Shown: positions 1-64,000 of the stretch, piece after piece
Layout of the letters: each line of letters begins with the position of its first letter
Numbering within the stretch: the first letter of the stretch is position 1
NCBI RefSeq assembly: GCF_003583725.1
Contig: NZ_QXTF01000001.1
Span: 868,001 to 932,000 of the forward strand
DNA: 64,000 bases
Source of the DNA: Sphingomonas edaphi
GTDB taxonomy: Bacteria; Pseudomonadota; Alphaproteobacteria; Sphingomonadales; Sphingomonadaceae
Direction of reading: 5' to 3'
Program-made: the position numbers and the translations under genes
The notes under the pieces: generated by a model
The model's database searches: none
Seen by the model: the letters and a program-made list of their open reading frames with translations, nothing else
Told to the model about the DNA's origin: nothing

Positions 1-855
1 GCAGCATTGCTGGCCGGTCTTGCACAGATGGGCAGGCAGCCGCCGCTCCTGAGCCTCGCGGATCATGGATCCATCGACGAAATCGTCCGGGTAAAGGCGC
101 TGCTTGATTCGACTTTGCCCGCCATCCAGCGGCAAAGCGCGGCCGCAAGCGCCAAACTTAAACAGCGCCAGCAACTGGCAGCGCAGGCCTATCGGTTGCG
201 GGCCACCCTCCAGCGCGATCGCGCCGCGCTGCGAGCGCAGCAAACGCGCTTCGCTGAGCTGGAAGCGAACGCAACCGCCCGCGCCGCTCGTCTCTCCGGC
301 GAGGCCTTTGGTGCGGGCGACCGCGTCCTTGCCGCGGGCGAAAGGTTGAGCACTGCCAGCAGCACGGCGAGCGAGCGCAGGGCAGCGGCGCGGGTAGCAG
401 TAGAGCTAGCCAATTTGGACTTCGCTACGGCACGGCCGATGCCCGGCGATGCACCGCTTTCCGTCCCCGATTTTCACTATGGGCTGCCGGTAACGGCTCG
501 GGTAGCCGACGGTTTAGGTTCGGTTAGCCGGAGCGGCATTGTTTCGCGCGGCGTGCAATTCGACACCGCCCGCGGGTCGCCGGTCGTCGCGCCGGCGGAC
601 GGAACGGTCGCTTTCGCCGCGCCATTCCGCGGACAAGACGGTCTGGTGATCATCGACCATGGTAAGGGCTGGACCACCCTGCTGCTGGGAGTTGCCAGCG
701 ATAAACGCCGGGGGACACGGGTCGCGCGGGGTGAGTCGATCGGCCGTACTCTGGGGCCTGTCGGCGTCGAATTGCGTCGCGATGGGAAGCCGGTTTCGCC
801 CGCCTTCATCGCAGCTTCATCTCCCCCGCTGTCAAATAGCGCCAAGAGCCGCTAA
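1..855 (+). CDS. EnvC-like murein hydrolase activator, 3' part (5' end outside window)
   Basis: The reading frame is open at base 1, so this is the C-terminal 284 residues of a longer protein. The first half is an Ala/Arg/Gln-rich coiled coil; the last ~120 residues resemble a LytM/peptidase M23 fold (RGVQFDTARGSPVVAPADG, then IDHGKGWTTLLLG). Positions where M23 enzymes keep zinc ligands read TTLLLG instead of the usual Tyr/His-rich motif, and VELRRDGKPV instead of HFE-type. A coiled coil followed by a degenerate LytM domain is the EnvC architecture: a periplasmic activator of cell-wall amidases during septum splitting. It lies 33 bp before ctpA, a common pairing in sphingomonads. The fold call is firm; the EnvC role is inference. 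Confidence 0.8.
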   Translation, partial: AALLAGLAQMGRQPPLLSLADHGSIDEIVRVKALLDSTLPAIQRQSAAASAKLKQRQQLAAQAYRLRATLQRDRAALRAQQTRFAELEANATARAARLSGEAFGAGDRVLAAGERLSTASSTASERRAAARVAVELANLDFATARPMPGDAPLSVPDFHYGLPVTARVADGLGSVSRSGIVSRGVQFDTARGSPVVAPADGTVAFAAPFRGQDGLVIIDHGKGWTTLLLGVASDKRRGTRVARGESIGRTLGPVGVELRRDGKPVSPAFIAASSPPLSNSAKSR

Positions 856-888
856 TCTGCGCCGCGACTGACTGTTTAGGATCCGATT

Positions 889-2223
889 ATGCAACGCCTA
901 GCCAAGCTTCTTCCGCCTCTAGCGCTGGTGGGCGCACTGGCGATGGTGCCGGTCGCGACGACAGCGATGGCGGCCGCCGAGTCGGATACCCAGAAGGAGC
1001 TGGAGACTTTCTTCAGCGTTTTCGAACGGGTCCGCGCCAACTATGTCGACAAGGTCGACGACCACACGCTGATCAAGGGTGCGATCGACGGCATGCTAGC
1101 AGCGCTCGATCCGCACAGCAGCTATGCCGAAGCGTCGGACTTTACCCAGCTTCGCACGACCACCGAAGGCAATTACGGTGGCCTCGGCTTGACCGTGTCG
1201 ACCGAGGACGGCGCGGTGAAGGTCATCACCCCGACCGAAGATACACCGGCGGATCGCGCCGGCATCAAGGCCGGGGATTATATCACCCATATCGATGGTG
1301 AATTTCTCTACGGCTACTCGCTTGACGAGGCAGTCGAAAAGCTGCGCGGCGCGCCGGGCAGCAAGGTCAAGATTACCATCGTCCGTCCAGGTCGCGACAA
1401 GCCGTTCGACGTCAGCCTGACCCGTGAGCGGATCGAACTCAAGCCCGTGAAGTGGGAAGTGAAGGACAACGTCGGCGTCATCAACATCAACGGCTTCTCG
1501 GCACAGACTGGCGAGCTGACCCGGCAGGCGCTGCTGAGCATCGACAAGGCGACCGGCGGCCGTTCGCTCGGCTATATCATTGACCTGCGCTCCAACCCGG
1601 GCGGGTTGCTCGATCAGGCTATCGAAGTCAGCGATGCTTTCCTCGAACAGGGCGAGATCGTCTCCGAACGTGGGCGCGAGGCCAACGATATCGAGCGTTT
1701 TTACGCCAAGCCGGGCGATCTGGCGAAGGGCAAGCCGGTCATCGTCCTAGTCGACGCAGGCTCCGCCTCGGCGGCCGAGATCGTCGCGGGCGCGTTGCAG
1801 GACCACCGTCGGGCAATCGTCATGGGAGAACGCAGCTTTGGCAAGGGATCGGTACAGAGCGTAATTCAGACCGGGCCGCAGTCGGCACTGCGCCTGACCA
1901 CGGCGCGTTACTACACCCCATCGGGCAAGTCGGTTCAGGCCGGCGGTATCAGCCCGGACATCGATGTCCCGCAGCTCAGCGACGAAGACTTCAAGACCCG
2001 GCCGAGGCTTCGGGAAGCGGACCTCCGACGCCACCTCGTGAGCCAGGCAAAGATCAAGGACGAGGTGCTGGAGGATGACAGTCGCCCCGACCCGCGCTTC
2101 ACGGCGACCGCTGCTGACCTAAAGAAGAAGGGGATCGAGGATTACCAGCTCGATTATGCACTTAAGGCGCTGAAGCGGCTCGCGCCTGCTGCTCCAGCAC
2201 CGGCGAAGACCGCTGTCCGCTGA
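889..2223 (+). CDS. ctpA: S41 family carboxy-terminal processing peptidase
   Basis: 444 residues. A signal peptide (residues 1 to ~28, ending AMAA) sends it to the periplasm. A PDZ domain follows at about 95-175 (GGLGLTVS, DRAGIKAGDYI), then the S41 protease core. The catalytic pair is visible: Ser294 in GSASAAE and Lys319 in FGKGSVQ, the 25-residue spacing seen in Prc/CtpA. Such enzymes trim C-termini of envelope proteins and, in proteobacteria, often control peptidoglycan hydrolases. This fits the EnvC-like gene just upstream. The stop codon overlaps the next start by one base (TGATG), so co-transcription with the DsbB-like gene is likely. Confidence 0.93.
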   Translation: MQRLAKLLPPLALVGALAMVPVATTAMAAAESDTQKELETFFSVFERVRANYVDKVDDHTLIKGAIDGMLAALDPHSSYAEASDFTQLRTTTEGNYGGLGLTVSTEDGAVKVITPTEDTPADRAGIKAGDYITHIDGEFLYGYSLDEAVEKLRGAPGSKVKITIVRPGRDKPFDVSLTRERIELKPVKWEVKDNVGVININGFSAQTGELTRQALLSIDKATGGRSLGYIIDLRSNPGGLLDQAIEVSDAFLEQGEIVSERGREANDIERFYAKPGDLAKGKPVIVLVDAGSASAAEIVAGALQDHRRAIVMGERSFGKGSVQSVIQTGPQSALRLTTARYYTPSGKSVQAGGISPDIDVPQLSDEDFKTRPRLREADLRRHLVSQAKIKDEVLEDDSRPDPRFTATAADLKKKGIEDYQLDYALKALKRLAPAAPAPAKTAVR

Positions 2224-2717
2224 TGCTTGCTCCGGCAATGCCCGAAGGGGCGACGAGCCTGAAGCAGGCACGCATCCTGGCGCTACTGGTGCCTGCTGCA
2301 TTGCTCGGCGGAGCGCTGTTCTCCCAATATGTTGGTGGGCTCTACCCTTGTGAGATGTGCTACTGGCAACGCTGGCCCCATGGCGCTGCAATCGTTCTGG
2401 CGCTTGGCGCGCTATTTTCTCCCTTGTCGGCGCCGCGTACCAAGGCGCTGACATTGCTTGCCGCCGCGGCGATTGCGATTTCTGGCGCAATTGGCGTGTT
2501 CCATGCGGGCGTCGAGCTGGAGCTATGGGAGGGCATCACCACGTGCTCGACCAACGGCGCGACCAGCCTTGAAGATATTCTGAATGTGCCGTTGGTCCGC
2601 TGCGACCAAGTGCAATGGACATTCCTTGGAATATCTCTGGCAGGATGGAACGCGCTCTTTTCGCTAGGTAGTGCTGCGGTCATCGCATACCTCGCGAAGC
2701 GAAAGGGTCGCACGTGA
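2223..2717 (+). CDS. Disulfide bond formation protein B (DsbB family)
   Basis: 164-residue inner-membrane protein with four predicted hydrophobic segments. The first periplasmic loop carries the redox pair CEMC followed by YWQRWPH, the DsbB hallmark; a second pair of cysteines (TTC and VRC) sits in the second periplasmic loop. DsbB reoxidises periplasmic DsbA with quinone as acceptor. The start overlaps the ctpA stop by one base, and the stop overlaps the coq7 start (GTGA), so the gene lies inside a tight operon. Its neighbour makes ubiquinone, the likely electron acceptor. A more divergent member such as DsbI is possible, so no symbol is given. Confidence 0.9.
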   Translation: MLAPAMPEGATSLKQARILALLVPAALLGGALFSQYVGGLYPCEMCYWQRWPHGAAIVLALGALFSPLSAPRTKALTLLAAAAIAISGAIGVFHAGVELELWEGITTCSTNGATSLEDILNVPLVRCDQVQWTFLGISLAGWNALFSLGSAAVIAYLAKRKGRT

Positions 2718-3250
2718 GCGACTGGCAGCCCGGTGACCGACGTCCGGATACCGCAGCGATGCTGCGCGTAAACCAGGCCGGCGAATATGGCGCCACGCGC
2801 ATCTACGCCGGCCAGCTTGCCGTACTGGGCCGGGGCTCCGCTGCCGCGCACCAGATTGCGCGTATGGCGACCCAAGAAGAGCGTCACCTGGCACGCTTTA
2901 ACAAGCTGATGTCCGAGCGGCGCGTACGCCCAACCGCGCTCCAGCCGATCTGGAGCGTTGCCGGTTTTGCGCTGGGAGCAGCTACCGCCTTGCTGAGCGA
3001 AAAGGCTGCAATGGCCTGCACCGATGCAGTCGAGACTGAAATCGACAAGCATTATAGCGAGCAATTAGAACAACTTGGCGAGTCCGATCCAGAACTGGCT
3101 GCGGATATCGCCGAATTCCAGGCAGAAGAACTTGAACACCGCGAAACCGCTCGGGAACATGGGGCGCAGGAAGCGGTCGGCTATCCGGTATTGAGCGCGG
3201 TGATCCGCGCCGGTTGCCGCGTGGCCATTGAATTGTCGAAACGGGTTTGA
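2714..3250 (+). CDS. coq7: Demethoxyubiquinone hydroxylase (COQ7 family)
   Basis: 178 residues. The di-iron carboxylate fold is shown by repeated helices with ligand motifs: NQAGEYGA near residue 20, EERH near 55, ETEIDKHY near 103 and EELEHRE near 140. COQ7 hydroxylates 2-polyprenyl-3-methyl-6-methoxybenzoquinone in the penultimate step of ubiquinone synthesis. It is a peripheral membrane protein. The GTG start at 2714 overlaps the preceding stop by four bases and keeps the first motif close to the N-terminus, as is usual in this family. Confidence 0.93.
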   Translation: MSDWQPGDRRPDTAAMLRVNQAGEYGATRIYAGQLAVLGRGSAAAHQIARMATQEERHLARFNKLMSERRVRPTALQPIWSVAGFALGAATALLSEKAAMACTDAVETEIDKHYSEQLEQLGESDPELAADIAEFQAEELEHRETAREHGAQEAVGYPVLSAVIRAGCRVAIELSKRV

Positions 3251-3306
3251 CGGGAACCGGCGGGGCGGTTCAACCGCTTTGCAATCCGAAGGGAAAGCAC
3301 ATCAGC

Positions 3307-3708
3307 ATGTCGAAACTGCCCTACCTGAGCTTGGCCGCCGCGATCGCGTTTCCGGCGACGATCACGCCGGCGCCGGCGATCGCGCAGAGCGGCAACATCA
3401 GCGAGATCATCGTCTACGGCACCGATCCCTGCCCGCGCTCAACCGACGACGAAGTCGTGGTTTGCGCGCGAAAGCCCGAAAGCGAACGCTACCGTATTCC
3501 GGAAAGGCTTCGGTCCGGCGGGTCGCTGCAGTCACGCGAAAGCTGGGCCAACCGGGCGATTGCTTTCGAAACCTATGGAAAGACTGGCATCAACAGCTGT
3601 TCGCCCGTGGGTCCCGCCGGCTTCACCGGCTGCACTCAGCAGCTGATCAACCAGGCCTTCCGCGAAAGGCGTGAAGAGGTGGAAGGCAATACGGCGCCGG
3701 AACAATAG
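3307..3708 (+). CDS. Small exported protein of unknown function
   Basis: 133 residues. I start it at the ATG at 3307, preceded by AAGGGAAAG at a suitable distance, because this gives a clean signal peptide (MSKLPYLSLAAAIAF, cleavage near PAIAQ). The frame also runs upstream to a TTG at 3247 that overlaps coq7, but that would bury the signal peptide. The mature part has four cysteines (DPCPRS, VVCARK, NSCSPV, TGCTQQ), probably two disulfides, and a charged C-terminus. No known domain is recognised. Short proteins of this type with a DPCP motif are frequent in sphingomonads. It is probably periplasmic. Confidence 0.7.
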   Translation: MSKLPYLSLAAAIAFPATITPAPAIAQSGNISEIIVYGTDPCPRSTDDEVVVCARKPESERYRIPERLRSGGSLQSRESWANRAIAFETYGKTGINSCSPVGPAGFTGCTQQLINQAFRERREEVEGNTAPEQ

Positions 3709-3776
3709 TCTCTGCCGCATGCGGCCTAATGCGAGAATTCGCAGCGATAAAAAGAGGTTAGACAATCACACTTTTA

Positions 3777-3791
3777 GAACATAGTGTGAAC
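3777..3791. promoter_or_regulatory. LexA/SOS box, GAAC-N7-GAAC
   Basis: The sequence GAAC-ATAGTGT-GAAC is a perfect match to the direct-repeat LexA operator known for Alphaproteobacteria (GTTC-N7-GTTC on the other strand). It ends only two bases before the ATG of the radical SAM gene, so a bound repressor would block both the promoter end and translation start. No clear Shine-Dalgarno lies between the box and the ATG, so the transcript could be leaderless or nearly so. LexA binding itself is inferred from motif and position. Confidence 0.75.
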
Positions 3792-3793
3792 AT

Positions 3794-5038
3794 ATGACCT
3801 CGCTCGATACCCGGCAAAAGCTCGCGATCCTTGCGGATGCCGCCAAATATGACGCGTCTTGCGCGTCGTCGGGGACGGTGAAACGGGACAGCAGGGGTGG
3901 CAACGGCGTCGGGTCCACAGAAAGTATGGGCATCTGCCACGCTTACGCGCCGGATGGCCGTTGCATTTCGCTCCTTAAAATTCTGCTAACCAACAGTTGC
4001 ATTTTCGACTGCCATTATTGCATCAATCGCAAAAGTTCGAACGTCCGCCGGGCGCGTTTCACGACGGACGAAGTCGTCCAGGTGACGCTCGCTTTCTACA
4101 AGCGCAACTACATTGAGGGTTTGTTCCTTTCTTCAGGGATCATCCGCTCGTCGAACTATACGATGGAGCAGCTGGTCGAAGTGGCGCGCAGCCTCCGCGA
4201 GGATCATGATTTTCGGGGCTATATCCATCTGAAAACCATTCCCGATGCCGATCCCGGATTGGTCAGACTGGCGGGCCTTCATGCCGACCGGGTCTCAATA
4301 AATGTCGAGCTCCCGACGCAGGACGGCCTTACGCGACTAGCGCCCGAAAAGGATTCCGGGCGCATCGAGGGCGCAATGCGCGACATGAAAGGCGCGATCG
4401 AGGATGGCTGCGACGCCAGGCGCAAATATCGAAGCGCGCCTAAATTCGCGCCAGCCGGACAATCGACCCAGATGATCGTCGGTGCCGATGCCGCCAATGA
4501 CCGCGACATCGTCCGGCGCGCCAGCCACCTGTATGACCGCTTCTCGCTGCGCCGCGTCTATTATTCCGCCTTTTCCCCCATCCCTTCGCCCAGTGCCGTT
4601 CTGCCGCTGAAACGGCCGCCGTTGATGCGCGAGCATCGGTTGTATCAGTCCGATTGGCTGATGCGATTTTACGGGTTCAAGCCCTCTGAAGTCGCCAGCG
4701 CGACGGACGACCTGGGGATGCTCCCCCTCGATATCGACCCAAAGCTGGCGTGGGCCCTGAAATTTCGGGAGTCTTTCCCCGTCGACGTTAATCGGGCTCC
4801 TCGAGAGTTGCTACTGCGCGTCCCGGGTTTTGGAACGAAGGCGGTGAACCGCATCATTTCCTCGCGACGCTGGCGAAAGCTCGGCCTTGACGACATATCG
4901 CGGCTAACCCTGTCGGTAGCCAAGGTGCGGCCCTTCATCATCACGACCGATTGGCGACCGACATTGCTGACAGACTGCGCCGATTTGCGATCGCTTGTCG
5001 CGCCCAAGGCCGAACAATTGGACCTGTTCGCTTCCTGA
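3794..5038 (+). CDS. Putative DNA modification/repair radical SAM protein
   Basis: 414 residues. A radical SAM core carries the 4Fe-4S motif C-x3-C-x2-C (SCIFDCHYCINRKS) about residue 70, followed by a TIM-barrel-like region. Near 350 is a helix-hairpin-helix motif (RVPGFGTKAVNRIISSR), which suggests DNA binding. This matches the family described as putative DNA modification/repair radical SAM proteins (TIGR03916 type), regularly found beside a UdgX/TIGR03915 protein, as here at 5597. The chemistry on DNA is unknown. The gene opens a three-gene plus-strand operon and sits directly behind a perfect SOS box at 3777-3791. Confidence 0.88.
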   Translation: MTSLDTRQKLAILADAAKYDASCASSGTVKRDSRGGNGVGSTESMGICHAYAPDGRCISLLKILLTNSCIFDCHYCINRKSSNVRRARFTTDEVVQVTLAFYKRNYIEGLFLSSGIIRSSNYTMEQLVEVARSLREDHDFRGYIHLKTIPDADPGLVRLAGLHADRVSINVELPTQDGLTRLAPEKDSGRIEGAMRDMKGAIEDGCDARRKYRSAPKFAPAGQSTQMIVGADAANDRDIVRRASHLYDRFSLRRVYYSAFSPIPSPSAVLPLKRPPLMREHRLYQSDWLMRFYGFKPSEVASATDDLGMLPLDIDPKLAWALKFRESFPVDVNRAPRELLLRVPGFGTKAVNRIISSRRWRKLGLDDISRLTLSVAKVRPFIITTDWRPTLLTDCADLRSLVAPKAEQLDLFAS

Positions 5039-5072
5039 CTCGTTTCACGGGCTGAACAAAGAGGAGGCAATC

Positions 5073-5582
5073 ATGGCGACGGATATTTTCGATCGTTTGA
5101 AACAGGATCACGACAAGCATCGTCAGCTGATCGATGCAATTAAGGAAACGACCGGCGCGAGCGACGACCGCAAGGCGCTTTTCGAGGAATTCAAGACCGA
5201 CGCAATGGCCCATGCCGCCGCCGAGGAAGGGACGCTATACGTGGCGATGATGGAAGATCCGGAGATCCGACAGGACGCTCAGCACAGTGTGAAGGAACAT
5301 GCCGACATCGGCATGCTTTTCGTTGAGTTGGACGAAATGGAAATGGGTTCGTCTGGCTGGCTAAACAAATTCAACAGCCTTGCGGAAGAATATACCCACC
5401 ACATTGATGAGGAAGAGGAAGAGAAGTTTCCGAAAGCTCGCGAGGAACTGCGCGAGGATTTGGCAGTCGAACTGAAGACGGCGTTTGAGGATCGCAAGCC
5501 AATCGAGGTCGCACGGGTGCGGGAAGGCGCGGACGTCGACGAGATCAAACATGCAATCGAAGAGGAAGAGGGCGCCAAATAG
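5073..5582 (+). CDS. Hemerythrin HHE domain protein
   Basis: 169 residues, almost all helical and very acidic. It is started at ATG 5073 behind a strong GAGGAGG site. An upstream in-frame extension to 4995 would run into the previous gene and adds nothing conserved. HHE-type ligands are visible: DHDKHRQ near residue 12, HAAAEE near 47, HSVKEH near 70 and THHIDEEEEE near 107. Hemerythrin-like four-helix bundles bind a di-iron centre that senses or carries oxygen, NO or redox signals. No signal peptide, so cytoplasmic. It lies between two DNA-repair genes with gaps of 34 and 14 bases, so it is probably co-regulated with them. Confidence 0.88.
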   Translation: MATDIFDRLKQDHDKHRQLIDAIKETTGASDDRKALFEEFKTDAMAHAAAEEGTLYVAMMEDPEIRQDAQHSVKEHADIGMLFVELDEMEMGSSGWLNKFNSLAEEYTHHIDEEEEEKFPKAREELREDLAVELKTAFEDRKPIEVARVREGADVDEIKHAIEEEEGAK

Positions 5583-5596
5583 GGCGCAACAATGCG

Positions 5597-7012
5597 GTGA
5601 TTCTCGAAACTTACCGCGCCCTGCTTGCGACCGCCGACGATTTCGAGGGTTGGCGCGACGCCGCTCGTGGACTGGCCGAAGCGGGGGTGCCCCCTTCGGC
5701 GGTGAGTTGGCAGGTGATGGGACAAGGTACCGATCTATTTGGGTGGCTGCCCGACGCACCGTTGGCGCCGCCGGGCCCGAGTTTCGCAGTTCCGCGGCCC
5801 TTCATCGATTTGGCGAAGGCGGCGATATGCCATTCCAACCCAGAACGGTTCGGCCTGCTTTACGGGCTGCTCCTCAAGCTCCGCGATGATCGCCTCGCAA
5901 TGGAAGATCGCGCCAACCCATTGGTGGAGCGATTGCATCAAATGGCGAAAGAGGTTCGTCGAGATGCGCACAAGATGCACGCATTCGTCCGCTTCCGAGA
6001 AGTGAAGGACGAAGAGGGAGTCCGGTTTGTCGCCTGGTTCGAGCCGGATCATCATATCGTTCGCAGGGAAGCGGGCTTCTTTGTCCGGCGCTTTTCCAAC
6101 ATGCGCTGGTCGATTCTGACGCCGGAGCAATCGATCCATTGGGATGGGACCCGACTGACTGAAGGGCCGGGCGCAAGACGAGCCGATGCGCCCGATGGAG
6201 ATCCCGTCGAGGAGACTTGGAAGACCTATTACGCGTCAATCTTCAATCCCGCGCGGGTCAAGGTGAAGGCCATGACCAAGGAGATGCCAAAAAAATATTG
6301 GCGTAACATGCCCGAGACTGCGCTGATCGGCGACCTCCTGGCGGGGGCACAGGCGCGGGAGGCCGCAATGATCGAAAGGAGCGAAGCGATGCCGCGCCGG
6401 TCCAGCAACATTGCCGCGTCATGGGAAGCGCTGAAGGCGGAAGCCGCGCGCTGTACCCGCTGCAAACTCTACAAATGTGCCACCCAGACAGTGTTCGGCG
6501 AAGGCTCCCTTGACCCAACCATCCTATTCGTTGGCGAACAACCCGGAGACCAAGAGGATTTGGCCGGCCATCCGTTCGTCGGGCCGGCGGGGCAATTGTT
6601 CGATGCGGCACTGCAGGAAGCCGGGATCGACCGGTCAACCACTTACGTCACCAACGCCGTCAAGCATTTCAAGTTCGTCCAGCGGGGCAAGCGCCGCGTA
6701 CATAGCAAACCGGACGCGGGTGAGATTGAAGCCTGCCGCTGGTGGATCGAGCAGGAACGCGGGCTCATCAAGCCGCCGCTGACGGTCGCGCTGGGCGCGA
6801 CCGCCGCACGGTCCTTGATCGGCAAGATCGTTACGATCAGCAAGGTCCGCGATGAGCCGCTGACGCTCGCGGACGGGAGTGAGTGCTGGATCACTGTCCA
6901 CCCGAGCTTCTTGCTGCGCCTGCCCGATGAGGAGGCACGTTTAAGCGAACGTGCGCGCTTTGTGGACGACCTCAAGCGGGTCCGTAAACGGGCTACCCAA
7001 CTAATTCGTTAG
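5597..7012 (+). CDS. UdgX family uracil-DNA binding protein fused to a TIGR03915-type domain
   Basis: 471 residues with a GTG start at 5597; the nearby ATG at 5592 is out of frame. The N-terminal ~240 residues resemble the TIGR03915 DNA metabolism domain that partners the radical SAM protein upstream. From ~280 a family 4-like uracil-DNA glycosylase begins: C286-x2-C289, GEQPGDQEDLAG near 315, the KRRVHSKP loop with His369, and a C-terminal VHPSFLLRLP motif. In studied UdgX proteins the His in this R-loop bonds covalently to uracil sites, giving a suicide-type complex. The fused arrangement is known in this family. It is the last gene of the putative SOS operon. Confidence 0.9.
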   Translation: MILETYRALLATADDFEGWRDAARGLAEAGVPPSAVSWQVMGQGTDLFGWLPDAPLAPPGPSFAVPRPFIDLAKAAICHSNPERFGLLYGLLLKLRDDRLAMEDRANPLVERLHQMAKEVRRDAHKMHAFVRFREVKDEEGVRFVAWFEPDHHIVRREAGFFVRRFSNMRWSILTPEQSIHWDGTRLTEGPGARRADAPDGDPVEETWKTYYASIFNPARVKVKAMTKEMPKKYWRNMPETALIGDLLAGAQAREAAMIERSEAMPRRSSNIAASWEALKAEAARCTRCKLYKCATQTVFGEGSLDPTILFVGEQPGDQEDLAGHPFVGPAGQLFDAALQEAGIDRSTTYVTNAVKHFKFVQRGKRRVHSKPDAGEIEACRWWIEQERGLIKPPLTVALGATAARSLIGKIVTISKVRDEPLTLADGSECWITVHPSFLLRLPDEEARLSERARFVDDLKRVRKRATQLIR

Positions 7013-9114
7013 AAGCCAAAGCGGATTGTGGCCTTGGCGTTTCGCGGTGCACCCGGGGCGATGTTATTGTCGCTATGCGCAGTCGAGAAGTAGTCTGCGC
7101 CTAAGATATTCTCGACATTGAGCTGGGCCTCGATGTCACGCGTAAGCTTGTAAAATAGCGCCCCGTCGACGCGCACATAGCCGGCAAGCTTCACGGCATT
7201 GCTGATCGATGCATATGAATTCGACCGGGCGATCAGACCCAGACCCGCGGCAAATTTCGGGGAGAAACTGTAGCGGCTCCACATAGAAAAACTGTGGCGC
7301 GGAACCAGCGGAACTTCGCAATCGGCCGCGTCGGGGTTGCAAGCCGTGGTGCGTTCGCGGATTTCCGCCTTTTGGTAGGCATAGCCAGCCGAGATTTGCC
7401 AATGGTCGCTGATGCTGCGCTCAAGGCCCAACTCAATTCCCCGGCTCCGCTGTTCCCCGGTCAGGACGAACGTTCCGGATACCGGCCCGGGCGATCGGGT
7501 ATTCGTACGATCCAATTGATAGATGGCGGCCGTCGCCAGTAGCCCAGCGATCGGTTCCCATTTCGCGCCGAATTCGTAATTGTCGAACCGCTCCGGCTTT
7601 AACGCCTTCGTGTTGATGTCTAGGCCGCTGAACTGGTCGCCCGACTGGGGCAAGTAAGAACGCGAATAGCTGGCGTAGATTGAAAGGTTCAGTTGCGGCT
7701 TCAGGATAACGCCAAGGCGGGGCGACCAAAGCTCGTCGCGGCGGCGAAACGTGCCGCCCTCGGCGCGCAGGTCGTCAACATTCAGCTTAAAGCTGTCAAA
7801 CCGCAGGCCGGCTACGATCTCCAGCCAATCGGCAGGCCGGAACTGGTCCTGAAGGTAGACGGCGGCCACGGTACCCCGAGTGCTGTTATTGACGTCTGTC
7901 AGGCTCGAGTCGAATGTGACGTCGACATTGACCGTTGGATCGCTAATCGAGACTACATTGTCGCCCGGCGCGAAGCTCCCGCTCCTGCGATGGTTACGCG
8001 AATTTTGATGTCCGGCCTCCAATCCGAAAAGAAGGGTCTGGTCGATACCCCCAAGCGAACCTTTCCAGATCAGGTCATTCTGGCTGAATAGGTTATGACG
8101 GTTATTCCGGTTGTTGTACGCACCAAGCGTGACCTGACCGGCCGAGTTCACCGCGCTGTTCGGGAAAATATTCTGATAAAATTTGTTGTAATCACCGATA
8201 AGCGTCCGGCTGCGGAGTGTTAGTGCATCGCTAAATCGATGCGCGATCGCCATCATTCCAAGGTGAACGTTGGCGCGGGCGTAGCTGTCTTCCGGATCGC
8301 CGAAAAAGCCGTTGTCGTGGCCGTCCAGCGCCATGCCATTTTGTGACGGGACGCCGCGGTCGGCAGTCCTGCGATCATGCAGATATTCGTATGACAGGTC
8401 GATGCGCGTGTCCGGGCCGGCCAAGATACCAACAGTGGGATTCAGCCCGTAGCGGTCCAGGTCGACGCGGCGGCGGAAGCTGTCACCATTCTCGTACATG
8501 CCGTTTACCCGCAAGCCTACACTACGACCAAGGGGATGGTTGACGTCACCGGTGAACCGGACGCCGCCATATGTGTCACTAGATAGGCTGAACTGGTTGA
8601 ATGCGTTAAGTGCCGATCGCTTCCCAACACGGTTGACCACGCCACCGCCGCCGCCCCGGCCAAAAATCATTGCGTTGGGCCCACGCAAAACTTCAACCCG
8701 GTCCGCATTGTACAGGTCGCGGAAGTACTGAGCGTCATCCCGGATTCCATCGACGAAGAAATCGGCCGTCGTGTTGTTGCCTCGAAGCGTGATTTGGTCG
8801 CGGTTGGCCTCGCCGGTCCCGGGCGTCGCGCCAGGAACGAAGTAGAGGACGTCGGCAATAGAGCGCAGCTGCTGATCTTCGATCTGCGCTTCCGAGACCA
8901 CGGTCATGGCCTGCGGGATGTCCTTGACCTCCGTATCGGTCTTGGTGCCGGTTGACGTCGAGCGAACACCATATTCCTCGCGCTGGCCAACTACGACGAT
9001 GGGGTCGCTCTGGTCTACCCCATGGCCCGTCACAACTAGTTCAGCGGCTTGGCCCGGGGACGCAAGAATGGATGTGCCTAGGATCAACGCGAACGACGAC
9101 GACGAACGAACCAT
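7009..9114 (-). CDS. TonB-dependent siderophore receptor
   Basis: 701 residues from ATG 9114, chosen because GGAGGG lies nine bases upstream and a signal peptide follows (MVRSSSSFALILG... ending GQAA). A 19-residue longer frame exists but would hide the signal. The plug domain is seen at about 50-170 (DIPQAMTVV, DVLYFVPGA, LRGNNTTADFFVDGIRDD, VEVLRGPNAMIFGRG), then a 22-strand-type barrel ending in aromatic F (ATIRFGF). It resembles catecholate receptors of the TIGR01783 group. It imports ferric siderophores across the outer membrane with TonB energy. The 3' end overlaps the convergent UdgX gene by four bases. Substrate unknown. Confidence 0.9.
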   Translation of the reverse strand: MVRSSSSFALILGTSILASPGQAAELVVTGHGVDQSDPIVVVGQREEYGVRSTSTGTKTDTEVKDIPQAMTVVSEAQIEDQQLRSIADVLYFVPGATPGTGEANRDQITLRGNNTTADFFVDGIRDDAQYFRDLYNADRVEVLRGPNAMIFGRGGGGGVVNRVGKRSALNAFNQFSLSSDTYGGVRFTGDVNHPLGRSVGLRVNGMYENGDSFRRRVDLDRYGLNPTVGILAGPDTRIDLSYEYLHDRRTADRGVPSQNGMALDGHDNGFFGDPEDSYARANVHLGMMAIAHRFSDALTLRSRTLIGDYNKFYQNIFPNSAVNSAGQVTLGAYNNRNNRHNLFSQNDLIWKGSLGGIDQTLLFGLEAGHQNSRNHRRSGSFAPGDNVVSISDPTVNVDVTFDSSLTDVNNSTRGTVAAVYLQDQFRPADWLEIVAGLRFDSFKLNVDDLRAEGGTFRRRDELWSPRLGVILKPQLNLSIYASYSRSYLPQSGDQFSGLDINTKALKPERFDNYEFGAKWEPIAGLLATAAIYQLDRTNTRSPGPVSGTFVLTGEQRSRGIELGLERSISDHWQISAGYAYQKAEIRERTTACNPDAADCEVPLVPRHSFSMWSRYSFSPKFAAGLGLIARSNSYASISNAVKLAGYVRVDGALFYKLTRDIEAQLNVENILGADYFSTAHSDNNIAPGAPRNAKATIRFGF

Positions 9115-9173
9115 TAGATTGTGCCCTCCATAATATGATGGGCAGCTATCGTTATTAATAGTCATTCGCAATA

Positions 9174-9188
9174 GCAGAATTATTCTGC
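9174..9188. repeat. 15-bp perfect palindrome at the smc stop codon
   Basis: GCAGAAT-T-ATTCTGC is a perfect inverted repeat that includes the last codons and stop of smc and begins the AT-rich 65-bp gap before the TonB receptor on the minus strand. It could be a short RNA hairpin or an operator for the receptor, perhaps iron-linked given its position, but it does not match a Fur consensus well. No function is claimed. Confidence 0.45.
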
Positions 9189-12100
9189 CGCCAACAGCTC
9201 TTCGGCTCCGCCCAAATCCACGGATACCAACCGGCTTACGCCGCGCTCGATCATCGTCACACCATACAGGCGATGCATGCGGGCCATCGTCACCGCATTG
9301 TGAGTCACGATGAGGTAGCGTGTGTCGGTCTCACTGCTCATCCGCTCCAGAAGATCGCAAAATCGATCAACGTTCGCGTCATCGAGCGGGGCGTCGACTT
9401 CGTCGAGTACACAGATTGGCGCCGGGTTCGTCAGGAACAGGGCGAAAATCAGGGCCACTGCAGTAAGCGCCTGCTCGCCGCCTGACAGGAGGGTCAGCGC
9501 CGAGAGACGCTTGCCCGGCGGCTGGGCCATGATTTCCAACCCAGCCTCCAGAGGATCGTCGCTTTCGACAAGTTCCAGATGGGCCTGACCGCCGTCGAAC
9601 AGCGTCGTGAACAGGCTCCGGAAATGACCGTCGACCTTCTCGAACGCATCTAGCAATCGCACGCGGCCCTCACGGTTGAGGCTACCGATACTGCCGCGCA
9701 GACGGGCAATGGCTTGGGTCAGTTCTTCCTTCTCGGCGATGTTCTGCTTCGCCGAAACGTCGAGCTCGGCAAGTTCCTGTTCAGCGACAAGGTTGACAGG
9801 CCCGATCCTTTCCCGCTCCGCCGTCAATCGTTCAAGTGTTTCCTTTTCGGCCTCCGGATTCACGAGATCGGGTTCTTCGAAGCCAAGCTTTTCCGGAAGT
9901 AGCGGCGGTGGGCATTCAAACCGCTCGCCGCAAATGCGCGCATATTCCTGCCGGCGACCGATTTGGGCCTCTGCCCGGGCAGCCGCACCGGCGCGCTTTT
10001 CCCGAGCGGCTGCGAATGCCTCACTGGCTTCGGCTAGCGCGCGGACTGCGACACTCACTGCTTCCTGAGCGTTCCGCTCTGCTTCCGCTGTTCGCGAAAT
10101 TTCGGCCTCGCTCATGCTGCTATCGCGCTCGAGGCGCTCGATATCGGCAGCTTGGCGCTGGGGTTCGCTGGCGAGCTCCTCCTGCTCCTCCTCCATCGCC
10201 ATCGCGCGGGCAGCGGTCCCGGCAAGCCGCTCTTCTGCCTGAAGCCCTCGGGTACGCCATTCCGCTGCCTCACGACCGGCCGCAGCGTGTCGCTCACGAT
10301 CGGAAGCTGTTTCGCGAGCTCGCGTAGCCGAGCGCGCCCGGTAATCCGCGACGACGTCACCAGCAGCCGACGCGGCGGAGCGAGCAACCTCGACATCCTG
10401 TTGAAGCGCAGCGGGATCGGGCAAGGCGGCTAGAGTTACGGCCGCGGCATCGACAGCTTCAGCCGATGCCGCAACCAAAGGAGCCAGGTCCGCCTTACGG
10501 TCGGCAATACCTGCCTTTTGCGCCTCTAGGCGTTCCAAGGCCGTCGCCGCCGAATCCCCGTTCCGCGCCGCGTCGCGGGCTTTCCGTTCGGCACTCGACG
10601 CTGCTGTCCGCGCCGCTTCGGCTTCGCTACGAAAGCGGTCCACCTCTGCCGCAGCATGGTCGCATTCCCTTTCGGCCTTCGACACTACCGCATCCAGCGC
10701 GGGCATCCCGGCCTCAAGCTCGGCCAGCCGGTTCGCGCGCAGTAAACGCTCGGCTGCCGCCGCGCCGCTGCCAATGCTGACGAACCCGTCCCATCGCCGC
10801 ATTGCCCCGTCGCGAGTGACCAACCGCTGCCCAACAGCGAGTTGCTGGCCATGGTCGTGACGGGCAACGCCAACCTGGGCCAGCCGGCGGCGCAGCTGGA
10901 GCGGAGCCTCGACTTGATCGATCAGTGGTTCGAGTCCCGAGGGAAGCACCGGGTCAGACTGCGCCTTGTCGCTACCCTCCCAGCGGCGCGGCCCATCGCC
11001 TCCCAAGGTCGCTTCTATGTCGTCGCCCAGCGCCGCAGCAAGAGCACGCTCATATCCGGGTCGGGCCTTCAATTCGGCCAACGCTGCGCCACTGCCATGA
11101 TCAAGCGCGCGAACCAGTGCATCGCGCTCGGCCCGAGCAGCACTAAGGGCCGCACGGGACGCGGCGAGACGGCTTTCTGCGTCATCCCGCGAAATGGCTG
11201 CCCCGGCTCGCCCGACCTCGGCCGCGGTAAGCTGTGCTTCCGCTTCGGCGAGCGCAGTCGCCGCATTGGCCGCCTCACGCCGCGCCTGCTCGATTGCAGC
11301 GTGTTCGCTGGCGCCATCACCGATCGACGCGAGCTGTTGAGTGAGCCGCGCCTCCTCCGCCTGCACCCTGGACAATTGACTGCGAGCGGCCTCGAGCGCG
11401 GCTTCCCCTACACGGCGTTCGGCACGCATCGCAGCCTCCTTCGCGAGCAGGGACGCCAACGCTGCTTCCGCTTCACGAGATTTGGCTTCCGCGTCCGTTA
11501 GCTCGACGGCAATGCGCGCAGCAACCAGTTCGGCATCGGCTAATCTGCGATCGATAGCGTCTCTTTCCTGCTCCAGCGACTGCACGGCACGACCCGCGTC
11601 GGCCTTAAGGGCGACCTCGCGAGCAGTTTCTGCCGACAGCGCCTGCGCCAGCCGCTCAAGTTCGGCCAATCGGCGAACGACCGTGTCGCGCTTGGCCCGC
11701 GCCGTGGCCAGCTCATGGGCCAAAGTCCTCCCCGCATCCCGCGCTGCGACGGCGGCCTCGCGCTTTTCGGCCAATGCAGTCGCGGCAGTCTCCTGTAGCT
11801 GTTGCGCGACCTGCATTGCAGACTGGAGCCTGGCGACCTCGCCTTCGGCCGAACGCGCGTCCTCAGCGGCGATCGTTGCGGCTCGGTCGGCTTCCGCCCA
11901 TCGGGCGTAAACGAGCTTGCCTTCCGCGAGCCTGATCTTCTCGGTCAGCCCCCGGTAGCGCTCGGCCGCCCGCGCCTGGCGCCGTAGCGCAGCGGCGCGC
12001 GCTTCCTGATCAGACAATAGCTCGTCGAGGCGCTGGAGATTAGCCTCCGTCGCGCGCAACTTGGATTCGGCATCCTTGCGGCGGGCATGCAGCCCCGAGA

Positions 12101-12602
12101 TCCCCGCCGCCTCTTCTAGCATGATGCGCCGGTCGACCGGCTTGGCCGCGATGACCGCGCCGATGCGTCCCTGACTGACGAGGGCCGGCGAATGCGCCCC
12201 TGTTGCGGCATCCGCGAACAGCAGCGACACATCCTTCTGCCGCACGTCGCGCCCGTCGATGCGATACGCCGAACCTGCACCGCGCTCGATCCGGCGGGTT
12301 ACTTCGCTTTCGCCACTGCGATGATCGCCACCTCCATCCCCTGCCCGTTCGATCAGCAGTGACACTTCAGCAAAGTCACGCGCGGCGCGCGTTGCGGTGC
12401 CGGCGAAGATGACGTCTTCCATGCCCCCGCCGCGAAGCGACTTCGGCGAGCCTTCGCCCATCACCCAGCGGATGGCTTCAAGCAGATTGGACTTACCGCA
12501 GCCGTTAGGGCCGACGACTCCGGTCAGCCCCGGCTCGATGCGAAGCTCGGCGGGTTCGACGAAGCTCTTGAACCCGCTGAGTTTCAGCCGGCGGAAGCGC
12601 AA
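9180..12602 (-). CDS. smc: Chromosome segregation protein SMC
   Basis: 1140 residues. N-terminal Walker A (GPNGCGKSN) at about residue 31, two very long Ala/Glu/Arg-rich coiled coils, a hinge in the middle (about 500-620, with GYERALAAALGDD), then the C-terminal ABC signature LLSGGEQALTAVALIF and Walker B with VLDEVDAPLDDANV. SMC dimers organise and segregate the chromosome with ScpA and ScpB, which are not in this window. It begins 24 bases after the DsbA-like gene, so DUF721, thiol protein and smc probably form one transcript. The length is normal for alphaproteobacterial SMC. Confidence 0.95.
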   Translation of the reverse strand: MRFRRLKLSGFKSFVEPAELRIEPGLTGVVGPNGCGKSNLLEAIRWVMGEGSPKSLRGGGMEDVIFAGTATRAARDFAEVSLLIERAGDGGGDHRSGESEVTRRIERGAGSAYRIDGRDVRQKDVSLLFADAATGAHSPALVSQGRIGAVIAAKPVDRRIMLEEAAGISGLHARRKDAESKLRATEANLQRLDELLSDQEARAAALRRQARAAERYRGLTEKIRLAEGKLVYARWAEADRAATIAAEDARSAEGEVARLQSAMQVAQQLQETAATALAEKREAAVAARDAGRTLAHELATARAKRDTVVRRLAELERLAQALSAETAREVALKADAGRAVQSLEQERDAIDRRLADAELVAARIAVELTDAEAKSREAEAALASLLAKEAAMRAERRVGEAALEAARSQLSRVQAEEARLTQQLASIGDGASEHAAIEQARREAANAATALAEAEAQLTAAEVGRAGAAISRDDAESRLAASRAALSAARAERDALVRALDHGSGAALAELKARPGYERALAAALGDDIEATLGGDGPRRWEGSDKAQSDPVLPSGLEPLIDQVEAPLQLRRRLAQVGVARHDHGQQLAVGQRLVTRDGAMRRWDGFVSIGSGAAAAERLLRANRLAELEAGMPALDAVVSKAERECDHAAAEVDRFRSEAEAARTAASSAERKARDAARNGDSAATALERLEAQKAGIADRKADLAPLVAASAEAVDAAAVTLAALPDPAALQQDVEVARSAASAAGDVVADYRARSATRARETASDRERHAAAGREAAEWRTRGLQAEERLAGTAARAMAMEEEQEELASEPQRQAADIERLERDSSMSEAEISRTAEAERNAQEAVSVAVRALAEASEAFAAAREKRAGAAARAEAQIGRRQEYARICGERFECPPPLLPEKLGFEEPDLVNPEAEKETLERLTAERERIGPVNLVAEQELAELDVSAKQNIAEKEELTQAIARLRGSIGSLNREGRVRLLDAFEKVDGHFRSLFTTLFDGGQAHLELVESDDPLEAGLEIMAQPPGKRLSALTLLSGGEQALTAVALIFALFLTNPAPICVLDEVDAPLDDANVDRFCDLLERMSSETDTRYLIVTHNAVTMARMHRLYGVTMIERGVSRLVSVDLGGAEELLAAE

Positions 12603-12626
12603 CGGTCGAGCCCCCCTTTGCCCATA

Positions 12627-13370
12627 TTAGCCGGCCAGTGCTTCCTTGATCTTTGGTTCAAGCTGCTCCCAAGCGGCGGCATTCTCGACTAGCGTACCGT
12701 TGATCAGGAAGGAGGGCGTACCCGGGATATTATAGGTGGAAGCCGCGTCGCTGTTCATCTGCACCAGCTTGTTCACTTCGGCCTCGTCAGCAAGGCACTG
12801 ATCAGCCTTGGCACGCGGAACGCCGCGCATCGCCGCGAACTGCTTGAGGCCTGCGATATCCGCGATCGTCGAGAATTGCTGCGCCGGCGTCATAGACTGG
12901 AGAGCCTGCATCTGCGCCGGATCGGCCGCCTGCACCTTAGCAATCCAGTTCTTCTGGTCCGCGAAGAGCGTCCGGGTCATGCCGAAGAAGTTGGCTTCGC
13001 CGCCGCAGCGAGCGATCAGCGTCGCGGTCATGTCGTAGGGGTCACGGACAAAGTTGCGCAGTTCCCAGGAAACAAGGCCCTTCTTCACATAATTGTCGAT
13101 CAGAGCTTTGGCACCAGTCTCTTCGAATTCGGCGCAGTGTGGGCAGGTAAGCGATGCAAATTCGACCAGCTTCACCTTGGCGTTGGGATTGCCCATGACG
13201 TAGCCGCCCTCGGCCGTCTTCGTGACCACGGTCGACCAATCGCCGTTATTCGGCGCCGCCACCGGGTTCGCGGTCACGTCAGGTCCCGTCGTCGTGTTGC
13301 CGCCCTTTTCCGCGTTACAGGCAGTCGCAAGCAGCGCCACCGAGGCCAGCATCATGTGAGAAATCTTCAT
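12627..13370 (-). CDS. DsbA-family thiol:disulfide oxidoreductase, probable lipoprotein
   Basis: 247 residues from ATG 13370. A longer open frame would add ~85 Arg-rich residues lying antisense to DUF721 and is rejected. The N-terminus MKISHMMLASVALLATAC looks like a lipoprotein signal with Cys18, though position -3 is Ala. A thioredoxin fold follows with the active site CPHC (LTCPHCAEF) near residue 74 and the cis-Pro region NIPGTPSFLING. It likely oxidises or isomerises disulfides in the periplasm. It lies four bases after DUF721 and 24 before smc, a neighbourhood common in sphingomonads with no obvious functional link. Confidence 0.88.
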   Translation of the reverse strand: MKISHMMLASVALLATACNAEKGGNTTTGPDVTANPVAAPNNGDWSTVVTKTAEGGYVMGNPNAKVKLVEFASLTCPHCAEFEETGAKALIDNYVKKGLVSWELRNFVRDPYDMTATLIARCGGEANFFGMTRTLFADQKNWIAKVQAADPAQMQALQSMTPAQQFSTIADIAGLKQFAAMRGVPRAKADQCLADEAEVNKLVQMNSDAASTYNIPGTPSFLINGTLVENAAAWEQLEPKIKEALAG

Positions 13371-13374
13371 GTCG

Positions 13375-13932
13375 TCATTTACTCCGTGTGATGACGGGAA
13401 TGGTGATGGTCGATAGCGGCGCAATGGCCGGCGGGCCCTTGGACCCGGCCAATGCCGACGCCAATGATTCAAGGCAGGATCGCAATTCCGGATCACCGAT
13501 TTCGCGCAGGCCCTCGCCCAGTTCCTTTGGCACTGGCGCCGGTGCGGGGCGGGCGATCGGCGCCGCGCGGTTTGGCGCGCGCCCTTGGCGGAATGCGATT
13601 TTCGACACCGCTTCATAGCCAAAGAAGCGATTTACGCGCTCCATGATCAGGGGACCGAGGTGCTGCATCAACGGCGCATGGGCACCTTCGACCGAGAGGG
13701 TCAACGTTCCTCCCGCCTTCTTTCCAGCAGGGAAGCGGATCGATTCGGGCGTGGAAACACGGGCATATTTCTCGCCGACGATCTCCGGCCAGCGGCTGAC
13801 GACGGCGCCCTGGACGAAGCCGAAGCGCTTGAACGTCATCCCAGTGATGTCGTCGACCAGATCGCCGGCCGCGCGGGCATAGCCGCGGCGCGGGACTTCT
13901 TTGTCGGAATCAGAAACGCGGGACTTCGCCAT
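13375..13932 (-). CDS. DUF721 / DciA-like protein
   Basis: 185 residues from ATG 13932; an in-frame ATG lies six codons further upstream. The DUF721 core is at about 25-110 (GMTFKRFGFVQGAVVSRWPEIVG, then TLTLSVEGAHAPLMQHLGP). The tail is Pro/Ala-rich. DciA, a DUF721 protein, loads the replicative helicase DnaB in bacteria that lack DnaC. Alphaproteobacterial DUF721 proteins belong to that broad family, so a replication role is plausible but inferred. Divergent from mutY with only 27 bases between starts, so their promoters must overlap each other's 5' ends. Confidence 0.8.
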   Translation of the reverse strand: MAKSRVSDSDKEVPRRGYARAAGDLVDDITGMTFKRFGFVQGAVVSRWPEIVGEKYARVSTPESIRFPAGKKAGGTLTLSVEGAHAPLMQHLGPLIMERVNRFFGYEAVSKIAFRQGRAPNRAAPIARPAPAPVPKELGEGLREIGDPELRSCLESLASALAGSKGPPAIAPLSTITIPVITRSK

Positions 13933-13959
13933 CGCGCGCGACCATGCCATAGCGATTTC

Positions 13960-14967
13960 ATGCCCGCCAGTGCCGCCGAGCAGCTACTCGATCATTACGA
14001 CTGCCATGCTCGCAGCTTGCCGTGGCGGAGCATGCCCGGCGACGCGCCGCCCGAACCCTATCATGTCTGGCTAAGCGAAGTGATGCTGCAGCAGACGACC
14101 GTTGCGACGGTGAAACCGCGTTTCCGCCGATTTATCGAGCGTTGGCCGACCGTCGAAGCGCTGGCCGCGGCACCCGACGAAGAGGTTCTGCACGAATGGG
14201 CCGGCCTTGGGTATTATGCCCGGGCGCGCAACCTCATCGCCTGTGCCCGCACTGTTGCCGCCCGAGGAGACTTTCCGCGAACCGAATCCGAGCTTCGCAA
14301 GCTCCCCGGGCTTGGCGACTATACGGCAGCCGCCGTCGCCGCGATCGCGTTTGGCGAACGGGCGATAGTTGTCGATACCAATGTGGCGCGGGTGATCGCC
14401 CGGGTTTACGGGCTTCGCAAGCCGCTCGCCGAAGCTCGTAAAGAAATTCGGGAACTGGCCGACCGGATGACCCCAGACAGGCGTCCCGGGGACTTTGCGC
14501 AGGCGATGATGGACCTTGGCGCGACCATCTGCCGACCGCGAAATCCGGGATGCGGCAATTGTCCCCTAGCAAGCGGTTGTATGGCGAGGGACAGCGGCAC
14601 GCCGGAGTCATTCCCTGCCCCGAAAGCAAAGCCCGAACGCCCTAAGCGTTACGGCGTCGCTTGGTGGTTCGAGCGGGACGGCGCAATCTGGCTAACGCGG
14701 CGACCGGAAAGGGGCATGCTGGGTGGAATGGCTGCGCTGCCGGGACCCGAGTGGAATCTCGATCGCCTGCCAACGCCGAGCCTTGCGCTGGTCAGCCATG
14801 GTTTCACCCATTTCACGCTCGACCTAGGAGTAATTCACCGCTTCGGAACGCCGGATGGCGAAGGTTGGTGGCAGCCCCTCGAGCGGATTGGCGAGGCCGG
14901 CCTGCCGACGCTCTACCGTCGCGCGGTTGAAGAAGTAATAGCTCGAAAGGACGACCTTGCCGCCTGA
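13960..14967 (+). CDS. mutY: A/G-specific adenine glycosylase
   Basis: 335 residues. Start is ATG 13960; the frame is open far upstream but antisense to DUF721. N-terminal LPWR (residue ~21), the catalytic region EVMLQQTTVATV, helix-hairpin-helix LPGLGDYTAAAV near 115 with VDTNVARV, and a 4Fe-4S site C-x6-C-x2-C-x5-C (CRPRNPGCGNCPLASGC) near 195. The C-terminal third is a NUDIX-like domain that recognises 8-oxoguanine. MutY removes adenine opposite 8-oxoG. Its end overlaps nudC by 11 bases; both act on damaged or modified nucleotides, but operon pairing may be incidental. Confidence 0.94.
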   Translation: MPASAAEQLLDHYDCHARSLPWRSMPGDAPPEPYHVWLSEVMLQQTTVATVKPRFRRFIERWPTVEALAAAPDEEVLHEWAGLGYYARARNLIACARTVAARGDFPRTESELRKLPGLGDYTAAAVAAIAFGERAIVVDTNVARVIARVYGLRKPLAEARKEIRELADRMTPDRRPGDFAQAMMDLGATICRPRNPGCGNCPLASGCMARDSGTPESFPAPKAKPERPKRYGVAWWFERDGAIWLTRRPERGMLGGMAALPGPEWNLDRLPTPSLALVSHGFTHFTLDLGVIHRFGTPDGEGWWQPLERIGEAGLPTLYRRAVEEVIARKDDLAA

Positions 14968-15817
14968 TCCATTTTTCGCCGGCCCTGGACTGGACCGCGC
15001 GGATCATCTGCGCGCTGATCCAGATGCGATCCTGGCGCTGCGATTGCGGCCGGATGCATTAGCATTGCATTGGGAAAATGGTGCTCCCGCCATTAGCGAG
15101 GATGGCAGGCTGCGGTGGAATGCGATGGCCGGCGACCTCCCGATCTTTCTCGGGCTTGACGACGGCGCGCCCCGCTTTTCAGCCTTGCCCGACGGCGATG
15201 TCCTATTCGATACCCGCGCGCATTTTGCGCTGCTAGCCAACGTCGATGCGGCCGAGGCCCCCGTCTTCGCCGCCGCGCTGAGCCTTGCAAACTGGCACCG
15301 GCGTCACCGCTATTGTTCAGTGTGCGGTGTGGCGACCGACGCCAATCGCGGCGGCTGGTCACGCGCCTGCCCCGCCTGCCGGGCCGAACATTATCCGCGC
15401 TGCGATCCGGTCGTCATTATGCTGGCTGAGCATGACGGCGAACTGCTTCTTGGTCGGCAGTCCCATTATCCGCCCGGCCGCTATTCTGCGCTGGCCGGAT
15501 TCGTCGAGCCGGGAGAAACGATCGAAGCGGCGGTGGCCCGTGAACTCGCTGAAGAAGCCGGCATCGCGGTGACCGACGTTCACTACATCGCCAGCCAGCC
15601 CTGGCCCTTTCCCTCGTCGCTGATGATCGGGATCCATGCCACATCGCTTGACAGGAACATCACTATCGACACGACTGAGCTCGACGATGCCCGATGGTTC
15701 ACCCGGCACGAAGTAATGGGCGCGCTGGCCGGCGACGGCAATTCGGCCTTCCTCCCGCCCCCGCCTTGGGCGATTGCGCACACGCTGCTCGAGACGTGGG
15801 TGAATGGCTTGAAGTGA
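14957..15817 (+). CDS. nudC: NAD(+) diphosphatase / NAD-cap hydrolase
   Basis: 286 residues from a TTG at 14957, inside the end of mutY. No ATG or GTG lies near, so the start is less certain than the gene. A zinc ribbon (CSVCG ... CPACRAEHYPRCDP) precedes the Nudix box GFVEPGETIEAAVARELAEE, and the diagnostic SQPWPFPSS follows, which separates NADH pyrophosphatases from other Nudix proteins. NudC hydrolyses NAD(H) to NMN and AMP and removes NAD caps from RNA. Cytoplasmic. Translational coupling with mutY is likely. Confidence 0.92.
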   Translation: MPPDPFFAGPGLDRADHLRADPDAILALRLRPDALALHWENGAPAISEDGRLRWNAMAGDLPIFLGLDDGAPRFSALPDGDVLFDTRAHFALLANVDAAEAPVFAAALSLANWHRRHRYCSVCGVATDANRGGWSRACPACRAEHYPRCDPVVIMLAEHDGELLLGRQSHYPPGRYSALAGFVEPGETIEAAVARELAEEAGIAVTDVHYIASQPWPFPSSLMIGIHATSLDRNITIDTTELDDARWFTRHEVMGALAGDGNSAFLPPPPWAIAHTLLETWVNGLK

Positions 15818-15883
15818 TGCAATCAGCGCCGTAAAGGGCAGCACCGAATTCAATCTTTTCTCGGCAAGGCCGCACGGGGTTCC

Positions 15884-16558
15884 ATGAAAGATCGCCAGAA
15901 TACCATCAACGGCTGGGTGCTGTTCGCCGGTGTCGTCGCGCTGGGCGCGTCGATCGTGAGCGGCGAAGTGTTCAAGGCGGAACGGCCGGAAAAGATGGGC
16001 TATCCGATCGAAGGCGTCGTGGCCGAAGAAGGCGGCGAAGCGGCCAAGCCGATCGAATTCTACCTGGCATCGGCGGACGTCGCGAAGGGCGAGCAGGTAT
16101 TCAAGAAGTGCACCGCTTGCCACACGATCGACCAAGGCGGCGCCAACGGCCTTGGCCCCAACCTCTGGGCGACTGTCGGCAAGCCGCACGGCCATATGCC
16201 GGGCTTTGCCTACTCCGACGCCTTGAAAAGCGTTCCGGGCAATTGGGACTTCAAGGCGCTCGATGCATGGTTAGCAAACCCAAAGAAATATGCCCCAGGC
16301 ACCAAGATGACCTTCGCGGGCCTCGGCAATCCAGAAGACCGCGCCAACCTCATCGCCTTCCTGAACAGCAAGGGCTCGAACCTGCCGCTCCCGGCCGCTC
16401 CGACCGAAGACGCCGCGGCCGCTGGCGACAAGGCAGCTGCAGAAGCCGAAGGCGCCGGTGCCGAGAAAGCGCCTAACGAGCCGGTGCTGAATGAAGCGAC
16501 GGCTGCCAAGGGTGGTCAGAAGAGCGTCGGCGGCGACGCTGCTCCTGTCAGCCAGTAA
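15884..16558 (+). CDS. Membrane-anchored class I cytochrome c
   Basis: 224 residues. An uncleaved N-terminal membrane anchor (WVLFAGVVALGASIVSGEVF) is followed by a cytochrome c domain at about 60-165 with heme site CTACH and axial Met probably in GTKMTFAG. The last ~55 residues are an Ala/Glu-rich, low-complexity tail. It resembles CycM-type cytochromes c552 that carry electrons from the bc1 complex to terminal oxidase in alphaproteobacteria. The tail is unusual and perhaps a linker. It starts 66 bases after nudC. Confidence 0.88.
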   Translation: MKDRQNTINGWVLFAGVVALGASIVSGEVFKAERPEKMGYPIEGVVAEEGGEAAKPIEFYLASADVAKGEQVFKKCTACHTIDQGGANGLGPNLWATVGKPHGHMPGFAYSDALKSVPGNWDFKALDAWLANPKKYAPGTKMTFAGLGNPEDRANLIAFLNSKGSNLPLPAAPTEDAAAAGDKAAAEAEGAGAEKAPNEPVLNEATAAKGGQKSVGGDAAPVSQ

Positions 16559-16608
16559 CTAACCGTCCCGGTAGCGACCTTTCTGGCCGCCACCGCGCAG
16601 CCTCTACC

Positions 16609-17466
16609 TCAGCATTCGTAGTGGTGGCAGACTGCCTCCCAGGCCTCGTCAGCGGTCTCACACCAGGTGATGAGGTCGAGGTCGTGCGGGCTGATTACGC
16701 CTTCCTCGGCCAAGCCGTGGAAATCGACGACCCGCTCCCAGAACTCCCGCCCGAAGAGCAGGATCGGTAGTGGCCGAACCTTGCCGGTCTGGATCAGGGT
16801 CAGCAGCTCGAACATCTCGTCGAACGTACCGAAGCCCCCCGGGAAGACGGCGACGGCGCGCGCGCGCAGCAGAAAGTGCATCTTGCGCAGTGCGAAATAA
16901 TGGAACTGGAAACTCAGATCCGGCGTCACAAACGTGTTGGGCAATTGCTCGTGCGGCAGGACGATGTTGAGTCCGATGGACTCCATCCCCTCGTCAGTCG
17001 CGCCACGATTGGCCGCTTCCATGAAGGACGGACCGCCGCCCGACGTCACAACAAAGTGACGCTTGCCATCTTCGTCGACAGGAAAGCGACTGACGATCCG
17101 CGCGAGCTTTCGCGCCTCGTCGTAATAGTGCGCCTTGGCGACTAGTCGCTCGGCGACCTTGCGGTCCCAGTCGGTACGCGCACTTTCGAGCAGCGCCTGT
17201 GCCTTGCTGGGTTCCGGCACCCGGGCCGAGCCGTAGAAGACGAAGGTCGAGGCGATATTCGCCTCGTTCATCAGTAATTCGGGCTTGAGCAGTTCCAATT
17301 GGAAACGGACCGGACGCAGGTCCTCGCGAAGCAGGAAATCGTTGTCCTGGAACGCGAGCTTGTATGCCGCACTTTCGGTCTGCGGGCTCGACGGCACGTG
17401 CTTGGCGGCCCGGGCGTCGGTCTTCGCTTCCGGGAAAATGCGTTTGGGGGGTTTAGGATCAGTCAT
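16609..17466 (-). CDS. LOG family (TIGR00730) Rossmann-fold protein
   Basis: 285 residues, longer than the ~200 of typical LOG proteins because of ~95 extra N-terminal residues. Family motifs are GGGPSFMEAANRGA near 150 and PGGFGTFDEMFE near 215. LOG proteins release free bases from nucleoside 5'-monophosphates; several act as cytokinin riboside phosphoribohydrolases and bacterial members as nucleotide 5'-monophosphate nucleosidases. It follows sdhA by 61 bases on the same strand, occupying the place where sdhB usually lies. Confidence 0.85.
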   Translation of the reverse strand: MTDPKPPKRIFPEAKTDARAAKHVPSSPQTESAAYKLAFQDNDFLLREDLRPVRFQLELLKPELLMNEANIASTFVFYGSARVPEPSKAQALLESARTDWDRKVAERLVAKAHYYDEARKLARIVSRFPVDEDGKRHFVVTSGGGPSFMEAANRGATDEGMESIGLNIVLPHEQLPNTFVTPDLSFQFHYFALRKMHFLLRARAVAVFPGGFGTFDEMFELLTLIQTGKVRPLPILLFGREFWERVVDFHGLAEEGVISPHDLDLITWCETADEAWEAVCHHYEC

Positions 17467-17527
17467 CGGGGAGCGGCCTTAGCCGCCCCTCACCAATCCG
17501 CAAAGCCCGAAGCGAGAAAGCGATTGC

Positions 17528-19327
17528 TTAGTAAACGCGCGCCTTCGGCTTGATGTAATCAACCTCGTCCGTGAGCGTGTAGCTGTGCACCGGGCGATAA
17601 TCGATCTTCACGCCCCCGCCCTTGCCGCCCCAACCATCAATCCAGGCAATCGTGTGCTTCATCCAGTTGGCATCGTCGCGCTGCGGATAATCTTCGTGCA
17701 TGTGCGCGCCGCGGCTCTCCTTGCGGTTTGCGGCGCAATGCATGGTGACGACTGCCTGGCCCAGCATATTGTCGAGTTCCAGCGTTTCGATGAGGTCGCT
17801 GTTCCAGATCATGCTGCGGTCGGCGACACGCACGTCCGCCAACTTCTTGTAGATAGCGTCGATTTTGATGACGCCCTCCGCAAGAGTTCGCTCAGTGCGG
17901 AACACGGCGCAATCGGCCTGCATCGTGCGCTGCATTTCGGAGCGGATCGCCGCCGTCGAAGTACCACCTTCCGCGTGGCGGAATTTGTCGAGCCGCTCGA
18001 GTGCGATCGCACCGGCTTCCTTCTCAAGCTTCGGCTGCGGGGCGCCCGGCTTGATGACTTCGGCAAGACGAAGGCCCGCAGCGCGGCCGAAGACAACCAG
18101 GTCAATCAGGCTGTTGGAGCCGAGGCGATTGGCGCCGTGGACCGATACGCAGGCGGCCTCGCCGACCGCAAACAGGCCCGGAACGACCGTATCCGGCTTT
18201 CCGTCTTTCAACGTGACGACTTCGCCATGATAATTGGTCGGAATGCCACCCATGTTGTAGTGGACGGTCGGCGTGACAGGGATCGGCTGCCGCGTCAGGT
18301 CGACGCCCGCGAAAATCTTCGCCGTTTCCGTAATACCCGGCAGCCGCTCTGCCAGAATTTTCGGATCGATGTGGTCGAGGTGCAGAAAGATATGATCCTT
18401 GTGCTCGCCAACACCGCGTCCTTCGCGGATTTCCATCGCCATCGAGCGTGATACGACGTCGCGGCTGGCAAGATCCTTCGCGCTCGGCGCATAGCGCTCC
18501 ATGAAGCGCTCGCCCTCGCTATTCGTGAGGTAGCCGCCCTCTCCGCGCGCACCTTCCGTGATAAGCACGCCCGCGCCATAGATGCCGGTCGGGTGGAACT
18601 GTACGAACTCCATATCCTGAAGCGGCAGGCCAGCGCGAAGAACCATCGCATTGCCGTCACCGGTGCAGGTGTGCGCCGAGGTCGCTGAGAAATAGCAGCG
18701 GCCATAACCCCCCGTCGCCAGCACGACGGCCTGCGCGCGATAACGGTGGATCGATCCGTCATCGAGGCACATGGCAACCACGCCGCGGCAAGCGCCATCT
18801 TCCATGATCAGGTCGAGCGCGAAATATTCGATGAAGAAGTCCGCGTCGTACTTGAGGCTCTGCTGGTAAAGCGTGTGAAGCATGGCATGGCCGGTCCGGT
18901 CGGCAGCGGCACAAGTACGTTGTGCAGCCGGACCCTCGCCCATGTTCTGCGTCATTCCGCCGAATGCGCGCTGGTAGATCTTTCCGTCTTCGGTGCGGCT
19001 GAAGGGCAGGCCGGCATGCTCCAACTCGTAAACCGCCGCCGGTGCCTCGCGGCACAGATATTCGATCGCGTCCTGGTCGCCCAGCCAGTCCGACCCCTTG
19101 ACGGTGTCGTACATGTGCCAAGTCCAGTGATCTGGCCCCATGTTGCCGAGTGACGCGGCAATGCCGCCTTGCGCGGCAACAGTGTGGCTGCGGGTCGGGA
19201 AGACCTTGGTGATGCAGGCGGTCTTCAGCCCCTTTTCGGCCGCACCCATCGTCGCGCGAAGGCCAGCGCCGCCGGCGCCAACGACGACGACATCATACAC
19301 ATGGTCGATAATTTTGTAGGCGGACAT
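17528..19327 (-). CDS. sdhA: Succinate dehydrogenase flavoprotein subunit
   Basis: 599 residues. FAD-binding [15 protein letters not shown] near residue 18, the covalent flavin site [16 protein letters not shown] near 46, substrate loop [21 protein letters not shown] near 245, and a C-terminal domain with [11 protein letters not shown]. SdhA oxidises succinate to fumarate in the TCA cycle and complex II. The start overlaps the sdhD stop by one base. No iron-sulfur subunit sdhB follows; the next gene is LOG family. Confidence 0.97.
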
Positions 19328-19719
19328 CAGGCGGCTCCGAAGGCGATCTTGGCAAGCGCGAACAGGCTGGTCGCGGCGCCGGCGATCGCCGCCATGGTGA
19401 GAAGGAAGTGAAGGGCGATGCGATTGCCCTCTTCATGGACGTAGTCGTCGACGACGACCTTCATGCCGTCGAGGCCATGCTTGAACGCCGTGACGATGAA
19501 CAACGTCATCGGCACTGCGCCCCAGGCGGAGCCGAGCCATTCTTTCAGCACTTCGCGGCTCAGTTCCGGGAGCATGGCGAGCGAGAAGACGAGCCAAAGC
19601 GACAGCAGGACAAGCGATACGCTGGTGAAGCGCTCTTCCAACCAATGGTGACCGCCATGGCCCGACGCGCCAAGACCTTTGACCTTGCCGAGCGGTGTTG
19701 CGCTTTGCCCGAGGCTCAT
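19327..19719 (-). CDS. sdhD: Succinate dehydrogenase membrane anchor subunit
   Basis: 130 residues with three membrane helices (about 35-55, 62-85 and 105-127). The sequence has [19 protein letters not shown] and a conserved Asp-Tyr-rich segment [16 protein letters not shown] typical of SdhD. It anchors the catalytic subunits and helps bind heme b and ubiquinone. Start and stop overlap both neighbours (ATGA-type), so sdhC, sdhD and sdhA are translationally coupled. Confidence 0.92.
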
Positions 19720-20111
19720 CGACCCACTCCCAACAAGAAGAACCAGGTGGCGGCCGTCGCCAGCAATGATCCAGCCAGTGTCATCACCGCCCAGAAGCGG
19801 TTGATCTTCAGTTCATATCCCGCGCCCGTGTCGAGCACGATGTGACGAAGGCCCGAGAAGAAATGCTGCCAAAAGGCCCAGGTGAGCCCAACGAAAACAG
19901 TAAGCCCGACCGGATGGCCCGCAAGGTTGACGAAGTCGGCATAGGCCTGGTCGCCGCCGGCGATTGCCGCCAGCCACCAGGCAAGCAGGGCTAGACCCGC
20001 AACGGTCAGGGCGGCGCCCGTCACGCGGTGAAGGATCGAGACCAGCATATGCGGTCCCCATTTCCAGATCGTCAGGTGCGGCGACAGGGGTCGCTCACGG
20101 GTGCTGCTCAT
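19716..20111 (-). CDS. sdhC: Succinate dehydrogenase cytochrome b556 subunit
   Basis: 131 residues. The N-terminal RPLSPHLTIWKWGPHMLVSILHR is the SdhC signature with the ubiquinone-site Ser and Arg; three helices follow, and the heme-ligand motif HHF.SG.RHIVLD reads as QHFFSGLRHIVLD near 95. It is the first gene of the minus-strand sdhCDA set. The 155-bp gap upstream, shared with a divergent chemoreceptor-like gene, must hold its promoter; I see no clear box. Confidence 0.94.
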   Translation of the reverse strand: MSSTRERPLSPHLTIWKWGPHMLVSILHRVTGAALTVAGLALLAWWLAAIAGGDQAYADFVNLAGHPVGLTVFVGLTWAFWQHFFSGLRHIVLDTGAGYELKINRFWAVMTLAGSLLATAATWFFLLGVGR

Positions 20112-20266
20112 GGGTCCTCGATGCGCCGAAATTGAAGGCTTGTTCCCCTAGGCAGCATCGGCCCGCTGCGCAAGATTGCCCTCGCGAGAGCTAACCCGCC
20201 TTTAACCATTGCCCGCGCATAGCTTCACCCGAACGATTCACACGGCAAGGGTAAGGCGCAAGCGAG

Positions 20267-21613
20267 ATGGCAACGGTGATGCAGGAAACCAAGGGCGGCG
20301 AATATGACTTGTCGCGGGGCCTCAGCTTCTACGATACCAGCGGTGACCTGCCAGAACGCGCCCGTCGCTTGTGGGACCTGATCCGTCACGCCGACACCGA
20401 CCTCGCCCGCGAATTCTGGACGCATTATGGCCGCTCGCCCGAGGTCGGCCAGCGCTTCGACCAGTCCCGTATCGACGAATTTGCTCGCGCAATTATGCCA
20501 TACCTCGCAGCGAAATTCTCCCGGGTGGACAACCCTGAGTGGGCGCGCACTGCGCGCGGATACGTAGAAAAGGCGCTATCTGCCGGCCTGACACTGTCGA
20601 CGCTGTTGTCGGGCCTTTCGGCGGAAACCGAGGCTGCCTTTCGCGCAATCCGTGGCGCGACCGACAACCAGGACGACCAGATTTTGTTCGCGCGTACCCT
20701 GTCGGAACTGCAGATGCTGGAGATCGATGTCTTCATCCATCACGCGATCAACATTACGCGCAGCGAAAGCGAAAAGGCGCAGTCGCGCCAAGCCGGCGAA
20801 TTCAACTCCAAGGTGCTGAACGTCGTGCAGAGCTGCACCCGTGAAAGTGATCAGCTCCGCGCCCAGGCCGCGACGACCTCCACGGCCGCGCGCGGAATGC
20901 TGGGCAAGACCAGCGAAGTCGCTGCCGCCGCCGAGCAATCGGCCGTCGCAATGCGCGAAGCGGCACAAACTGCTGCGGGGCTGATTCGCGCCATCGAGGA
21001 TGCGCGGACTGAAGTGGAAGTCGCGTCGGGCGTCGCCACCCGCGCGGGCGGACAGGCCGAGAAAGCAGTTGAAGTCAGTCGCGCCCTGTCCAACCATGTC
21101 GAAGCAATCGAGTCGATCCTCGGCCTGATCCGCGACATTGCCGGTCAGACCAACCTGCTGGCGCTCAACGCGACAATCGAGGCAGCGCGCGCGGGCGATG
21201 CCGGACGCGGCTTCGCGGTCGTCGCGCAGGAGGTGAAGAGCCTTGCAAGCCAGACGGCGCGGGCGACCGATGACATCACGGCCAAAATCAGTGCCATTAC
21301 GGCAGCGACGCGCCAGACGGTCGAAGCCAACGGTTCAATCCAGGCGACCGTCGAGGAGGTGCAGACCAGCGCCGACCGAATCCGCCAGGCGATGGAGCTT
21401 CAGGCGCAGACTGTGACGATGATCACTGCAGCGGTGGACGAAACCGCGCTCGCAGCCGACTCGATGAGCTCGACGATTGCAGCCATCCGGGCAGACACGG
21501 AAAATGTTGCTAAGGACATCGATAGTGTCGAGCAGGGGTTCGACCGCTTCTCAAGCCAGATCGCCGACTTCCGCGCGACAACCAGCGAATTCGTTTCCAG
21601 GTTCGCCGCCTGA
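20267..21613 (+). CDS. Soluble methyl-accepting chemotaxis-type protein with globin-like N-terminus
   Basis: 448 residues with no signal peptide or membrane helix. Residues ~20-165 resemble the protoglobin fold of globin-coupled sensors ([35 protein letters not shown]). The segment where a proximal His is expected reads [12 protein letters not shown], so heme binding is doubtful. Residues ~190-445 are an Ala-rich MCP signalling coiled coil with the hairpin tip [21 protein letters not shown]. Such proteins signal to CheA from the cytoplasm. No che gene is nearby, so the partner is unknown. Confidence 0.82.
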
Positions 21614-21651
21614 CCCTTTCGTGATGCCGCCCGGCCAGCTAGGCGGTTTTC

Positions 21652-22356
21652 ATGAACATCCTTTTGACTGGCGCTAGCCGGGGAATCGGCGCGGCCGCCT
21701 CTGCCGCCCTCATTCGCGACGGCCATCAGATCGTTGGCCATTCTACGAGCGGCAACGACGGCCTGATCGGCGCCGACTTCGCTGAGCCGTCCGCGCCGCG
21801 CCACCTGTGGGACCGCTCGGTCAAGGCGCTCGGCGGCCGGATCGACGTCTTGGTCAATAATGCCGGAATTTTCGAAGGCATCGATGTCGGGGCATCGGAT
21901 GACGAATGGCACTCCGCTTGGGCGCGGACCCTGACCGTTAACCTGCAAGCCAGTGCCGATCTTTGCCGCCTCGCCGTCCAGCATTTCCGTGAACGAGGGG
22001 GTGGCGGTCGAATCGTCAACGTCGCGAGCCGCGCGGCCTATCGCGGCGACAGCCCTGCCCACTGGCATTATGCGGCGTCTAAGGCCGGCATGATCGGCAT
22101 GACCAAGAGCATCGCACGGGGTTATGCGAGTGAAAATATTCTCGCGTTCGCGGTCTGCCCCGGCTTCACCGTTTCGGAAATGACCGAGGAATATTTAACC
22201 GGGCGCGGCGGTGCGCAAATCTTGGCTGACATACCGCTGGGCCGGGTGGCAAGCACCGACGAAGTCGCCGAGACAATTCGTTGGCTCGCAACCCGGGCGC
22301 CCGCCAGCGCGACCGGCGCGGTGATTGACATCAACGGAGCCAGCTATGTTCGCTAG
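21652..22356 (+). CDS. Short-chain dehydrogenase/reductase (SDR)
   Basis: 234 residues. NAD(P)-binding TGASRGIG at residue ~6, NNAG near 64, catalytic Ser in VASRAAYRG and the YAASK motif near 141. The C-terminus ends GAVIDINGASYVR, a usual SDR ending. It most resembles 3-oxoacyl-ACP-reductase-like SDRs, but the substrate cannot be read from the sequence. It overlaps the metallo-beta-lactamase start by 11 bases, heading a plus-strand run with prmA. Confidence 0.88.
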   Translation: MNILLTGASRGIGAAASAALIRDGHQIVGHSTSGNDGLIGADFAEPSAPRHLWDRSVKALGGRIDVLVNNAGIFEGIDVGASDDEWHSAWARTLTVNLQASADLCRLAVQHFRERGGGGRIVNVASRAAYRGDSPAHWHYAASKAGMIGMTKSIARGYASENILAFAVCPGFTVSEMTEEYLTGRGGAQILADIPLGRVASTDEVAETIRWLATRAPASATGAVIDINGASYVR

Positions 22357-23260
22357 CGCCTTCGCACTCGCGCTCGCCCTGCAGCAGGTCGCCATCCCGC
22401 TCGGCAAGACTCCGCGCCAGATCGAGCGCCCGAAGGCACCGATCGAGGAATCCGGACCGCAATGGGCTGCGGCCTGTGGCGACTCGACGATGGAGTGGGA
22501 CAAGCCCGCCCCGCCGGTCAGAATTCATGGCAACACCTACCTGGTCGGAACCTGCGGCATCTCCTCGATCCTGATCGCCGGCGAGGATGGTCATGTGCTT
22601 ATCGACAGCGGCACCGAGCAGGGTGCCGAACTGATTGTCGCCAACATTCGTGCGCTGGGCTTTAAGTTGAAGGACTTGCGCTTCCTACTCACCAGCCACG
22701 AACATTTTGATCACGTTGGCGGCATGGCTCGGCTACAACAGTTGACTGGCGCTACGCTGGTTACTTCCGCGGCAGCGGAGCGGGTTCTCAATACCGGAGT
22801 GCCTGGCGCAGACGATCCGCAGTCCGGGATGCACAAGCCTTTCCCCGCGGCCAATGTTGGGCGAGTTGTCGGCGACGGCAGCGATGTCCGGCTCGGCAAT
22901 ATCCGGATTTTCGCAATGGCAACTCCCGGCCATACTCCCGGGGCGCTAAGCTGGAGATGGGAAAGCTGTGACGGCGGCGTGTGCCGGACAATGGTGTACG
23001 CCGACAGCCTGTCGCCAATTAGCCGCGACGACTACCGGTTCAGCGACCATCCCGAATATTTGGCGGCCTACCGCGCGGGAATCGTCAAGGTCGCCTCGAG
23101 CCGCTGCGAAATTCTCCTCACCCCGCATCCGTCCGCCAGCGGGATGAAGGAGCGGATGACCGGCAAGCTGCCCCTGTTCGATACCGAAGGCTGCAGGAAA
23201 TACGCCACGGCTGTAGGCAAACGACTCGACGAGCGGCTCGCCAGGGAGAGCGTGAAATGA
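22346..23260 (+). CDS. Subclass B3 metallo-beta-lactamase
   Basis: 304 residues from ATG 22346, chosen to give a signal-like N-terminus (MFASAFALALALQQVA); a GTG at 22325 would lie deeper in the SDR gene. Zinc ligands are visible: H118-E-H120-F-D122-H123, H196 in TPGHTPGALSW and H261 in LLTPHPSASG. This is the complete B3 set (no Gln replacement). B3 enzymes hydrolyse penicillins, cephalosporins and carbapenems in the periplasm. Close homologues occur in environmental sphingomonads. It sits between ordinary housekeeping genes with no mobile element beside it, so it looks native. Activity is inferred. Confidence 0.88.
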   Translation: MFASAFALALALQQVAIPLGKTPRQIERPKAPIEESGPQWAAACGDSTMEWDKPAPPVRIHGNTYLVGTCGISSILIAGEDGHVLIDSGTEQGAELIVANIRALGFKLKDLRFLLTSHEHFDHVGGMARLQQLTGATLVTSAAAERVLNTGVPGADDPQSGMHKPFPAANVGRVVGDGSDVRLGNIRIFAMATPGHTPGALSWRWESCDGGVCRTMVYADSLSPISRDDYRFSDHPEYLAAYRAGIVKVASSRCEILLTPHPSASGMKERMTGKLPLFDTEGCRKYATAVGKRLDERLARESVK

Positions 23261-24150
23261 GCTGGCGAGTAACGCTGCATTGCAATCGCGCCGAGGCCGA
23301 GGCTCTGCCCGAGGCGGAAGACTTCTTCCCCTACGCCGACCAGCCCCCCGTCATCGTCGCCGACGAGCCCGATCCGCATGCGCCGGACGATTGGCGAATC
23401 CACGCCTATTTCGCCGATCAGCCTACGACGCAGGAGCTGATCCTCCTCCGGCGCCTCGCCGCTAACGCGGAGCCGGAGGTCGAGCATCTGGAGGACTCGA
23501 CCGATTGGGTGGTGAAGAGCCAGTCGGGGCTAGAGCCAATCCGCGCCGGCCGTTTCTTCGTACATACGCCGATGCACTTCGCCGACCGACCCGACGACAC
23601 CGTCAATTTCGAAATTGATGCGGGCCTGGCCTTCGGGACCGGTCAGCATGACACCACAGCCGGTTGCCTCGCCGCGCTCGACCGCTTGCAACGGGCGGGC
23701 AAACGCTACGCGAACATTGCCGATATCGGCACCGGCACCGGCCTGCTCGCCTTCGCCGCGATGGCGTTGTGGCCGGAAGCAAAAGCGATCGCGACCGACA
23801 TCGACCCGATCAGCGTCGACGTGACCCGCGAAAATGCGGTGATCAACGGCGTGAAGCTTGGCCATGGCACAGGCGAGCTGCTGCTTGCAGTGGCGGATGG
23901 GATGGAGTCGCCTATGCTCGCGGCGCGGACGCCCTTCGACCTTCTCATAGCCAACATCCTGGCGGGACCGCTGGTCGAACTGGCATCGGATTTTGCCAAG
24001 GCCGTGACGCCGTGCGCCACGCTGATCCTTGCGGGACTGCTCGACACACAGGCCGATTCCGTTATCGCTGCCTATGAAGCGCTGGGGATGACGGTCGCGG
24101 AGCGCAGCGAGGGCGAGTGGTGCGTGCTAGTCCTGCAGGCCGCCGCTTAG
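23257..24150 (+). CDS. prmA: Ribosomal protein L11 methyltransferase
   Basis: 297 residues. An N-terminal ~110-residue substrate-recognition domain is followed by a class I methyltransferase: GLAFGTGQHDTT near 125, SAM motif I DIGTGTGLLAFAA near 155, ATDIDPISV and the NILAGPL motif in place of NPPY. PrmA trimethylates L11 of the 50S subunit. Its ATG overlaps the beta-lactamase stop (ATGA). It is not next to ribosomal genes, which is normal for prmA. Confidence 0.93.
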   Translation: MSWRVTLHCNRAEAEALPEAEDFFPYADQPPVIVADEPDPHAPDDWRIHAYFADQPTTQELILLRRLAANAEPEVEHLEDSTDWVVKSQSGLEPIRAGRFFVHTPMHFADRPDDTVNFEIDAGLAFGTGQHDTTAGCLAALDRLQRAGKRYANIADIGTGTGLLAFAAMALWPEAKAIATDIDPISVDVTRENAVINGVKLGHGTGELLLAVADGMESPMLAARTPFDLLIANILAGPLVELASDFAKAVTPCATLILAGLLDTQADSVIAAYEALGMTVAERSEGEWCVLVLQAAA

Positions 24151-24191
24151 GACAGATACCACAGCATGCGAGCGGGACGGGGTACGCGTTG

Positions 24192-27362
<3,171 letters not shown>

Positions 27363-27366
<4 letters not shown>

Positions 27367-29015
27367 GCTGCCTCCAATAGCCGCGCCGCTTGAGCGCGGG
27401 CTTCATCCGTAATTGCGGCGCCCGAAAGCATTCGCGCAATTTCTTCCTTCCGCTCCTCGCGCGTCAGCTTGCGGACCGTCGTCCGGGCGCCGCCGTCGCC
27501 ATGCGACTTCTCGATTCGATAATGGTGCGCGGCGCGGGCCGCCACTTGCGGGGAATGGGTTACGACCAGCAGTTGGGAGTTTTCGGCCAGTCGCGAAAGC
27601 CGTGCGCCGATCGCGCTGGCTACCGCGCCGCCGACGCCGCGGTCGATTTCGTCGAAGATCATCGTTTGCGCGGTTCCCGCTTCCGCCAGCGCAACCTTCA
27701 GCGCCAGAATGAAACGGGACAACTCGCCCCCGGACGCGATCTTGGTCAGCGGCCCAAACGGTGCACCAGGATTGGTCGATACTTCGAATTCGATCCGGTC
27801 AATCCCAGCCGGCCCGGGATCAGAATCGACCAGCGCCGTGCGGAACCTGGCGGCATCCAATTTCAACGGCGCCAACTCGCCCGCGACGGCCGCATCAAGC
27901 CGTTCCGCGGCCTCTTTCCGGTCCGCCCGGAGCGCTGACGCAAATTCGTCGAAACTCGCCCGAGCGGCCGCCAATTCCGATTCCAGCACGAAAATGCGCT
28001 CGGTACCGGCCTCGATCAGCTTCAGCTTTCTGGCCATTTCTTCGCCGAGTGCTCGAAGGGCATCGGGTTCGACACGGTGCTTTCGGGCGATCCCGCGAAT
28101 GTCGAATAACCGTGCTTCGACCGCTTCCAGCCGCGACGGGTCGAACGCCAGTGCATCTGCAGCGCGCGCAATCCGATCCTCGGCCTCTGCCGCCTCGATC
28201 ACGGCGCGGTCAAGACTCGCAAGCGCTTCGCCAAGGAGAGGATGATCGGCAGCGCCCCGCTCTATGCGCCGGGCGGCCTGGCGCAGTTGGGCCAGCGCCC
28301 CGTCCGACCCCCCAAGCAATTCATCCAGTCCGGTCAACGCCTCGCCGGCCTTCTCGCCGGCCTGCATGGCCGCCCGTTCTTCGGCAAGCCGTGTTTCCTC
28401 GCCTTCCTCCGGCGCCAGTCTGGCGATCTCGTCGCTGGCATGTTCCAGCCACTCGCGGTCGCGCTCTGCCGCATCAGCGGCGGCCCGGGTCTCGACCAGC
28501 GCCGCCTCGATCCGCGAAACGTCGGCCCATGCCCTGGCGACGGGACCGGTATCAATCCTTCCGAATGCATCCAGCAAGGCGCGATGCCCCTTGGGATTAA
28601 GAAGGCCGCGGTCGTCGTGCTGGCCGTGGATTTCGACGAGCCCATTGGCGAGGTTGCGAAGCAGCGAGGCCGGGACGCCAGCGCCGCCCGCAAAGGCGCG
28701 GCTGCCGCCGTCGGCTTTCAGTGTCCGGCGCACCAGCAGGGGCTCGCCGGGTTCGCCGTCGATGCCTTGCTCACGGAGGGTTGCGAAAACGGGATGCTCG
28801 GACGGAAGTTCGAACTCGGCCGCGACGCTTGCCTGTGCTTGGCCGGCGCGGACGAGGTCCGTGTCGGCGCGCATGCCGAGCGCAAGCCCAAGGCTGTCGA
28901 GAAGTATCGATTTGCCGGCGCCGGTTTCGCCGGTCAGCACGCCGAGACCCGGCTCGAACTCGAGGTCGAGTTGGTCGATCAGCACCACGTCGCGAATCGA
29001 CAGCTGCCTCAACAT
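27363..29015 (-). CDS. recN: DNA repair protein RecN
   Basis: 550 residues. SMC-like ATPase with Walker A GETGAGKSILLDSL near residue 30, a coiled coil, and a C-terminal head with ASGGELSRFILALKVAL and MIFDEIDRGVGG. It acts at double-strand breaks, promoting RecA-mediated pairing. No SOS box is seen in the 19-base gap from bamD, so unlike E. coli it is probably expressed with the sec-bam operon. Confidence 0.95.
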
Positions 29016-29034
29016 GGGCGCCGCCGCCTCAGGA

Positions 29035-29832
29035 TCAACTGCTCTGGGCTGGAGCCGCTACCGGCGCATGCCGCTGTATCAGCTGGTAGCTGCGCTGATA
29101 CCATTCGCTGCCCGGATAGTTGGCGCCAAGGACAGCCGCGGCCTTCCGCGCTTCATCCTGCAAGCCGAGGTTCAAGTAGGTTTCGACCAGCCGTTCCAGT
29201 GCCTCGGGCGTATGGCTCGTCGTCTGATACTTGTCGACAACCTCGCGGAAGCGCGTCGCGGCGGCCAACCAGTTGCCTGACCGCTGGTAGAAGCGCCCAA
29301 CTTCCATTTCCTTGCCGGCGAGATGGTCGTTGATGAGATCCAGCTTCAAGCGCGCGTCGCTCGCGTAGCGGCTTTGCGGATAGCGACGTATCAGTTCGTT
29401 GAAGCTGTCCGACGCCTGCTGCGTGATTTTCTGGTCGCGCGTCACATCCTCGATCTGCTGATAATAGCTCATCGCGATGAGGTAGTTAGCGTAAGGCGCA
29501 TCCTTGTTGCCCGGGTGAATAGTCAGGAACCGCTGAGCCGAGCTGACCGCGTCGGGATATTTTTGCGCCATGTAATAGCCAAAAGCGCTCATCATCTGTG
29601 CGCGGCGCGCCCAGACCGAATAGGGGTGCTGGCGCTCGACCTCGTCGAACAACTTCGCGGCTTCTTCATAGCTTCCGCGGTCGAGCCGGCTCTTCGCCAG
29701 GCTGTAGAGCGTGTTCACGTCGCGGGCGACATAGGCAGTATCGCCCTTCGCCTTGTTGCGCGCGCAGCCAGCGGCGGGAAGCAGGATGGCAGGGAGCAGC
29801 AGCAGCGCCGCGATACGGGTCTTGTTCACCAT
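29035..29832 (-). CDS. bamD: Outer membrane protein assembly factor BamD
   Basis: 265 residues from ATG 29832, with TAGGAAA upstream. A 28-residue longer frame overlaps secF and has no signal. Signal and lipobox LPAAGC put the mature Cys near residue 23. Tetratricopeptide-like repeats follow (LYSLAKSRLDRGSYEEAAKLFDEV, VDKYQTTSHTPEALERLVETY). BamD is the essential lipoprotein of the beta-barrel assembly complex. It stands 80 bases after secF and 19 before recN. Confidence 0.94.
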   Translation of the reverse strand: MVNKTRIAALLLLPAILLPAAGCARNKAKGDTAYVARDVNTLYSLAKSRLDRGSYEEAAKLFDEVERQHPYSVWARRAQMMSAFGYYMAQKYPDAVSSAQRFLTIHPGNKDAPYANYLIAMSYYQQIEDVTRDQKITQQASDSFNELIRRYPQSRYASDARLKLDLINDHLAGKEMEVGRFYQRSGNWLAAATRFREVVDKYQTTSHTPEALERLVETYLNLGLQDEARKAAAVLGANYPGSEWYQRSYQLIQRHAPVAAPAQSS

Positions 29833-29912
29833 GGGACGTTTCCTAGCGCGGGCGAGAGAGAAGGCCAAGCGGGCTTTCGTGCGATCGAAAGCCCGTTTCG
29901 CCCAAGGCGGCT

Positions 29913-30875
29913 TCACGCGGGATGAACAGCGCTTGACGCCTCTTCCTTCCCGTCATCCTCGCCGCGCAGGAAGCTATCGGGCTTCAGCCCCATCCATACC
30001 AGCGACGGGGCAGAGATATAGATTGAAGAATAGGTGCCGACGAAGGTACCGAGCAAGATCGCGACGGTCAGGCCGAACAGCACTTCGGGACCGAGCAACA
30101 ACAGCACGGCCAACGCCAGCATGATCGCCAGAGAGGTCACGATAGTGCGCGATAGCGTTTCGTTGAGCGAGAAGTTGAGCAGCGAGACGATCTCCATCTT
30201 GCGATACTTGCGCATATTCTCGCGGATACGGTCGTAAATGACGACTGTGTCGTTGAGCGAATAGCCGACGATCGCGAGGAACGCCGCGACAATGTTAAGG
30301 TCGACCTGCAGTTGGGTGAGCGCGAAAAAGCCGAGCACCATCGACACGTCGTGGAACAGGGTCACCAGCGCGCCGACGCCGAACTGCCATTCGAAGCGGA
30401 ACCAGATGTAGATGGCGATGCCCAGCATCGACAACGCGATGGCCAGCGCGCCGTCCCAGGCCAGCTCTCCACTGACCTTGCCCGACACGGATTCGCCGGC
30501 GGTGATCTGGACGCCCGGATATTCCTTTTGAACCATCGCGCGGACTGCGGTGACTACTTGGTTAGCCGCCGCGTCCGGACCTTCCGGCTTGGGAAGGCGG
30601 ATCTGGTAGGTCCTGTTGTCCCCGAATTCCTGGATACTGGCTTCACCGACGTTCAGTGAATCCACCCGCTCGCGCAGATGTTCGATGTCAACCGGCTGGG
30701 CGAAGGTAGCGCGGACGACTTGGCCACCCACGAAATCGATGCCGAGGTTTAGGCCGCGAACGCCGACTAGCACCAGGCTGGCGACGGTGGCGATGATCGA
30801 CAGCACGAGGGCGATGTTCCGCCATCTCATGAAGTCGATATTGGTGTTGTCGGGAACCAGCTTGAGGAGCTTCAT
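29913..30875 (-). CDS. secF: Protein translocase subunit SecF
   Basis: 320 residues. First membrane helix at about 18-40, then a periplasmic domain, then five helices with the SecF motif VGYSLNDTVVIYDRIREN near 210. SecDF uses proton motive force to pull proteins out of the SecYEG channel. It starts 12 bases after secD, as usual, and precedes bamD, linking export and outer-membrane insertion in one transcript. Confidence 0.96.
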   Translation of the reverse strand: MKLLKLVPDNTNIDFMRWRNIALVLSIIATVASLVLVGVRGLNLGIDFVGGQVVRATFAQPVDIEHLRERVDSLNVGEASIQEFGDNRTYQIRLPKPEGPDAAANQVVTAVRAMVQKEYPGVQITAGESVSGKVSGELAWDGALAIALSMLGIAIYIWFRFEWQFGVGALVTLFHDVSMVLGFFALTQLQVDLNIVAAFLAIVGYSLNDTVVIYDRIRENMRKYRKMEIVSLLNFSLNETLSRTIVTSLAIMLALAVLLLLGPEVLFGLTVAILLGTFVGTYSSIYISAPSLVWMGLKPDSFLRGEDDGKEEASSAVHPA

Positions 30876-30887
30876 CGTCTTGGTTCC

Positions 30888-32480
30888 TTAAATATTGATG
30901 GCGCGCGGGCGCTTCGACTTCACCCAGATCGACACGAGCATTCTCGTGAAATTCACGGCGGTGAAGACCGAGGTGATGATGCCGATCAGCAGCACGACCG
31001 CGAAACCGCGGATCGGGCCGGACCCGAAATACATCATCAGCGCGGCGGCGATGGTGTTTGTGATGTTGGCGTCGAAAATCGCGGTGGAGGCTTCCTTGTA
31101 GCCCGTTTCCAGCGCGTCGAGCATCCGTCGCCCTCGTCGGAGTTCCTCCCGGATGCGCTCGTTAATTAGCACGTTGGCGTCAACTGCGGCGCCAATGGTG
31201 AGCACGAAGCCGGCGATGCCGGGCAGCGTCAGCGTGGCGTTGAAGATCGCCATGATGCCGAGGATCATGAAGGCGTTCACCAGCAGCGCGAGCGACGCAT
31301 AGACGCCGAAACGGCCGTAGGTTAGGATCATCAGGCTGATCACCGCCAGCGTTGCGAAGAGTGAAGCGATTGTGCCGGCCTCGATCGAGTCCTTGCCCAG
31401 CTCGGCGCTGACCGTACGCTCCTCCACGACGTTCAGCTTCACCGGCAGCTTGCCCGAGGCGAGGCTGACGGCGAGCGCGTTGGCGCTTTCGACGGTGAAA
31501 TTGCCACTGATCTGCGCCTGTCCGCCGAGGATCGGCTCGTTAATGTTCGGCGCCGATAGGACTTTATCGTCGAGGATGATGGCGAACGGCTTGCCAGTAT
31601 TTTCCTGGGTGACGCGGCCGAAGCGGCGCGCGCCGGCAGCGTTGAACGTGATGCTGACGACCGGGCGGCCGTCCTGGTCGAAGGCCTGCTTGGCATCGAC
31701 CAGCTGTTCGCCCGATACCATCACGCGACGCTGCACGGCGATCGCGCCGGTGCCGTCGGCCATCGGCAGGACTTGGCTGCCCGGAGGGGCGCGGCCCGCA
31801 GCGACCTGAGCCGGATCCGCATTGAGGTCGACCAACTTGAATTCGAGGCGCGCGGTCTGGCCGATAAGGTTCTTCAGCGCTTCGGGGTCTTCGACGCCGG
31901 GTACCTGAACGAAGATTCGCCGGTCGCCCTGGTTGATGACGGTGATTTCCTTGGTGCCGCCCGGATCAATCCGGCGGCGGACGACGTCGCGAGCGACGGT
32001 CAGCGAATCCTTCAGCGCGGTCTTCGCGCCGGATTCGGTAGGAGTCAGGACGATGCGATTGCCGTCGACAGTAGTGACGTCCCAGTCGCGAGCGCCGGTT
32101 AGTCCGACGGGGCGCGTCAGCTGCTGCATCCGGTCGAACGCCGCGGAATGTTGGGTGGGATCGCGAACGAAGAAGCTAAGTTTTCCGCCGGAGGTCGAAA
32201 CGTCACCAACTTGGATACGGGGTTCGCCGCGGCGAAGCTCGGTCGTGACGGTGTCTTCCATTGCTTGCAGCCGCTGCTTCGCGGCGTCGGCGATGTCGGC
32301 TTCCAGCAGCAACTGGCTGCCGCCGGCGATATCAAGACCAAGGTTGATCCGCGCGCTGGGGACCCAGCCCGGCCAGCGTTCCACTTCGCTCTTCGGGAAG
32401 AGGCTGGGGATCGCCAGCGCGATTCCGGCAAGAATGACGAGGGTGACGGCCCAGATTTTCCAGCGCGGGAAGTCAAGCAT
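30888..32480 (-). CDS. secD: Protein translocase subunit SecD
   Basis: 530 residues. One N-terminal membrane helix, a periplasmic P1 domain (GLDIAGGSQLLLEADI near 50), and five C-terminal helices with GAAVDANVLINERIREEL near 430, where the Asp is needed for proton coupling. ATG overlaps the yajC stop by one base. Length is short for SecD (E. coli 615) but usual for alphaproteobacteria. Confidence 0.96.
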   Translation of the reverse strand: MLDFPRWKIWAVTLVILAGIALAIPSLFPKSEVERWPGWVPSARINLGLDIAGGSQLLLEADIADAAKQRLQAMEDTVTTELRRGEPRIQVGDVSTSGGKLSFFVRDPTQHSAAFDRMQQLTRPVGLTGARDWDVTTVDGNRIVLTPTESGAKTALKDSLTVARDVVRRRIDPGGTKEITVINQGDRRIFVQVPGVEDPEALKNLIGQTARLEFKLVDLNADPAQVAAGRAPPGSQVLPMADGTGAIAVQRRVMVSGEQLVDAKQAFDQDGRPVVSITFNAAGARRFGRVTQENTGKPFAIILDDKVLSAPNINEPILGGQAQISGNFTVESANALAVSLASGKLPVKLNVVEERTVSAELGKDSIEAGTIASLFATLAVISLMILTYGRFGVYASLALLVNAFMILGIMAIFNATLTLPGIAGFVLTIGAAVDANVLINERIREELRRGRRMLDALETGYKEASTAIFDANITNTIAAALMMYFGSGPIRGFAVVLLIGIITSVFTAVNFTRMLVSIWVKSKRPRAINI

Positions 32481-32812
32481 CAGTCGTTGGCCGGCTGTGC
32501 TGACTTTGGATCCACGACCTGCGTGAGGGTCGATTTCACTGCCATGACGCGAACGCCCTGCGCCAGCTCAACCTCGACCTCTGTATCGGTTACTCGCGTA
32601 ACCTTGCCAATCAGGCCGCCGCCCGTGACGACCCGGTCGCCCTTCTTCACTGCCGCGATCTGCGCTTGGTGTTCACGCATCCGCTTCTGCTGCGGGCGAA
32701 TCATCAGAAACCAGAAGATGACGAAGACGAGAACCAGCGGAATCGTCTGGATGAAGAAGCTGGTGCCGGCCGAGGGCGCGGCAGCGGCAGCGAGAAGCAA
32801 TGTCGTGATCAT
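32480..32812 (-). CDS. yajC: Preprotein translocase subunit YajC
   Basis: 110 residues from ATG 32812; the frame is open 24 codons further upstream but without a fitting site. One N-terminal helix (FFIQTIPLVLVFVIFWFLMIRP) is followed by the YajC motif QQKRMREHQ...VKKGDRVVTGGGLIGKV. It associates with SecDF. It is the first gene of the minus-strand operon running to ligA. Confidence 0.95.
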   Translation of the reverse strand: MITTLLLAAAAAPSAGTSFFIQTIPLVLVFVIFWFLMIRPQQKRMREHQAQIAAVKKGDRVVTGGGLIGKVTRVTDTEVEVELAQGVRVMAVKSTLTQVVDPKSAQPAND

Positions 32813-32973
32813 GGCCTGAGAAAATCTCTTCGTCGAAGATGCGCCCGAGGGTGCCCGGACGCTAAAGGTGGCGCCGCCTATCACGGCTTCGCCCGCCTTG
32901 CCAAGCGATGCGCGGGGCCGTAGAGGGCGCGCTCTCGACTGCCAAGCCCGTTAGGGCGCGGCAGTGCCAAGGT

Positions 32974-33050
32974 CGGGGCGTAGCGCAGCCTGGTAGCGCA
33001 TCACACTGGGGGTGTGGGGGTCGCTGGTTCGAATCCAGTCGCCCCGACCA
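32974..33050 (+). tRNA. tRNA-Pro (anticodon GGG)
   Basis: A complete cloverleaf can be drawn. The acceptor stem CGGGGCG (32974-32980) pairs with CGCCCCG, followed by A and an encoded CCA. The D arm is GCGC...GCGC, the anticodon stem TCACA/TGTGG has one wobble, and the loop CTGGGGG gives anticodon GGG. The T arm loop reads TTCGAAT. It reads codons CCC and CCT. It lies between the divergently oriented yajC and the UrcA gene, with its own strand orientation. Confidence 0.96.
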
Positions 33051-33154
33051 TTTTCAAATTGAAACAGGATCGTCGCCGGCAGGCGCCAGCGGCAAGTTCC
33101 GCCGGGCCAGCCATGACAAATGCATGGTGGCTCCGGCGGCTATCCGTCCACGGG

Positions 33155-33559
33155 TTACCGTGCGGCAATGGTGATCGCGACGGCCGCGATCGACGAGCTT
33201 CCGTTCAGGGCAATTTCCTGGTCGCGGGCGATCGCTTGGGCGATTTGCGGCTTGGCCATCGTCCACGCGCCGGACGAGCAGCGTCCGTATCCGGCATCGC
33301 GAAGGCCCATCTGGGCGGTGTCGTAGAGGCAAACGCGCTTCACGGCGCTTGCGACACGGAAGTGAAGTTTCCGCGCATCCTTGGCTTTCGCCAGGTTGAG
33401 GTCCGCGAATGAGACGCGCTCCGTGCGGGTGTTCTCGTCCTGCTGGCCGTAAACGACGACCGGCTCACTCTGCGCCGCGAGGGCGGGCATACTGCCAAGA
33501 CCGGCCCCAAGGGCCGACGCAACCAGCAAAGTCTTGCCGAGGTTCGATTGGGTCAACAT
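33155..33559 (-). CDS. UrcA family protein
   Basis: 134 residues from ATG 33559, behind an AGGGAG-like site (CAAAGGGAGATGCAC). Signal peptide ends PALAA near residue 28. The mature part has RVSFADLNLAKAKDARKLHFRV, then two cysteines in VKRVCLYD and YGRCSSGAW, the UrcA pattern common in sphingomonads and caulobacters. Secreted; function unknown in the family. A longer frame to 33709 lacks a signal. Confidence 0.82.
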   Translation of the reverse strand: MLTQSNLGKTLLVASALGAGLGSMPALAAQSEPVVVYGQQDENTRTERVSFADLNLAKAKDARKLHFRVASAVKRVCLYDTAQMGLRDAGYGRCSSGAWTMAKPQIAQAIARDQEIALNGSSSIAAVAITIAAR

Positions 33560-33709
33560 TGTGCATCTCCCTTTGTCCACCGCGTCTGGTGGATGAAAAA
33601 GGGAATGCAACCGCCGCCAATCCATTGCACTTCGACTTCGATCAGGCCACCGGACAGTTCGACTTGCCGCCCAACGGTCGGCCGCCTTCGACCAATCTGC
33701 GAACGGCAA

Positions 33710-35011
33710 TTATCGGCGGGCGGGCAACACTCGGCCGATGCAGGTGCCGAAACCGATCGTCACCGCGCCATCGGCCGAGCAAAGGGCGGACAGCGTCAGT
33801 TCGTCGCCATCCTCGAGGAAGCTTCGGGTTTCGCCGTTCGGCAGAACGAGCGGTTCGTTGCCGCCCTTACTGATTTCCAGTAGCGAACCTAGGCCCGACT
33901 GCCGGTCGGTCGAAAGCGTACCCGTGCCGATCAGGTCGCCAGGTTGGAGATTGCAGCCGTTCGACGCATGATGCGCCACGATTTGAGCTGCGGACCAATA
34001 CATGGCCGCATCCGCCTCTCCTTCGCTCAGGACATACGGCGTTGCACCAGCTTCGCGCATCGCCGCGGTGGACAGGCTGGCTTTTAGCCCAATACCGAGC
34101 CCGCCCGACTGCTGGTCAGCTCTGTCCGACAGGTATGGCAGCGGATCCGGATCACCTTCCGGTCTTGGCGGCACGGCCTTCCGGAACGGCGCGAGCGCGT
34201 CAGACGTGATCACCCATGGCGAAATACTGGTCTGGAAATTCTTGGCGAGGAATGGTCCTAGCGGCTGGTATTCCCACGCCTGCAGGTCGCGGGCAGACCA
34301 ATCGTTGAGCAGGCAATAGCCAGCGATGTGATCGCTTGCCTTGCCGATCGGAATCGTTTCGCCAAGGCGATTGCCGCGCCCAACGAAGATACCGAGTTCC
34401 AACTCATAATCGAGGCGGCGCGATGGGCCATATTCGGGCGCCTCGGCCTCGGGCTGCTTGCGCTGCCCCTTGGGACGGACCACCGGCTGGCCGGATACGG
34501 TCACCGAGCTGGCCCGGCCGTGATAGCCAATCGGCACATGTTTATAGTTGGGCAGCAAGGGACTGTCCGGCCGGAACTGCTTGCCGACGTTGGTCGCGTG
34601 GTGAATGCCGACGTAGAAATCCGTGTAGTCGCCGATATGGCAGGGCAGGTGCATCGTCGTATCGGACTGATCGATCAAGTGCGGCTCGACCGCCGCACGC
34701 TGCGCCTCCCCGGACAGCAGGTCCGACAGCAGCCTGCGAAGCGCCCGTGAATCTTCATGCCCGCGCGCGAACCAATCGTTGAGGTCGGCTCGTGTGAGGG
34801 CCGGAAGCCAGCGGTCGTCGAGCAATCCGGTCTCGGCCAGTCCGCGCACATCCAGGATCTTATCGCCAATCGCGCAGCCGATCCGCGGCTCCCCGCTGCC
34901 GACGGAGAAGACGCCGAGCGGCAAGTTCTGGATCGGGAAATCGGCGTGATGGTTGGCCGTGGCAACCCAACTCTTCCGGGCGGGATCGTGCGTTTCGTCG
35001 ATATTGGTCAT
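33710..35011 (-). CDS. fahA: Fumarylacetoacetase
   Basis: 433 residues. N-terminal SH3-like domain ([20 protein letters not shown]), metal-binding [16 protein letters not shown] near 128, catalytic His in that segment, and [12 protein letters not shown] with [16 protein letters not shown] further on. It splits fumarylacetoacetate to fumarate and acetoacetate, the last step of tyrosine and phenylalanine breakdown. The ATG overlaps the hmgA stop by four bases. The intermediate isomerase maiA is not in the window. Confidence 0.95.
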
Positions 35012-36294
35012 TTCGGCAGTTGCGCTTTCGGAAAGTCGGCCCAGGCGAGGTCATAGTCGGGTTGCGCCCGATCCAGAGCGAACCGCGTCGGGACGTAGGG
35101 CCAGCAGGTTTCGACCATGAACGCCATGGTGCTTTCGATTTTCATCGGCTCGAGATCGGCGTCGCTCGCTTTGCGCCAGCTTTCGACGTCGGGTCCGTGA
35201 CCACTCATCAGATTGTGCAGCGAAAGGCCGCCCGGCTGAAAGCCCTCCGCCTTGGCGTCATATTCGCCGTGGATCAGGCCCATCGCCTCGCTCATCACGT
35301 TTCGGTGGAACCAGGGCGGCCGGAACGTGTCCTCGCCCACCATCCAGCGCGGCGGGAAGATGACGAAGTCGGCATTCGCGCGGCCCGGGACGTCGCTGGG
35401 CGATGTCAGGACGGTGAAGATCGACGGATCAGGATGGTCGAAGCTGACCGTTCCGATCGCATTGAACCGCGCCAGCTCGTATCGGCACGGCGCAAGGTTG
35501 CCGTGCCACGCGACGACATCCAGCGGGCTATGATCGAGCGTCGTCGTCCACAGCGATCCGAGATATTTTTGGATCACCTCACATGGGCCGTCGACATCTT
35601 CATAAGCGGCGACCGGAGTTTCGAAGTCGCGGGCGTTGGCAAGGCCGTTCGATCCGATCGGCCCAAGTTCCGGCAAGCGGAACGGGGCACCGTGATTTTC
35701 GGCGACATAGCCGGTTGCTTCGCCCTCGATTTCAATCCGGAAGCGCACACCGCGAGGGATGAGCCCGACCCAGCCGGGAGCCAGTTCCATCCGGCCCATT
35801 TCGGTGAAGATGCGCAATGTGCCGGCCTGCGGAATGATCAGGAGCTCTCCGTCGGCGTTGACGAGAACGCGTCCCGCCATCGACCGCGACGCGCGGTAAA
35901 GGTGGATTGCCACGCCTTCCAGATCGGCGGGATCCCGATTGGACATCATTGTCACCAGCCCGTCGACGAAGTCGGCGCCGCCGGGCAGGTCGGTGGGCGG
36001 ATCCCATCGGAGGCGGTTGGGCGCAACAGGTTCGTTCGCCGTTCCGGGGGCGAACAGGCTAGCGCCCTCATATCGCTCGAACGGGCGGTGATCGGCGGTC
36101 GGCCGCATCCGGTAGAGCCAACTCCGTCGGTTTTCATGCCGGGGCGCGGTGAAGGCGCTGCCCGATAATTGTTCGGCATAAAGGCCAAACGCCGGACGCT
36201 GCGGGCTGTTACGGCCTTTGGGAAGGGCGCCGGGAACGGCCTCGGTTTCAAACTGGCCGCCAAAGCCGGTCAAGTAGGAAAGCTGGTTGGACAC
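35008..36294 (-). CDS. hmgA: Homogentisate 1,2-dioxygenase
   Basis: 428 residues from GTG 36294. Iron ligands appear in [20 protein letters not shown] and [12 protein letters not shown] near 320-360. It opens the homogentisate ring. An ATG at 36366 is also in frame, but the 24 codons between would include a perfect terminator hairpin (36305-36338), and the conserved N-terminus begins [18 protein letters not shown] right after the GTG. The GAGGGGG arm of that hairpin sits 11 bases before the GTG and may serve as ribosome-binding site. Operon with fahA. Confidence 0.94.
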
Positions 36295-36300
36295 GGATGC

Positions 36301-36338
36301 AAAAACCCCCTCGGTTCCGCTTGGGGAAACGAGGGGGT
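36301..36338 (-). terminator. Rho-independent terminator between the small membrane protein and hmgA
   Basis: On the minus strand a perfect 9-bp stem (ACCCCCTCG / CGAGGGGGT, arms 36330-36338 and 36305-36313), with an inner TTCC/GGAA pairing in the loop, is followed by a run of T (36301-36305). It lies 29 bases after the stop of the 66-residue membrane protein gene and ends that transcript just before hmgA. Confidence 0.85.
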
Positions 36339-36366
36339 CGTTACGCGCGTCTGATGCGCTAGGCAA

Positions 36367-36567
36367 TTAGTTGACGTTGACCTCGATCTTGTCCGGAATG
36401 CTGATTTCCGTCTTGTCGGCGCCAAAGCCAAGCTGATCGCGGAAGAGGAACAGTAGCACCAGCACGACGATTACCAGCAGAACGACGGCGAGCACGCCTC
36501 CGCCACCGCCGCCCCCGTCCGTTTCGACGATTGTGGTGCGCTCTACGGTTTCGGGTTCGTCGGCCAT
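36367..36567 (-). CDS. Small single-pass membrane protein with poly-Gly linker
   Basis: 66 residues from ATG 36567 with AGGGAG upstream; the frame continues 23 codons further but the site decides the start. Acidic N-terminus (MADEPETVERTTIVETD), a run of seven Gly, one strongly hydrophobic helix (VLAVVLLVIVVLVLLFLF), and a short tail with alternating Ile (TEISIPDKIEVNVN). A stand-alone terminator follows. No known domain recognised. Confidence 0.72.
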   Translation of the reverse strand: MADEPETVERTTIVETDGGGGGGGVLAVVLLVIVVLVLLFLFRDQLGFGADKTEISIPDKIEVNVN

Positions 36568-36695
36568 TGGTTCACTCCCTGTATGTTCTATTCGCTGGCG
36601 AAACGAACGAATGCTTGGCGGGCCGGTTCCCTGCAACGTCCTTTGGAACGATGTCCTTTCTTATCCGCTGACTCGACACCGCGGGAGTCACGCAG

Positions 36696-37292
36696 ATGAA
36701 GAGCCACGCCATTTCCCTTTCGATCGTCATCGCACTCGCCGGGTGCAGCGGCAGATTCGGGGAAGCGGCGAACGAGAATACGGCTACAGATTCGTCGAAC
36801 GATCCGCCTCTGCCGGTAGACGGGAAGTCAGCGGCGCGCTTTCTGGGGATCACCAAATCCGGCCAACCGGACGGACATCCCGCCACTCGCTCGCCAGTTT
36901 CTGAAGGCGTAATCGATTCGAAAAGCGCGCAGGGTGCGGGCCACGTGTTGCAGCGCTTCGGGGCATTGCTGGAACAGCGCGACTTCGCGGACGCCCGAAC
37001 GCTTTGGTCGGATGGCGGGACCGCCAGCGGGCTGACCGAAACGGAATTCATCGCGGCGTACAACAAATATGCAGAGATCCATTCAAATGTTGGAGCGCCC
37101 GGCCGACCCCAGGGTGCGGCAGGCTCCATCTACATCGATGTCCCCTTCCGGCTTTACGGGACGCTCAAAGACGGCAAGCCATTCAACCTGGTCGGGCCTA
37201 TCACCCTGCGACGCATAAATGAGGTGGATGGCTCGACGGAAGAGCAACGACGGTGGCATATAGCACGCAGCGGGCTGAAGTCCTGCCCTTGA
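36696..37292 (+). CDS. Lipoprotein of unknown function
   Basis: 198 residues. Lipobox VIALAGC gives a mature N-terminal Cys near residue 17. Residues 20-75 are low complexity (Asn/Ser/Pro-rich linker), and the C-terminal ~110 form one domain (HVLQRFGALLEQRDFADARTLW, SIYIDVPFRLYGTLKDGKPF) with an NTF2-like feel, possibly a DUF of sphingomonad lipoproteins. Membrane-anchored in the periplasm. Function unknown. Confidence 0.72.
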   Translation: MKSHAISLSIVIALAGCSGRFGEAANENTATDSSNDPPLPVDGKSAARFLGITKSGQPDGHPATRSPVSEGVIDSKSAQGAGHVLQRFGALLEQRDFADARTLWSDGGTASGLTETEFIAAYNKYAEIHSNVGAPGRPQGAAGSIYIDVPFRLYGTLKDGKPFNLVGPITLRRINEVDGSTEEQRRWHIARSGLKSCP

Positions 37293-37345
37293 AGCATCCC
37301 TATTGGCCTTGGTTCGTTGCGTGACGAGAAAGAAGGAGGAAAGCG

Positions 37346-37597
37346 ATGAGCGGTTTCGAGGACGTCAAGGAACATATGGAAGTGATTGGCGCCGACGGCG
37401 TGCACGTCGGGACTGTGGACCGGATCGTCGGCGACCGCATCAAGCTGACCAAGGCAGACAGCGGCGAAGGCAGTCATGAAGGCCACCACCATTATATTTC
37501 GCGTGGCCTCGTCGCCGACGTCGAAGGTGATCAGGTGCGCCTGTCGGCCAACGCCGACGTCGCGGTGACCTTCGAAGAAGAAGAAAGCGATTCCTAA
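37346..37597 (+). CDS. DUF2171 domain protein
   Basis: 83 residues behind AGGAGGAAAG. Pattern VKEHMEVIGADGVHVGTVDRIVGDRIKLTKADSG with HHHYISRGLV is the DUF2171/PRC-barrel-like fold, a small beta-barrel often encoded near stress genes in alphaproteobacteria. Acidic tail EEEESDS. No catalytic function is known. The stop is 76 bases before the nuclease homologue start used here. Confidence 0.85.
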   Translation: MSGFEDVKEHMEVIGADGVHVGTVDRIVGDRIKLTKADSGEGSHEGHHHYISRGLVADVEGDQVRLSANADVAVTFEEEESDS

Positions 37598-37673
37598 GTC
37601 GCAGTTCCGCCCTCGCGGGCGGCGGGTCCTTCGAGCGCTCTGGCTCGTTCCGCTTCTGCTCTTCGCGGGCGCG

Positions 37674-38081
37674 ATGCTCGACCCTGCCCTGATTCCGCCG
37701 GTCGGCCCGCTCGCGGCGCCGGCCGAGCAGGTTTCGGCGACCTTCACCATGTGCGGATCCGGGCGCGGCAACGCCTGCATCGTCGATGGGGGCACGTTCA
37801 AGCTGGGACTACGCAGGATCCGGATCACCGGTATCGACGCACCTGAACTCGCCGAGCCGCTTTGCCCGCATGAGGCAGCGCTGGCCCGAAAGTCGGCTGA
37901 CCGCCTGCGTGCCTTGCTGAACGACGGCGGGTTCGAAATGCGTGCGCATCGGCTGCACAGGACCGATCGCTATGACCGCGAATTGATGGTCGTCGAGCGC
38001 AACGGCATCTCAATCGGTGGCAAGTTGATCGACGAGGGACTTGCCCACCGCTACCTCGGGTCGAAGCGAAGCTGGTGTTAA
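37674..38081 (+). CDS. Thermonuclease (SNase-like) family protein, start uncertain
   Basis: From ATG 37674 the product is 135 residues. Staphylococcal-nuclease-like motifs are RIRITGIDAPELAEP near 47 and RYDRELMVVERNG near 98, then LIDEGLAHRY. The frame stays open upstream to a stop at 37566 and encodes a basic then hydrophobic stretch (RRVLRALWLVPLLLFAGAM), which looks like the true signal or anchor, but with no ATG, GTG or TTG in it. An ATT at 37590, as used by infC, is one candidate. The gene runs into PPK2. Confidence 0.8.
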   Translation: MLDPALIPPVGPLAAPAEQVSATFTMCGSGRGNACIVDGGTFKLGLRRIRITGIDAPELAEPLCPHEAALARKSADRLRALLNDGGFEMRAHRLHRTDRYDRELMVVERNGISIGGKLIDEGLAHRYLGSKRSWC

Positions 38082-38089
38082 ATGGCGAC

Positions 38090-38872
38090 ATGAAGCGCAA
38101 GCGGTACGACGAGCTGCTCGAGCCAATGGAGGCCGAACTTGTCGGCATGGCACGCTGGGCCTCCGTCACCGGGCAGCGTATCCTGATCCTTTTTGAAGGC
38201 CGCGATACGGCTGGTAAGGGCGGCGCGATCAAGGCAGTATCGGACAAACTCAATCCGCGCCAATGCCGGACGGTGGCGCTCGGCAAGCCAAGCGAGGCGG
38301 AAAATGGCCAGTGGTATTTCCAGCGCTATGTCCCGTACCTGCCGGGCAAGGGCGAAATCGTCCTGTTCGACCGCAGCTGGTACAACCGCGCCGGCGTCGA
38401 GAAGGTGATGGGCTTCGCGACGCAGGATCAGGTCAACGCGTTTCTCAAGGCGGTGCCGGCGTTTGAGAGGCAACTCGTAGACGACGGCATATTGCTCTTC
38501 AAATATTGGCTAGCCTGCAACCAGGAAAAGCAGGAAGAGCGCTTCGCCGAGCGGATGGACGATCCGCTGAAGCGCTGGAAGTTGTCCCCGATTGACCAAG
38601 CCGCGCGCGAGAAATATGCCGACTACACGACAGCCCGCGAAGCGATGCTAAAGGCCACGCACACCGGGCATGCGCCTTGGACGCTGGTCAACTTCAATGA
38701 CCAAAAGCGGGGACGGTTGACGCTGATCCGCGACCTGCTCGATCGTCTGCCGGATACGCGCTGTCCCGAAGAAAAGATCGCTTGGCCGCCGCTAGGCCAT
38801 GAGCCGCTGGACGAGGAGTTCGGAGTCGTGAAGCCAATTGCCGACTTCCCCATAGGCAAGGACCGGGACTAA
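38090..38872 (+). CDS. ppk2: Polyphosphate kinase 2
   Basis: 260 residues from ATG 38090; a GTG at 38075 overlapping the nuclease stop is an alternative. Walker A is FEGRDTAGKGG near 35, Walker B LFDRSWYNRAGVEKVMGF near 93, and lid region around DDPLKRWKLSP with WKLS, typical of PPK2. It makes ATP or GTP from polyphosphate and nucleoside diphosphates. Single-domain type. Follows the nuclease homologue; no ppk1 nearby. Confidence 0.93.
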   Translation: MKRKRYDELLEPMEAELVGMARWASVTGQRILILFEGRDTAGKGGAIKAVSDKLNPRQCRTVALGKPSEAENGQWYFQRYVPYLPGKGEIVLFDRSWYNRAGVEKVMGFATQDQVNAFLKAVPAFERQLVDDGILLFKYWLACNQEKQEERFAERMDDPLKRWKLSPIDQAAREKYADYTTAREAMLKATHTGHAPWTLVNFNDQKRGRLTLIRDLLDRLPDTRCPEEKIAWPPLGHEPLDEEFGVVKPIADFPIGKDRD

Positions 38873-39053
38873 CGATCCACCGACGCGACCTGGTTGATCT
38901 GGAAACCTACCGCCCTCGCGAGCGGGCAGCGCCTGATTGCCACCACGGTTGCGGTTCCTGAAAGCAACATGATGCCGATGATCGCTGTCATGACTGACGC
39001 AGATGGCAGGAGCGCGCTGCAACGTAGTGACGGATATATGACGCGCACATGAA
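38873..39053. other. Gap after PPK2
   Basis: Only a 50-codon frame without a ribosome-binding site is seen (TTG at about 38894). No promoter or repeat stands out; I treat it as non-coding. Confidence 0.4.
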
Positions 39054-39080
39054 AAAGAGCCGGCCTGAGGCCGGCTCTTT
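39054..39080. terminator. Bidirectional terminator between PPK2 and the glycine-zipper gene
   Basis: A perfect 12-bp stem AAAGAGCCGGCC / GGCCGGCTCTTT with a three-base TGA loop. T-rich tails follow on both strands: five T on the minus strand and CTTTCTC on the plus. It lies 17 bases beyond the minus-strand glycine-zipper stop, its main client. Confidence 0.9.
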
Positions 39081-39096
39081 CTCTATTAGGCGGCGC

Positions 39097-39660
39097 CTAG
39101 TTGCAGCGCAGGTTACCGCGGTCGATTGCCTGACCGAGAATCGCGCCCGCGGCACCGCCGATGATCGTGTTGACGGTCCGCGAACCGCCAATGTTGATCT
39201 GATTACCCAGTAGGGCACCCAGCCCGCCACCGATGATCAGACCGGTCGTGCCGTCGTTGCGACGGCAATAATATTGACCGTTCTGGCCTCGGTAAATGCG
39301 GTCGTTCCGCGTCATCCGGCGATCGGCATAATAATCGCCGCTGCGATAATAGCGGTCCGCATAGTAGCGATTATAGCCGGACTCGTAGCGATTATAATCG
39401 TAGCGGTTGTACTGGCGCCAGTCGCGGGCGGCCTGACGGCGATCGCGGCGCGTTTCGCGCTGCGCCTGGTTGATCTCGCGGCGGCACTCCCGAAGCTCAC
39501 GGTTATATTCGCGGCGGTTGTCGGCGCGGCGAAGTTCTCGGGCACATTCGTTTCGCTCCTGCCGAACTTCGCGGTTCTGAGCCTGGGCGGCGGCGGGCAT
39601 CGCGAACGGCGTTGCGACAGCAGCGGCTGTGGCGGCGACGAGCAGGGTCTTCATCTTCAC
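39097..39660 (-). CDS. Exported Arg/Tyr-rich protein with glycine zipper 2TM motif
   Basis: 187 residues behind AAGGAGAGTG. Signal peptide ends AAAQAQ near 28. Residues 30-90 are highly charged (Arg/Glu/Asn coiled coil), 85-125 is a Tyr/Arg/Asn repeat (YNRYDYNRYESGYNRYY), and the C-terminus has glycine-zipper helices (TTGLIIGGGLGALLGNQ, IGGAAGAILGQ). Two cysteines flank the zippers. Such proteins are outer-membrane-associated and often stress-induced. Function unknown. Confidence 0.8.
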   Translation of the reverse strand: MKMKTLLVAATAAAVATPFAMPAAAQAQNREVRQERNECARELRRADNRREYNRELRECRREINQAQRETRRDRRQAARDWRQYNRYDYNRYESGYNRYYADRYYRSGDYYADRRMTRNDRIYRGQNGQYYCRRNDGTTGLIIGGGLGALLGNQINIGGSRTVNTIIGGAAGAILGQAIDRGNLRCN

Positions 39661-39773
39661 TCTCCTTAATGGAGGGCCCGATGGATGCCGGGTCCTTGAG
39701 ATGAAAGCTGGACGATTCGCACTGAACGGATTCTGAGGCCGCCGTTCATCGGGCGGCTTAGTTCAAGACGCCG

Positions 39774-40184
39774 TTAGCGCTCGTTGTCCCAGATCATGTG
39801 GATGATGCGCCAACCCAAGTCCGGATGGTTGAACAACTGGATGGAATTGATCCCGCTCCGCTCGGGCGTCGCGTCGTCGGGCGAGGCTCGCGCCTCGTAG
39901 GCGCTCCAGACATGGGCCATGTTGCCGAAGCGGTCGATCCGGCGACTCGTCTCCACTTCGTAGAAGGCATTGGCGGCGAAAAAGGGCGCAACATTGCGCG
40001 CGTAGTCCTCGAGTCCCATCGACAGCATTGCCGGCCAGCCGTCCTCGTCGATGAAGGTGCGAACCTGGCGCGCTTCGGGAAGGAAGCAGTTCGCCTGCCG
40101 GCTCCAGTCGCGGTCACCGGCGGGTCCGCTGATCATCGCATAGATTTCATCGATAACGGCACCAATCTCTTCTTCGTCGCTCAT
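39774..40184 (-). CDS. NTF2-like nuclear transport factor 2 family protein
   Basis: 136 residues from ATG 40184 with GGGAGGAGCGG upstream. Pattern IGAVIDEIYAMISGPAGDRDW, ARNVAPFFAANAFYEVE and a final GWRIIHMIWDNE suits the SnoaL/NTF2-like fold. Cytoplasmic; substrate unknown. It is divergent from the TIGR02117 gene with 75 bases between them, so their control regions are shared. Confidence 0.8.
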   Translation of the reverse strand: MSDEEEIGAVIDEIYAMISGPAGDRDWSRQANCFLPEARQVRTFIDEDGWPAMLSMGLEDYARNVAPFFAANAFYEVETSRRIDRFGNMAHVWSAYEARASPDDATPERSGINSIQLFNHPDLGWRIIHMIWDNER

Positions 40185-40259
40185 CTTCCGCTCCTCCCTT
40201 GGCGGACCATTGCTAACGAGGCGGGAGACAGGCGCAATCTTTGCTGCCACCAAGGCGGA

Positions 40260-40952
40260 ATGCCCCGTCGCCGTCGAAAGCGTGGCTGGGCGAGGCGCAT
40301 TGCCATCGCCTTGCTGGCCATTCCATTGCTCTACCTCTGCCTAGCGGTCGCCGGGGCGCTCGTCCCGGTCAACGCCGGATGGGATGAGCCAGGCGAAGGC
40401 ATCACCATCTATATCGCCGACAATGGCGTGCATGCCGACCTCGTCCTTCCGGCCCGAGCCGAGGGCCTCGACTGGGAGCCGCTAATGCCGCGCAGCGACT
40501 TTGCCAACGTCCCGGCCGATGCGCGCTGGGTGGCGTTCGGGGCGGGCGAGCGACGAGTCTATCTCGAAACGCCGACCTGGGCAGATCTGTCGCTCAAGAC
40601 GGCCGCGATCGCGTTGACCGGCGGCGAGCGAGTGATGCACGTCGAGTGGGTCCGAGACCCGACCTACTCTGCCCGGTCCATCCGCCTGACACCTGAACAA
40701 TATCGCCGGCTGTGGGCCTCCATCCGCGCCGGCTTCCGGCTCGACGCGGAGGGAATGCCCGTCCGCATCGACCACCCCGGCTACGGACCAAGTGACGCAT
40801 TCTATGAGGGCGTCGGCAAGACCAATGCGGTTCACACCTGTAACCAGTGGGCAGCCAGCCGGCTACGGCTTGCAGGAGTTAAGGCGCCAGTGTGGAGCCC
40901 TTTCGTCAACGGACTGACCTGGCGCTACCGTAAAGCCGATCAGAGCACGTAA
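40260..40952 (+). CDS. TIGR02117 / DUF2459 family protein
   Basis: 230 residues from ATG 40260 with AAGGCGGA before it; a longer open frame is antisense to the NTF2-like gene. The N-terminus [30 protein letters not shown] is a basic stretch plus one membrane helix. The core [35 protein letters not shown] and [10 protein letters not shown] with conserved His and Cys matches the TIGR02117 family, which may have a papain-like fold. No function established. It overlaps hslU by 13 bases at the 3' end. Confidence 0.85.
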
Positions 40953-42238
40953 CGGCTAAGGTCAGCGTTCTTCGCAATCCCGCTAAGCTGCTGATCAACA
41001 AAGCTGCGATCGATGGTAAGCGTATCGCCCTTCCGGTCCTCGGCGGTGAAGCTGATCTCTTCGAGCAGCTTTTCCATCACCGTCGACAGGCGGCGTGCGC
41101 CGATATTTTCCACGGCGTCATTCACCTCAGCCGCGACCCGCGCCAGCTCGGCAATGCCGTCGTCGGCAAACTCGATCGTGACGTCCTCGGTCTTCAGGAG
41201 AGCCCGATATTGCTCCGTCAGACTGGCGCGCGTCGCCGACAGGATTCGCACGAAATCCTCTTCGGTCAGCGCAGCAAGTTCGACGCGGATCGGCAAGCGG
41301 CCCTGAAGTTCCGGGAGCAGGTCGGCGGGCTTGGCGACATGGAAGGCGCCGCTGGCGATGAACAGGATGTGGTCGGTCTTGATCGGCCCATATTTGGTCG
41401 CAACAGTGGTGCCTTCGATCAGGGGCAGCAAGTCGCGCTGGACACCTTCACGGCTGACCGAGCCGCCGCGCACGTCGCTAACCGCGATCTTATCGATTTC
41501 GTCCAAGAAGACGATTCCATTGGCTTCGGCGTCGGCCAGCGCAACGCGGGTCACATCATCCTGATCGACGCGCTTGTCGGCCTCTTCCTCAACCAGCTTG
41601 GCGAAGGCGTCCGGCACCTTGAGCTTCCGGCGCTTCTTGGGAGCGCCGCCCATTGCCTTCGACATCATTTCGCTAAGGTTGATCATGCCAACGCCGCCGC
41701 TCCCGGGAATATCGAACGGCATGTTGGGCGCCTCGGATACTTCGATCTCGACCTCTGCACTGTCGAGACTGTGGTCGGCGAAGCGCTGGCGGAAGCTGGC
41801 CCGGGTCGCCTCGGAGGAGCCTTTGCCAGTCAGCGCGTCGAGCAGGCGCTCCATGGCCGCGCCTTCGCTGGCTTCGCGCACCTTGTCGCGGCGGCGTTCC
41901 CGCTCGAGCCGCACCGCTTCCTCGACAAGGTCGCGGGCGATCTGCTCCACGTCGCGACCGACATAGCCCACTTCTGTGAACTTGGTCGCCTCGACCTTCA
42001 CAAACGGAGCATCCGCGAGCTTTGCCAAGCGCCGTGAAATCTCGGTCTTTCCGCACCCCGTCGGGCCGATCATTAAGATATTCTTGGGCACCACCTCGTC
42101 GCGAAGCTCGGGGCTAAGCCGCTGCCGCCGCCAACGGTTGCGCAAGGCGACGGCGACGGCTTTCTTCGCTTCGGTCTGGCCGACGATATGCTCGTCCAGC
42201 GCGGCGACGATCGCCTTCGGGGTCAGATTGTCGTTCAT
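40940..42238 (-). CDS. hslU: ATP-dependent protease ATPase subunit HslU
   Basis: 432 residues. N domain [23 protein letters not shown], Walker [16 protein letters not shown] near 58, I-domain insertion, Walker [13 protein letters not shown] near 245, and the C-terminal tail DLSRYVL that docks in HslV. HslU unfolds substrates for the HslV peptidase. It starts eight bases after hslV. Confidence 0.97.
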
Positions 42239-42246
42239 ATTCTCTC

Positions 42247-42789
42247 TTACTTGCCGACCGTTTCGATGGTCAGCCGGTCGTTGGTGAACACACAGACTTC
42301 GGCTGCGATGGCCATCGCACGCTTTGCCAACACTTCGGGATCGGGCTCATATTCGCTAAGCGCGCGGGCGGCGGCGAGCGCGTAATTTCCGCCCGAGCCG
42401 ATCGCGGCGATCCCGCCTTCGGGTTCAAGCACGTCTCCGTTCCCTGTCAGGATCAGCATCGTGTCCTTGTCGGCGACGATCATCATCGCTTCGAGGTTGC
42501 GTAGATATTTATCGGTCCGCCAGTCCTTCGCCAGTTCGACCGCCGCGCGCAGCAACTGGCCGCGCGATGCTTCCAGCTTCTTTTCGAGCCGTTCGAAAAG
42601 AGTGAAGGCGTCAGCTGTCGCGCCGGCAAAGCCGCCGATGACGCTGCCGTCGCTGCCCAGCCGCCGGACCTTTTTCGCATTAGGCTTGATTACGGTATTG
42701 CCGAGGCTGACCTGCCCATCGCCGGCGATCACCGTCTTGCCGTCCTTCTTCACCCCCAGGATGGTGGTGCCGTGATACTGTTCCAACAT
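42247..42789 (-). CDS. hslV: ATP-dependent protease subunit HslV
   Basis: 180 residues from ATG 42789 (AGCGGGAG upstream); a 32-residue longer frame is not needed. The catalytic Thr follows a seven-residue propeptide ([12 protein letters not shown]), then [11 protein letters not shown]. It is the proteasome-like peptidase of HslUV. The pair is normally heat-shock induced; a weak RpoH-like sequence lies upstream (42816-42844). A mobile element is inserted beyond, 268 bases upstream of the start. Confidence 0.96.
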
Positions 42790-42815
42790 AAACTCCCGCT
42801 CGGGTTCGATGCGGG

Positions 42816-42844
42816 ATGTGGGAAGGCCGCCACAAGTGCGCAAG
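42816..42844 (-). promoter_or_regulatory. Possible heat-shock (RpoH-type) promoter of hslV
   Basis: Minus strand CTTGCG, 16 bases, CCCACAT, ending 27 bases before the hslV ATG. It partly matches the RpoH consensus CTTGAA and CCCCATNT. The match is weak; the gene's known regulation makes it plausible. Confidence 0.3.
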
Positions 42845-43049
42845 CCGGGAATCCTCCCCCAGCCTATCGCTGCACGCCCTCCCATGGCCGGATTCCGGTT
42901 ATGCCGGACTGCGACTTTGAGCCGGCTTGGTTAGCTAAGTCCTCGCGCGCGAATGATTAGTGGACTAAAATCCCGACATGTACTGCACCGATTAAATTGA
43001 TACGATCCTTTTTGGTGTCCAACGGCATAGATTTTTGAACCTGTTCTGA
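42845..43049. other. Intergenic region between hslV and the mobile element
   Basis: No gene is seen. The second half becomes AT-rich. Before the insertion this was one divergent intergenic region, about 319 bases between hslV and the M20 peptidase gene. Confidence 0.6.
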
Positions 43050-43057
43050 TGGTAGAC
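43050..43057 (+). repeat. Left copy of the 8-bp target-site duplication (TGGTAGAC)
   Basis: TGGTAGAC directly abuts the left inverted repeat and recurs at 45789-45796 right after the right inverted repeat. Eight-base duplications are standard for the IS1595 family. Confidence 0.92.
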
Positions 43058-43082
43058 GGCAATTATATACTTGACAAAGCAG
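43058..43082 (+). repeat. Left terminal inverted repeat of the IS1595-type element
   Basis: 25 bases. It matches the reverse complement of 45764-45788 at 24 positions. The single difference is T at 43071, where the other end has G. That T completes a consensus TTGACA -35 box. Confidence 0.92.
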
Positions 43083-43107
43083 CGTTGAAATCTATGGTGT
43101 TTGTCAA
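43071..43107 (+). promoter_or_regulatory. Transposase promoter partly inside the left inverted repeat, with dyad
   Basis: TTGACA (43071-43076), 16 bases, TATGGT (43093-43098) gives a good sigma-70-type promoter aimed at the transposase. TTGACAAA (43071-43078) and TTTGTCAA (43100-43107) form a perfect 8-bp inverted repeat framing the promoter, which could be an operator or a binding site for the transposase itself. Promoter strength is not known. Confidence 0.6.
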
Positions 43108-43119
43108 CGGAGAGACGCA

Positions 43120-44025
43120 ATGGACATTACCGCCCCCCGCTTCACCAATGAGGATAGCGCCCGCGAGCATCTTGAAGCGCTACGCTGGCCGGATGGTGCA
43201 GAGTGTCCGCATTGCGGCCTCATTGACGCCACCAAGCTGACCGGCTCGCATCACCGTCCCGGCCTCTACCAGTGCAACTCCTGTCGCGAACAGTTCACCG
43301 TCACCGTAGGCACCGTGTTCGAGCGCTCCAAGGTCGGGCTGCATAAATGGTTGCTCGCTACGCATCTGCTTTGCGCCTCCAAGAAGGGCATGAGCGCCAA
43401 GCAGATCGAACGTATGCTTGGTGTAACCTACAAAACCGCTTGGTTCATGTGCCACCGCATCCGCGAGGCCATGAAGGACGATGGTTCACCCCTAGGCGGC
43501 TCTGGCCAGATCGTTGAAGCCGACGAAGCATTTGTTGGTGGCAAGAAGGGCAATCGCCTTTCCGGTAAGACAGCTCCTGCGAAGAAGGTCGTTGCACTAA
43601 TTGAGCGCGACGGTCGCGCCCGCTCGTTCCACGTTGCCAACCTCCATGCCAACAACCTTCGCAGCGCGCTCGTGACCAACGTTGACCGCCAGTCCTACCT
43701 CATGACCGACGAAGCCTACGCATACCGCCTCGTCGGCAAAGAGTTCGCGATGCATGGCCGCGTTCTTCACAGCATCCGCGAGTTCGCCAAGGCGGGCGGC
43801 GTCGTTCACTCCAACACCGCAGAGAACTTCTTTTCCATCCTCAAGCGTGGCGTGATTGGCACCTACCATCACTGGAGCGCCGCCCACATGCACCGCTATC
43901 TGGCCGAGTTTGACTTCCGCTACTCGACCAAGGGCAGCAATGATTTCGAGCGCTCCGAAATCTGCCTCAAGAACATCGCTGGCAAGCGCCTCACCTATCG
44001 GCGGGCTAATCCGCTCGCAGCCTGA
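43120..44025 (+). CDS. IS1595 family transposase
   Basis: 301 residues behind GGAGAG. An N-terminal zinc ribbon C29-x2-C32 ... C52-x2-C55 (ECPHCG, YQCNSC) is followed by helix-turn-helix-like KQIERMLGVTYKTAWFMCHRIREAM and an ISXO2-like DDE domain: EADEAFVGGK near 137, LMTDEAYAY near 193 and HSNTAENFFSILKRGV near 228. It cuts and joins the element's ends. The reading frame is intact. No overlap with cargo; the first cargo stop lies 47 bases on. Confidence 0.93.
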   Translation: MDITAPRFTNEDSAREHLEALRWPDGAECPHCGLIDATKLTGSHHRPGLYQCNSCREQFTVTVGTVFERSKVGLHKWLLATHLLCASKKGMSAKQIERMLGVTYKTAWFMCHRIREAMKDDGSPLGGSGQIVEADEAFVGGKKGNRLSGKTAPAKKVVALIERDGRARSFHVANLHANNLRSALVTNVDRQSYLMTDEAYAYRLVGKEFAMHGRVLHSIREFAKAGGVVHSNTAENFFSILKRGVIGTYHHWSAAHMHRYLAEFDFRYSTKGSNDFERSEICLKNIAGKRLTYRRANPLAA

Positions 44026-44072
44026 TTACTACAAGGCCCCGAACGCTCTGGGTGAGCGCCGCAAGCGCTGGA

Positions 44073-44294
44073 CTAGTTAACGCGAGCGTCTTCGGCTTGA
44101 TCTATCTGATAGTTGAAGCTGTAGCGCGTCTGCCTGCCAGCTTTGTCCAAATCAAAAGGGAGCTGCTGTTGGTCGTCCTCGCGTGGCGGCAGCTCCAACG
44201 TTGGGCGATTGGCGTTCATCCAAGCGGCGATAACGAAGCCCACAATGGCTACCACCACTCCAATAAGAGCGGGCGCTATCAGGCCAAAGTCCAT
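44073..44294 (-). CDS. Cargo: small single-pass membrane protein
   Basis: 73 residues. One N-terminal helix (LIAPALIGVVVAIVGFVIAAWM) and a polar tail (LPPREDDQQQLPFDLDKAG). The start directly follows the stop of the next minus-strand gene (TAAATG), so the two are translated together. No homologue recognised. Lies inside the IS1595-type element. Confidence 0.65.
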   Translation of the reverse strand: MDFGLIAPALIGVVVAIVGFVIAAWMNANRPTLELPPREDDQQQLPFDLDKAGRQTRYSFNYQIDQAEDARVN

Positions 44295-44537
44295 TTATCT
44301 CTCCGCATCCAGCGACTTAAGAAAGAACGCTCCAGCGTATATAAGCAATCCGGCCGCCAAAAACCATCCGCCCGTAGCAGGAGCAATCCGGCCATCTGCA
44401 TAAGATTGCACGGCTGCCGCTGCGATAAGACCCGCGCCTAGATTGGACGCAATGCCCGCAAGCATTTTCTTTGTTTCGTTCCGCCGTAAAACGGCAGTCC
44501 GATACTCCTCTTCGGAATGATAAACTTTCCCCGCCAT
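44295..44537 (-). CDS. Cargo: small two-helix membrane protein
   Basis: 80 residues from ATG 44537; a TTG two codons earlier is possible. A charged N-terminal segment (KVYHSEEEYRTAVLRRNETKK) precedes two hydrophobic helices (ASNLGAGLIAAAAVQSY; GGWFLAAGLLIYAGAFFL). Paired with the 73-residue membrane protein downstream with no gap. Function unknown; two small membrane partners in a row could act as a pair. Confidence 0.65.
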   Translation of the reverse strand: MAGKVYHSEEEYRTAVLRRNETKKMLAGIASNLGAGLIAAAAVQSYADGRIAPATGGWFLAAGLLIYAGAFFLKSLDAER

Positions 44538-44613
44538 TGGCAAGAACTGGACTCATTACTAATCGGCGTCAATCATTACGCCGCCGAATCGCCGTACTCC
44601 AGTGGAGGGACTA

Positions 44614-44880
44614 ATGGCGGCCTATCCAGTTAAGTGCCACACGCCTGATAACTTAGACTTGGACCGGCGAATACAGGGACTTGGAGGCGATTGGGGATGG
44701 AAGCCAATCGACCGCATCATTCAGATGATCGAGGGCGGTGACTTATTCTGGGTTTCTGTCGGCGGCAGGGGCGTGGCGATAATTGTGAAATCTCGAAACG
44801 GCAGAAAATATCTGACGACTTTCGGCGACGATCATCCCCCAAACAACCTCCTTAGCCTTCCGAAATGCCCGTCACCGTAG
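44614..44880 (+). CDS. Cargo: DUF3892 domain protein
   Basis: 88 residues from ATG 44614 with GGAGGG four bases upstream. The pattern AAYPVKCHTPDNLDLDRRIQ, WKPIDRIIQMIEGGDLFWV, then RNGRKYLTTFGDDHPPNNLLSLPKCP matches DUF3892, a small fold of unknown function often carried by mobile elements and found near defence or accessory genes. Its end overlaps the convergent 56-residue gene by 29 bases. Confidence 0.8.
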   Translation: MAAYPVKCHTPDNLDLDRRIQGLGGDWGWKPIDRIIQMIEGGDLFWVSVGGRGVAIIVKSRNGRKYLTTFGDDHPPNNLLSLPKCPSP

Positions 44881-45022
44881 CGACAGGGGAAGCAAAAGAT
44901 TCTGGCTGCATTGCCCATGCAAGCGCTTGTTGCGCTGCGTAGAGGCCGGCGTGTTGAAAAGGGTCAGGGTAAGCAGCCAGACGCGCCTCTATGCGCCGCA
45001 ACTCAGCTTGGATGTGCTTCAT
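44852..45022 (-). CDS. Cargo: 56-residue hypothetical protein
   Basis: Start ATG 45022 behind GGAGG (five bases); an ATG at 45049 overlapping the preceding stop (ATGA) is the alternative and would add nine residues. Helical: MKHIQAELRRIEARLAAYPD, then HAGLYAAQQALAWAMQP. No domain recognised. Second of two short minus-strand genes starting near 45168. Confidence 0.6.
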   Translation of the reverse strand: MKHIQAELRRIEARLAAYPDPFQHAGLYAAQQALAWAMQPESFASPVATVTGISEG

Positions 45023-45045
45023 AAGGCCTCCGCTTTCGTGGTTCG

Positions 45046-45168
45046 TCATTCGCTCTTGTGGTTTGACTCGGTAGGCGCGGCCTTCTTGTCGACCTTGTGC
45101 GGCCTTGGCTTGCTCGCCAGCATCCGCCGCAGCACTTCGTCTTCCTGCTTTTGATTGGTGTCGGTCAT
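45046..45168 (-). CDS. Cargo: 40-residue hypothetical protein
   Basis: A very short but coherent frame: MTDTNQKQEDEVLRRML, then ASKPRPHKVDKKAAP. Short proteins with an EDEVLRRML-KP-PHK pattern are, from memory, widespread and unnamed in alphaproteobacteria. Its start codon shares bases with the start of the divergent 169-residue gene (bases 45166-45169 read CATG), and its stop overlaps the ATG at 45049. Function unknown. Confidence 0.6.
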   Translation of the reverse strand: MTDTNQKQEDEVLRRMLASKPRPHKVDKKAAPTESNHKSE

Positions 45169-45676
45169 GGATGAAAATCGCCTCCTGCCCAAAAGATACG
45201 CTGAGGCGCTTGGTTATTCCACACTTGCCTGGGCCTTGCTGGAAACAGGCCTAGACATCCTTGTCGCAATTACTTTCCACCGCTTCGACGGCAATCAAAG
45301 CCATCCGGAGATCCCTAGAAGCCTGTCCCGAAAGATCGGCTACCTTAAAGATATTGCGAAGCTCAGGCCGGGGCATCCTTGGGCCAATCGCATCCTTGCT
45401 ATCGCCGCCACCGCCGGAGAGCTTAGCGACGAACGCCACCACGTTACACACGGCGTCGCAACCGGCGGCTTCGACGGGGAATCCACCTACGTCTTTCGGC
45501 TATTGTATGAGAAAACCATGCACCAGCCGCTTGAGAGGCCGGTTTCGGTAACGCAATTGCGAGAACTGTCCGCCAAAACACGGGATGCAGCTATCGCCGC
45601 ATTAGACCTAGCGCACGAGATGGTTGATGCGATCAAAGATGTGGACAACGATCCTGTCGGCAAGGCTGGCCGCTGA
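45167..45676 (+). CDS. Cargo: 169-residue helical hypothetical protein
   Basis: From ATG 45167. Mostly alpha-helical: YAEALGYSTLAWALLETGLD, SLSRKIGYLKDIAKLRPGHPWA, AATAGELSDERHHVTHGVA, then QLRELSAKTRDAAIAALDLAHEM. The ERHHVTHG segment is the most distinctive; similar helical proteins occur as unannotated cargo in mobile elements. No signal peptide. It starts back to back with the 40-residue gene, so they share a control region. Confidence 0.7.
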   Translation: MDENRLLPKRYAEALGYSTLAWALLETGLDILVAITFHRFDGNQSHPEIPRSLSRKIGYLKDIAKLRPGHPWANRILAIAATAGELSDERHHVTHGVATGGFDGESTYVFRLLYEKTMHQPLERPVSVTQLRELSAKTRDAAIAALDLAHEMVDAIKDVDNDPVGKAGR

Positions 45677-45775
45677 CTCAGGACTAAATTCCCACTCCCA
45701 AAGCTGGGCGCGAACCCACTCCTTTACCTCATCGGTTAGGGCGTCATGGCCTTGAAGAGTGCTCTGCTTTGTCAC
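45608..45775 (-). CDS. Cargo: doubtful 55-residue frame starting inside the right inverted repeat
   Basis: GTG 45775 lies within the right inverted repeat and the frame runs DALTDEVKEWVRAQLWEWEF, SPESAASLADRIVVHIFDRI. Its composition is protein-like, with amphipathic helices. It overlaps the end of the 169-residue gene antisense by 69 bases. No ribosome-binding site is seen, so it may be a remnant. Confidence 0.3.
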   Translation of the reverse strand: MTKQSTLQGHDALTDEVKEWVRAQLWEWEFSPESAASLADRIVVHIFDRINHLVR

Positions 45776-45788
45776 GTATATAATTGCC
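45764..45788 (-). repeat. Right terminal inverted repeat of the IS1595-type element
   Basis: Reverse complement matches the left end (43058-43082) at 24 of 25 positions. The outer end GGCAATTATATAC abuts the right target duplication. Confidence 0.92.
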
Positions 45789-45796
45789 TGGTAGAC
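45789..45796 (+). repeat. Right copy of the 8-bp target-site duplication (TGGTAGAC)
   Basis: Identical to 43050-43057. Removing the element and one copy restores a continuous hslV-M20 intergenic region. Confidence 0.92.
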
Positions 45797-45855
45797 GAGG
45801 TTCTTGTGGCGTGCGATGCCTAAAGCCGAAGTACCGCTACCCGAAGGAACCCCGC

Positions 45856-47181
45856 TTGCTGTTCGATCGACTGGCCGTTTGCCTGCCCCTCGCCCTGCTC
45901 ATCCTGCCGGTTCCTGCCCAGGCACAATTGTCCCGCAGCGAAAGCAGCATGATCGCCCATATCGATCGTGAGCAGCAGAGGACGGTCGCGATGCTCGAAA
46001 CGTGGGTCAACCAGAACAGCGGGTCGCAGAATATCGACGGCGTAACCAAGGTTGGCGAGATGCTCCGCAATGAGCTGGAACCGCTGGGTTTCAAGGTCGA
46101 CTGGGTCGACATGCGGTCGACCGGCCGCGGAGGTCACATCGTCGCCCGCCATCCGGGCAAGGCGGGCAACAAGCGCCTTCTGCTCATTGGCCATCTCGAC
46201 ACAGTGTTCGAACCCGACAGCCCGTTCCAGCGCTGGACCCGCGAGGGCGACAAGGGCGAGGGTCCGGGCGCGGGTGACAACAAGGGCGGCATGGCGGTAA
46301 TGATTGCAGCGCTCCGTGCCATGCGGGCAGCGGGGACACTTAAAAACGCCAATATCGAAATTGTACTGACCGGCGACGAGGAGGATAGCGGCAACCCGAT
46401 CGACGTCGCCCGCCGCGACTTGATCGCGGCTGGCAAGCGCGCCGACATCGCGCTTGATTTCGAAGGGTTGAGCCAAGTGGTTGAAAATGGCGCGCTGGTC
46501 GACATGGGATCAATCGCCCGGCGCAGTTCGGGAAGCTGGACGGTGACGGTCACCGCACAGGGCGGCCATTCCAGCGGCATCTTCTCCAGCGCAGCGGGCA
46601 ACGGCGCGATCTACGAGCTAGCGCGGATCATCGACACATTCCGACGCGAGTTACCAGAAGACAAACTGACCTTCAACGTCGGTCTGGTCGGTGGCGGCGA
46701 CACCGCAAAGCTGGATGAAGGACGCATCCGACTGAACGCAACCGGCAAGACCAACATCATAGCCTCGATCGCAGTCGCACGGGGGGACCTGCGCGCGATC
46801 AGCGAGGAGCAGATCCAGCGGACCCAGAACAAGATGAAGGCCATCGTCGGCCGCTCGCTGCACGGCGCGAAGGCCGAAATCATATTCGACACCGGCGGCT
46901 ATCCGCCGATGGCACCAACCGCGGGCAATGCGGCGTTATTGGCCAAACTCAATCGCATCAATGCCGACCTGCGCCTGCCCGCCATGGGCGCACTCGATCC
47001 GCTGAAGCGCGGAGCGGCAGACATCAGCTTCGTTGCCAAGGACGTCGACGGGATCAACGGGCTGGGTCCGGCGAGTACCGGCGACCATGCGCCGGGTGAA
47101 GCGGTCAACATTCCCAGCATCTGGCGGCAGGCCAAGCGCGCCGCGATCCTGATGAGCCGTCTGGCCGCGGAAAAGCGATAG
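45856..47181 (+). CDS. M20 family metallopeptidase, exported
   Basis: 441 residues from TTG 45856, chosen because AAGGAA lies seven bases upstream and it gives a signal peptide (MLFDRLAVCLPLALLILPVPAQA). The frame runs further up into the target duplication without a signal. Metal and catalytic motifs: LIGHLDTVF near 110, GAGDNKGGMA near 140 and TGDEEDSGNP near 173, DFEGLS near 205, DHAPGEAVN near 415. It resembles carboxypeptidase G2 (glutamate carboxypeptidase), but the substrate is open. The insertion lies 67 bases upstream of this start and may disturb the promoter. Confidence 0.9.
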   Translation: MLFDRLAVCLPLALLILPVPAQAQLSRSESSMIAHIDREQQRTVAMLETWVNQNSGSQNIDGVTKVGEMLRNELEPLGFKVDWVDMRSTGRGGHIVARHPGKAGNKRLLLIGHLDTVFEPDSPFQRWTREGDKGEGPGAGDNKGGMAVMIAALRAMRAAGTLKNANIEIVLTGDEEDSGNPIDVARRDLIAAGKRADIALDFEGLSQVVENGALVDMGSIARRSSGSWTVTVTAQGGHSSGIFSSAAGNGAIYELARIIDTFRRELPEDKLTFNVGLVGGGDTAKLDEGRIRLNATGKTNIIASIAVARGDLRAISEEQIQRTQNKMKAIVGRSLHGAKAEIIFDTGGYPPMAPTAGNAALLAKLNRINADLRLPAMGALDPLKRGAADISFVAKDVDGINGLGPASTGDHAPGEAVNIPSIWRQAKRAAILMSRLAAEKR

Positions 47182-47278
47182 AGCGCAGGCGCGGAAGTCC
47201 GCCGTTCCGTAAGGTAAGCTGTGGCAATCCCGCAACTTGTCGGGACTCCCCGGTCAGGGCAATAAATGACCCTTGAAA

Positions 47279-47300
47279 GGCCGCGCGGTTCGACGCGGCC
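47279..47300 (+). other. Leader hairpin before the autotransporter
   Basis: GGCCGCG (47279-47285) pairs with CGCGGCC (47294-47300), eight-base loop. It ends four bases before the ribosome-binding site GGGGAGG, so it could stabilise or tune the mRNA. No T-run, so not a terminator. Confidence 0.4.
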
Positions 47301-47316
47301 GCTGGGGAGGAATCAC

Positions 47317-49143
47317 ATGACCAAGTATCGCCTGCTGACTGCGTCCCTGCTCGCCGCGAGTGCCCTGACCTTCGCAGCGCCGGCCGCCGCTCAGCGGATC
47401 GACAACATCGTCGCGTTCGGCGACAGCTACGCCGACGACGGCAACGCCTTCGAACTGGCCGGAATCGATCCGGTCAGCACGCAGGTCTATACCACCGGTC
47501 GTTTTTCGGGCGGCACCAATTATATTGACACGCTGGCCGAGCTGATCGGAGCATCGATCGAGAATTTCGCTATCGGCGGTGCCAAGACCGACAACAGCAA
47601 CGTCAACGTCGGCCTGCCCGGCTTCCAGTTCGAAGTCGCAGCTTTTCTCGGCGGCGGTCTCGTTCCCGCCTTCCCTGCCGGTGACGGCCTATTCGATGAA
47701 GATGACCTGCTGGCGATATCGATTGGCGGCAATGACGCACGCGCGTACCAGTTAGGCGGCGGCACACTTGCCGGCGCGCCGGGCGCGGCGACGGTGGCAG
47801 CGGCGAACGCAACCTTCGGCATGGACGCGCTTGTTGCCGCCGGCGCACAGAACATCAGTTTCCTGGCAGGCGACACCGGGCGGCTTCCGGAAATCGCACC
47901 GAATCCCTCGGGAGCGACGATCCGCTCGTCCTTCTCGACGACCTTCAACACGGCCATGCAATCGACGCTCGCGGGCTATGCTGCCGACGGCGTCATCGTC
48001 CACTACCTTGACCTCAACCTCCTACTCGACAATGTCATCGCCGACCCGACGGCATACGGCATTAACAACGGGCTGGTTTGCCCGATCTTCCCCAACCCCA
48101 CCTGCGTCGTCAACGCCGGCGGTTACCTCTTCTATGGTGACGCGCTCCACCTGACGTCGGACGGCTACAAGGTCGTGGCCCAATATGTCGCAGCCCAGCT
48201 AACCGCCCCGCTGACCCTGCAGGCGCCCAGCGACCTCGGCCTCGACATGGCGCGCCAGTTTGGCCGCACATTAAGCAGCCGGATGGACACGGGCGCTCCC
48301 CGTGACGGCGACATGCCGGAAGGGCTTAAATTCTTCCTTGTCGGCGACACAGTGTCGCGCCATCTCGACGCGGGCGAGCGCAACCTCGACTATCGCGCTA
48401 CTAGCGTCGGCGCGACTGCTGGCCTGCAATATGGCTTCGGCTCCGGCGTGGCGGGCCTCGCGATCAACTATTCCAAGCCCAACGTCGGCTTCACCAGCGA
48501 CGCGGCGGACGTCGACAGCCGGTCAGTCCAGGTCGGCGGGTTCGCCGGCTTCGGCATCGCAGGTGGCTTCGCGCAGGCCTATGCAGGTTATGGCTGGGAC
48601 AAGCATAACCTGAAGCGAGCGGGCGTCGTCGATGGCATGGAAGCCGAAACCGACGGGAAGCATTTCCTGATCGGCGCAAAGGCCGGTTACCTGATGTCGG
48701 TTGGCACGATCCGGGTCGGCCCGGTCGTCGCGCTCGACTATGCTAAGGCCAAGGTCGACGCCTACACCGAGGAAGGCGACCCGGTCCTGACGCTCAACGT
48801 CGACCAGGTCACCTACAAATCGCTTCGCGGTAGCGCTGGCCTTGAAGTTCGCGGTGATTTTGAAGGCGGCGGCGTGCAGCTTCGCCCTTACGCCTCGGCT
48901 ATGGTCGAAAAGGACTTCACGGGCGACGAGCGAGTGGTCCGGTTCTCGCAGACCTCGGCCCCTACGATCGTCAACAGCTTCGCGCTGAGCGACGCGTCGA
49001 AAAAGGCCTATGGTCGCTTCGGCGTGGGCTTCAACGCGGCTATCCTCGACGGCGTCAACCTCGACCTCGCGGGGTCGGCGACGATCGGCAAGGACCAAGG
49101 CGAAGAAACCTCAGCCCACCTCGGTCTGCGTTTCGGCTTTTAA
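47317..49143 (+). CDS. GDSL esterase/lipase autotransporter
   Basis: 608 residues from ATG 47317 behind GGGGAGG. Signal peptide ends APAAAQ near 26. The SGNH hydrolase passenger shows block I FGDSYADDGN with Ser37, block III SIGGNDARAY, and catalytic Asp/His in DALHLTSDGYK near 285. From ~330 an autotransporter barrel of about 275 residues ends HLGLRFGF, with the usual terminal Phe. EstA-type enzymes stay on the cell surface and cleave esters or lipids. Stands alone with a terminator after it. Confidence 0.93.
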   Translation: MTKYRLLTASLLAASALTFAAPAAAQRIDNIVAFGDSYADDGNAFELAGIDPVSTQVYTTGRFSGGTNYIDTLAELIGASIENFAIGGAKTDNSNVNVGLPGFQFEVAAFLGGGLVPAFPAGDGLFDEDDLLAISIGGNDARAYQLGGGTLAGAPGAATVAAANATFGMDALVAAGAQNISFLAGDTGRLPEIAPNPSGATIRSSFSTTFNTAMQSTLAGYAADGVIVHYLDLNLLLDNVIADPTAYGINNGLVCPIFPNPTCVVNAGGYLFYGDALHLTSDGYKVVAQYVAAQLTAPLTLQAPSDLGLDMARQFGRTLSSRMDTGAPRDGDMPEGLKFFLVGDTVSRHLDAGERNLDYRATSVGATAGLQYGFGSGVAGLAINYSKPNVGFTSDAADVDSRSVQVGGFAGFGIAGGFAQAYAGYGWDKHNLKRAGVVDGMEAETDGKHFLIGAKAGYLMSVGTIRVGPVVALDYAKAKVDAYTEEGDPVLTLNVDQVTYKSLRGSAGLEVRGDFEGGGVQLRPYASAMVEKDFTGDERVVRFSQTSAPTIVNSFALSDASKKAYGRFGVGFNAAILDGVNLDLAGSATIGKDQGEETSAHLGLRFGF

Positions 49144-49160
49144 CCTTCGGACAAGGAAGC

Positions 49161-49190
49161 GGCGGCGGCCAAACCCGGCTGCCGCCTTTT
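49161..49190 (+). terminator. Rho-independent terminator of the autotransporter gene
   Basis: A ten-base-pair GC-rich stem (49161-49170 with 49177-49186, one G-T pair), loop AAACCC, followed by TTTTCTTT. It lies 17 bases after the autotransporter stop. Confidence 0.85.
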
Positions 49191-49222
49191 CTTTGCGCCC
49201 AAGCTGTGCATGAGCAGTCCGA

Positions 49223-50746
49223 ATGACCGGTCGGCGTGCCAGCTCAGTACTCGTCCCGGAAAGATTCAGCCGCTTGCGGCTCCTTGCGAGCGCCCGCCGC
49301 TTTCGAAGGACCAAGCTGGTCGAAAGCGTCGACCAGCTCGAGGTTCTCTCCAAGGTCGACGAGGAATCGGCTCTCTCCGCCCGCTTCATCTTCATGACGC
49401 TGATGTCCGCCGGAATCGCAATTCTCGGCCTTCTGCTATCGTCTCCGGCGGTCGTGATCGGCGCGATGCTGCTGTCGCCGCTGATGGGGCCGATTATTGG
49501 CGCCGGGTTCGCCCTGGCGGTTGGCGACGCGATCGAATTGCGGCGGTGCTCGCGAACAATGCTGGCGGGCACTCTACTGGCAGTCGCGATCAGCGCCTTG
49601 ATCGTTCTTTGTTCACCGATCCAGAGTGTTACATCGGAAATCGCGGCGCGGACCCGGCCGAACCTGTTCGACTTGCTCGTCGCGCTCTTTTCGGCGTTGG
49701 CCGGCGCATATGCTATGATCCGCGGGCGCGAAGGGACAATCGTCGGCGTAGCGATTGCTACCGCCCTGATGCCGCCACTAGCCGTGATCGGCTATGGCCT
49801 TGCGACGGCAAATTGGACGGTGTTTGGCGGCTCGCTGCTGTTGTTCATCACCAACCTGATGACAATCGCGCTGTCCGCGGCAGTGATGGCACGGCTTTAT
49901 GGATTCAGTACCCAACTGACGAAGAAGCAGACGCGGCTCCAAGTTCTCGGCATCGTCGGTGCATTCGCGGTGCTGGCTGTCCCGCTGGGCATCTCACTGA
50001 AGCGAATCGCGTGGGAGGCCAACGCCTCGCGGCAGGCCTCATCCATTATTCGCGGCGCCTTCGATCCGAAGGCGCGCGTCACGCAGGTCGAATTTGACTT
50101 CGACGCAAAGCCCGTCACCATTACCTCTTCCGTCCTTACCCCGCGGTTCGAACCGCATGCCCAAACGAATGTCACCAATCAATTGGCCCAAGCGCTCGGG
50201 CGCGAAGTGAGCGTGAAGATCAACCAGTACCGCGTTGGAACTGACATCGGCGCGGCCGAGGCAGCCGAACTGGCGGCAGCAAAGGTTAAGGCGCAGGCGG
50301 CAGCGACCGACCGGCAGGTTTCGCAATTAGTCCAGAATGTCGCGCTGGCAGCGGGCTTAGGCCGCAACGACGTCGTGGTCGATCGCGACCAGCAACGGGT
50401 CTTCGCACGCGCCCGGCCGATCGACGGCGCGACGCTTGCTGGCTATCGCGAGATCGAGCGACGCGTTGCGGCCAATGCGCCCGGCTGGCGGGTGGAGATC
50501 ACCCCGCCGCTGCGTCCTCTGCCTACCGTTCGTTTCGACGATGAGGATCGCCCCGATACGGCCGCCATCGATCTTCTTGCCTGGGCAGCCCGGCGGGTGT
50601 CGGCGCCGATCGAATTGTCGGGATCGGCCCAGCACGTTGCCATTGTTCGCCGGGAGCTTGATCGTCGCGGCGTCTCCGACATTCGCGAAGTCGAGGGAAA
50701 CAGCGCCGAGGTTCACCCGCGCTGGGCCCCTCCAGCTGAAGATTAG
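49223..50746 (+). CDS. DUF389 domain membrane protein
   Basis: 507 residues. Six hydrophobic helices between ~55 and 265; DUF389 motif IGAMLLSPLMGPIIGAGFALAVGD near 85 and GREGTIVGVAIATALMPPLAVIGYGLA near 170. The C-terminal half is soluble, with an OmpA/BON-like segment VVDRDQQRVFARARPI. No function is established for DUF389. The first ~30 residues are basic and the start is not firmly fixed. Its end overlaps the convergent lipoprotein by four bases. Confidence 0.86.
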   Translation: MTGRRASSVLVPERFSRLRLLASARRFRRTKLVESVDQLEVLSKVDEESALSARFIFMTLMSAGIAILGLLLSSPAVVIGAMLLSPLMGPIIGAGFALAVGDAIELRRCSRTMLAGTLLAVAISALIVLCSPIQSVTSEIAARTRPNLFDLLVALFSALAGAYAMIRGREGTIVGVAIATALMPPLAVIGYGLATANWTVFGGSLLLFITNLMTIALSAAVMARLYGFSTQLTKKQTRLQVLGIVGAFAVLAVPLGISLKRIAWEANASRQASSIIRGAFDPKARVTQVEFDFDAKPVTITSSVLTPRFEPHAQTNVTNQLAQALGREVSVKINQYRVGTDIGAAEAAELAAAKVKAQAAATDRQVSQLVQNVALAAGLGRNDVVVDRDQQRVFARARPIDGATLAGYREIERRVAANAPGWRVEITPPLRPLPTVRFDDEDRPDTAAIDLLAWAARRVSAPIELSGSAQHVAIVRRELDRRGVSDIREVEGNSAEVHPRWAPPAED

Positions 50747-51336
50747 GACCCAAGGCAGTCCAAAAAGACGGTGCGTGCCTCGGACGCGCCGCGGACCGTC
50801 AACCCGGCGCCCTGGCTCACGCCTACCTGAACCGCGCCGTTCGAGCCGAAAGTGCGCTCAACCGCGCGAGCCATATCGCCCGCCGGAACGACCGCCTGCC
50901 ATGCCGTCTGGCCCGCCCGCTGCGTGACGCCACGCACCGGGACGGATGCCGCCGTGCCGTTGCCGGTGAAACTAAGCGTCCCGCTGCCCCCGTCCGGCGC
51001 GCGGGCGCCGCGGACGAACACGAGTTCCTTTTTGCCGTCGGCGGCGTCGCGACACTGGATCGAGAGGGCCGGGTCCGCCGCGGCAGGACCATAGGTCGCC
51101 TTCCGCTCGGCGCTGCTGTAACTCCACATCATCCCGTCGGTCGCGGCGGGGGTTGCCATTTGCTCGGCACGCTCGGCCGCGGCGGCATTGGCGGGCGCCG
51201 CAAGGCCGTCCGCCAATGCGTCGCCGACCATGTTATCGGCCGGCGCGACCGCCTCTTCCGCCACCGGGTCCGACCGGTCGCAGGCCAGCAGCGCGAGGAA
51301 CGCCGCGAACGGCAGGACGGGAAGCACCTTGATCAT
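50743..51336 (-). CDS. Putative lipoprotein of unknown function
   Basis: 197 residues. Lipobox ALLACD gives Cys19. An Ala/Asp-rich linker (20-65) is followed by a ~130-residue domain (MMWSYSSAERKATYGPAAADPALSIQC, KKELVFVRGARAPD, TVFLDCLGS) with two cysteines. Domain type not recognised; its pattern of beta strands suggests an envelope-located binding or protective role. Convergent with the DUF389 gene. Confidence 0.7.
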   Translation of the reverse strand: MIKVLPVLPFAAFLALLACDRSDPVAEEAVAPADNMVGDALADGLAAPANAAAAERAEQMATPAATDGMMWSYSSAERKATYGPAAADPALSIQCRDAADGKKELVFVRGARAPDGGSGTLSFTGNGTAASVPVRGVTQRAGQTAWQAVVPAGDMARAVERTFGSNGAVQVGVSQGAGLTVRGASEARTVFLDCLGS

Positions 51337-51453
51337 GGCCGCCTAACGCCGCGTCGGGGCGGAAGGTCCATCCCATTGACAGAAAGCCAAAAACAACGGC
51401 TCATAACGGAACCGGAATGGCGTCATGGCGCCAGCTGAGGAGGGGGAGCATTC

Positions 51454-51915
51454 ATGGAACCGACCGTCGCGAAAACGCCTGTCCACCTGTGGTTGGTCGG
51501 CGTACTGTCGCTGCTGTGGAATAGCTTCGGCGCGTACGACTATTTCATGACCCGGACGCGCAACACGGATTATTTGTCGTCCATGCCGGGCCTGACGGCC
51601 GAGCAGATCCTCGCTTATGTCGACAGCTTCCCGCTGTGGGCGCAGGCGGCGTGGGGCTTTGGCGTGTGGGGAGCCCTCCTAGGATCGATCCTGCTGCTGA
51701 TGCGCAACCGCTGGGCGGTAACGGCTTTTGCCGTGTCACTGGCAGGAGCCATCATCAGCTTCGCCTATCAATATGCCGGGCCGCCTGCGCCCGCGCCGAT
51801 GAACGAGGGTGCGATGGCGATCATGCCGATCGTCATCATCGCAGTCGCCGCGCTGCTTTATTTCTACGCCTACCGGCAGCGGGCGAGCGGAGCGTTGCGC
51901 TCACCGTCAGCGTGA
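51454..51915 (+). CDS. Four-helix inner-membrane protein of unknown function
   Basis: 153 residues with GGAGGGGGAGC upstream. Four hydrophobic segments: HLWLVGVLSLLWNSFGAYD, AQAAWGFGVWGALLGSILLLM, WAVTAFAVSLAGAIISF and AIMPIVIIAVAALLYFYA. Similar proteins occur widely in sphingomonads without a function. The 3' end overlaps the convergent S10 gene by nine bases. Confidence 0.75.
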   Translation: MEPTVAKTPVHLWLVGVLSLLWNSFGAYDYFMTRTRNTDYLSSMPGLTAEQILAYVDSFPLWAQAAWGFGVWGALLGSILLLMRNRWAVTAFAVSLAGAIISFAYQYAGPPAPAPMNEGAMAIMPIVIIAVAALLYFYAYRQRASGALRSPSA

Positions 51916-53406
51916 TCGGATGAATGCCCGGATGTCGCGGGTCAATTTCACGCGATCCTCGTCGCGAACGTACATCATGTGGCCCGAATGGTAGTAGTGA
52001 TACTCTACCCGGTCCTGCGGAATGCCTGTGCGTGACAGCGCATATTCAGCGGCGAAGAAGGGCGTGGCAAAATCGTAATAGCCCTGACCAACGAAGATGC
52101 GCAGACCGCGATTTTCGCGCAGCGCCGTGCCTAGATAGGGTGCCACATTTAGATAGGCGTTGGTGTCGCGCCCGCCGATGCGCCAGTCCCAGTCGCGCCC
52201 GATGCCCGAAATCGACTGATATTCGCGATCGGTGACGAACCCGAGCGGGCCGCGGGCCCAGCTGTTGATTGCGGCGGTATAGCCAGCATCGATGCCGTAG
52301 AAGCTGGGATCATTGTCGGGTGTTTCACCCGCGCTGTCATAGTCCTTGCCGGTGTAGCGGCTGTCAAGGCGGCCGACCGTCTGGCCGCGGTCGCGGAGCA
52401 GTTCCTTGTAGAAGCGGCCGGGCGTGACCCGCAGGTCGGCGGCTTCGAGATAAGCCTCGCCAAGTCCGGTAAAGCGGGACAATTGCGTGCGGATCGCGGT
52501 TCGCTCCTCGGCCGGCAGCTTCTGCCCCTTGAGCAGCGCCGTGGCGTAAGGACCGATCGCGAATTGGCGCGCTTCCTCGACGAACTGCTCGACCGAAGGT
52601 GAGGTTGCCTTGCCGTGATAAAGCGCGGTCGCGGCCATCGACGGCAGGTTTGTTATGTAGCTGAGCTCATTGCCCTGCGTATCGGCGCCGGCAGCGAAGT
52701 CTAGCACCGTCGAGATGAGCAGGATTCCGTTGAGGCCGACGTCGTTGAATGTCTCGCCTTCGAGTTGGTTGACCACGGCGGCAGACCGGGTCGTGCCATA
52801 GCTTTCACCACCGAGGAACTTCGGGCTGTTCCAACGGCCATTGTCGTTCAACCAGCGGCGAATGACCGTCGCGACAGCCTTGGCGTCGGCCGTGATGCCG
52901 TAGAATTCCTTGGGGTCGGTCTTGCCGATGAGGTGAGAGAAGCCAGTACCGGGCGGATCGATGAAGACGATGTCGGTGACGTCGAGCAGCGAGTCCGGAT
53001 TGTCGACGATCGGATAGGGCGGTGCCCCGTCGTCGCGCGCGTCCGAAGGGATGGCGACCCGCTTCGGCCCGAACGCGCCCATCTGCAACCAGACCGAGCC
53101 GGAACCGGGACCGCCATTGAACAGGAAGGTCACCGGCCGGTTGGGATCGCGCGGCTCCTTGACGTAGGCCGTCGTGACGATGGCGGCCTTTTGTGTGCCG
53201 TCGTCGCCGCTTATGATCGTCTCGCCGATCGTGGCGCTATAGTTGATCTTCTGGCCGCCGAAGTTGCCGCTGTGCCGCGTAGTGCGGACCTGCGGAGCAA
53301 CCTTTTCAACCTTGGCTGCTGCCGGCTTGTCGGCAGGCTTGTCCTGCGCAACCGCACTGTTCGCCGCCAGCACCAGCGCGAGCGCCGTCAAACCACGAAA
53401 CAACAT
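51907..53406 (-). CDS. S10 family serine carboxypeptidase-like protein
   Basis: 499 residues. Signal peptide ends NSAVAQ near 21. Catalytic Ser in GGESYGTTRSA near 200, Asp region in ...FVGQGYYDFATPFFA near 435, His in HSGHMMYVRDE near 477, the S10 order. FLFNGGPGSGSVWLQ near 96 is the oxyanion region. Probably a periplasmic carboxypeptidase for peptides. Bacterial S10 proteins are less studied than eukaryotic ones. Adjacent to L,D-transpeptidase on the same strand, 103 bases apart. Confidence 0.9.
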   Translation of the reverse strand: MLFRGLTALALVLAANSAVAQDKPADKPAAAKVEKVAPQVRTTRHSGNFGGQKINYSATIGETIISGDDGTQKAAIVTTAYVKEPRDPNRPVTFLFNGGPGSGSVWLQMGAFGPKRVAIPSDARDDGAPPYPIVDNPDSLLDVTDIVFIDPPGTGFSHLIGKTDPKEFYGITADAKAVATVIRRWLNDNGRWNSPKFLGGESYGTTRSAAVVNQLEGETFNDVGLNGILLISTVLDFAAGADTQGNELSYITNLPSMAATALYHGKATSPSVEQFVEEARQFAIGPYATALLKGQKLPAEERTAIRTQLSRFTGLGEAYLEAADLRVTPGRFYKELLRDRGQTVGRLDSRYTGKDYDSAGETPDNDPSFYGIDAGYTAAINSWARGPLGFVTDREYQSISGIGRDWDWRIGGRDTNAYLNVAPYLGTALRENRGLRIFVGQGYYDFATPFFAAEYALSRTGIPQDRVEYHYYHSGHMMYVRDEDRVKLTRDIRAFIRSR

Positions 53407-53509
53407 CGACCCCTCCCTGACTCACAAGGCACGCACCATGGCCCGTGCAGCCGATCAGGCAAAGCCGTGTCGATCAACAGCCGTCTGGAGGCGGCGGACG
53501 GCAGCCGGC

Positions 53510-54802
53510 TTAAGTTGCGGACGCGACCCGTTGCTGGCCAAACATCATTTGCGGCATGGCCAGCGCGTCGAAGCCATAGGGATCGGCCCGGAACATGACC
53601 CCGTTGGCCGTTGGCGCGACGGTCAGGTAGGTCATGTAGACCGGCATCGGCTTGGGCACGTCGAACTTCTGTTCGACGCCGGTCGCAGCGTGCGGCACAT
53701 AGCCGAACGCCCAGGTCGCGAAGCGCCGATAATCTTCAAGCCGGACGCAGCCGTTGCTGAGGTGGCGGTCGGTTTTCGCGAACAACTCCGGATGGGGCGT
53801 GTCATGCAGGTAGATGCCGAAATCGTTTGGCGTCTCGAACTTCATGTTGCGCATCGAGTTCCAGGGTCCGGGCAGCTGGCGGACGCGGATCGTAGGCTGG
53901 ACCTTGCCGGAAGCGATTCCGCGCCAGTTGACCGTCTTCGGGTCGATGATCGGCGCGTTGGGCGACCAGTCGCGAAGCACTTCGTAATGGAAGTCCTTCA
54001 GATAGGAGATGCCTTGCTCGCGAATGCGCTTGGCCGTCAGGCTGCGCACCAGCTCCGGTGGAACGTTCCAGTAGGGATTGGCCTTCGCGTTGCGAAGGAT
54101 GACCGCCATCATCGGCGTCTTCGTTTCGGGAGCGCCAACGACGACCCGCATTTTGTCGGCCATCCGGTCGCGGTCGAAAAAATAGATCTCGGCGGCACCA
54201 CTATCGACCACGGCGTACCGGTCGAAGGCCCGGGTTGCCGGCAGGCGATAGGCGCGCTCCATGTTGATCGCGATCCGCTTCTCATAATAGTCGGCGCCGC
54301 GATTAAGCGAGGCGATAGTCCCTCGCCCGGCAATGCCGTCGGGCGTTCCGAGGCCGTGCACCTGCTGGTAATTCTTCACTGCCTGGTACAGTTGTTCATC
54401 ATACGCGCCGGATGGCGACAGGCCGAGGCGAGTGCGCAACAACTGAACCCGCTTGCCCGACGATCCTCGTTTCATGGCGGCGCCGACAGGAATCTTCGTC
54501 TGCGGCAATCGGCCCCAGGTCGCTTCATATTGTTGGAGGCCGCGCGCGAGGTCGGCGAACATCGGGTTGGGCGCGCCGCGCTTGCCCCCCCCGAAGTCGA
54601 AATTGAACAGGCGCGCCAACCAGTTCTGCGGCCGCTGCTTGCGCTTGGCGACATTGGCCATCTGCGGATCGACATAGACGAAGTCGATGCCCTGCTTGAT
54701 GGCGCGCGGCACTGCGACCGGCTCGTCGCCGCGCGGCTGCGCGACCACGGGCTGGGCCGCGATGACCGACAGGGCACTTGCAACAAGGATTAATTTTTTC
54801 AT
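53510..54802 (-). CDS. L,D-transpeptidase with peptidoglycan-binding domain
   Basis: 430 residues. Signal peptide ends VVAQPRG near 22. Peptidoglycan-binding repeat RVQLLRTRLGLSPSGAYDEQLYQAV near 110. The YkuD catalytic motif is IYLHDTPHPELFAKTDRHLSNGCVRLED near 340; Cys in SNGC acylates the peptidoglycan stem. It makes 3-3 crosslinks or attaches proteins. Only six bases separate the ATG from a strong hairpin (54809-54828), with no free ribosome-binding site, so its translation may be controlled. Confidence 0.92.
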   Translation of the reverse strand: MKKLILVASALSVIAAQPVVAQPRGDEPVAVPRAIKQGIDFVYVDPQMANVAKRKQRPQNWLARLFNFDFGGGKRGAPNPMFADLARGLQQYEATWGRLPQTKIPVGAAMKRGSSGKRVQLLRTRLGLSPSGAYDEQLYQAVKNYQQVHGLGTPDGIAGRGTIASLNRGADYYEKRIAINMERAYRLPATRAFDRYAVVDSGAAEIYFFDRDRMADKMRVVVGAPETKTPMMAVILRNAKANPYWNVPPELVRSLTAKRIREQGISYLKDFHYEVLRDWSPNAPIIDPKTVNWRGIASGKVQPTIRVRQLPGPWNSMRNMKFETPNDFGIYLHDTPHPELFAKTDRHLSNGCVRLEDYRRFATWAFGYVPHAATGVEQKFDVPKPMPVYMTYLTVAPTANGVMFRADPYGFDALAMPQMMFGQQRVASAT

Positions 54803-54808
54803 GATATT

Positions 54809-54828
54809 AGCGCCGCTCGCGCGGCGCT
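54809..54828. other. Hairpin in the leader of the L,D-transpeptidase gene
   Basis: AGCGCCGC (54809-54816) and GCGGCGCT (54821-54828) pair perfectly around a four-base loop. On the minus strand it ends six bases before the ATG and is not followed by a T-run. It sits between uvrB and the transpeptidase. Confidence 0.5.
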
Positions 54829-54909
54829 TCCCCGAGTGAATTCCTTAATCAAACACTCTGGAGGGCATTGGGTTGCGCTCGCCTGAACGCAAGAGCGTGT
54901 GCGGCCGAG

Positions 54910-57105
54910 TTAGCGCTTTCCGCCCCACTTTCGCTGCGTCTTGCCGTAACCGGTGCGCCGGGTGCCTGGCCTGCCCTGCGTCGCATTGCCCACTGGGCGG
55001 GGGGCGATGCGGTCCGGGTCGGGGATACCGAGTTCGTCTTCCTCCAGCTTGCGGATCTCGTCGCGCAAACGTGCGGCTTCCTCGAACTCAAGGTCGGCAG
55101 CGGCTTTCCGCATCCGTTCCTCCAAGTCGCCGATGTAGGCGCGCAGGTTGTGCCCGACGAGGCGCGGCCGTTCGTCATCGCCGGTCTCGACCATTACGCC
55201 GCCGCGGGTCGAGACATGGGCGATGATGTCGCTGATGTCGCGCTTGATCGTTGCCGGCGTGATGCCGTGTTCAAGGTTGTAGGCCTGCTGCTTTTCACGC
55301 CGCCGGTTGGTTTCATTGAGCGCTCGCTCCATCGAACCAGTCATACGGTCGGCATAGAGGATGACCTTGCCGTCGACGTTGCGCGCGGCGCGGCCGATCG
55401 TCTGAATCAGCGACGTTTCCGACCGGAGGAAACCTTCCTTGTCCGCATCGAGGATCGCGACTAGTCCGCATTCGGGGATGTCGAGCCCTTCGCGCAGCAA
55501 ATTTATACCGACCAGGACGTCATAGACGCCGAGCCGCAAATCGCGGATCAGCTCAATGCGCTCCAGTGTCTCGACGTCACTATGCATGTAGCGGACCTTC
55601 AGCCCCGCCTCGTGGAGATATTCGGTCAGATCCTCTGCCATTCGCTTGGTCAGAGTCGTGACCAGCGTGCGGTAGCCCTTGGCGGCGGTCTGCTTGGCTT
55701 CGTGGACGAGGTCGTCAACCTGGTCCTCAACCGGCTTTATCTCGACCGGCGGATCAATGAGACCGGTCGGACGAATGACCTGTTCGCTGAATACACCGCC
55801 GGTCGCTTCCATCTCCCATCCGCCAGGCGTCGCACTGACAAACACCGACTGCGGGCGCATCGCGTCCCATTCGTTGAAACGCAGTGGCCGGTTGTCGATG
55901 CAGCTCGGAAGGCGGAAGCCATATTCGGCTAGCGTAATTTTTCGCCGGTGATCGCCCTTCGCCATCGCCCCGATCTGCGGCACCGTCTGGTGACTCTCGT
56001 CGACGAACAGCAGTGCATTATCAGGCAGATATTCGAACAGGGTTGGCGGCGGCTCGCCCGGAAGTCGGCCGGTCAGGAAGCGCGAATAGTTCTCGATCCC
56101 CGCGCAGCTGCCGGTGGCGGCGATCATCTCCAGATCGAAATTGGTCCGTTGCTCGATCCGTTGCGCCTCCAGCAACCGCCCTTCCGCCACCAGCTCCTTC
56201 AGCCGCTCGGACAGCTCGTGTCGGATCGCCTCCATCGCCTGTTTCAGCGTTGGCCCAGGCGTCACATAGTGGCTGTTTGCATAGACCTTTACATAGTCGA
56301 GTGCGGCGGTCTTCTTGCCGGTCAGCGGGTCGAACTCGGTAATCTCCTCAATCTCGTCGCCGAAGAAGCTGATTCGCCAGGCGCTGTCCTCATAGTGCGA
56401 CGGAAAAATCTCCAGGCTATCCCCGCGCACCCGGAAATTGCCGCGCGCGAAGGCCTGGTCGTTGCGTTTGTACTGAAGCGCGACCAGCTTGCGGATGATC
56501 TCCCGCTGGTCGACGCTCTGCCCCTTCTTCAGATCGAAGATCATCGCCGAATAGGTTTCGACCGAGCCAATGCCGTAGAGGCAGCTGACCGAAGCGACGA
56601 TGATCACGTCGTCGCGTTCCAGAAGCGACCGGGTCGCCGAGTGGCGCATGCGGTCGATCGCTTCGTTCACCGAGCTTTCCTTCTCGATGTAGGTGTCGGT
56701 CCGAGGGACATAGGCTTCCGGTTGATAATAGTCGTAGTAGCTGACGAAATATTCGACCGCATTCTCGGGGAAGAAGCTTTTGAACTCGCCGTAAAGCTGG
56801 GCGGCGAGAATCTTGTTCGGCGCCAGCACCAGCGCGGGGCGCTGCAGCGTCTCGATCACCTTGGCCATGGTGAAGGTCTTACCGGAGCCGGTGACGCCGA
56901 GCAGAACCTGGTTCATCTCCCCGCTCTCGCGGATACCCTCTACCAGCTCGGCGATCGCGGTGGGCTGGTCACCTGCCGGCTCGTAGTCGGACTTCAGCAC
57001 GAACTTACGCCCGCCTTCAGCCTTGTCGGGCCGGGCGGGACGATGCGGAACGAAGGTGTCGCCGGTTTCAGGCTCGGCAAGAGTTGTGCGGATCTGGATG
57101 GCCAT
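54910..57105 (-). CDS. uvrB: Excinuclease ABC subunit UvrB
   Basis: 731 residues from ATG 57105; 53 more codons are open upstream but antisense to the next gene. Walker [14 protein letters not shown] near 75, beta-hairpin [22 protein letters not shown] near 125, helicase motifs, and the C-terminal UVR motif ([23 protein letters not shown]). UvrB probes DNA lesions with UvrA and loads UvrC. No SOS box is seen in the 59 bases upstream to the divergent CPBP gene. Confidence 0.95.
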
Positions 57106-57164
57106 CGCCTTGCTATATGGCCCTGCCTTGCCATTGGTTCCAGCTTCGGCCAGCGTCCGCCCCA

Positions 57165-57782
57165 ATGCACCCTGCCGTTGCCAATCTAATGATACCAATC
57201 GTGTCTCTGCTCGGCGTGCTGTTCGTCGTTGCGATGGTCGCGCGCGATCAGGAGCAAGAGCCAATCTCTCTGCATATGGCGATCCTTTGCGGGCTGATTG
57301 TCGCTTCGCTGTCGATCGGCGTGCACGACTCGCCTCCGGAAGTGCCCTGGGGCTGGCCGGCGGCGGTGACTTTATGCCTCGGCTTCATCGGAGCGGGTCT
57401 CTGGGACCAGCGCGTCTATTTATTCGGAAGCGATGGGCCCGATCGCGGGCATGTCCCTGCCAGCGGCCGCTCGCTTGCCGGGCTAGCGTTGGTAGCGCTG
57501 ACCGAGGAATTGCTGTTTCGCGGGCTGATGCAAAGCAGCCTCATGGGCATTTTCAATGGCCCCGGCGGCGCCGCTATGGCGCTGTTCCTGGTCAATCTGG
57601 TTTTCGCCGCGATGCACATTGGTCGGGGTCTGACCTTCGCGCTTTCGGCAGGATTCTTCGGCATGATCATGTCTATGACCGTTATCCTCTCCGGATCGGT
57701 CTGGCCCGCGGCCGTCACTCATATGGCCTGGAATCTGATCGTCGGAGTCGCGCGGCGTCGCGCTGCGGCGCTTTCAGTCTAG
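57165..57782 (+). CDS. CPBP family intramembrane glutamic protease
   Basis: 205 residues from ATG 57165; ATG 57189 is an alternative. Six hydrophobic segments. The family motifs are [13 protein letters not shown] near 118, HIGRGLT near 150 and VTHMAWNLI near 185, the EE-x3-R plus two His pattern of Abi/Rce1-type proteases. In eukaryotes they cleave prenylated proteins; bacterial roles range from bacteriocin immunity to unknown. It is divergent from uvrB with 59 bases between. Confidence 0.88.
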
Positions 57783-58144
57783 CAGCCGCCGCCTGCAACG
57801 CAGACCTTGCGCTGGATCTGCTCGATGCTGTCGCGTTCGCGCTGTCGCTGGTCGATCCACTCGGCAGCCGTCATGCAAATCTTATAAGACTTAAGCCGAT
57901 TTCCCGTACTGTCTTCATACCGGCAGACGATGCGGTTCGGATTCTTGGCGTCGGCCTTTTTCTTGGCCGCCCATTCAGCCTTCGTCATGCACATTTGATA
58001 TGGTTTGGCACCGGGTTCCGCGGACACGACCTTCTTGCAGACCGTTGGATCGGCCTTGCCCTGGGCGTCGGTGGCTGGATTGAAGGAAGAGGCCGATGTC
58101 GCAGCTAGCAACGTTACTGCAATGGACAAAGCGAAGTGAAGCAT
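57779..58144 (-). CDS. Small exported Cys-rich protein with a duplicated motif
   Basis: 121 residues with GGAGAG before the start. Signal peptide to ~20. The mature part repeats the pattern C-x(13-15)-Y-x2-C-M-T-x-A-E-W twice: TVCKKVVS...YQMCMTKAEW at 35-58 and IVCRYEDS...YKICMTAAEW at 72-96. A Cys-rich end (KVCVAGGGC) follows. The repeat is plain and unrecognised. Overlaps the convergent CPBP gene by four bases. Confidence 0.75.
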   Translation of the reverse strand: MLHFALSIAVTLLAATSASSFNPATDAQGKADPTVCKKVVSAEPGAKPYQMCMTKAEWAAKKKADAKNPNRIVCRYEDSTGNRLKSYKICMTAAEWIDQRQRERDSIEQIQRKVCVAGGGC

Positions 58145-58292
58145 TTGCGCTCTCCTCTACTATGCGTCGAAGATACCACGCCAGCGTCCTCCGGCAAGCG
58201 TCTCACGATTTGAACGCCATTGCATTGCGCCCTTCCTGACATATGCTGCCGGCCAGACTGCCGCGCTCCATGCGGCGGGTTGGGGGGACAAG
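58145..58292. other. Divergent intergenic region
   Basis: 148 bases between the duplicated-motif gene and the DUF3617 gene. No repeat or clear promoter noticed. Confidence 0.4.
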
Positions 58293-58856
58293 ATGCGACA
58301 TTTCATGCTGGCCCTGCCGCTGTTGAGCCTTGCGGCGTGCGACAATTCACCTAGGGTCGAAGCCGAAAACGCCAGTGTCGCTGAAGTGGCGGACAAGGTG
58401 CGCGAAGCCGGCGGCAATGACGCGATGGCGGTCCGCCCCGGACAATGGGAATCGAGCGTCGAGCTGGAATCGATCGAGATCCCCGGCATGCCGCCGCAGG
58501 CCGCCACGCAGATGAAAAAGACGATGGCCAGCGTCGCGACCGGCCACAAGAGTTGCCTCACCGAGGAGCAGGCCAGGCGCCCTAAGGAAGATTTCTTTGC
58601 CGGGACCGAAAGCAATTGTCGCTACGACAAGTTCAGCATGAGCGGCGGCAAGTTGACCGGCACGATGCGGTGCACCAGCCAGCAGGGGGGCGGAACCCAG
58701 CTGATCGAGTTCGATGGCACCTATGGGCCTGAGGAATACCGCATGCGGATGGCCTCTACTGTCGAAGGGGCGTCACCCGCAGGCCCGATGAAAATGGTGA
58801 TGAACATGACGTCGAAGCGAGTGGGCGACTGCGGCGCGAAGACGGCGGCCAATTGA
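58293..58856 (+). CDS. DUF3617 domain lipoprotein 1
   Basis: 187 residues. Lipobox LSLAAC gives Cys16. The DUF3617 fold begins RPGQWESSVELESIEIPGMP near 49 and shows paired Cys HKSCLTEEQA and SNCRYDKFSMSGGKL, GTMRCTS and KRVGDCG. DUF3617 proteins are abundant exported proteins of proteobacteria with unknown role. It is followed by a second, shorter member. Confidence 0.87.
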   Translation: MRHFMLALPLLSLAACDNSPRVEAENASVAEVADKVREAGGNDAMAVRPGQWESSVELESIEIPGMPPQAATQMKKTMASVATGHKSCLTEEQARRPKEDFFAGTESNCRYDKFSMSGGKLTGTMRCTSQQGGGTQLIEFDGTYGPEEYRMRMASTVEGASPAGPMKMVMNMTSKRVGDCGAKTAAN

Positions 58857-58878
58857 TTTTGTAGCGAGGGGGAATTTG

Positions 58879-59370
58879 ATGCGAAGCATGGTTTGGGCAC
58901 CGGCCTTGGCTGGATTAGTGGTCCTGGCGTCCTGCGGAAGCGAGCCGGCGCCGCCGCCAAAGGATGAAGCGCCCGAAACGCTGGCCCCTGGCCTGTACGA
59001 GCTGACGTCAGAAGTGACCGCCGTCTCTTCCACCGATAATAGCACGCCGGCGACCTCGCTCAAGCAGGGCGACAAGTCGACCGTAAGGGCATGCGTCTCC
59101 AAGGATGGTCCGGCGTCGGAACTGTTCGCCGAGACACCCGCCGACAAGTGCGAAGTTAAGAACAGCTACGTCCGATACGGCCGTATAAGCGCGCAGATGA
59201 GCTGCAAGCGCGAAGGCCTTTCGGGCGACGTGATGCCGGCCATGATGGGATCGTTCAGGGCTGACAGCTTCGAGGGCGAAATCACGACGCTGACCTACCT
59301 GACCAAGGACGGCGACTATCGCATGAACCGGAAGATCAGCGCGAAGCGCGTCGGCGATTGTCCCGCCTAA
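58879..59370 (+). CDS. DUF3617 domain lipoprotein 2
   Basis: 163 residues from ATG 58879; a TTG one codon earlier is possible. Lipobox VVLASC. The domain begins APGLYELTSEVTAVSS near 36 and shares the Cys pattern RACVSKDG, DKCEVKN, AQMSCKREG and KRVGDCPA. Same fold as its neighbour and the same ending KRVGDC, so this is an old tandem duplication. Runs into the serine hydrolase gene after ten bases. Confidence 0.85.
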   Translation: MRSMVWAPALAGLVVLASCGSEPAPPPKDEAPETLAPGLYELTSEVTAVSSTDNSTPATSLKQGDKSTVRACVSKDGPASELFAETPADKCEVKNSYVRYGRISAQMSCKREGLSGDVMPAMMGSFRADSFEGEITTLTYLTKDGDYRMNRKISAKRVGDCPA

Positions 59371-59380
59371 CCATCGGCGC

Positions 59381-60661
59381 ATGAAGGCTGACCTTCCGGC
59401 ATTGTTCGTCAGGGTCGCCTTTTTGCTCGCCCTGACTGCTGGACTGGCGGGATGTGCCGCCGTGCCCAACATCCCACAGGGCCGGCCGGCACGGGTCGCA
59501 GTCGCATTCGACCGCAATGCTGTGCGAGGCTCGTGGAGCGACGGCCTTGCCGATCTGCGGTCGGGACGCCTTGCCGCGCCGGACGACCCGGTTCGGATTG
59601 CGTCGATCAGCAAGCTGGTCGTGGCGGTCGGGGCAATGCGGTTGGCCGAGCAGGGTAAGCTCGACCTCGACCGGGACGTGAACGACTATCTGGGCTGGAG
59701 CCTTCGCAACCCCGCATATCCGGACCGGCCAATCAGTCTGCGGATGCTCTTGTCCCACACATCGAGCCTGCGCGACGGCGACGATGCCTATGTCGTCCCG
59801 CTCGGTCGGATGATCCGCGACGCGGTAAGCGATCCGGACGTGTGGGATGCTGCCCATGCGCCGGGCGCAGGCTACTTTGCCTATGCCAACTTCAACTTCC
59901 CGTTGGTCGCGTCGATCATGGAAAAAGTAACGGGCGAGCGGTTTGACCGGTGGATGCGGCGAGAAGTGATCATGCCGCTCCGGATCGACGCCTGCTTCAA
60001 CTGGCCGACGTGCAGCGACGCGGCGATCGACCGCGCTGTCGTGCTGACTCAGGGCGGACGGCCAGTCCGCGACGACCTTGATGGCGGACGTCCGGACTGC
60101 GCCGTCGTTGTGTCAGCCGACGGCAAATGCGACCTGGGGCGATGGCGGGCGGGCGATAATGGCGCGCTCTTTTCACCACAGGGCGGACTTCGCATTTCCG
60201 TGCTCGCGCTGGCGCGCATTGGCAAAATGCTTCTGAACGGCGGCATGATTGACGGCGTTCGCATCCTCACATCGCAATCAATCAATGCGATGCTCACTCC
60301 ACAGTGGCGGCGGCAGGGCAGCAATGGCGCCCGCAGCGGAGAAGGATCGGGAATGTGCGCCTATGGCCTAGGAATCCAGTTACCCGCGAGCGGAATCGCC
60401 GGATGCGCCGACAACCCCGGACTTCCTGCGGGCGACTGGTCGGGCCATTCCGGCGAAGCCTATGGCCTGCGGTCCGGCCTTTGGATCGACCGGACCGCAG
60501 GTTTAGGAATTGCCTACTTCGTCACGGGGCTCCCGGACGACCCGCCGCCGGGCAGCAGTGATTTTTCCGCGCCCGAAGAAGAGATGATCGCGCGGTCGCT
60601 CGCCTTGCTTTCCGCGGGCCAATCCGCTTCCTCTTCCCCTCCGGTTCGCCACAGCGAATAG
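59381..60661 (+). CDS. Serine beta-lactamase-like hydrolase (class C/esterase family), lipoprotein
   Basis: 426 residues. Lipobox AGLAGC near 25. Active-site S75-I-S-K78, the YAN motif near 166 (FAYANFNFP) and an HSGEAYGL box near 360 in place of KTG, as in EstB-like serine hydrolases (beta-lactamase family, Pfam PF00144). It may act on esters or D-peptides; whether it hydrolyses beta-lactams is not shown. Its 3' 148 bases overlap terC antisense. Probably co-transcribed with the DUF3617 pair. Confidence 0.88.
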   Translation: MKADLPALFVRVAFLLALTAGLAGCAAVPNIPQGRPARVAVAFDRNAVRGSWSDGLADLRSGRLAAPDDPVRIASISKLVVAVGAMRLAEQGKLDLDRDVNDYLGWSLRNPAYPDRPISLRMLLSHTSSLRDGDDAYVVPLGRMIRDAVSDPDVWDAAHAPGAGYFAYANFNFPLVASIMEKVTGERFDRWMRREVIMPLRIDACFNWPTCSDAAIDRAVVLTQGGRPVRDDLDGGRPDCAVVVSADGKCDLGRWRAGDNGALFSPQGGLRISVLALARIGKMLLNGGMIDGVRILTSQSINAMLTPQWRRQGSNGARSGEGSGMCAYGLGIQLPASGIAGCADNPGLPAGDWSGHSGEAYGLRSGLWIDRTAGLGIAYFVTGLPDDPPPGSSDFSAPEEEMIARSLALLSAGQSASSSPPVRHSE

Positions 60662-61599
60662 CCAATGCCGGCCCCGATCAGCGCGGCGGTAACGCCAAGG
60701 CTGAGCAGCGGCGGGAACTTCGCGCCATCCATCAGGAAGTCGGCGATGAAAATCTTGCTGCCGATAAATACCAGCACGGCAGCTAGCGCATATTTCAGAT
60801 AGTGGAAGCGGTGGATCATGGCCGACAGCGCAAAATAGAGCGCGCGAAGCCCGAGGATAGCCATGATGTTCGACGTGTAGACGATGAAGGTATCGGTGGT
60901 AATCGCAAAGATCGCTGGCACACTGTCAACGGCGAACACGAGGTCGGCCAGGTTGATGACGACCAGCGCTAGAAACAGCGGCGTTGCCGCAAGCACGAGC
61001 TTGCCGGTCTTATCGTCGGGCACGCGAACAAAGAAGTGCTGCTCGTGGAGTTCCCGTGTCACTCGCATATGGCGCGAGATGAACTTCACCGCCCGGTTGT
61101 TGCCCACATCCATCGGCTCGTCGCCGGCGAAGAACATCTTGATTCCGGTCGCGATCAGGAAGGCGGCGAACAGGTAAAGCACCCAATAGGCCTCAGCGAC
61201 AAGCGCCGCTCCACCAGCGATCATCAGGCCGCGAAGCACGATCACGGCCAAAATGCCCCAGACCAGCGCGCGATACTGATACTTAGCGGGGATGGCGAAG
61301 GTGGCGAAGATCAGACTGATCACGAAAATATTGTCGATCGACAACGCCTTCTCGATGAAGAAGCCGGTGTAATATTGCACGGCCAGTTCGCTACCGCGCT
61401 CGGCCCAGATCCAGACGCCGAAGGCCAGCGCGATGCCGATGTAAAAGGCGCTGAGCTTCAGGCTTGCGCCGATGCCCATCTCCTTGTTTTCGCGGTTGAG
61501 GACGCCCAGGTCGAACGCGGTCAGCACCGCGACCAGCGCGAAGAACACCAGCCAGAACCAAGCCGGGGTGCCCAGCCAGTCAGCATTTAGAAATTCCAT
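60514..61599 (-). CDS. TerC/Alx family membrane protein
   Basis: 361 residues. Eight or nine helices; family motif VFFALVAVLTAFDLGVLNR near 20, EKALSIDNIFVI near 84, NLADLVFAVDSVPAIFAITTD near 215. TerC/Alx proteins export Mn or other metals under alkaline or metal stress. The last ~45 residues (EEADWPAESKASDRA...) are Ser/Gly-rich, antisense to the end of the serine hydrolase, and unlikely to be conserved. No riboswitch of the yybP-ykoY type is seen in the 16 bases I can assign upstream. Confidence 0.9.
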   Translation of the reverse strand: MEFLNADWLGTPAWFWLVFFALVAVLTAFDLGVLNRENKEMGIGASLKLSAFYIGIALAFGVWIWAERGSELAVQYYTGFFIEKALSIDNIFVISLIFATFAIPAKYQYRALVWGILAVIVLRGLMIAGGAALVAEAYWVLYLFAAFLIATGIKMFFAGDEPMDVGNNRAVKFISRHMRVTRELHEQHFFVRVPDDKTGKLVLAATPLFLALVVINLADLVFAVDSVPAIFAITTDTFIVYTSNIMAILGLRALYFALSAMIHRFHYLKYALAAVLVFIGSKIFIADFLMDGAKFPPLLSLGVTAALIGAGIGYSLWRTGGEEEADWPAESKASDRAIISSSGAEKSLLPGGGSSGSPVTK

Positions 61600-61651
61600 G
61601 ACGGTTTCCTATGGATGGCGGCGGCGCCGCGCCGGGCGCCGCCGCTCGCGC

Positions 61652-61936
61652 CTAGTCGAACAACTCCTCGAGGAAGCTCTTGCGCCGCTTGTGGCGGTAA
61701 CGGGGGTCGTGCCCGTAATGCTGTTGCGGCGGGGGCGAGCCCCAAGGTTGCTGTGGCTGCTGTGGCGGCGGGGCGGGAACGGCGGCCGCTGCCGGCTGCG
61801 CTGCGCTGCGCTCTATGATCTTGTCGAGTTCGCCGCGGTCAAGCCACACACCGCGGCAGGTGGGACAATAGTCGATCTCGATCCCCTGCCGCTCGGACAT
61901 GGTCAGGTTGGTCTTGCATACGGGGCACAACATCAT
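61652..61936 (-). CDS. Zinc-finger protein, zf-TFIIB type
   Basis: 94 residues. CPVCK near 4-7 and CPTCRGVWLDRGELDKIIE near 24 form the four-cysteine zinc site of the zf-TFIIB family. A Pro/Gln-rich linker (PPPQQPQQPWGSPPPQQ) leads to a basic/acidic end (RKSFLEELFD). Role unknown; such proteins are frequent beside cell-envelope genes. ATG overlaps the preceding stop by four bases. Confidence 0.88.
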   Translation of the reverse strand: MMLCPVCKTNLTMSERQGIEIDYCPTCRGVWLDRGELDKIIERSAAQPAAAAVPAPPPQQPQQPWGSPPPQQHYGHDPRYRHKRRKSFLEELFD

Positions 61937-62109
61937 CGTTTCTCCACCTTGCGCAGGGTCAGCCGCTGAAGCCGGTCCTTCACGGCCAGCTTCATCTTCT
62001 TGAACCTAAGCGTCAAAAAAGGGTCGGGCAGGCGGCGACGCTGCTCATGGCGCAGTACGTCGTCCAGCCGTGCATGCTGCTCCATCAGCAGGAACATGCG
62101 GGTCGTCAT
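61933..62109 (-). CDS. DUF465 (YdcH-like) small protein
   Basis: 58 residues from ATG 62109 with GAGGAGA seven bases before. HARLDDVLRHEQRRRLPDPF then LRFKKMKLAVKDRLQRL is the DUF465 helical pattern. Function unknown. It was found by reading, as it is under 60 residues, and overlaps the zinc-finger gene (ATGA), so the two form an operon. Confidence 0.85.
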   Translation of the reverse strand: MTTRMFLLMEQHARLDDVLRHEQRRRLPDPFLTLRFKKMKLAVKDRLQRLTLRKVEKR

Positions 62110-62384
62110 TTATCGTCTCCTCTTCAAACCGAAGTTCGATCGGAGGGCCCGTTGCCATGCGTGGGGAGTTTGGGCCGCCATCGTTCGCACCGGATCATCC
62201 GATGCGGTCCGACATCACGAGCGCCTCAATCGAAGCGCCCGCCAGAGGGGCCCGGTCCGCGAGATGGATAATGGCCGGGCGGCCCGAAGGTTTCAAGGGT
62301 TGCACGAAAAAACGGGTCCCGGACCGTTCGTGGCGCGAGCGCCACAGCGCCCCTCTAGGGACCCAAAAAATTTAACGGCCCGTC
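62110..62384. other. Intergenic region upstream of the nrd regulatory site
   Basis: Divergent region between the DUF465 gene and nrdA. The frame open on the plus strand here is antisense to DUF465 and has poor composition. I see no gene; AAAAAATTTAA at 62365-62375 may be a promoter upstream element. Confidence 0.5.
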
Positions 62385-62431
62385 AATTTATATCTTGTGT
62401 CTGTCGCCCGATTAGGCACTATATCTCGTGT
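62385..62431 (+). promoter_or_regulatory. Tandem NrdR boxes upstream of nrdA
   Basis: Box 1, AATTTATATCTTGTGT (62385-62400), and box 2, GCACTATATCTCGTGT (62416-62431), both match the NrdR consensus acaCwAtATaTwGtgt. The gap is 15 bases, centre to centre 31, the spacing typical of functional NrdR pairs. NrdR represses nrd genes when dATP is plentiful. Confidence 0.85.
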
Positions 62432-62640
62432 AGCGACGGGGGTCATGCTCAACTTATTGTGGTTGGGGCGGAAGATGCTTATCTTCCGTAAGGGACCGCT
62501 CATGCCCTGTGGATATCGGGGAATGAGCCGAGAAAAACCCCCGCTGGCTATGAATTTGGACTAGTCTCGGTGTTATGGCAGCGAGTCGAACAGAAGCAGA
62601 ACAAGCCGTCGTAGAGCGGCCAGTGGCACGGGGAGTGACG

Positions 62641-64000
62641 ATGGACTTTGCAACCTCCAGCGATGTGAACGTGGACGATGTTTCGGTCACCGAGACCAAG
62701 CGGGACAGCAAGACGATCGACGCCCGGGCGTTCAACGTCACCACCGATTCGAGCCGTGATGCGCTGCTGACCGAATTCGGCAAGGAAACGCTGCGCGATC
62801 GCTACCTCCTGCCCGGCGAGGAATATCAAGACCTCTTCGCCCGCGTCGCCTCGGCCTATGCCGACGACCAGGACCATGCGCAGCGGGTCTACGACTATAT
62901 CTCGAAGCTGTGGTTCATGCCGGCGACGCCGGTGCTGTCGAACGGCGGCACGGGACGCGGCCTGCCGATCAGCTGCTACCTCAACAGCGTTGACGACAGC
63001 CTCGACGGCATCGTCAACACGTGGAACGAGAATGTTTGGCTGGCGTCCAAGGGGGGCGGCATCGGCACCTATTGGGGCGCGGTGCGCGGCATCGGCGAGC
63101 CGGTCGGCCTTAACGGCAAGACCAGCGGCATCATCCCCTTTGTTCGCGTGATGGATAGCCTGACGCTCGCCATCAGCCAAGGTTCGCTGCGGCGCGGGTC
63201 GGCCGCTTGCTACCTCGACGTTTCTCATCCGGAGATCGAGGAGTTCTTGGAAATCCGAAAGCCCTCGGGCGACTTCAACCGCAAGGCGCTGAACCTTCAC
63301 CATGGCGTGCTGGTCACTGACGAGTTCATGCAGGCGGTCCGCGACGGCACCGAGTTCACGCTGCGCAGCCCCAAGGACGGTAGCGAGCGCGGCAAAGTCC
63401 ATGCGCGCAGCCTGTTCCAGAAGCTGGTCGAGACTCGCCTTGCCACCGGCGAGCCCTACATCGTATTCAACGACACGGTGAATCGCACCATGCCCAAGCA
63501 TCATCGCGATCTGGGCCTCAAGGTGTCGACGTCCAACCTGTGCAGCGAAATCACTCTTCCGACCGGTCGCGACCACCTTGGCGCCGACCGGACCGCGGTC
63601 TGCTGCCTCTCTTCGCTCAACCTCGAAACCTGGGACGAGTGGAACGGCGACAAGCAGTTCATCGAGGACGTTATGCGCTTCCTCGACAATGTGCTGAGCG
63701 ACTATATCGCCCGCGCGCCGGACGAGATGGCCCGCGCCAAGTACAGCGCGGAGCGCGAGCGCTCGGTCGGCCTAGGCGTCATGGGCTTCCACAGCTTCCT
63801 TCAGGCACGAGGCCTGCCCTTCGAAGGCGCGATGGCCAAGTCGTGGAACTTGCGCATCTTCAAGCATATCCGCGCGCAGGTCGACGAGGCGTCGATGATG
63901 TTGGCGCAGGAGCGCGGCCCTTGCCCCGACGCGGCCGACATGGGCGTGATGGAACGCTTTTCCTGCAAGATGGCGATCGCGCCGACCGCGTCGATCAGCA
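62641..64000 (+). CDS. nrdA: Ribonucleotide reductase alpha subunit (class I), 5' part
   Basis: 453 codons are visible; the gene leaves the window at 64000. The start is ATG 62641, with GGGGAG six bases upstream; an in-frame ATG at 62575 has no site. TPVLSNGGTGRGLPISCYLN near 105 holds one redox Cys; SNLCSEITLPTG near 298 holds the catalytic Cys. LGVMGFHSFLQARGLP near 378 continues the barrel. It reduces ribonucleoside diphosphates. Partner nrdB is presumably downstream, out of view. Confidence 0.96.
   Translation, partial: MDFATSSDVNVDDVSVTETKRDSKTIDARAFNVTTDSSRDALLTEFGKETLRDRYLLPGEEYQDLFARVASAYADDQDHAQRVYDYISKLWFMPATPVLSNGGTGRGLPISCYLNSVDDSLDGIVNTWNENVWLASKGGGIGTYWGAVRGIGEPVGLNGKTSGIIPFVRVMDSLTLAISQGSLRRGSAACYLDVSHPEIEEFLEIRKPSGDFNRKALNLHHGVLVTDEFMQAVRDGTEFTLRSPKDGSERGKVHARSLFQKLVETRLATGEPYIVFNDTVNRTMPKHHRDLGLKVSTSNLCSEITLPTGRDHLGADRTAVCCLSSLNLETWDEWNGDKQFIEDVMRFLDNVLSDYIARAPDEMARAKYSAERERSVGLGVMGFHSFLQARGLPFEGAMAKSWNLRIFKHIRAQVDEASMMLAQERGPCPDAADMGVMERFSCKMAIAPTASIS

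Follow-up and report, generated by a model that had tools for sequence, protein, structure and literature searches.

The window, a 64,000-nt stretch of a Sphingomonas edaphi contig (NZ_QXTF01000001.1), contains at 43050–45796 a complete IS1595-type transposon, which is present as a single copy in its genome and has the following features:

43050–43057: left copy of the 8-bp target duplication, TGGTAGAC
43058–43082: left terminal inverted repeat, 25 bp, 24/25 complementary to the right end and similar in other elements
43071–43098, + strand: promoter-like site (TTGACA-16-TATGGT), partly within the left end and ahead of the transposase
43120–44025, + strand: IS1595-family transposase, 301 aa, with D135, D197, E235, K242 and four cysteines
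44073–44294, − strand: ORF of 73 aa, membrane-type, part of the variable cargo; no Pfam match reached cut-off
44295–44543, − strand: 82-aa membrane-type ORF with a TTG start, variable cargo, no Pfam family above cut-off
44614–44880, + strand: 88-aa DUF3892 protein (Pfam PF13031, 5.5e-10), variable cargo, related ORF in element L041b
44852–45049, − strand: 65-aa ORF with an ATG that overlaps, as ATGA, with the stop codon of p40, related ORF in L041b
45046–45168, − strand: p40, constant 40-aa protein (EDEVLRRML..KPxPHK), from relatives and a codon-position test
45166–45169: CATG, where the p40 (−) and partner (+) start codons overlap; marks the left edge of the exchange slot
45167–45676, + strand: partner gene, 169 aa, likely HEPN-type with R-x4-H (RHHVTH), from motif, HMM and model
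45608–45775, − strand: 55-aa ORF at the right end with a GTG start, at the position of the relatives' 'ITPEMIEAG' ORF
45764–45788: right terminal inverted repeat, 24/25 complementary to the left end
45789–45796: right copy of the 8-bp duplication, TGGTAGAC

As an earlier note on this DNA had claimed, the 25-bp ends differ by one mismatch and sit immediately inside exact copies of TGGTAGAC. The note's assignment to IS1595, with an 8-bp duplication and passengers, is likewise supported by domains, ends, ORFs and relatives: the terminal inverted repeats and the duplication are accompanied by passenger genes between the ends, as in a transporter IS. Duplications of 8 bp are described as a trait of the family (PMC8101967), and IS1595 elements with passenger genes are already known as transporter IS (PMC8496243, citing Siguier et al. 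2009).

The transposase had been called intact, in agreement with its open reading frame and with matches to Pfam DDE_Tnp_IS1595 (1.8e-29), the IS1595 zinc ribbon (1.1e-13) and NCBIfam NF033547 (3.8e-52). Residues D135, D197, E235 and K242, which we take to be catalytic, and C29, C32, C52 and C55, presumably zinc ligands, are conserved in 125–127 of 127 transposases. The promoter-like site ahead of the gene is only suggestive, with one found against 1.2 expected in shuffles.

The small genes that the note had listed beyond the transposase are present, except that its 56-residue ORF has 55 aa and that the 65-aa ORF had been missed. When the eight window ORFs were scanned against Pfam and NCBIfam, nothing besides the transposase and DUF3892 rose above cut-off. 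No ORF related to the membrane pair turned up in the other elements at E≤1e-4. Of the 33 elements, L041b alone shared the DUF3892/65-aa pair with the window element, and DUF3892 was seen in 3 of the 55 middle-slot ORFs scanned (out of 65). Slot A of p40 elements also contains PemK, SocA/Panacea and NYN genes. At the right end, in a comparison of 84 elements that includes doubles under named and unnamed loci, the 55-aa ORF did not match the 'ITPEMIEAG' family that many relatives carry at the same place.

The note had taken all this cargo for one undescribed module, and in that respect the comparison speaks against it: the DUF3892 and membrane genes are, by their distribution, variable extras outside the module, and the part that is constant across relatives is the 40-residue gene with a head-to-head partner slot, filled in the window by the 169-aa gene. 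A cargo layout of p40 plus a CATG exchange slot was not found in the papers searched, among the matches listed. Read across relatives, the element has the transposase next to its left end, then a variable slot A, the p40 gene and a second variable slot, B, before the right end; slot B starts at the CATG of p40 and partner and ends near the right inverted repeat.

Relatives, insertion site and the constant p40 gene

A search of related genomes for the ends, as the note had proposed, yielded 22 further elements in relatives from the genus and the family, all with similar ends and exact 8-bp repeats; the same was seen at 51 of 80 named loci, which overlap in part with the 22, suggesting that the anatomy of the window element is more than chance. 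These 80 loci were retained after 84,980 genomes had been scanned with p40 alone; contig-edge fragments were dropped from the locus sets, and the count refers to the named set, as some elements appear under both a named and an unnamed locus (L036/L092, L038/L100). The empty site predicted between hslV and the M20 gene was not found: eight genus relatives have 1.8–3.7 kb and other ORFs between the two genes, and in none of 29 genus relatives does hslV lie within 1.5 kb of M20. Cargo at the same place but without transposase, which the note had named as evidence against its proposal, did not appear either, there being no whole-element DNA match in the hslV–M20 interval of the eight relatives. 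General targeting of hairpins was considered: stems of at least 8 were seen at 4 of 52 p40 sites against 0.8% of controls, and at 0 of 23 insertion sites of p40-less elements. Since two of the four are one insertion, we make no such claim.

On the evidence of these relatives, p40 is the mark of a transposon lineage. An IS1595 transposase lies within 3 kb of 67 of the 80 p40 loci, the tie between p40 and transposon is seen at 25 of 33 family places, and all 16 genus elements located via their transposase have a p40-type ORF. On a quick transposase tree of 127 rows, near-copies and named/unnamed doubles included, the p40 label changes twice, against 33.6 times for shuffles. Among 40 comparison regions chosen as having no p40 match, one (L225) does hold p40. 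Nine p40 loci have no transposase nearby, and seven of these still have a partner ORF with R-x4-H; at four of the nine a sequence resembling the right end persists, which makes them look like elements that have decayed or been cut.

The p40 gene itself looks protein-coding: with near-identical sequences removed, but with loci picked by amino-acid pattern, which is a bias, the entropy at the three codon positions is 0.55, 0.52 and 1.38, 82% of single changes are synonymous, and the frame is stop-free in 60 of 60 sequences. The protein has no convincing family in Pfam or PHROGs, and one 46-aa p40 query against 72,556 plasmid records gave no match at E≤1e-3.

Exchange of the partner gene at the CATG overlap

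At loci with the CATG overlap, the ATG on the partner strand starts a frame of 140 codons or more in 50 of 58 cases, compared with 20% of all CATGs. When 28 pairs of elements with transposases at least 80% identical were compared, near-identical sequences having been removed, the partners were alike (E<1e-3) in only two, and even elements with 96–99% identical transposases had partners that were unrelated or barely related. Pairwise homologies ended within 4 bp of CATG in 454 of 646 comparisons; both this and the partner-pair comparison used CATG loci only, so that identity at CATG is 1.0 by construction. L102/L110 and L079/L085 are example pairs of such exchange. In the latter, from one pair of genomes, differing partners lie inside the same insertion, whose empty site is seen in relatives; these two partners are distant relatives (25% identity) rather than unrelated. 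As far as sequence comparison goes, the slot B gene is thus shown to have been replaced at the CATG border, once within an unchanged insertion. Exchange probably comes about when elements recombine by means of the p40 block and the end that they have in common.

Nature of the partner protein

The partner is likely a HEPN-type protein, of a class known from toxins that cleave RNA and from anti-phage systems; this assignment is absent from the proposal in the earlier note. The window protein has the HEPN R-x4-6-H motif in the form RHHVTH, with an unusual second residue (not RNxxxH). An R-x4-H anywhere in the protein is frequent by chance alone, being seen in 60 of 69 partners and in 174 of 333 control ORFs, but the stricter R[ND]x3H occurs in 49 of 69 partners against 26 of 333 controls, and R-x4-H falls at one shared column in 54 of 70 partners; the other 16, including L036/L092, the nearest relative, have none at that column. 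The 70 rows are the named locus set plus the window, 11 of the 80 p40 loci being excluded for want of a partner ORF of 140 aa. A single HMM seeded by the window protein expanded to 46 of the 70 partners and matched 2 of 333 controls, while HMMs started from 15 random control seeds recruited no partner. The structure alignment was made from 40 of the 46 partners joined in this way.

The window partner matched no curated HEPN family in Pfam or NCBIfam, and among the 70 partners one reached PF18735 (E 0.018). With the profile grown from the window partner, the best hit in a PDB sequence search was ApeA (E 0.018), on the RNxxxH motif, followed by designed four-helix proteins (E 0.044); the ApeA stretch alone gave E 0.27. 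The structure model is helical (pLDDT 88.5), and in a second look at it (VIA) the runner-up was a solved HEPN toxin. Neither this model nor that of L102 had a Foldseek match in the PDB at E≤0.001, and HEPN entries scored Z 6.8 (window) and 6.8–7.3 (L102), which is within the range of common helical bundles and below unrelated proteins (Z 7.8 and 9.0, respectively). PADLOC gave scattered weak matches for the 70 partners, one member each and 0.0014 at best. The window partner has one weak relative (E 7.3e-4) among 288 other genomes of the class, and no relative in viral contigs.

Compared with solved HEPN/MNT toxins (PDB 7ae6, 6m6u, 5yep, 7bxo) and ApeA (PDB 9hxd), the partner model shares R-x4-H and a helical bundle, but sequence and fold scores are weak, and the protein is much smaller than ApeA (593 aa). 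No nucleotidyltransferase family was detected among the window and middle-slot ORFs scanned.

A proposed constant controller and competing readings

We favour, with a probability of roughly 55%, a modular IS1595 transposon in which the HEPN-type effector is interchangeable and p40 is the constant controller. We infer that the partner, if HEPN-type, is probably a ribonuclease effector that would damage the cell or an infecting phage. With less assurance, p40 may keep the partner under control, either acting as an antitoxin or because the two 5' ends overlap, and the element would then work as an addiction or defence module. The idea of type I antisense control is retained only within this reading. 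The two genes are divergent and head-to-head, unlike the two-gene operon usual for type II toxin-antitoxin systems, which counts against the favoured reading, and tight co-evolution is hard to square with a single p40 opposite unrelated partners. The fuller version would be a new class of modular addiction or defence transposon: HEPN ribonuclease effectors, exchanged exactly at the start codon of a universal 40-residue protein, would all be under that protein's control, and a minimal transposon could renew its effector while keeping controller and genomic site. We regard this version as less likely than not.

p40 might instead serve the transposon, perhaps by regulating transposition, with slot B as no more than a landing place where selfish or defence genes settle, and no interaction between p40 and partner. 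That p40 tracks the transposase tree while partners change would fit, as would the other toxin-antitoxin or restriction genes of p40-less IS1595 elements and the PemK, SocA/Panacea and NYN genes in slot A; we nevertheless consider it unlikely, given the strong bias of partners to one motif class (49/69, against R[ND]x3H ORFs of at least 90 aa in 4 of 23 end-bounded p40-less elements) and the R-x4-H partners kept at seven of nine transposase-less p40 loci, even if four of the nine look decayed or cut. The element could also be an ordinary transporter IS with unconnected passengers, known from IS1595 (PMC8496243), whose partners are alike through a common helical fold. The fold scores are not decisive here, but the constant p40, the overlapping start codons and the bias in motif and HMM relative to controls make this improbable. 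Least probable is that p40 is mere antisense of a conserved leader or promoter for slot B genes and its protein incidental: the conserved block does stop exactly at the partner start codon, yet the codon-position pattern, the synonymous changes and the stop-free frames favour coding, albeit from pattern-picked and hence biased loci, and p40-type ORFs were present in all 16 relatives reached through the transposase.

The element resembles the IS1595 transporter IS described in PMC8496243 in transposase domains, 8-bp duplications and passengers, and differs in that its p40 is constant and its exchange slot starts at the overlapping start codon. Tn3-family toxin-antitoxin pairs, as described in PMC7157771, are likewise small transposon-borne modules exchanged between transposons, with one HEPN/MNT case (TnSod9); there exchange occurs at the res site, whereas here it is the partner of a small gene, itself constant, that changes, and no resolvase family was detected among the eight window ORFs scanned. 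Panacea (SocA-like) antitoxins are described as one antitoxin type facing many toxins (PMC8832971), as p40 faces its partners, but p40 differs in being about 40 aa long, without a convincing Pfam match, and head-to-head rather than operonic.

If the favoured reading is true, it would show how very small transposons retain and renew toxin- or defence-like cargo and would explain a small-protein family without Pfam or PHROGs match. With many partners found in nature opposite a single unchanging small protein, promiscuous antitoxins could be tested directly, and genomes that share an insertion but differ in partner would open the exchange to direct study.

Anatomy of the element and the p40 lineage

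The element is a complete transposon of a lineage in which the gene for a 40-aa protein (p40) stays constant while the gene placed head-to-head with it, the partner (169 aa in the window), is replaced at their overlapping start codons, CATG. It has 25-bp ends, exact TGGTAGAC repeats and an intact transposase, all as the earlier note had described, and is present as a single copy in its own genome. On the minus strand the stop codon of p40 and the start codon of a 65-aa ORF share bases (ATGA), so the pair may be translated together.

Start-codon overlap and flanking genes in the window (coordinates from sequence)
45046-45168, minus strand: p40
45167-45676, plus strand: partner gene
45166-45169: CATG, start-codon overlap of p40 and partner

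Between hslV and the M20 gene (42247-47181) the window holds only the element and short spacers; other ORFs are present in this interval in eight relatives. Another IS1595 transposase in the same genome (L186, G000:C3:27347-27949) has neither detectable ends nor a detectable p40.

p40 looks like a protein gene, judging by codon statistics: across 60 non-redundant cores, entropies at the first, second and third codon positions are 0.55, 0.52 and 1.38, and in the p40 frame synonymous codons make up 82% of those with a single change, versus 69% for the runner-up frame, which lies on the opposite strand. The loci had been chosen by amino-acid pattern, which biases towards a coding result.

p40 marks a transposon lineage. 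A DNA search matched 24 of 71 genus genomes (own genome included), the recurring parts being the transposase and a short block within p40, and genus matches and family loci gave 22 more elements of 1.9-2.8 kb with similar ends and exact 8-bp repeats. ORF clustering placed a p40-type ORF in 32/33 elements, all but the distant L073, and a motif search found one in all 16 genus elements with a full transposase frame, which were located via the transposase; three of these (L041a, L054, L055) have a divergent p40 type. Searching 199 family genomes with p40 only gave 14 matches beyond the own genome, every one with an IS1595 transposase, whole or in part; a 29-row p40 profile matched 31 of the 199 at 33 places, 25 of them within 2 kb of an NF033547 match and one more adjoining a truncated transposase. 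A p40-only scan of genome contigs returned 102 relatives, of which the 80 in named records were kept, mostly from Alphaproteobacteria with a few from Betaproteobacteria. In 67 of these loci a transposase is encoded on the opposite strand at no more than 3 kb, in four it is on the other side, and nine have none (some loci stop at contig edges); of these nine, seven still have the R-x4-H partner ORF and four keep right-end-like sequence. Ends at least 19/25 alike and an exact 8-bp repeat surround p40 in 51/80, including four in which the transposase open frame runs past the element end. A quick transposase tree with 127 rows (88 p40-bearing, 39 p40-less, some near-copies among them) requires 2 changes of the p40 label versus 33.6 in shuffles. 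Evenly drawn samples, own genome included, hold p40 (E<=0.001) in 16/289 class and 7/299 phylum genomes.

Three betaproteobacterial IS1595 elements with p40 (L118, L145, L151) have ends 23-25/25 alike and a different gene order, with the transposase on the other side. At L041 5646-10588, two adjoining p40-type elements have the duplication AAGAGGCG in common, as if one had landed at the margin of its neighbour. The neighbourhood of glnK looks like a hot spot for insertion: p40 elements lie there in both orientations and with several distinct duplications, 135-233 bp from the glnK-type gene in the 11 named loci. At L085, L079 and L088 the insertion splits a perfect palindrome, arms 10-12 bp long, in the middle.

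p40 elements on the glnK side
Named loci: L076, L077, L079, L084, L085, L086, L089, L090, L099, L110, L142
Further loci: L058, L059, L065, L066

Replacement of partner genes at the CATG

The CATG is found at the p40 start in 58 of 69 loci with a located start, a somewhat inflated number since the script favoured the CATG one among several start candidates. The partner-strand ATG opens at least 140 codons in 50 of the 58, compared with 20% of 3,578 CATGs across the loci.

Partners are similar (E<1e-3) in only 2 of 28 pairs whose transposases are at least 80% identical. The loci L102 and L110, for example, have transposases 99.1% identical and show 93.7% identity across element positions 2-1661 (p40 start 1659), past which homology is confined to 31 bp at the right end. 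Mean column identity over 44 non-redundant loci, all selected for CATG, is 0.42-0.49 ahead of it versus 0.26-0.28 behind, and 454 of 646 pairwise homologies through p40 stop at most 4 bp from the CATG, with 19 extending more than 40 bp past it.

One insertion is common to L079, from an uncultured Sphingomonadaceae, and L085, from Sphingorhabdus sp. EL138: the duplication is identical, and the 400-bp flanks agree at 98 and 99%. The two elements are homologous as far as L079 5112 (p40 start 5108) and again from 36 bp before the element end, and the partners show 25% identity over 153 aa. The partner gene was thus replaced in place, its substitute in this case being a distantly related gene. Joined together, the flanks match unoccupied sites in two genomes, at 82% over 1-708 and 74% over 2-708 of 708 bases.

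Probable likeness of the partners to HEPN proteins

The partner, seen as a head-to-head ORF of 140 aa or more in 69 of the 80 named loci, is likely HEPN-type. R-x4-H stands at one alignment column in 54 of 70 sequences (69 partners plus the window protein), and R[ND]x3H in 49/70; the latter form occurs in 49/69 partners (kinship among them not removed) versus 26/333 control ORFs of 140-320 aa from the same loci, outside the elements. A loose R-x4-H anywhere discriminates poorly (60/69 versus 174/333). Sixteen of the 70 lack R-x4-H at the shared column, some of them having it further N-terminal and others among the sixteen, such as that of the nearest relative L036/L092, having no R[ND]x3H form at all. 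An HMM seeded by the window partner expands to 46/70 and in its final form matches 2/333 controls; seeding instead with 15 randomly drawn control ORFs recruited no partner. The partner HMM also picks up an ORF beyond the element in L141 (1.8e-15, near 4169 of the reverse-complemented locus), a putative second HEPN-type gene beside an insertion.

Against PDB sequences, a profile built from 40 of the 46 HMM-joined partners matched best to ApeA (E 0.018) over a stretch ending on RNLIVH, with designed four-helix proteins next (E 0.044); that stretch by itself gave E 0.27. ApeA, a HEPN protein, is a solved bacterial antiviral defence protein. Predicted models of the window partner (pLDDT 88.5, pTM 0.83) and the L102 partner (pLDDT 76.4, pTM 0.67) are largely helical, and Foldseek gave no match at E<=0.001 for either. 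In a second look with VIA, the HEPN toxin 7ae6 came second for the window model (Z 6.8, rmsd 4.7, 113 aligned) after a cilia protein (Z 7.8), and the L102 model matched 6m6u, 7ae6, 7bxo, 5yep, 3o10 and 6m6w at Z 6.8-7.3, with TBK1 higher (Z 9.0); for helical bundles, such fold scores are suggestive only.

Proposed mechanism and other cargo

The partner would be an RNA-targeting effector, which p40 would restrain via protein contact or via the overlapping 5' ends, and exchange would proceed through recombination between elements that have the p40 block and the end in common. Published accounts describe IS1595 elements with passengers as transporter IS (PMC8496243), the swapping of toxin-antitoxin modules between Tn3 transposons at res, one HEPN/MNT case among them (PMC7157771), Panacea as one antitoxin type facing many toxins (PMC8832971), and Tn7-like transposons carrying many defence genes (PMC8649781). 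Neither p40 nor this layout was found among the matches listed from the mostly open-access literature on IS1595 passengers, HEPN, toxin-antitoxin and subgroups.

Right-end minus-strand ORFs of the 'ITPEMIEAG' family, which was grown from p40 elements, occur in 44/84 elements, a set that counts doubles and contains the p40-less L073, and in 0/23 p40-less elements; the window's 55-aa right-end ORF does not match this family. Among 55 scanned middle-slot ORFs of p40 elements, three are DUF3892 and two HTH_37; others include PemK, SocA/Panacea, M78 peptidase and NYN. The p40-less sample comprised 40 transposase regions from places without a p40 match (one, L225, does hold p40), 23 of them with recognisable ends, and only L190 (1,166 bp) among the 23 lacks any additional ORF of 90 aa. 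The others gave 35 scanned cargo ORFs, which include SocA/Panacea (2), DUF5343 (2), PemK, ParE, N6 methylase/type IIG, P63C and Bro-N.

p40-less IS1595 elements
L187-L224: SocA/Panacea, PemK, ParE, type IIG methylase, Bro-N and other cargo

Toxin-antitoxin-like and defence-like cargo therefore seems to be common in IS1595 elements of this bacterial family.
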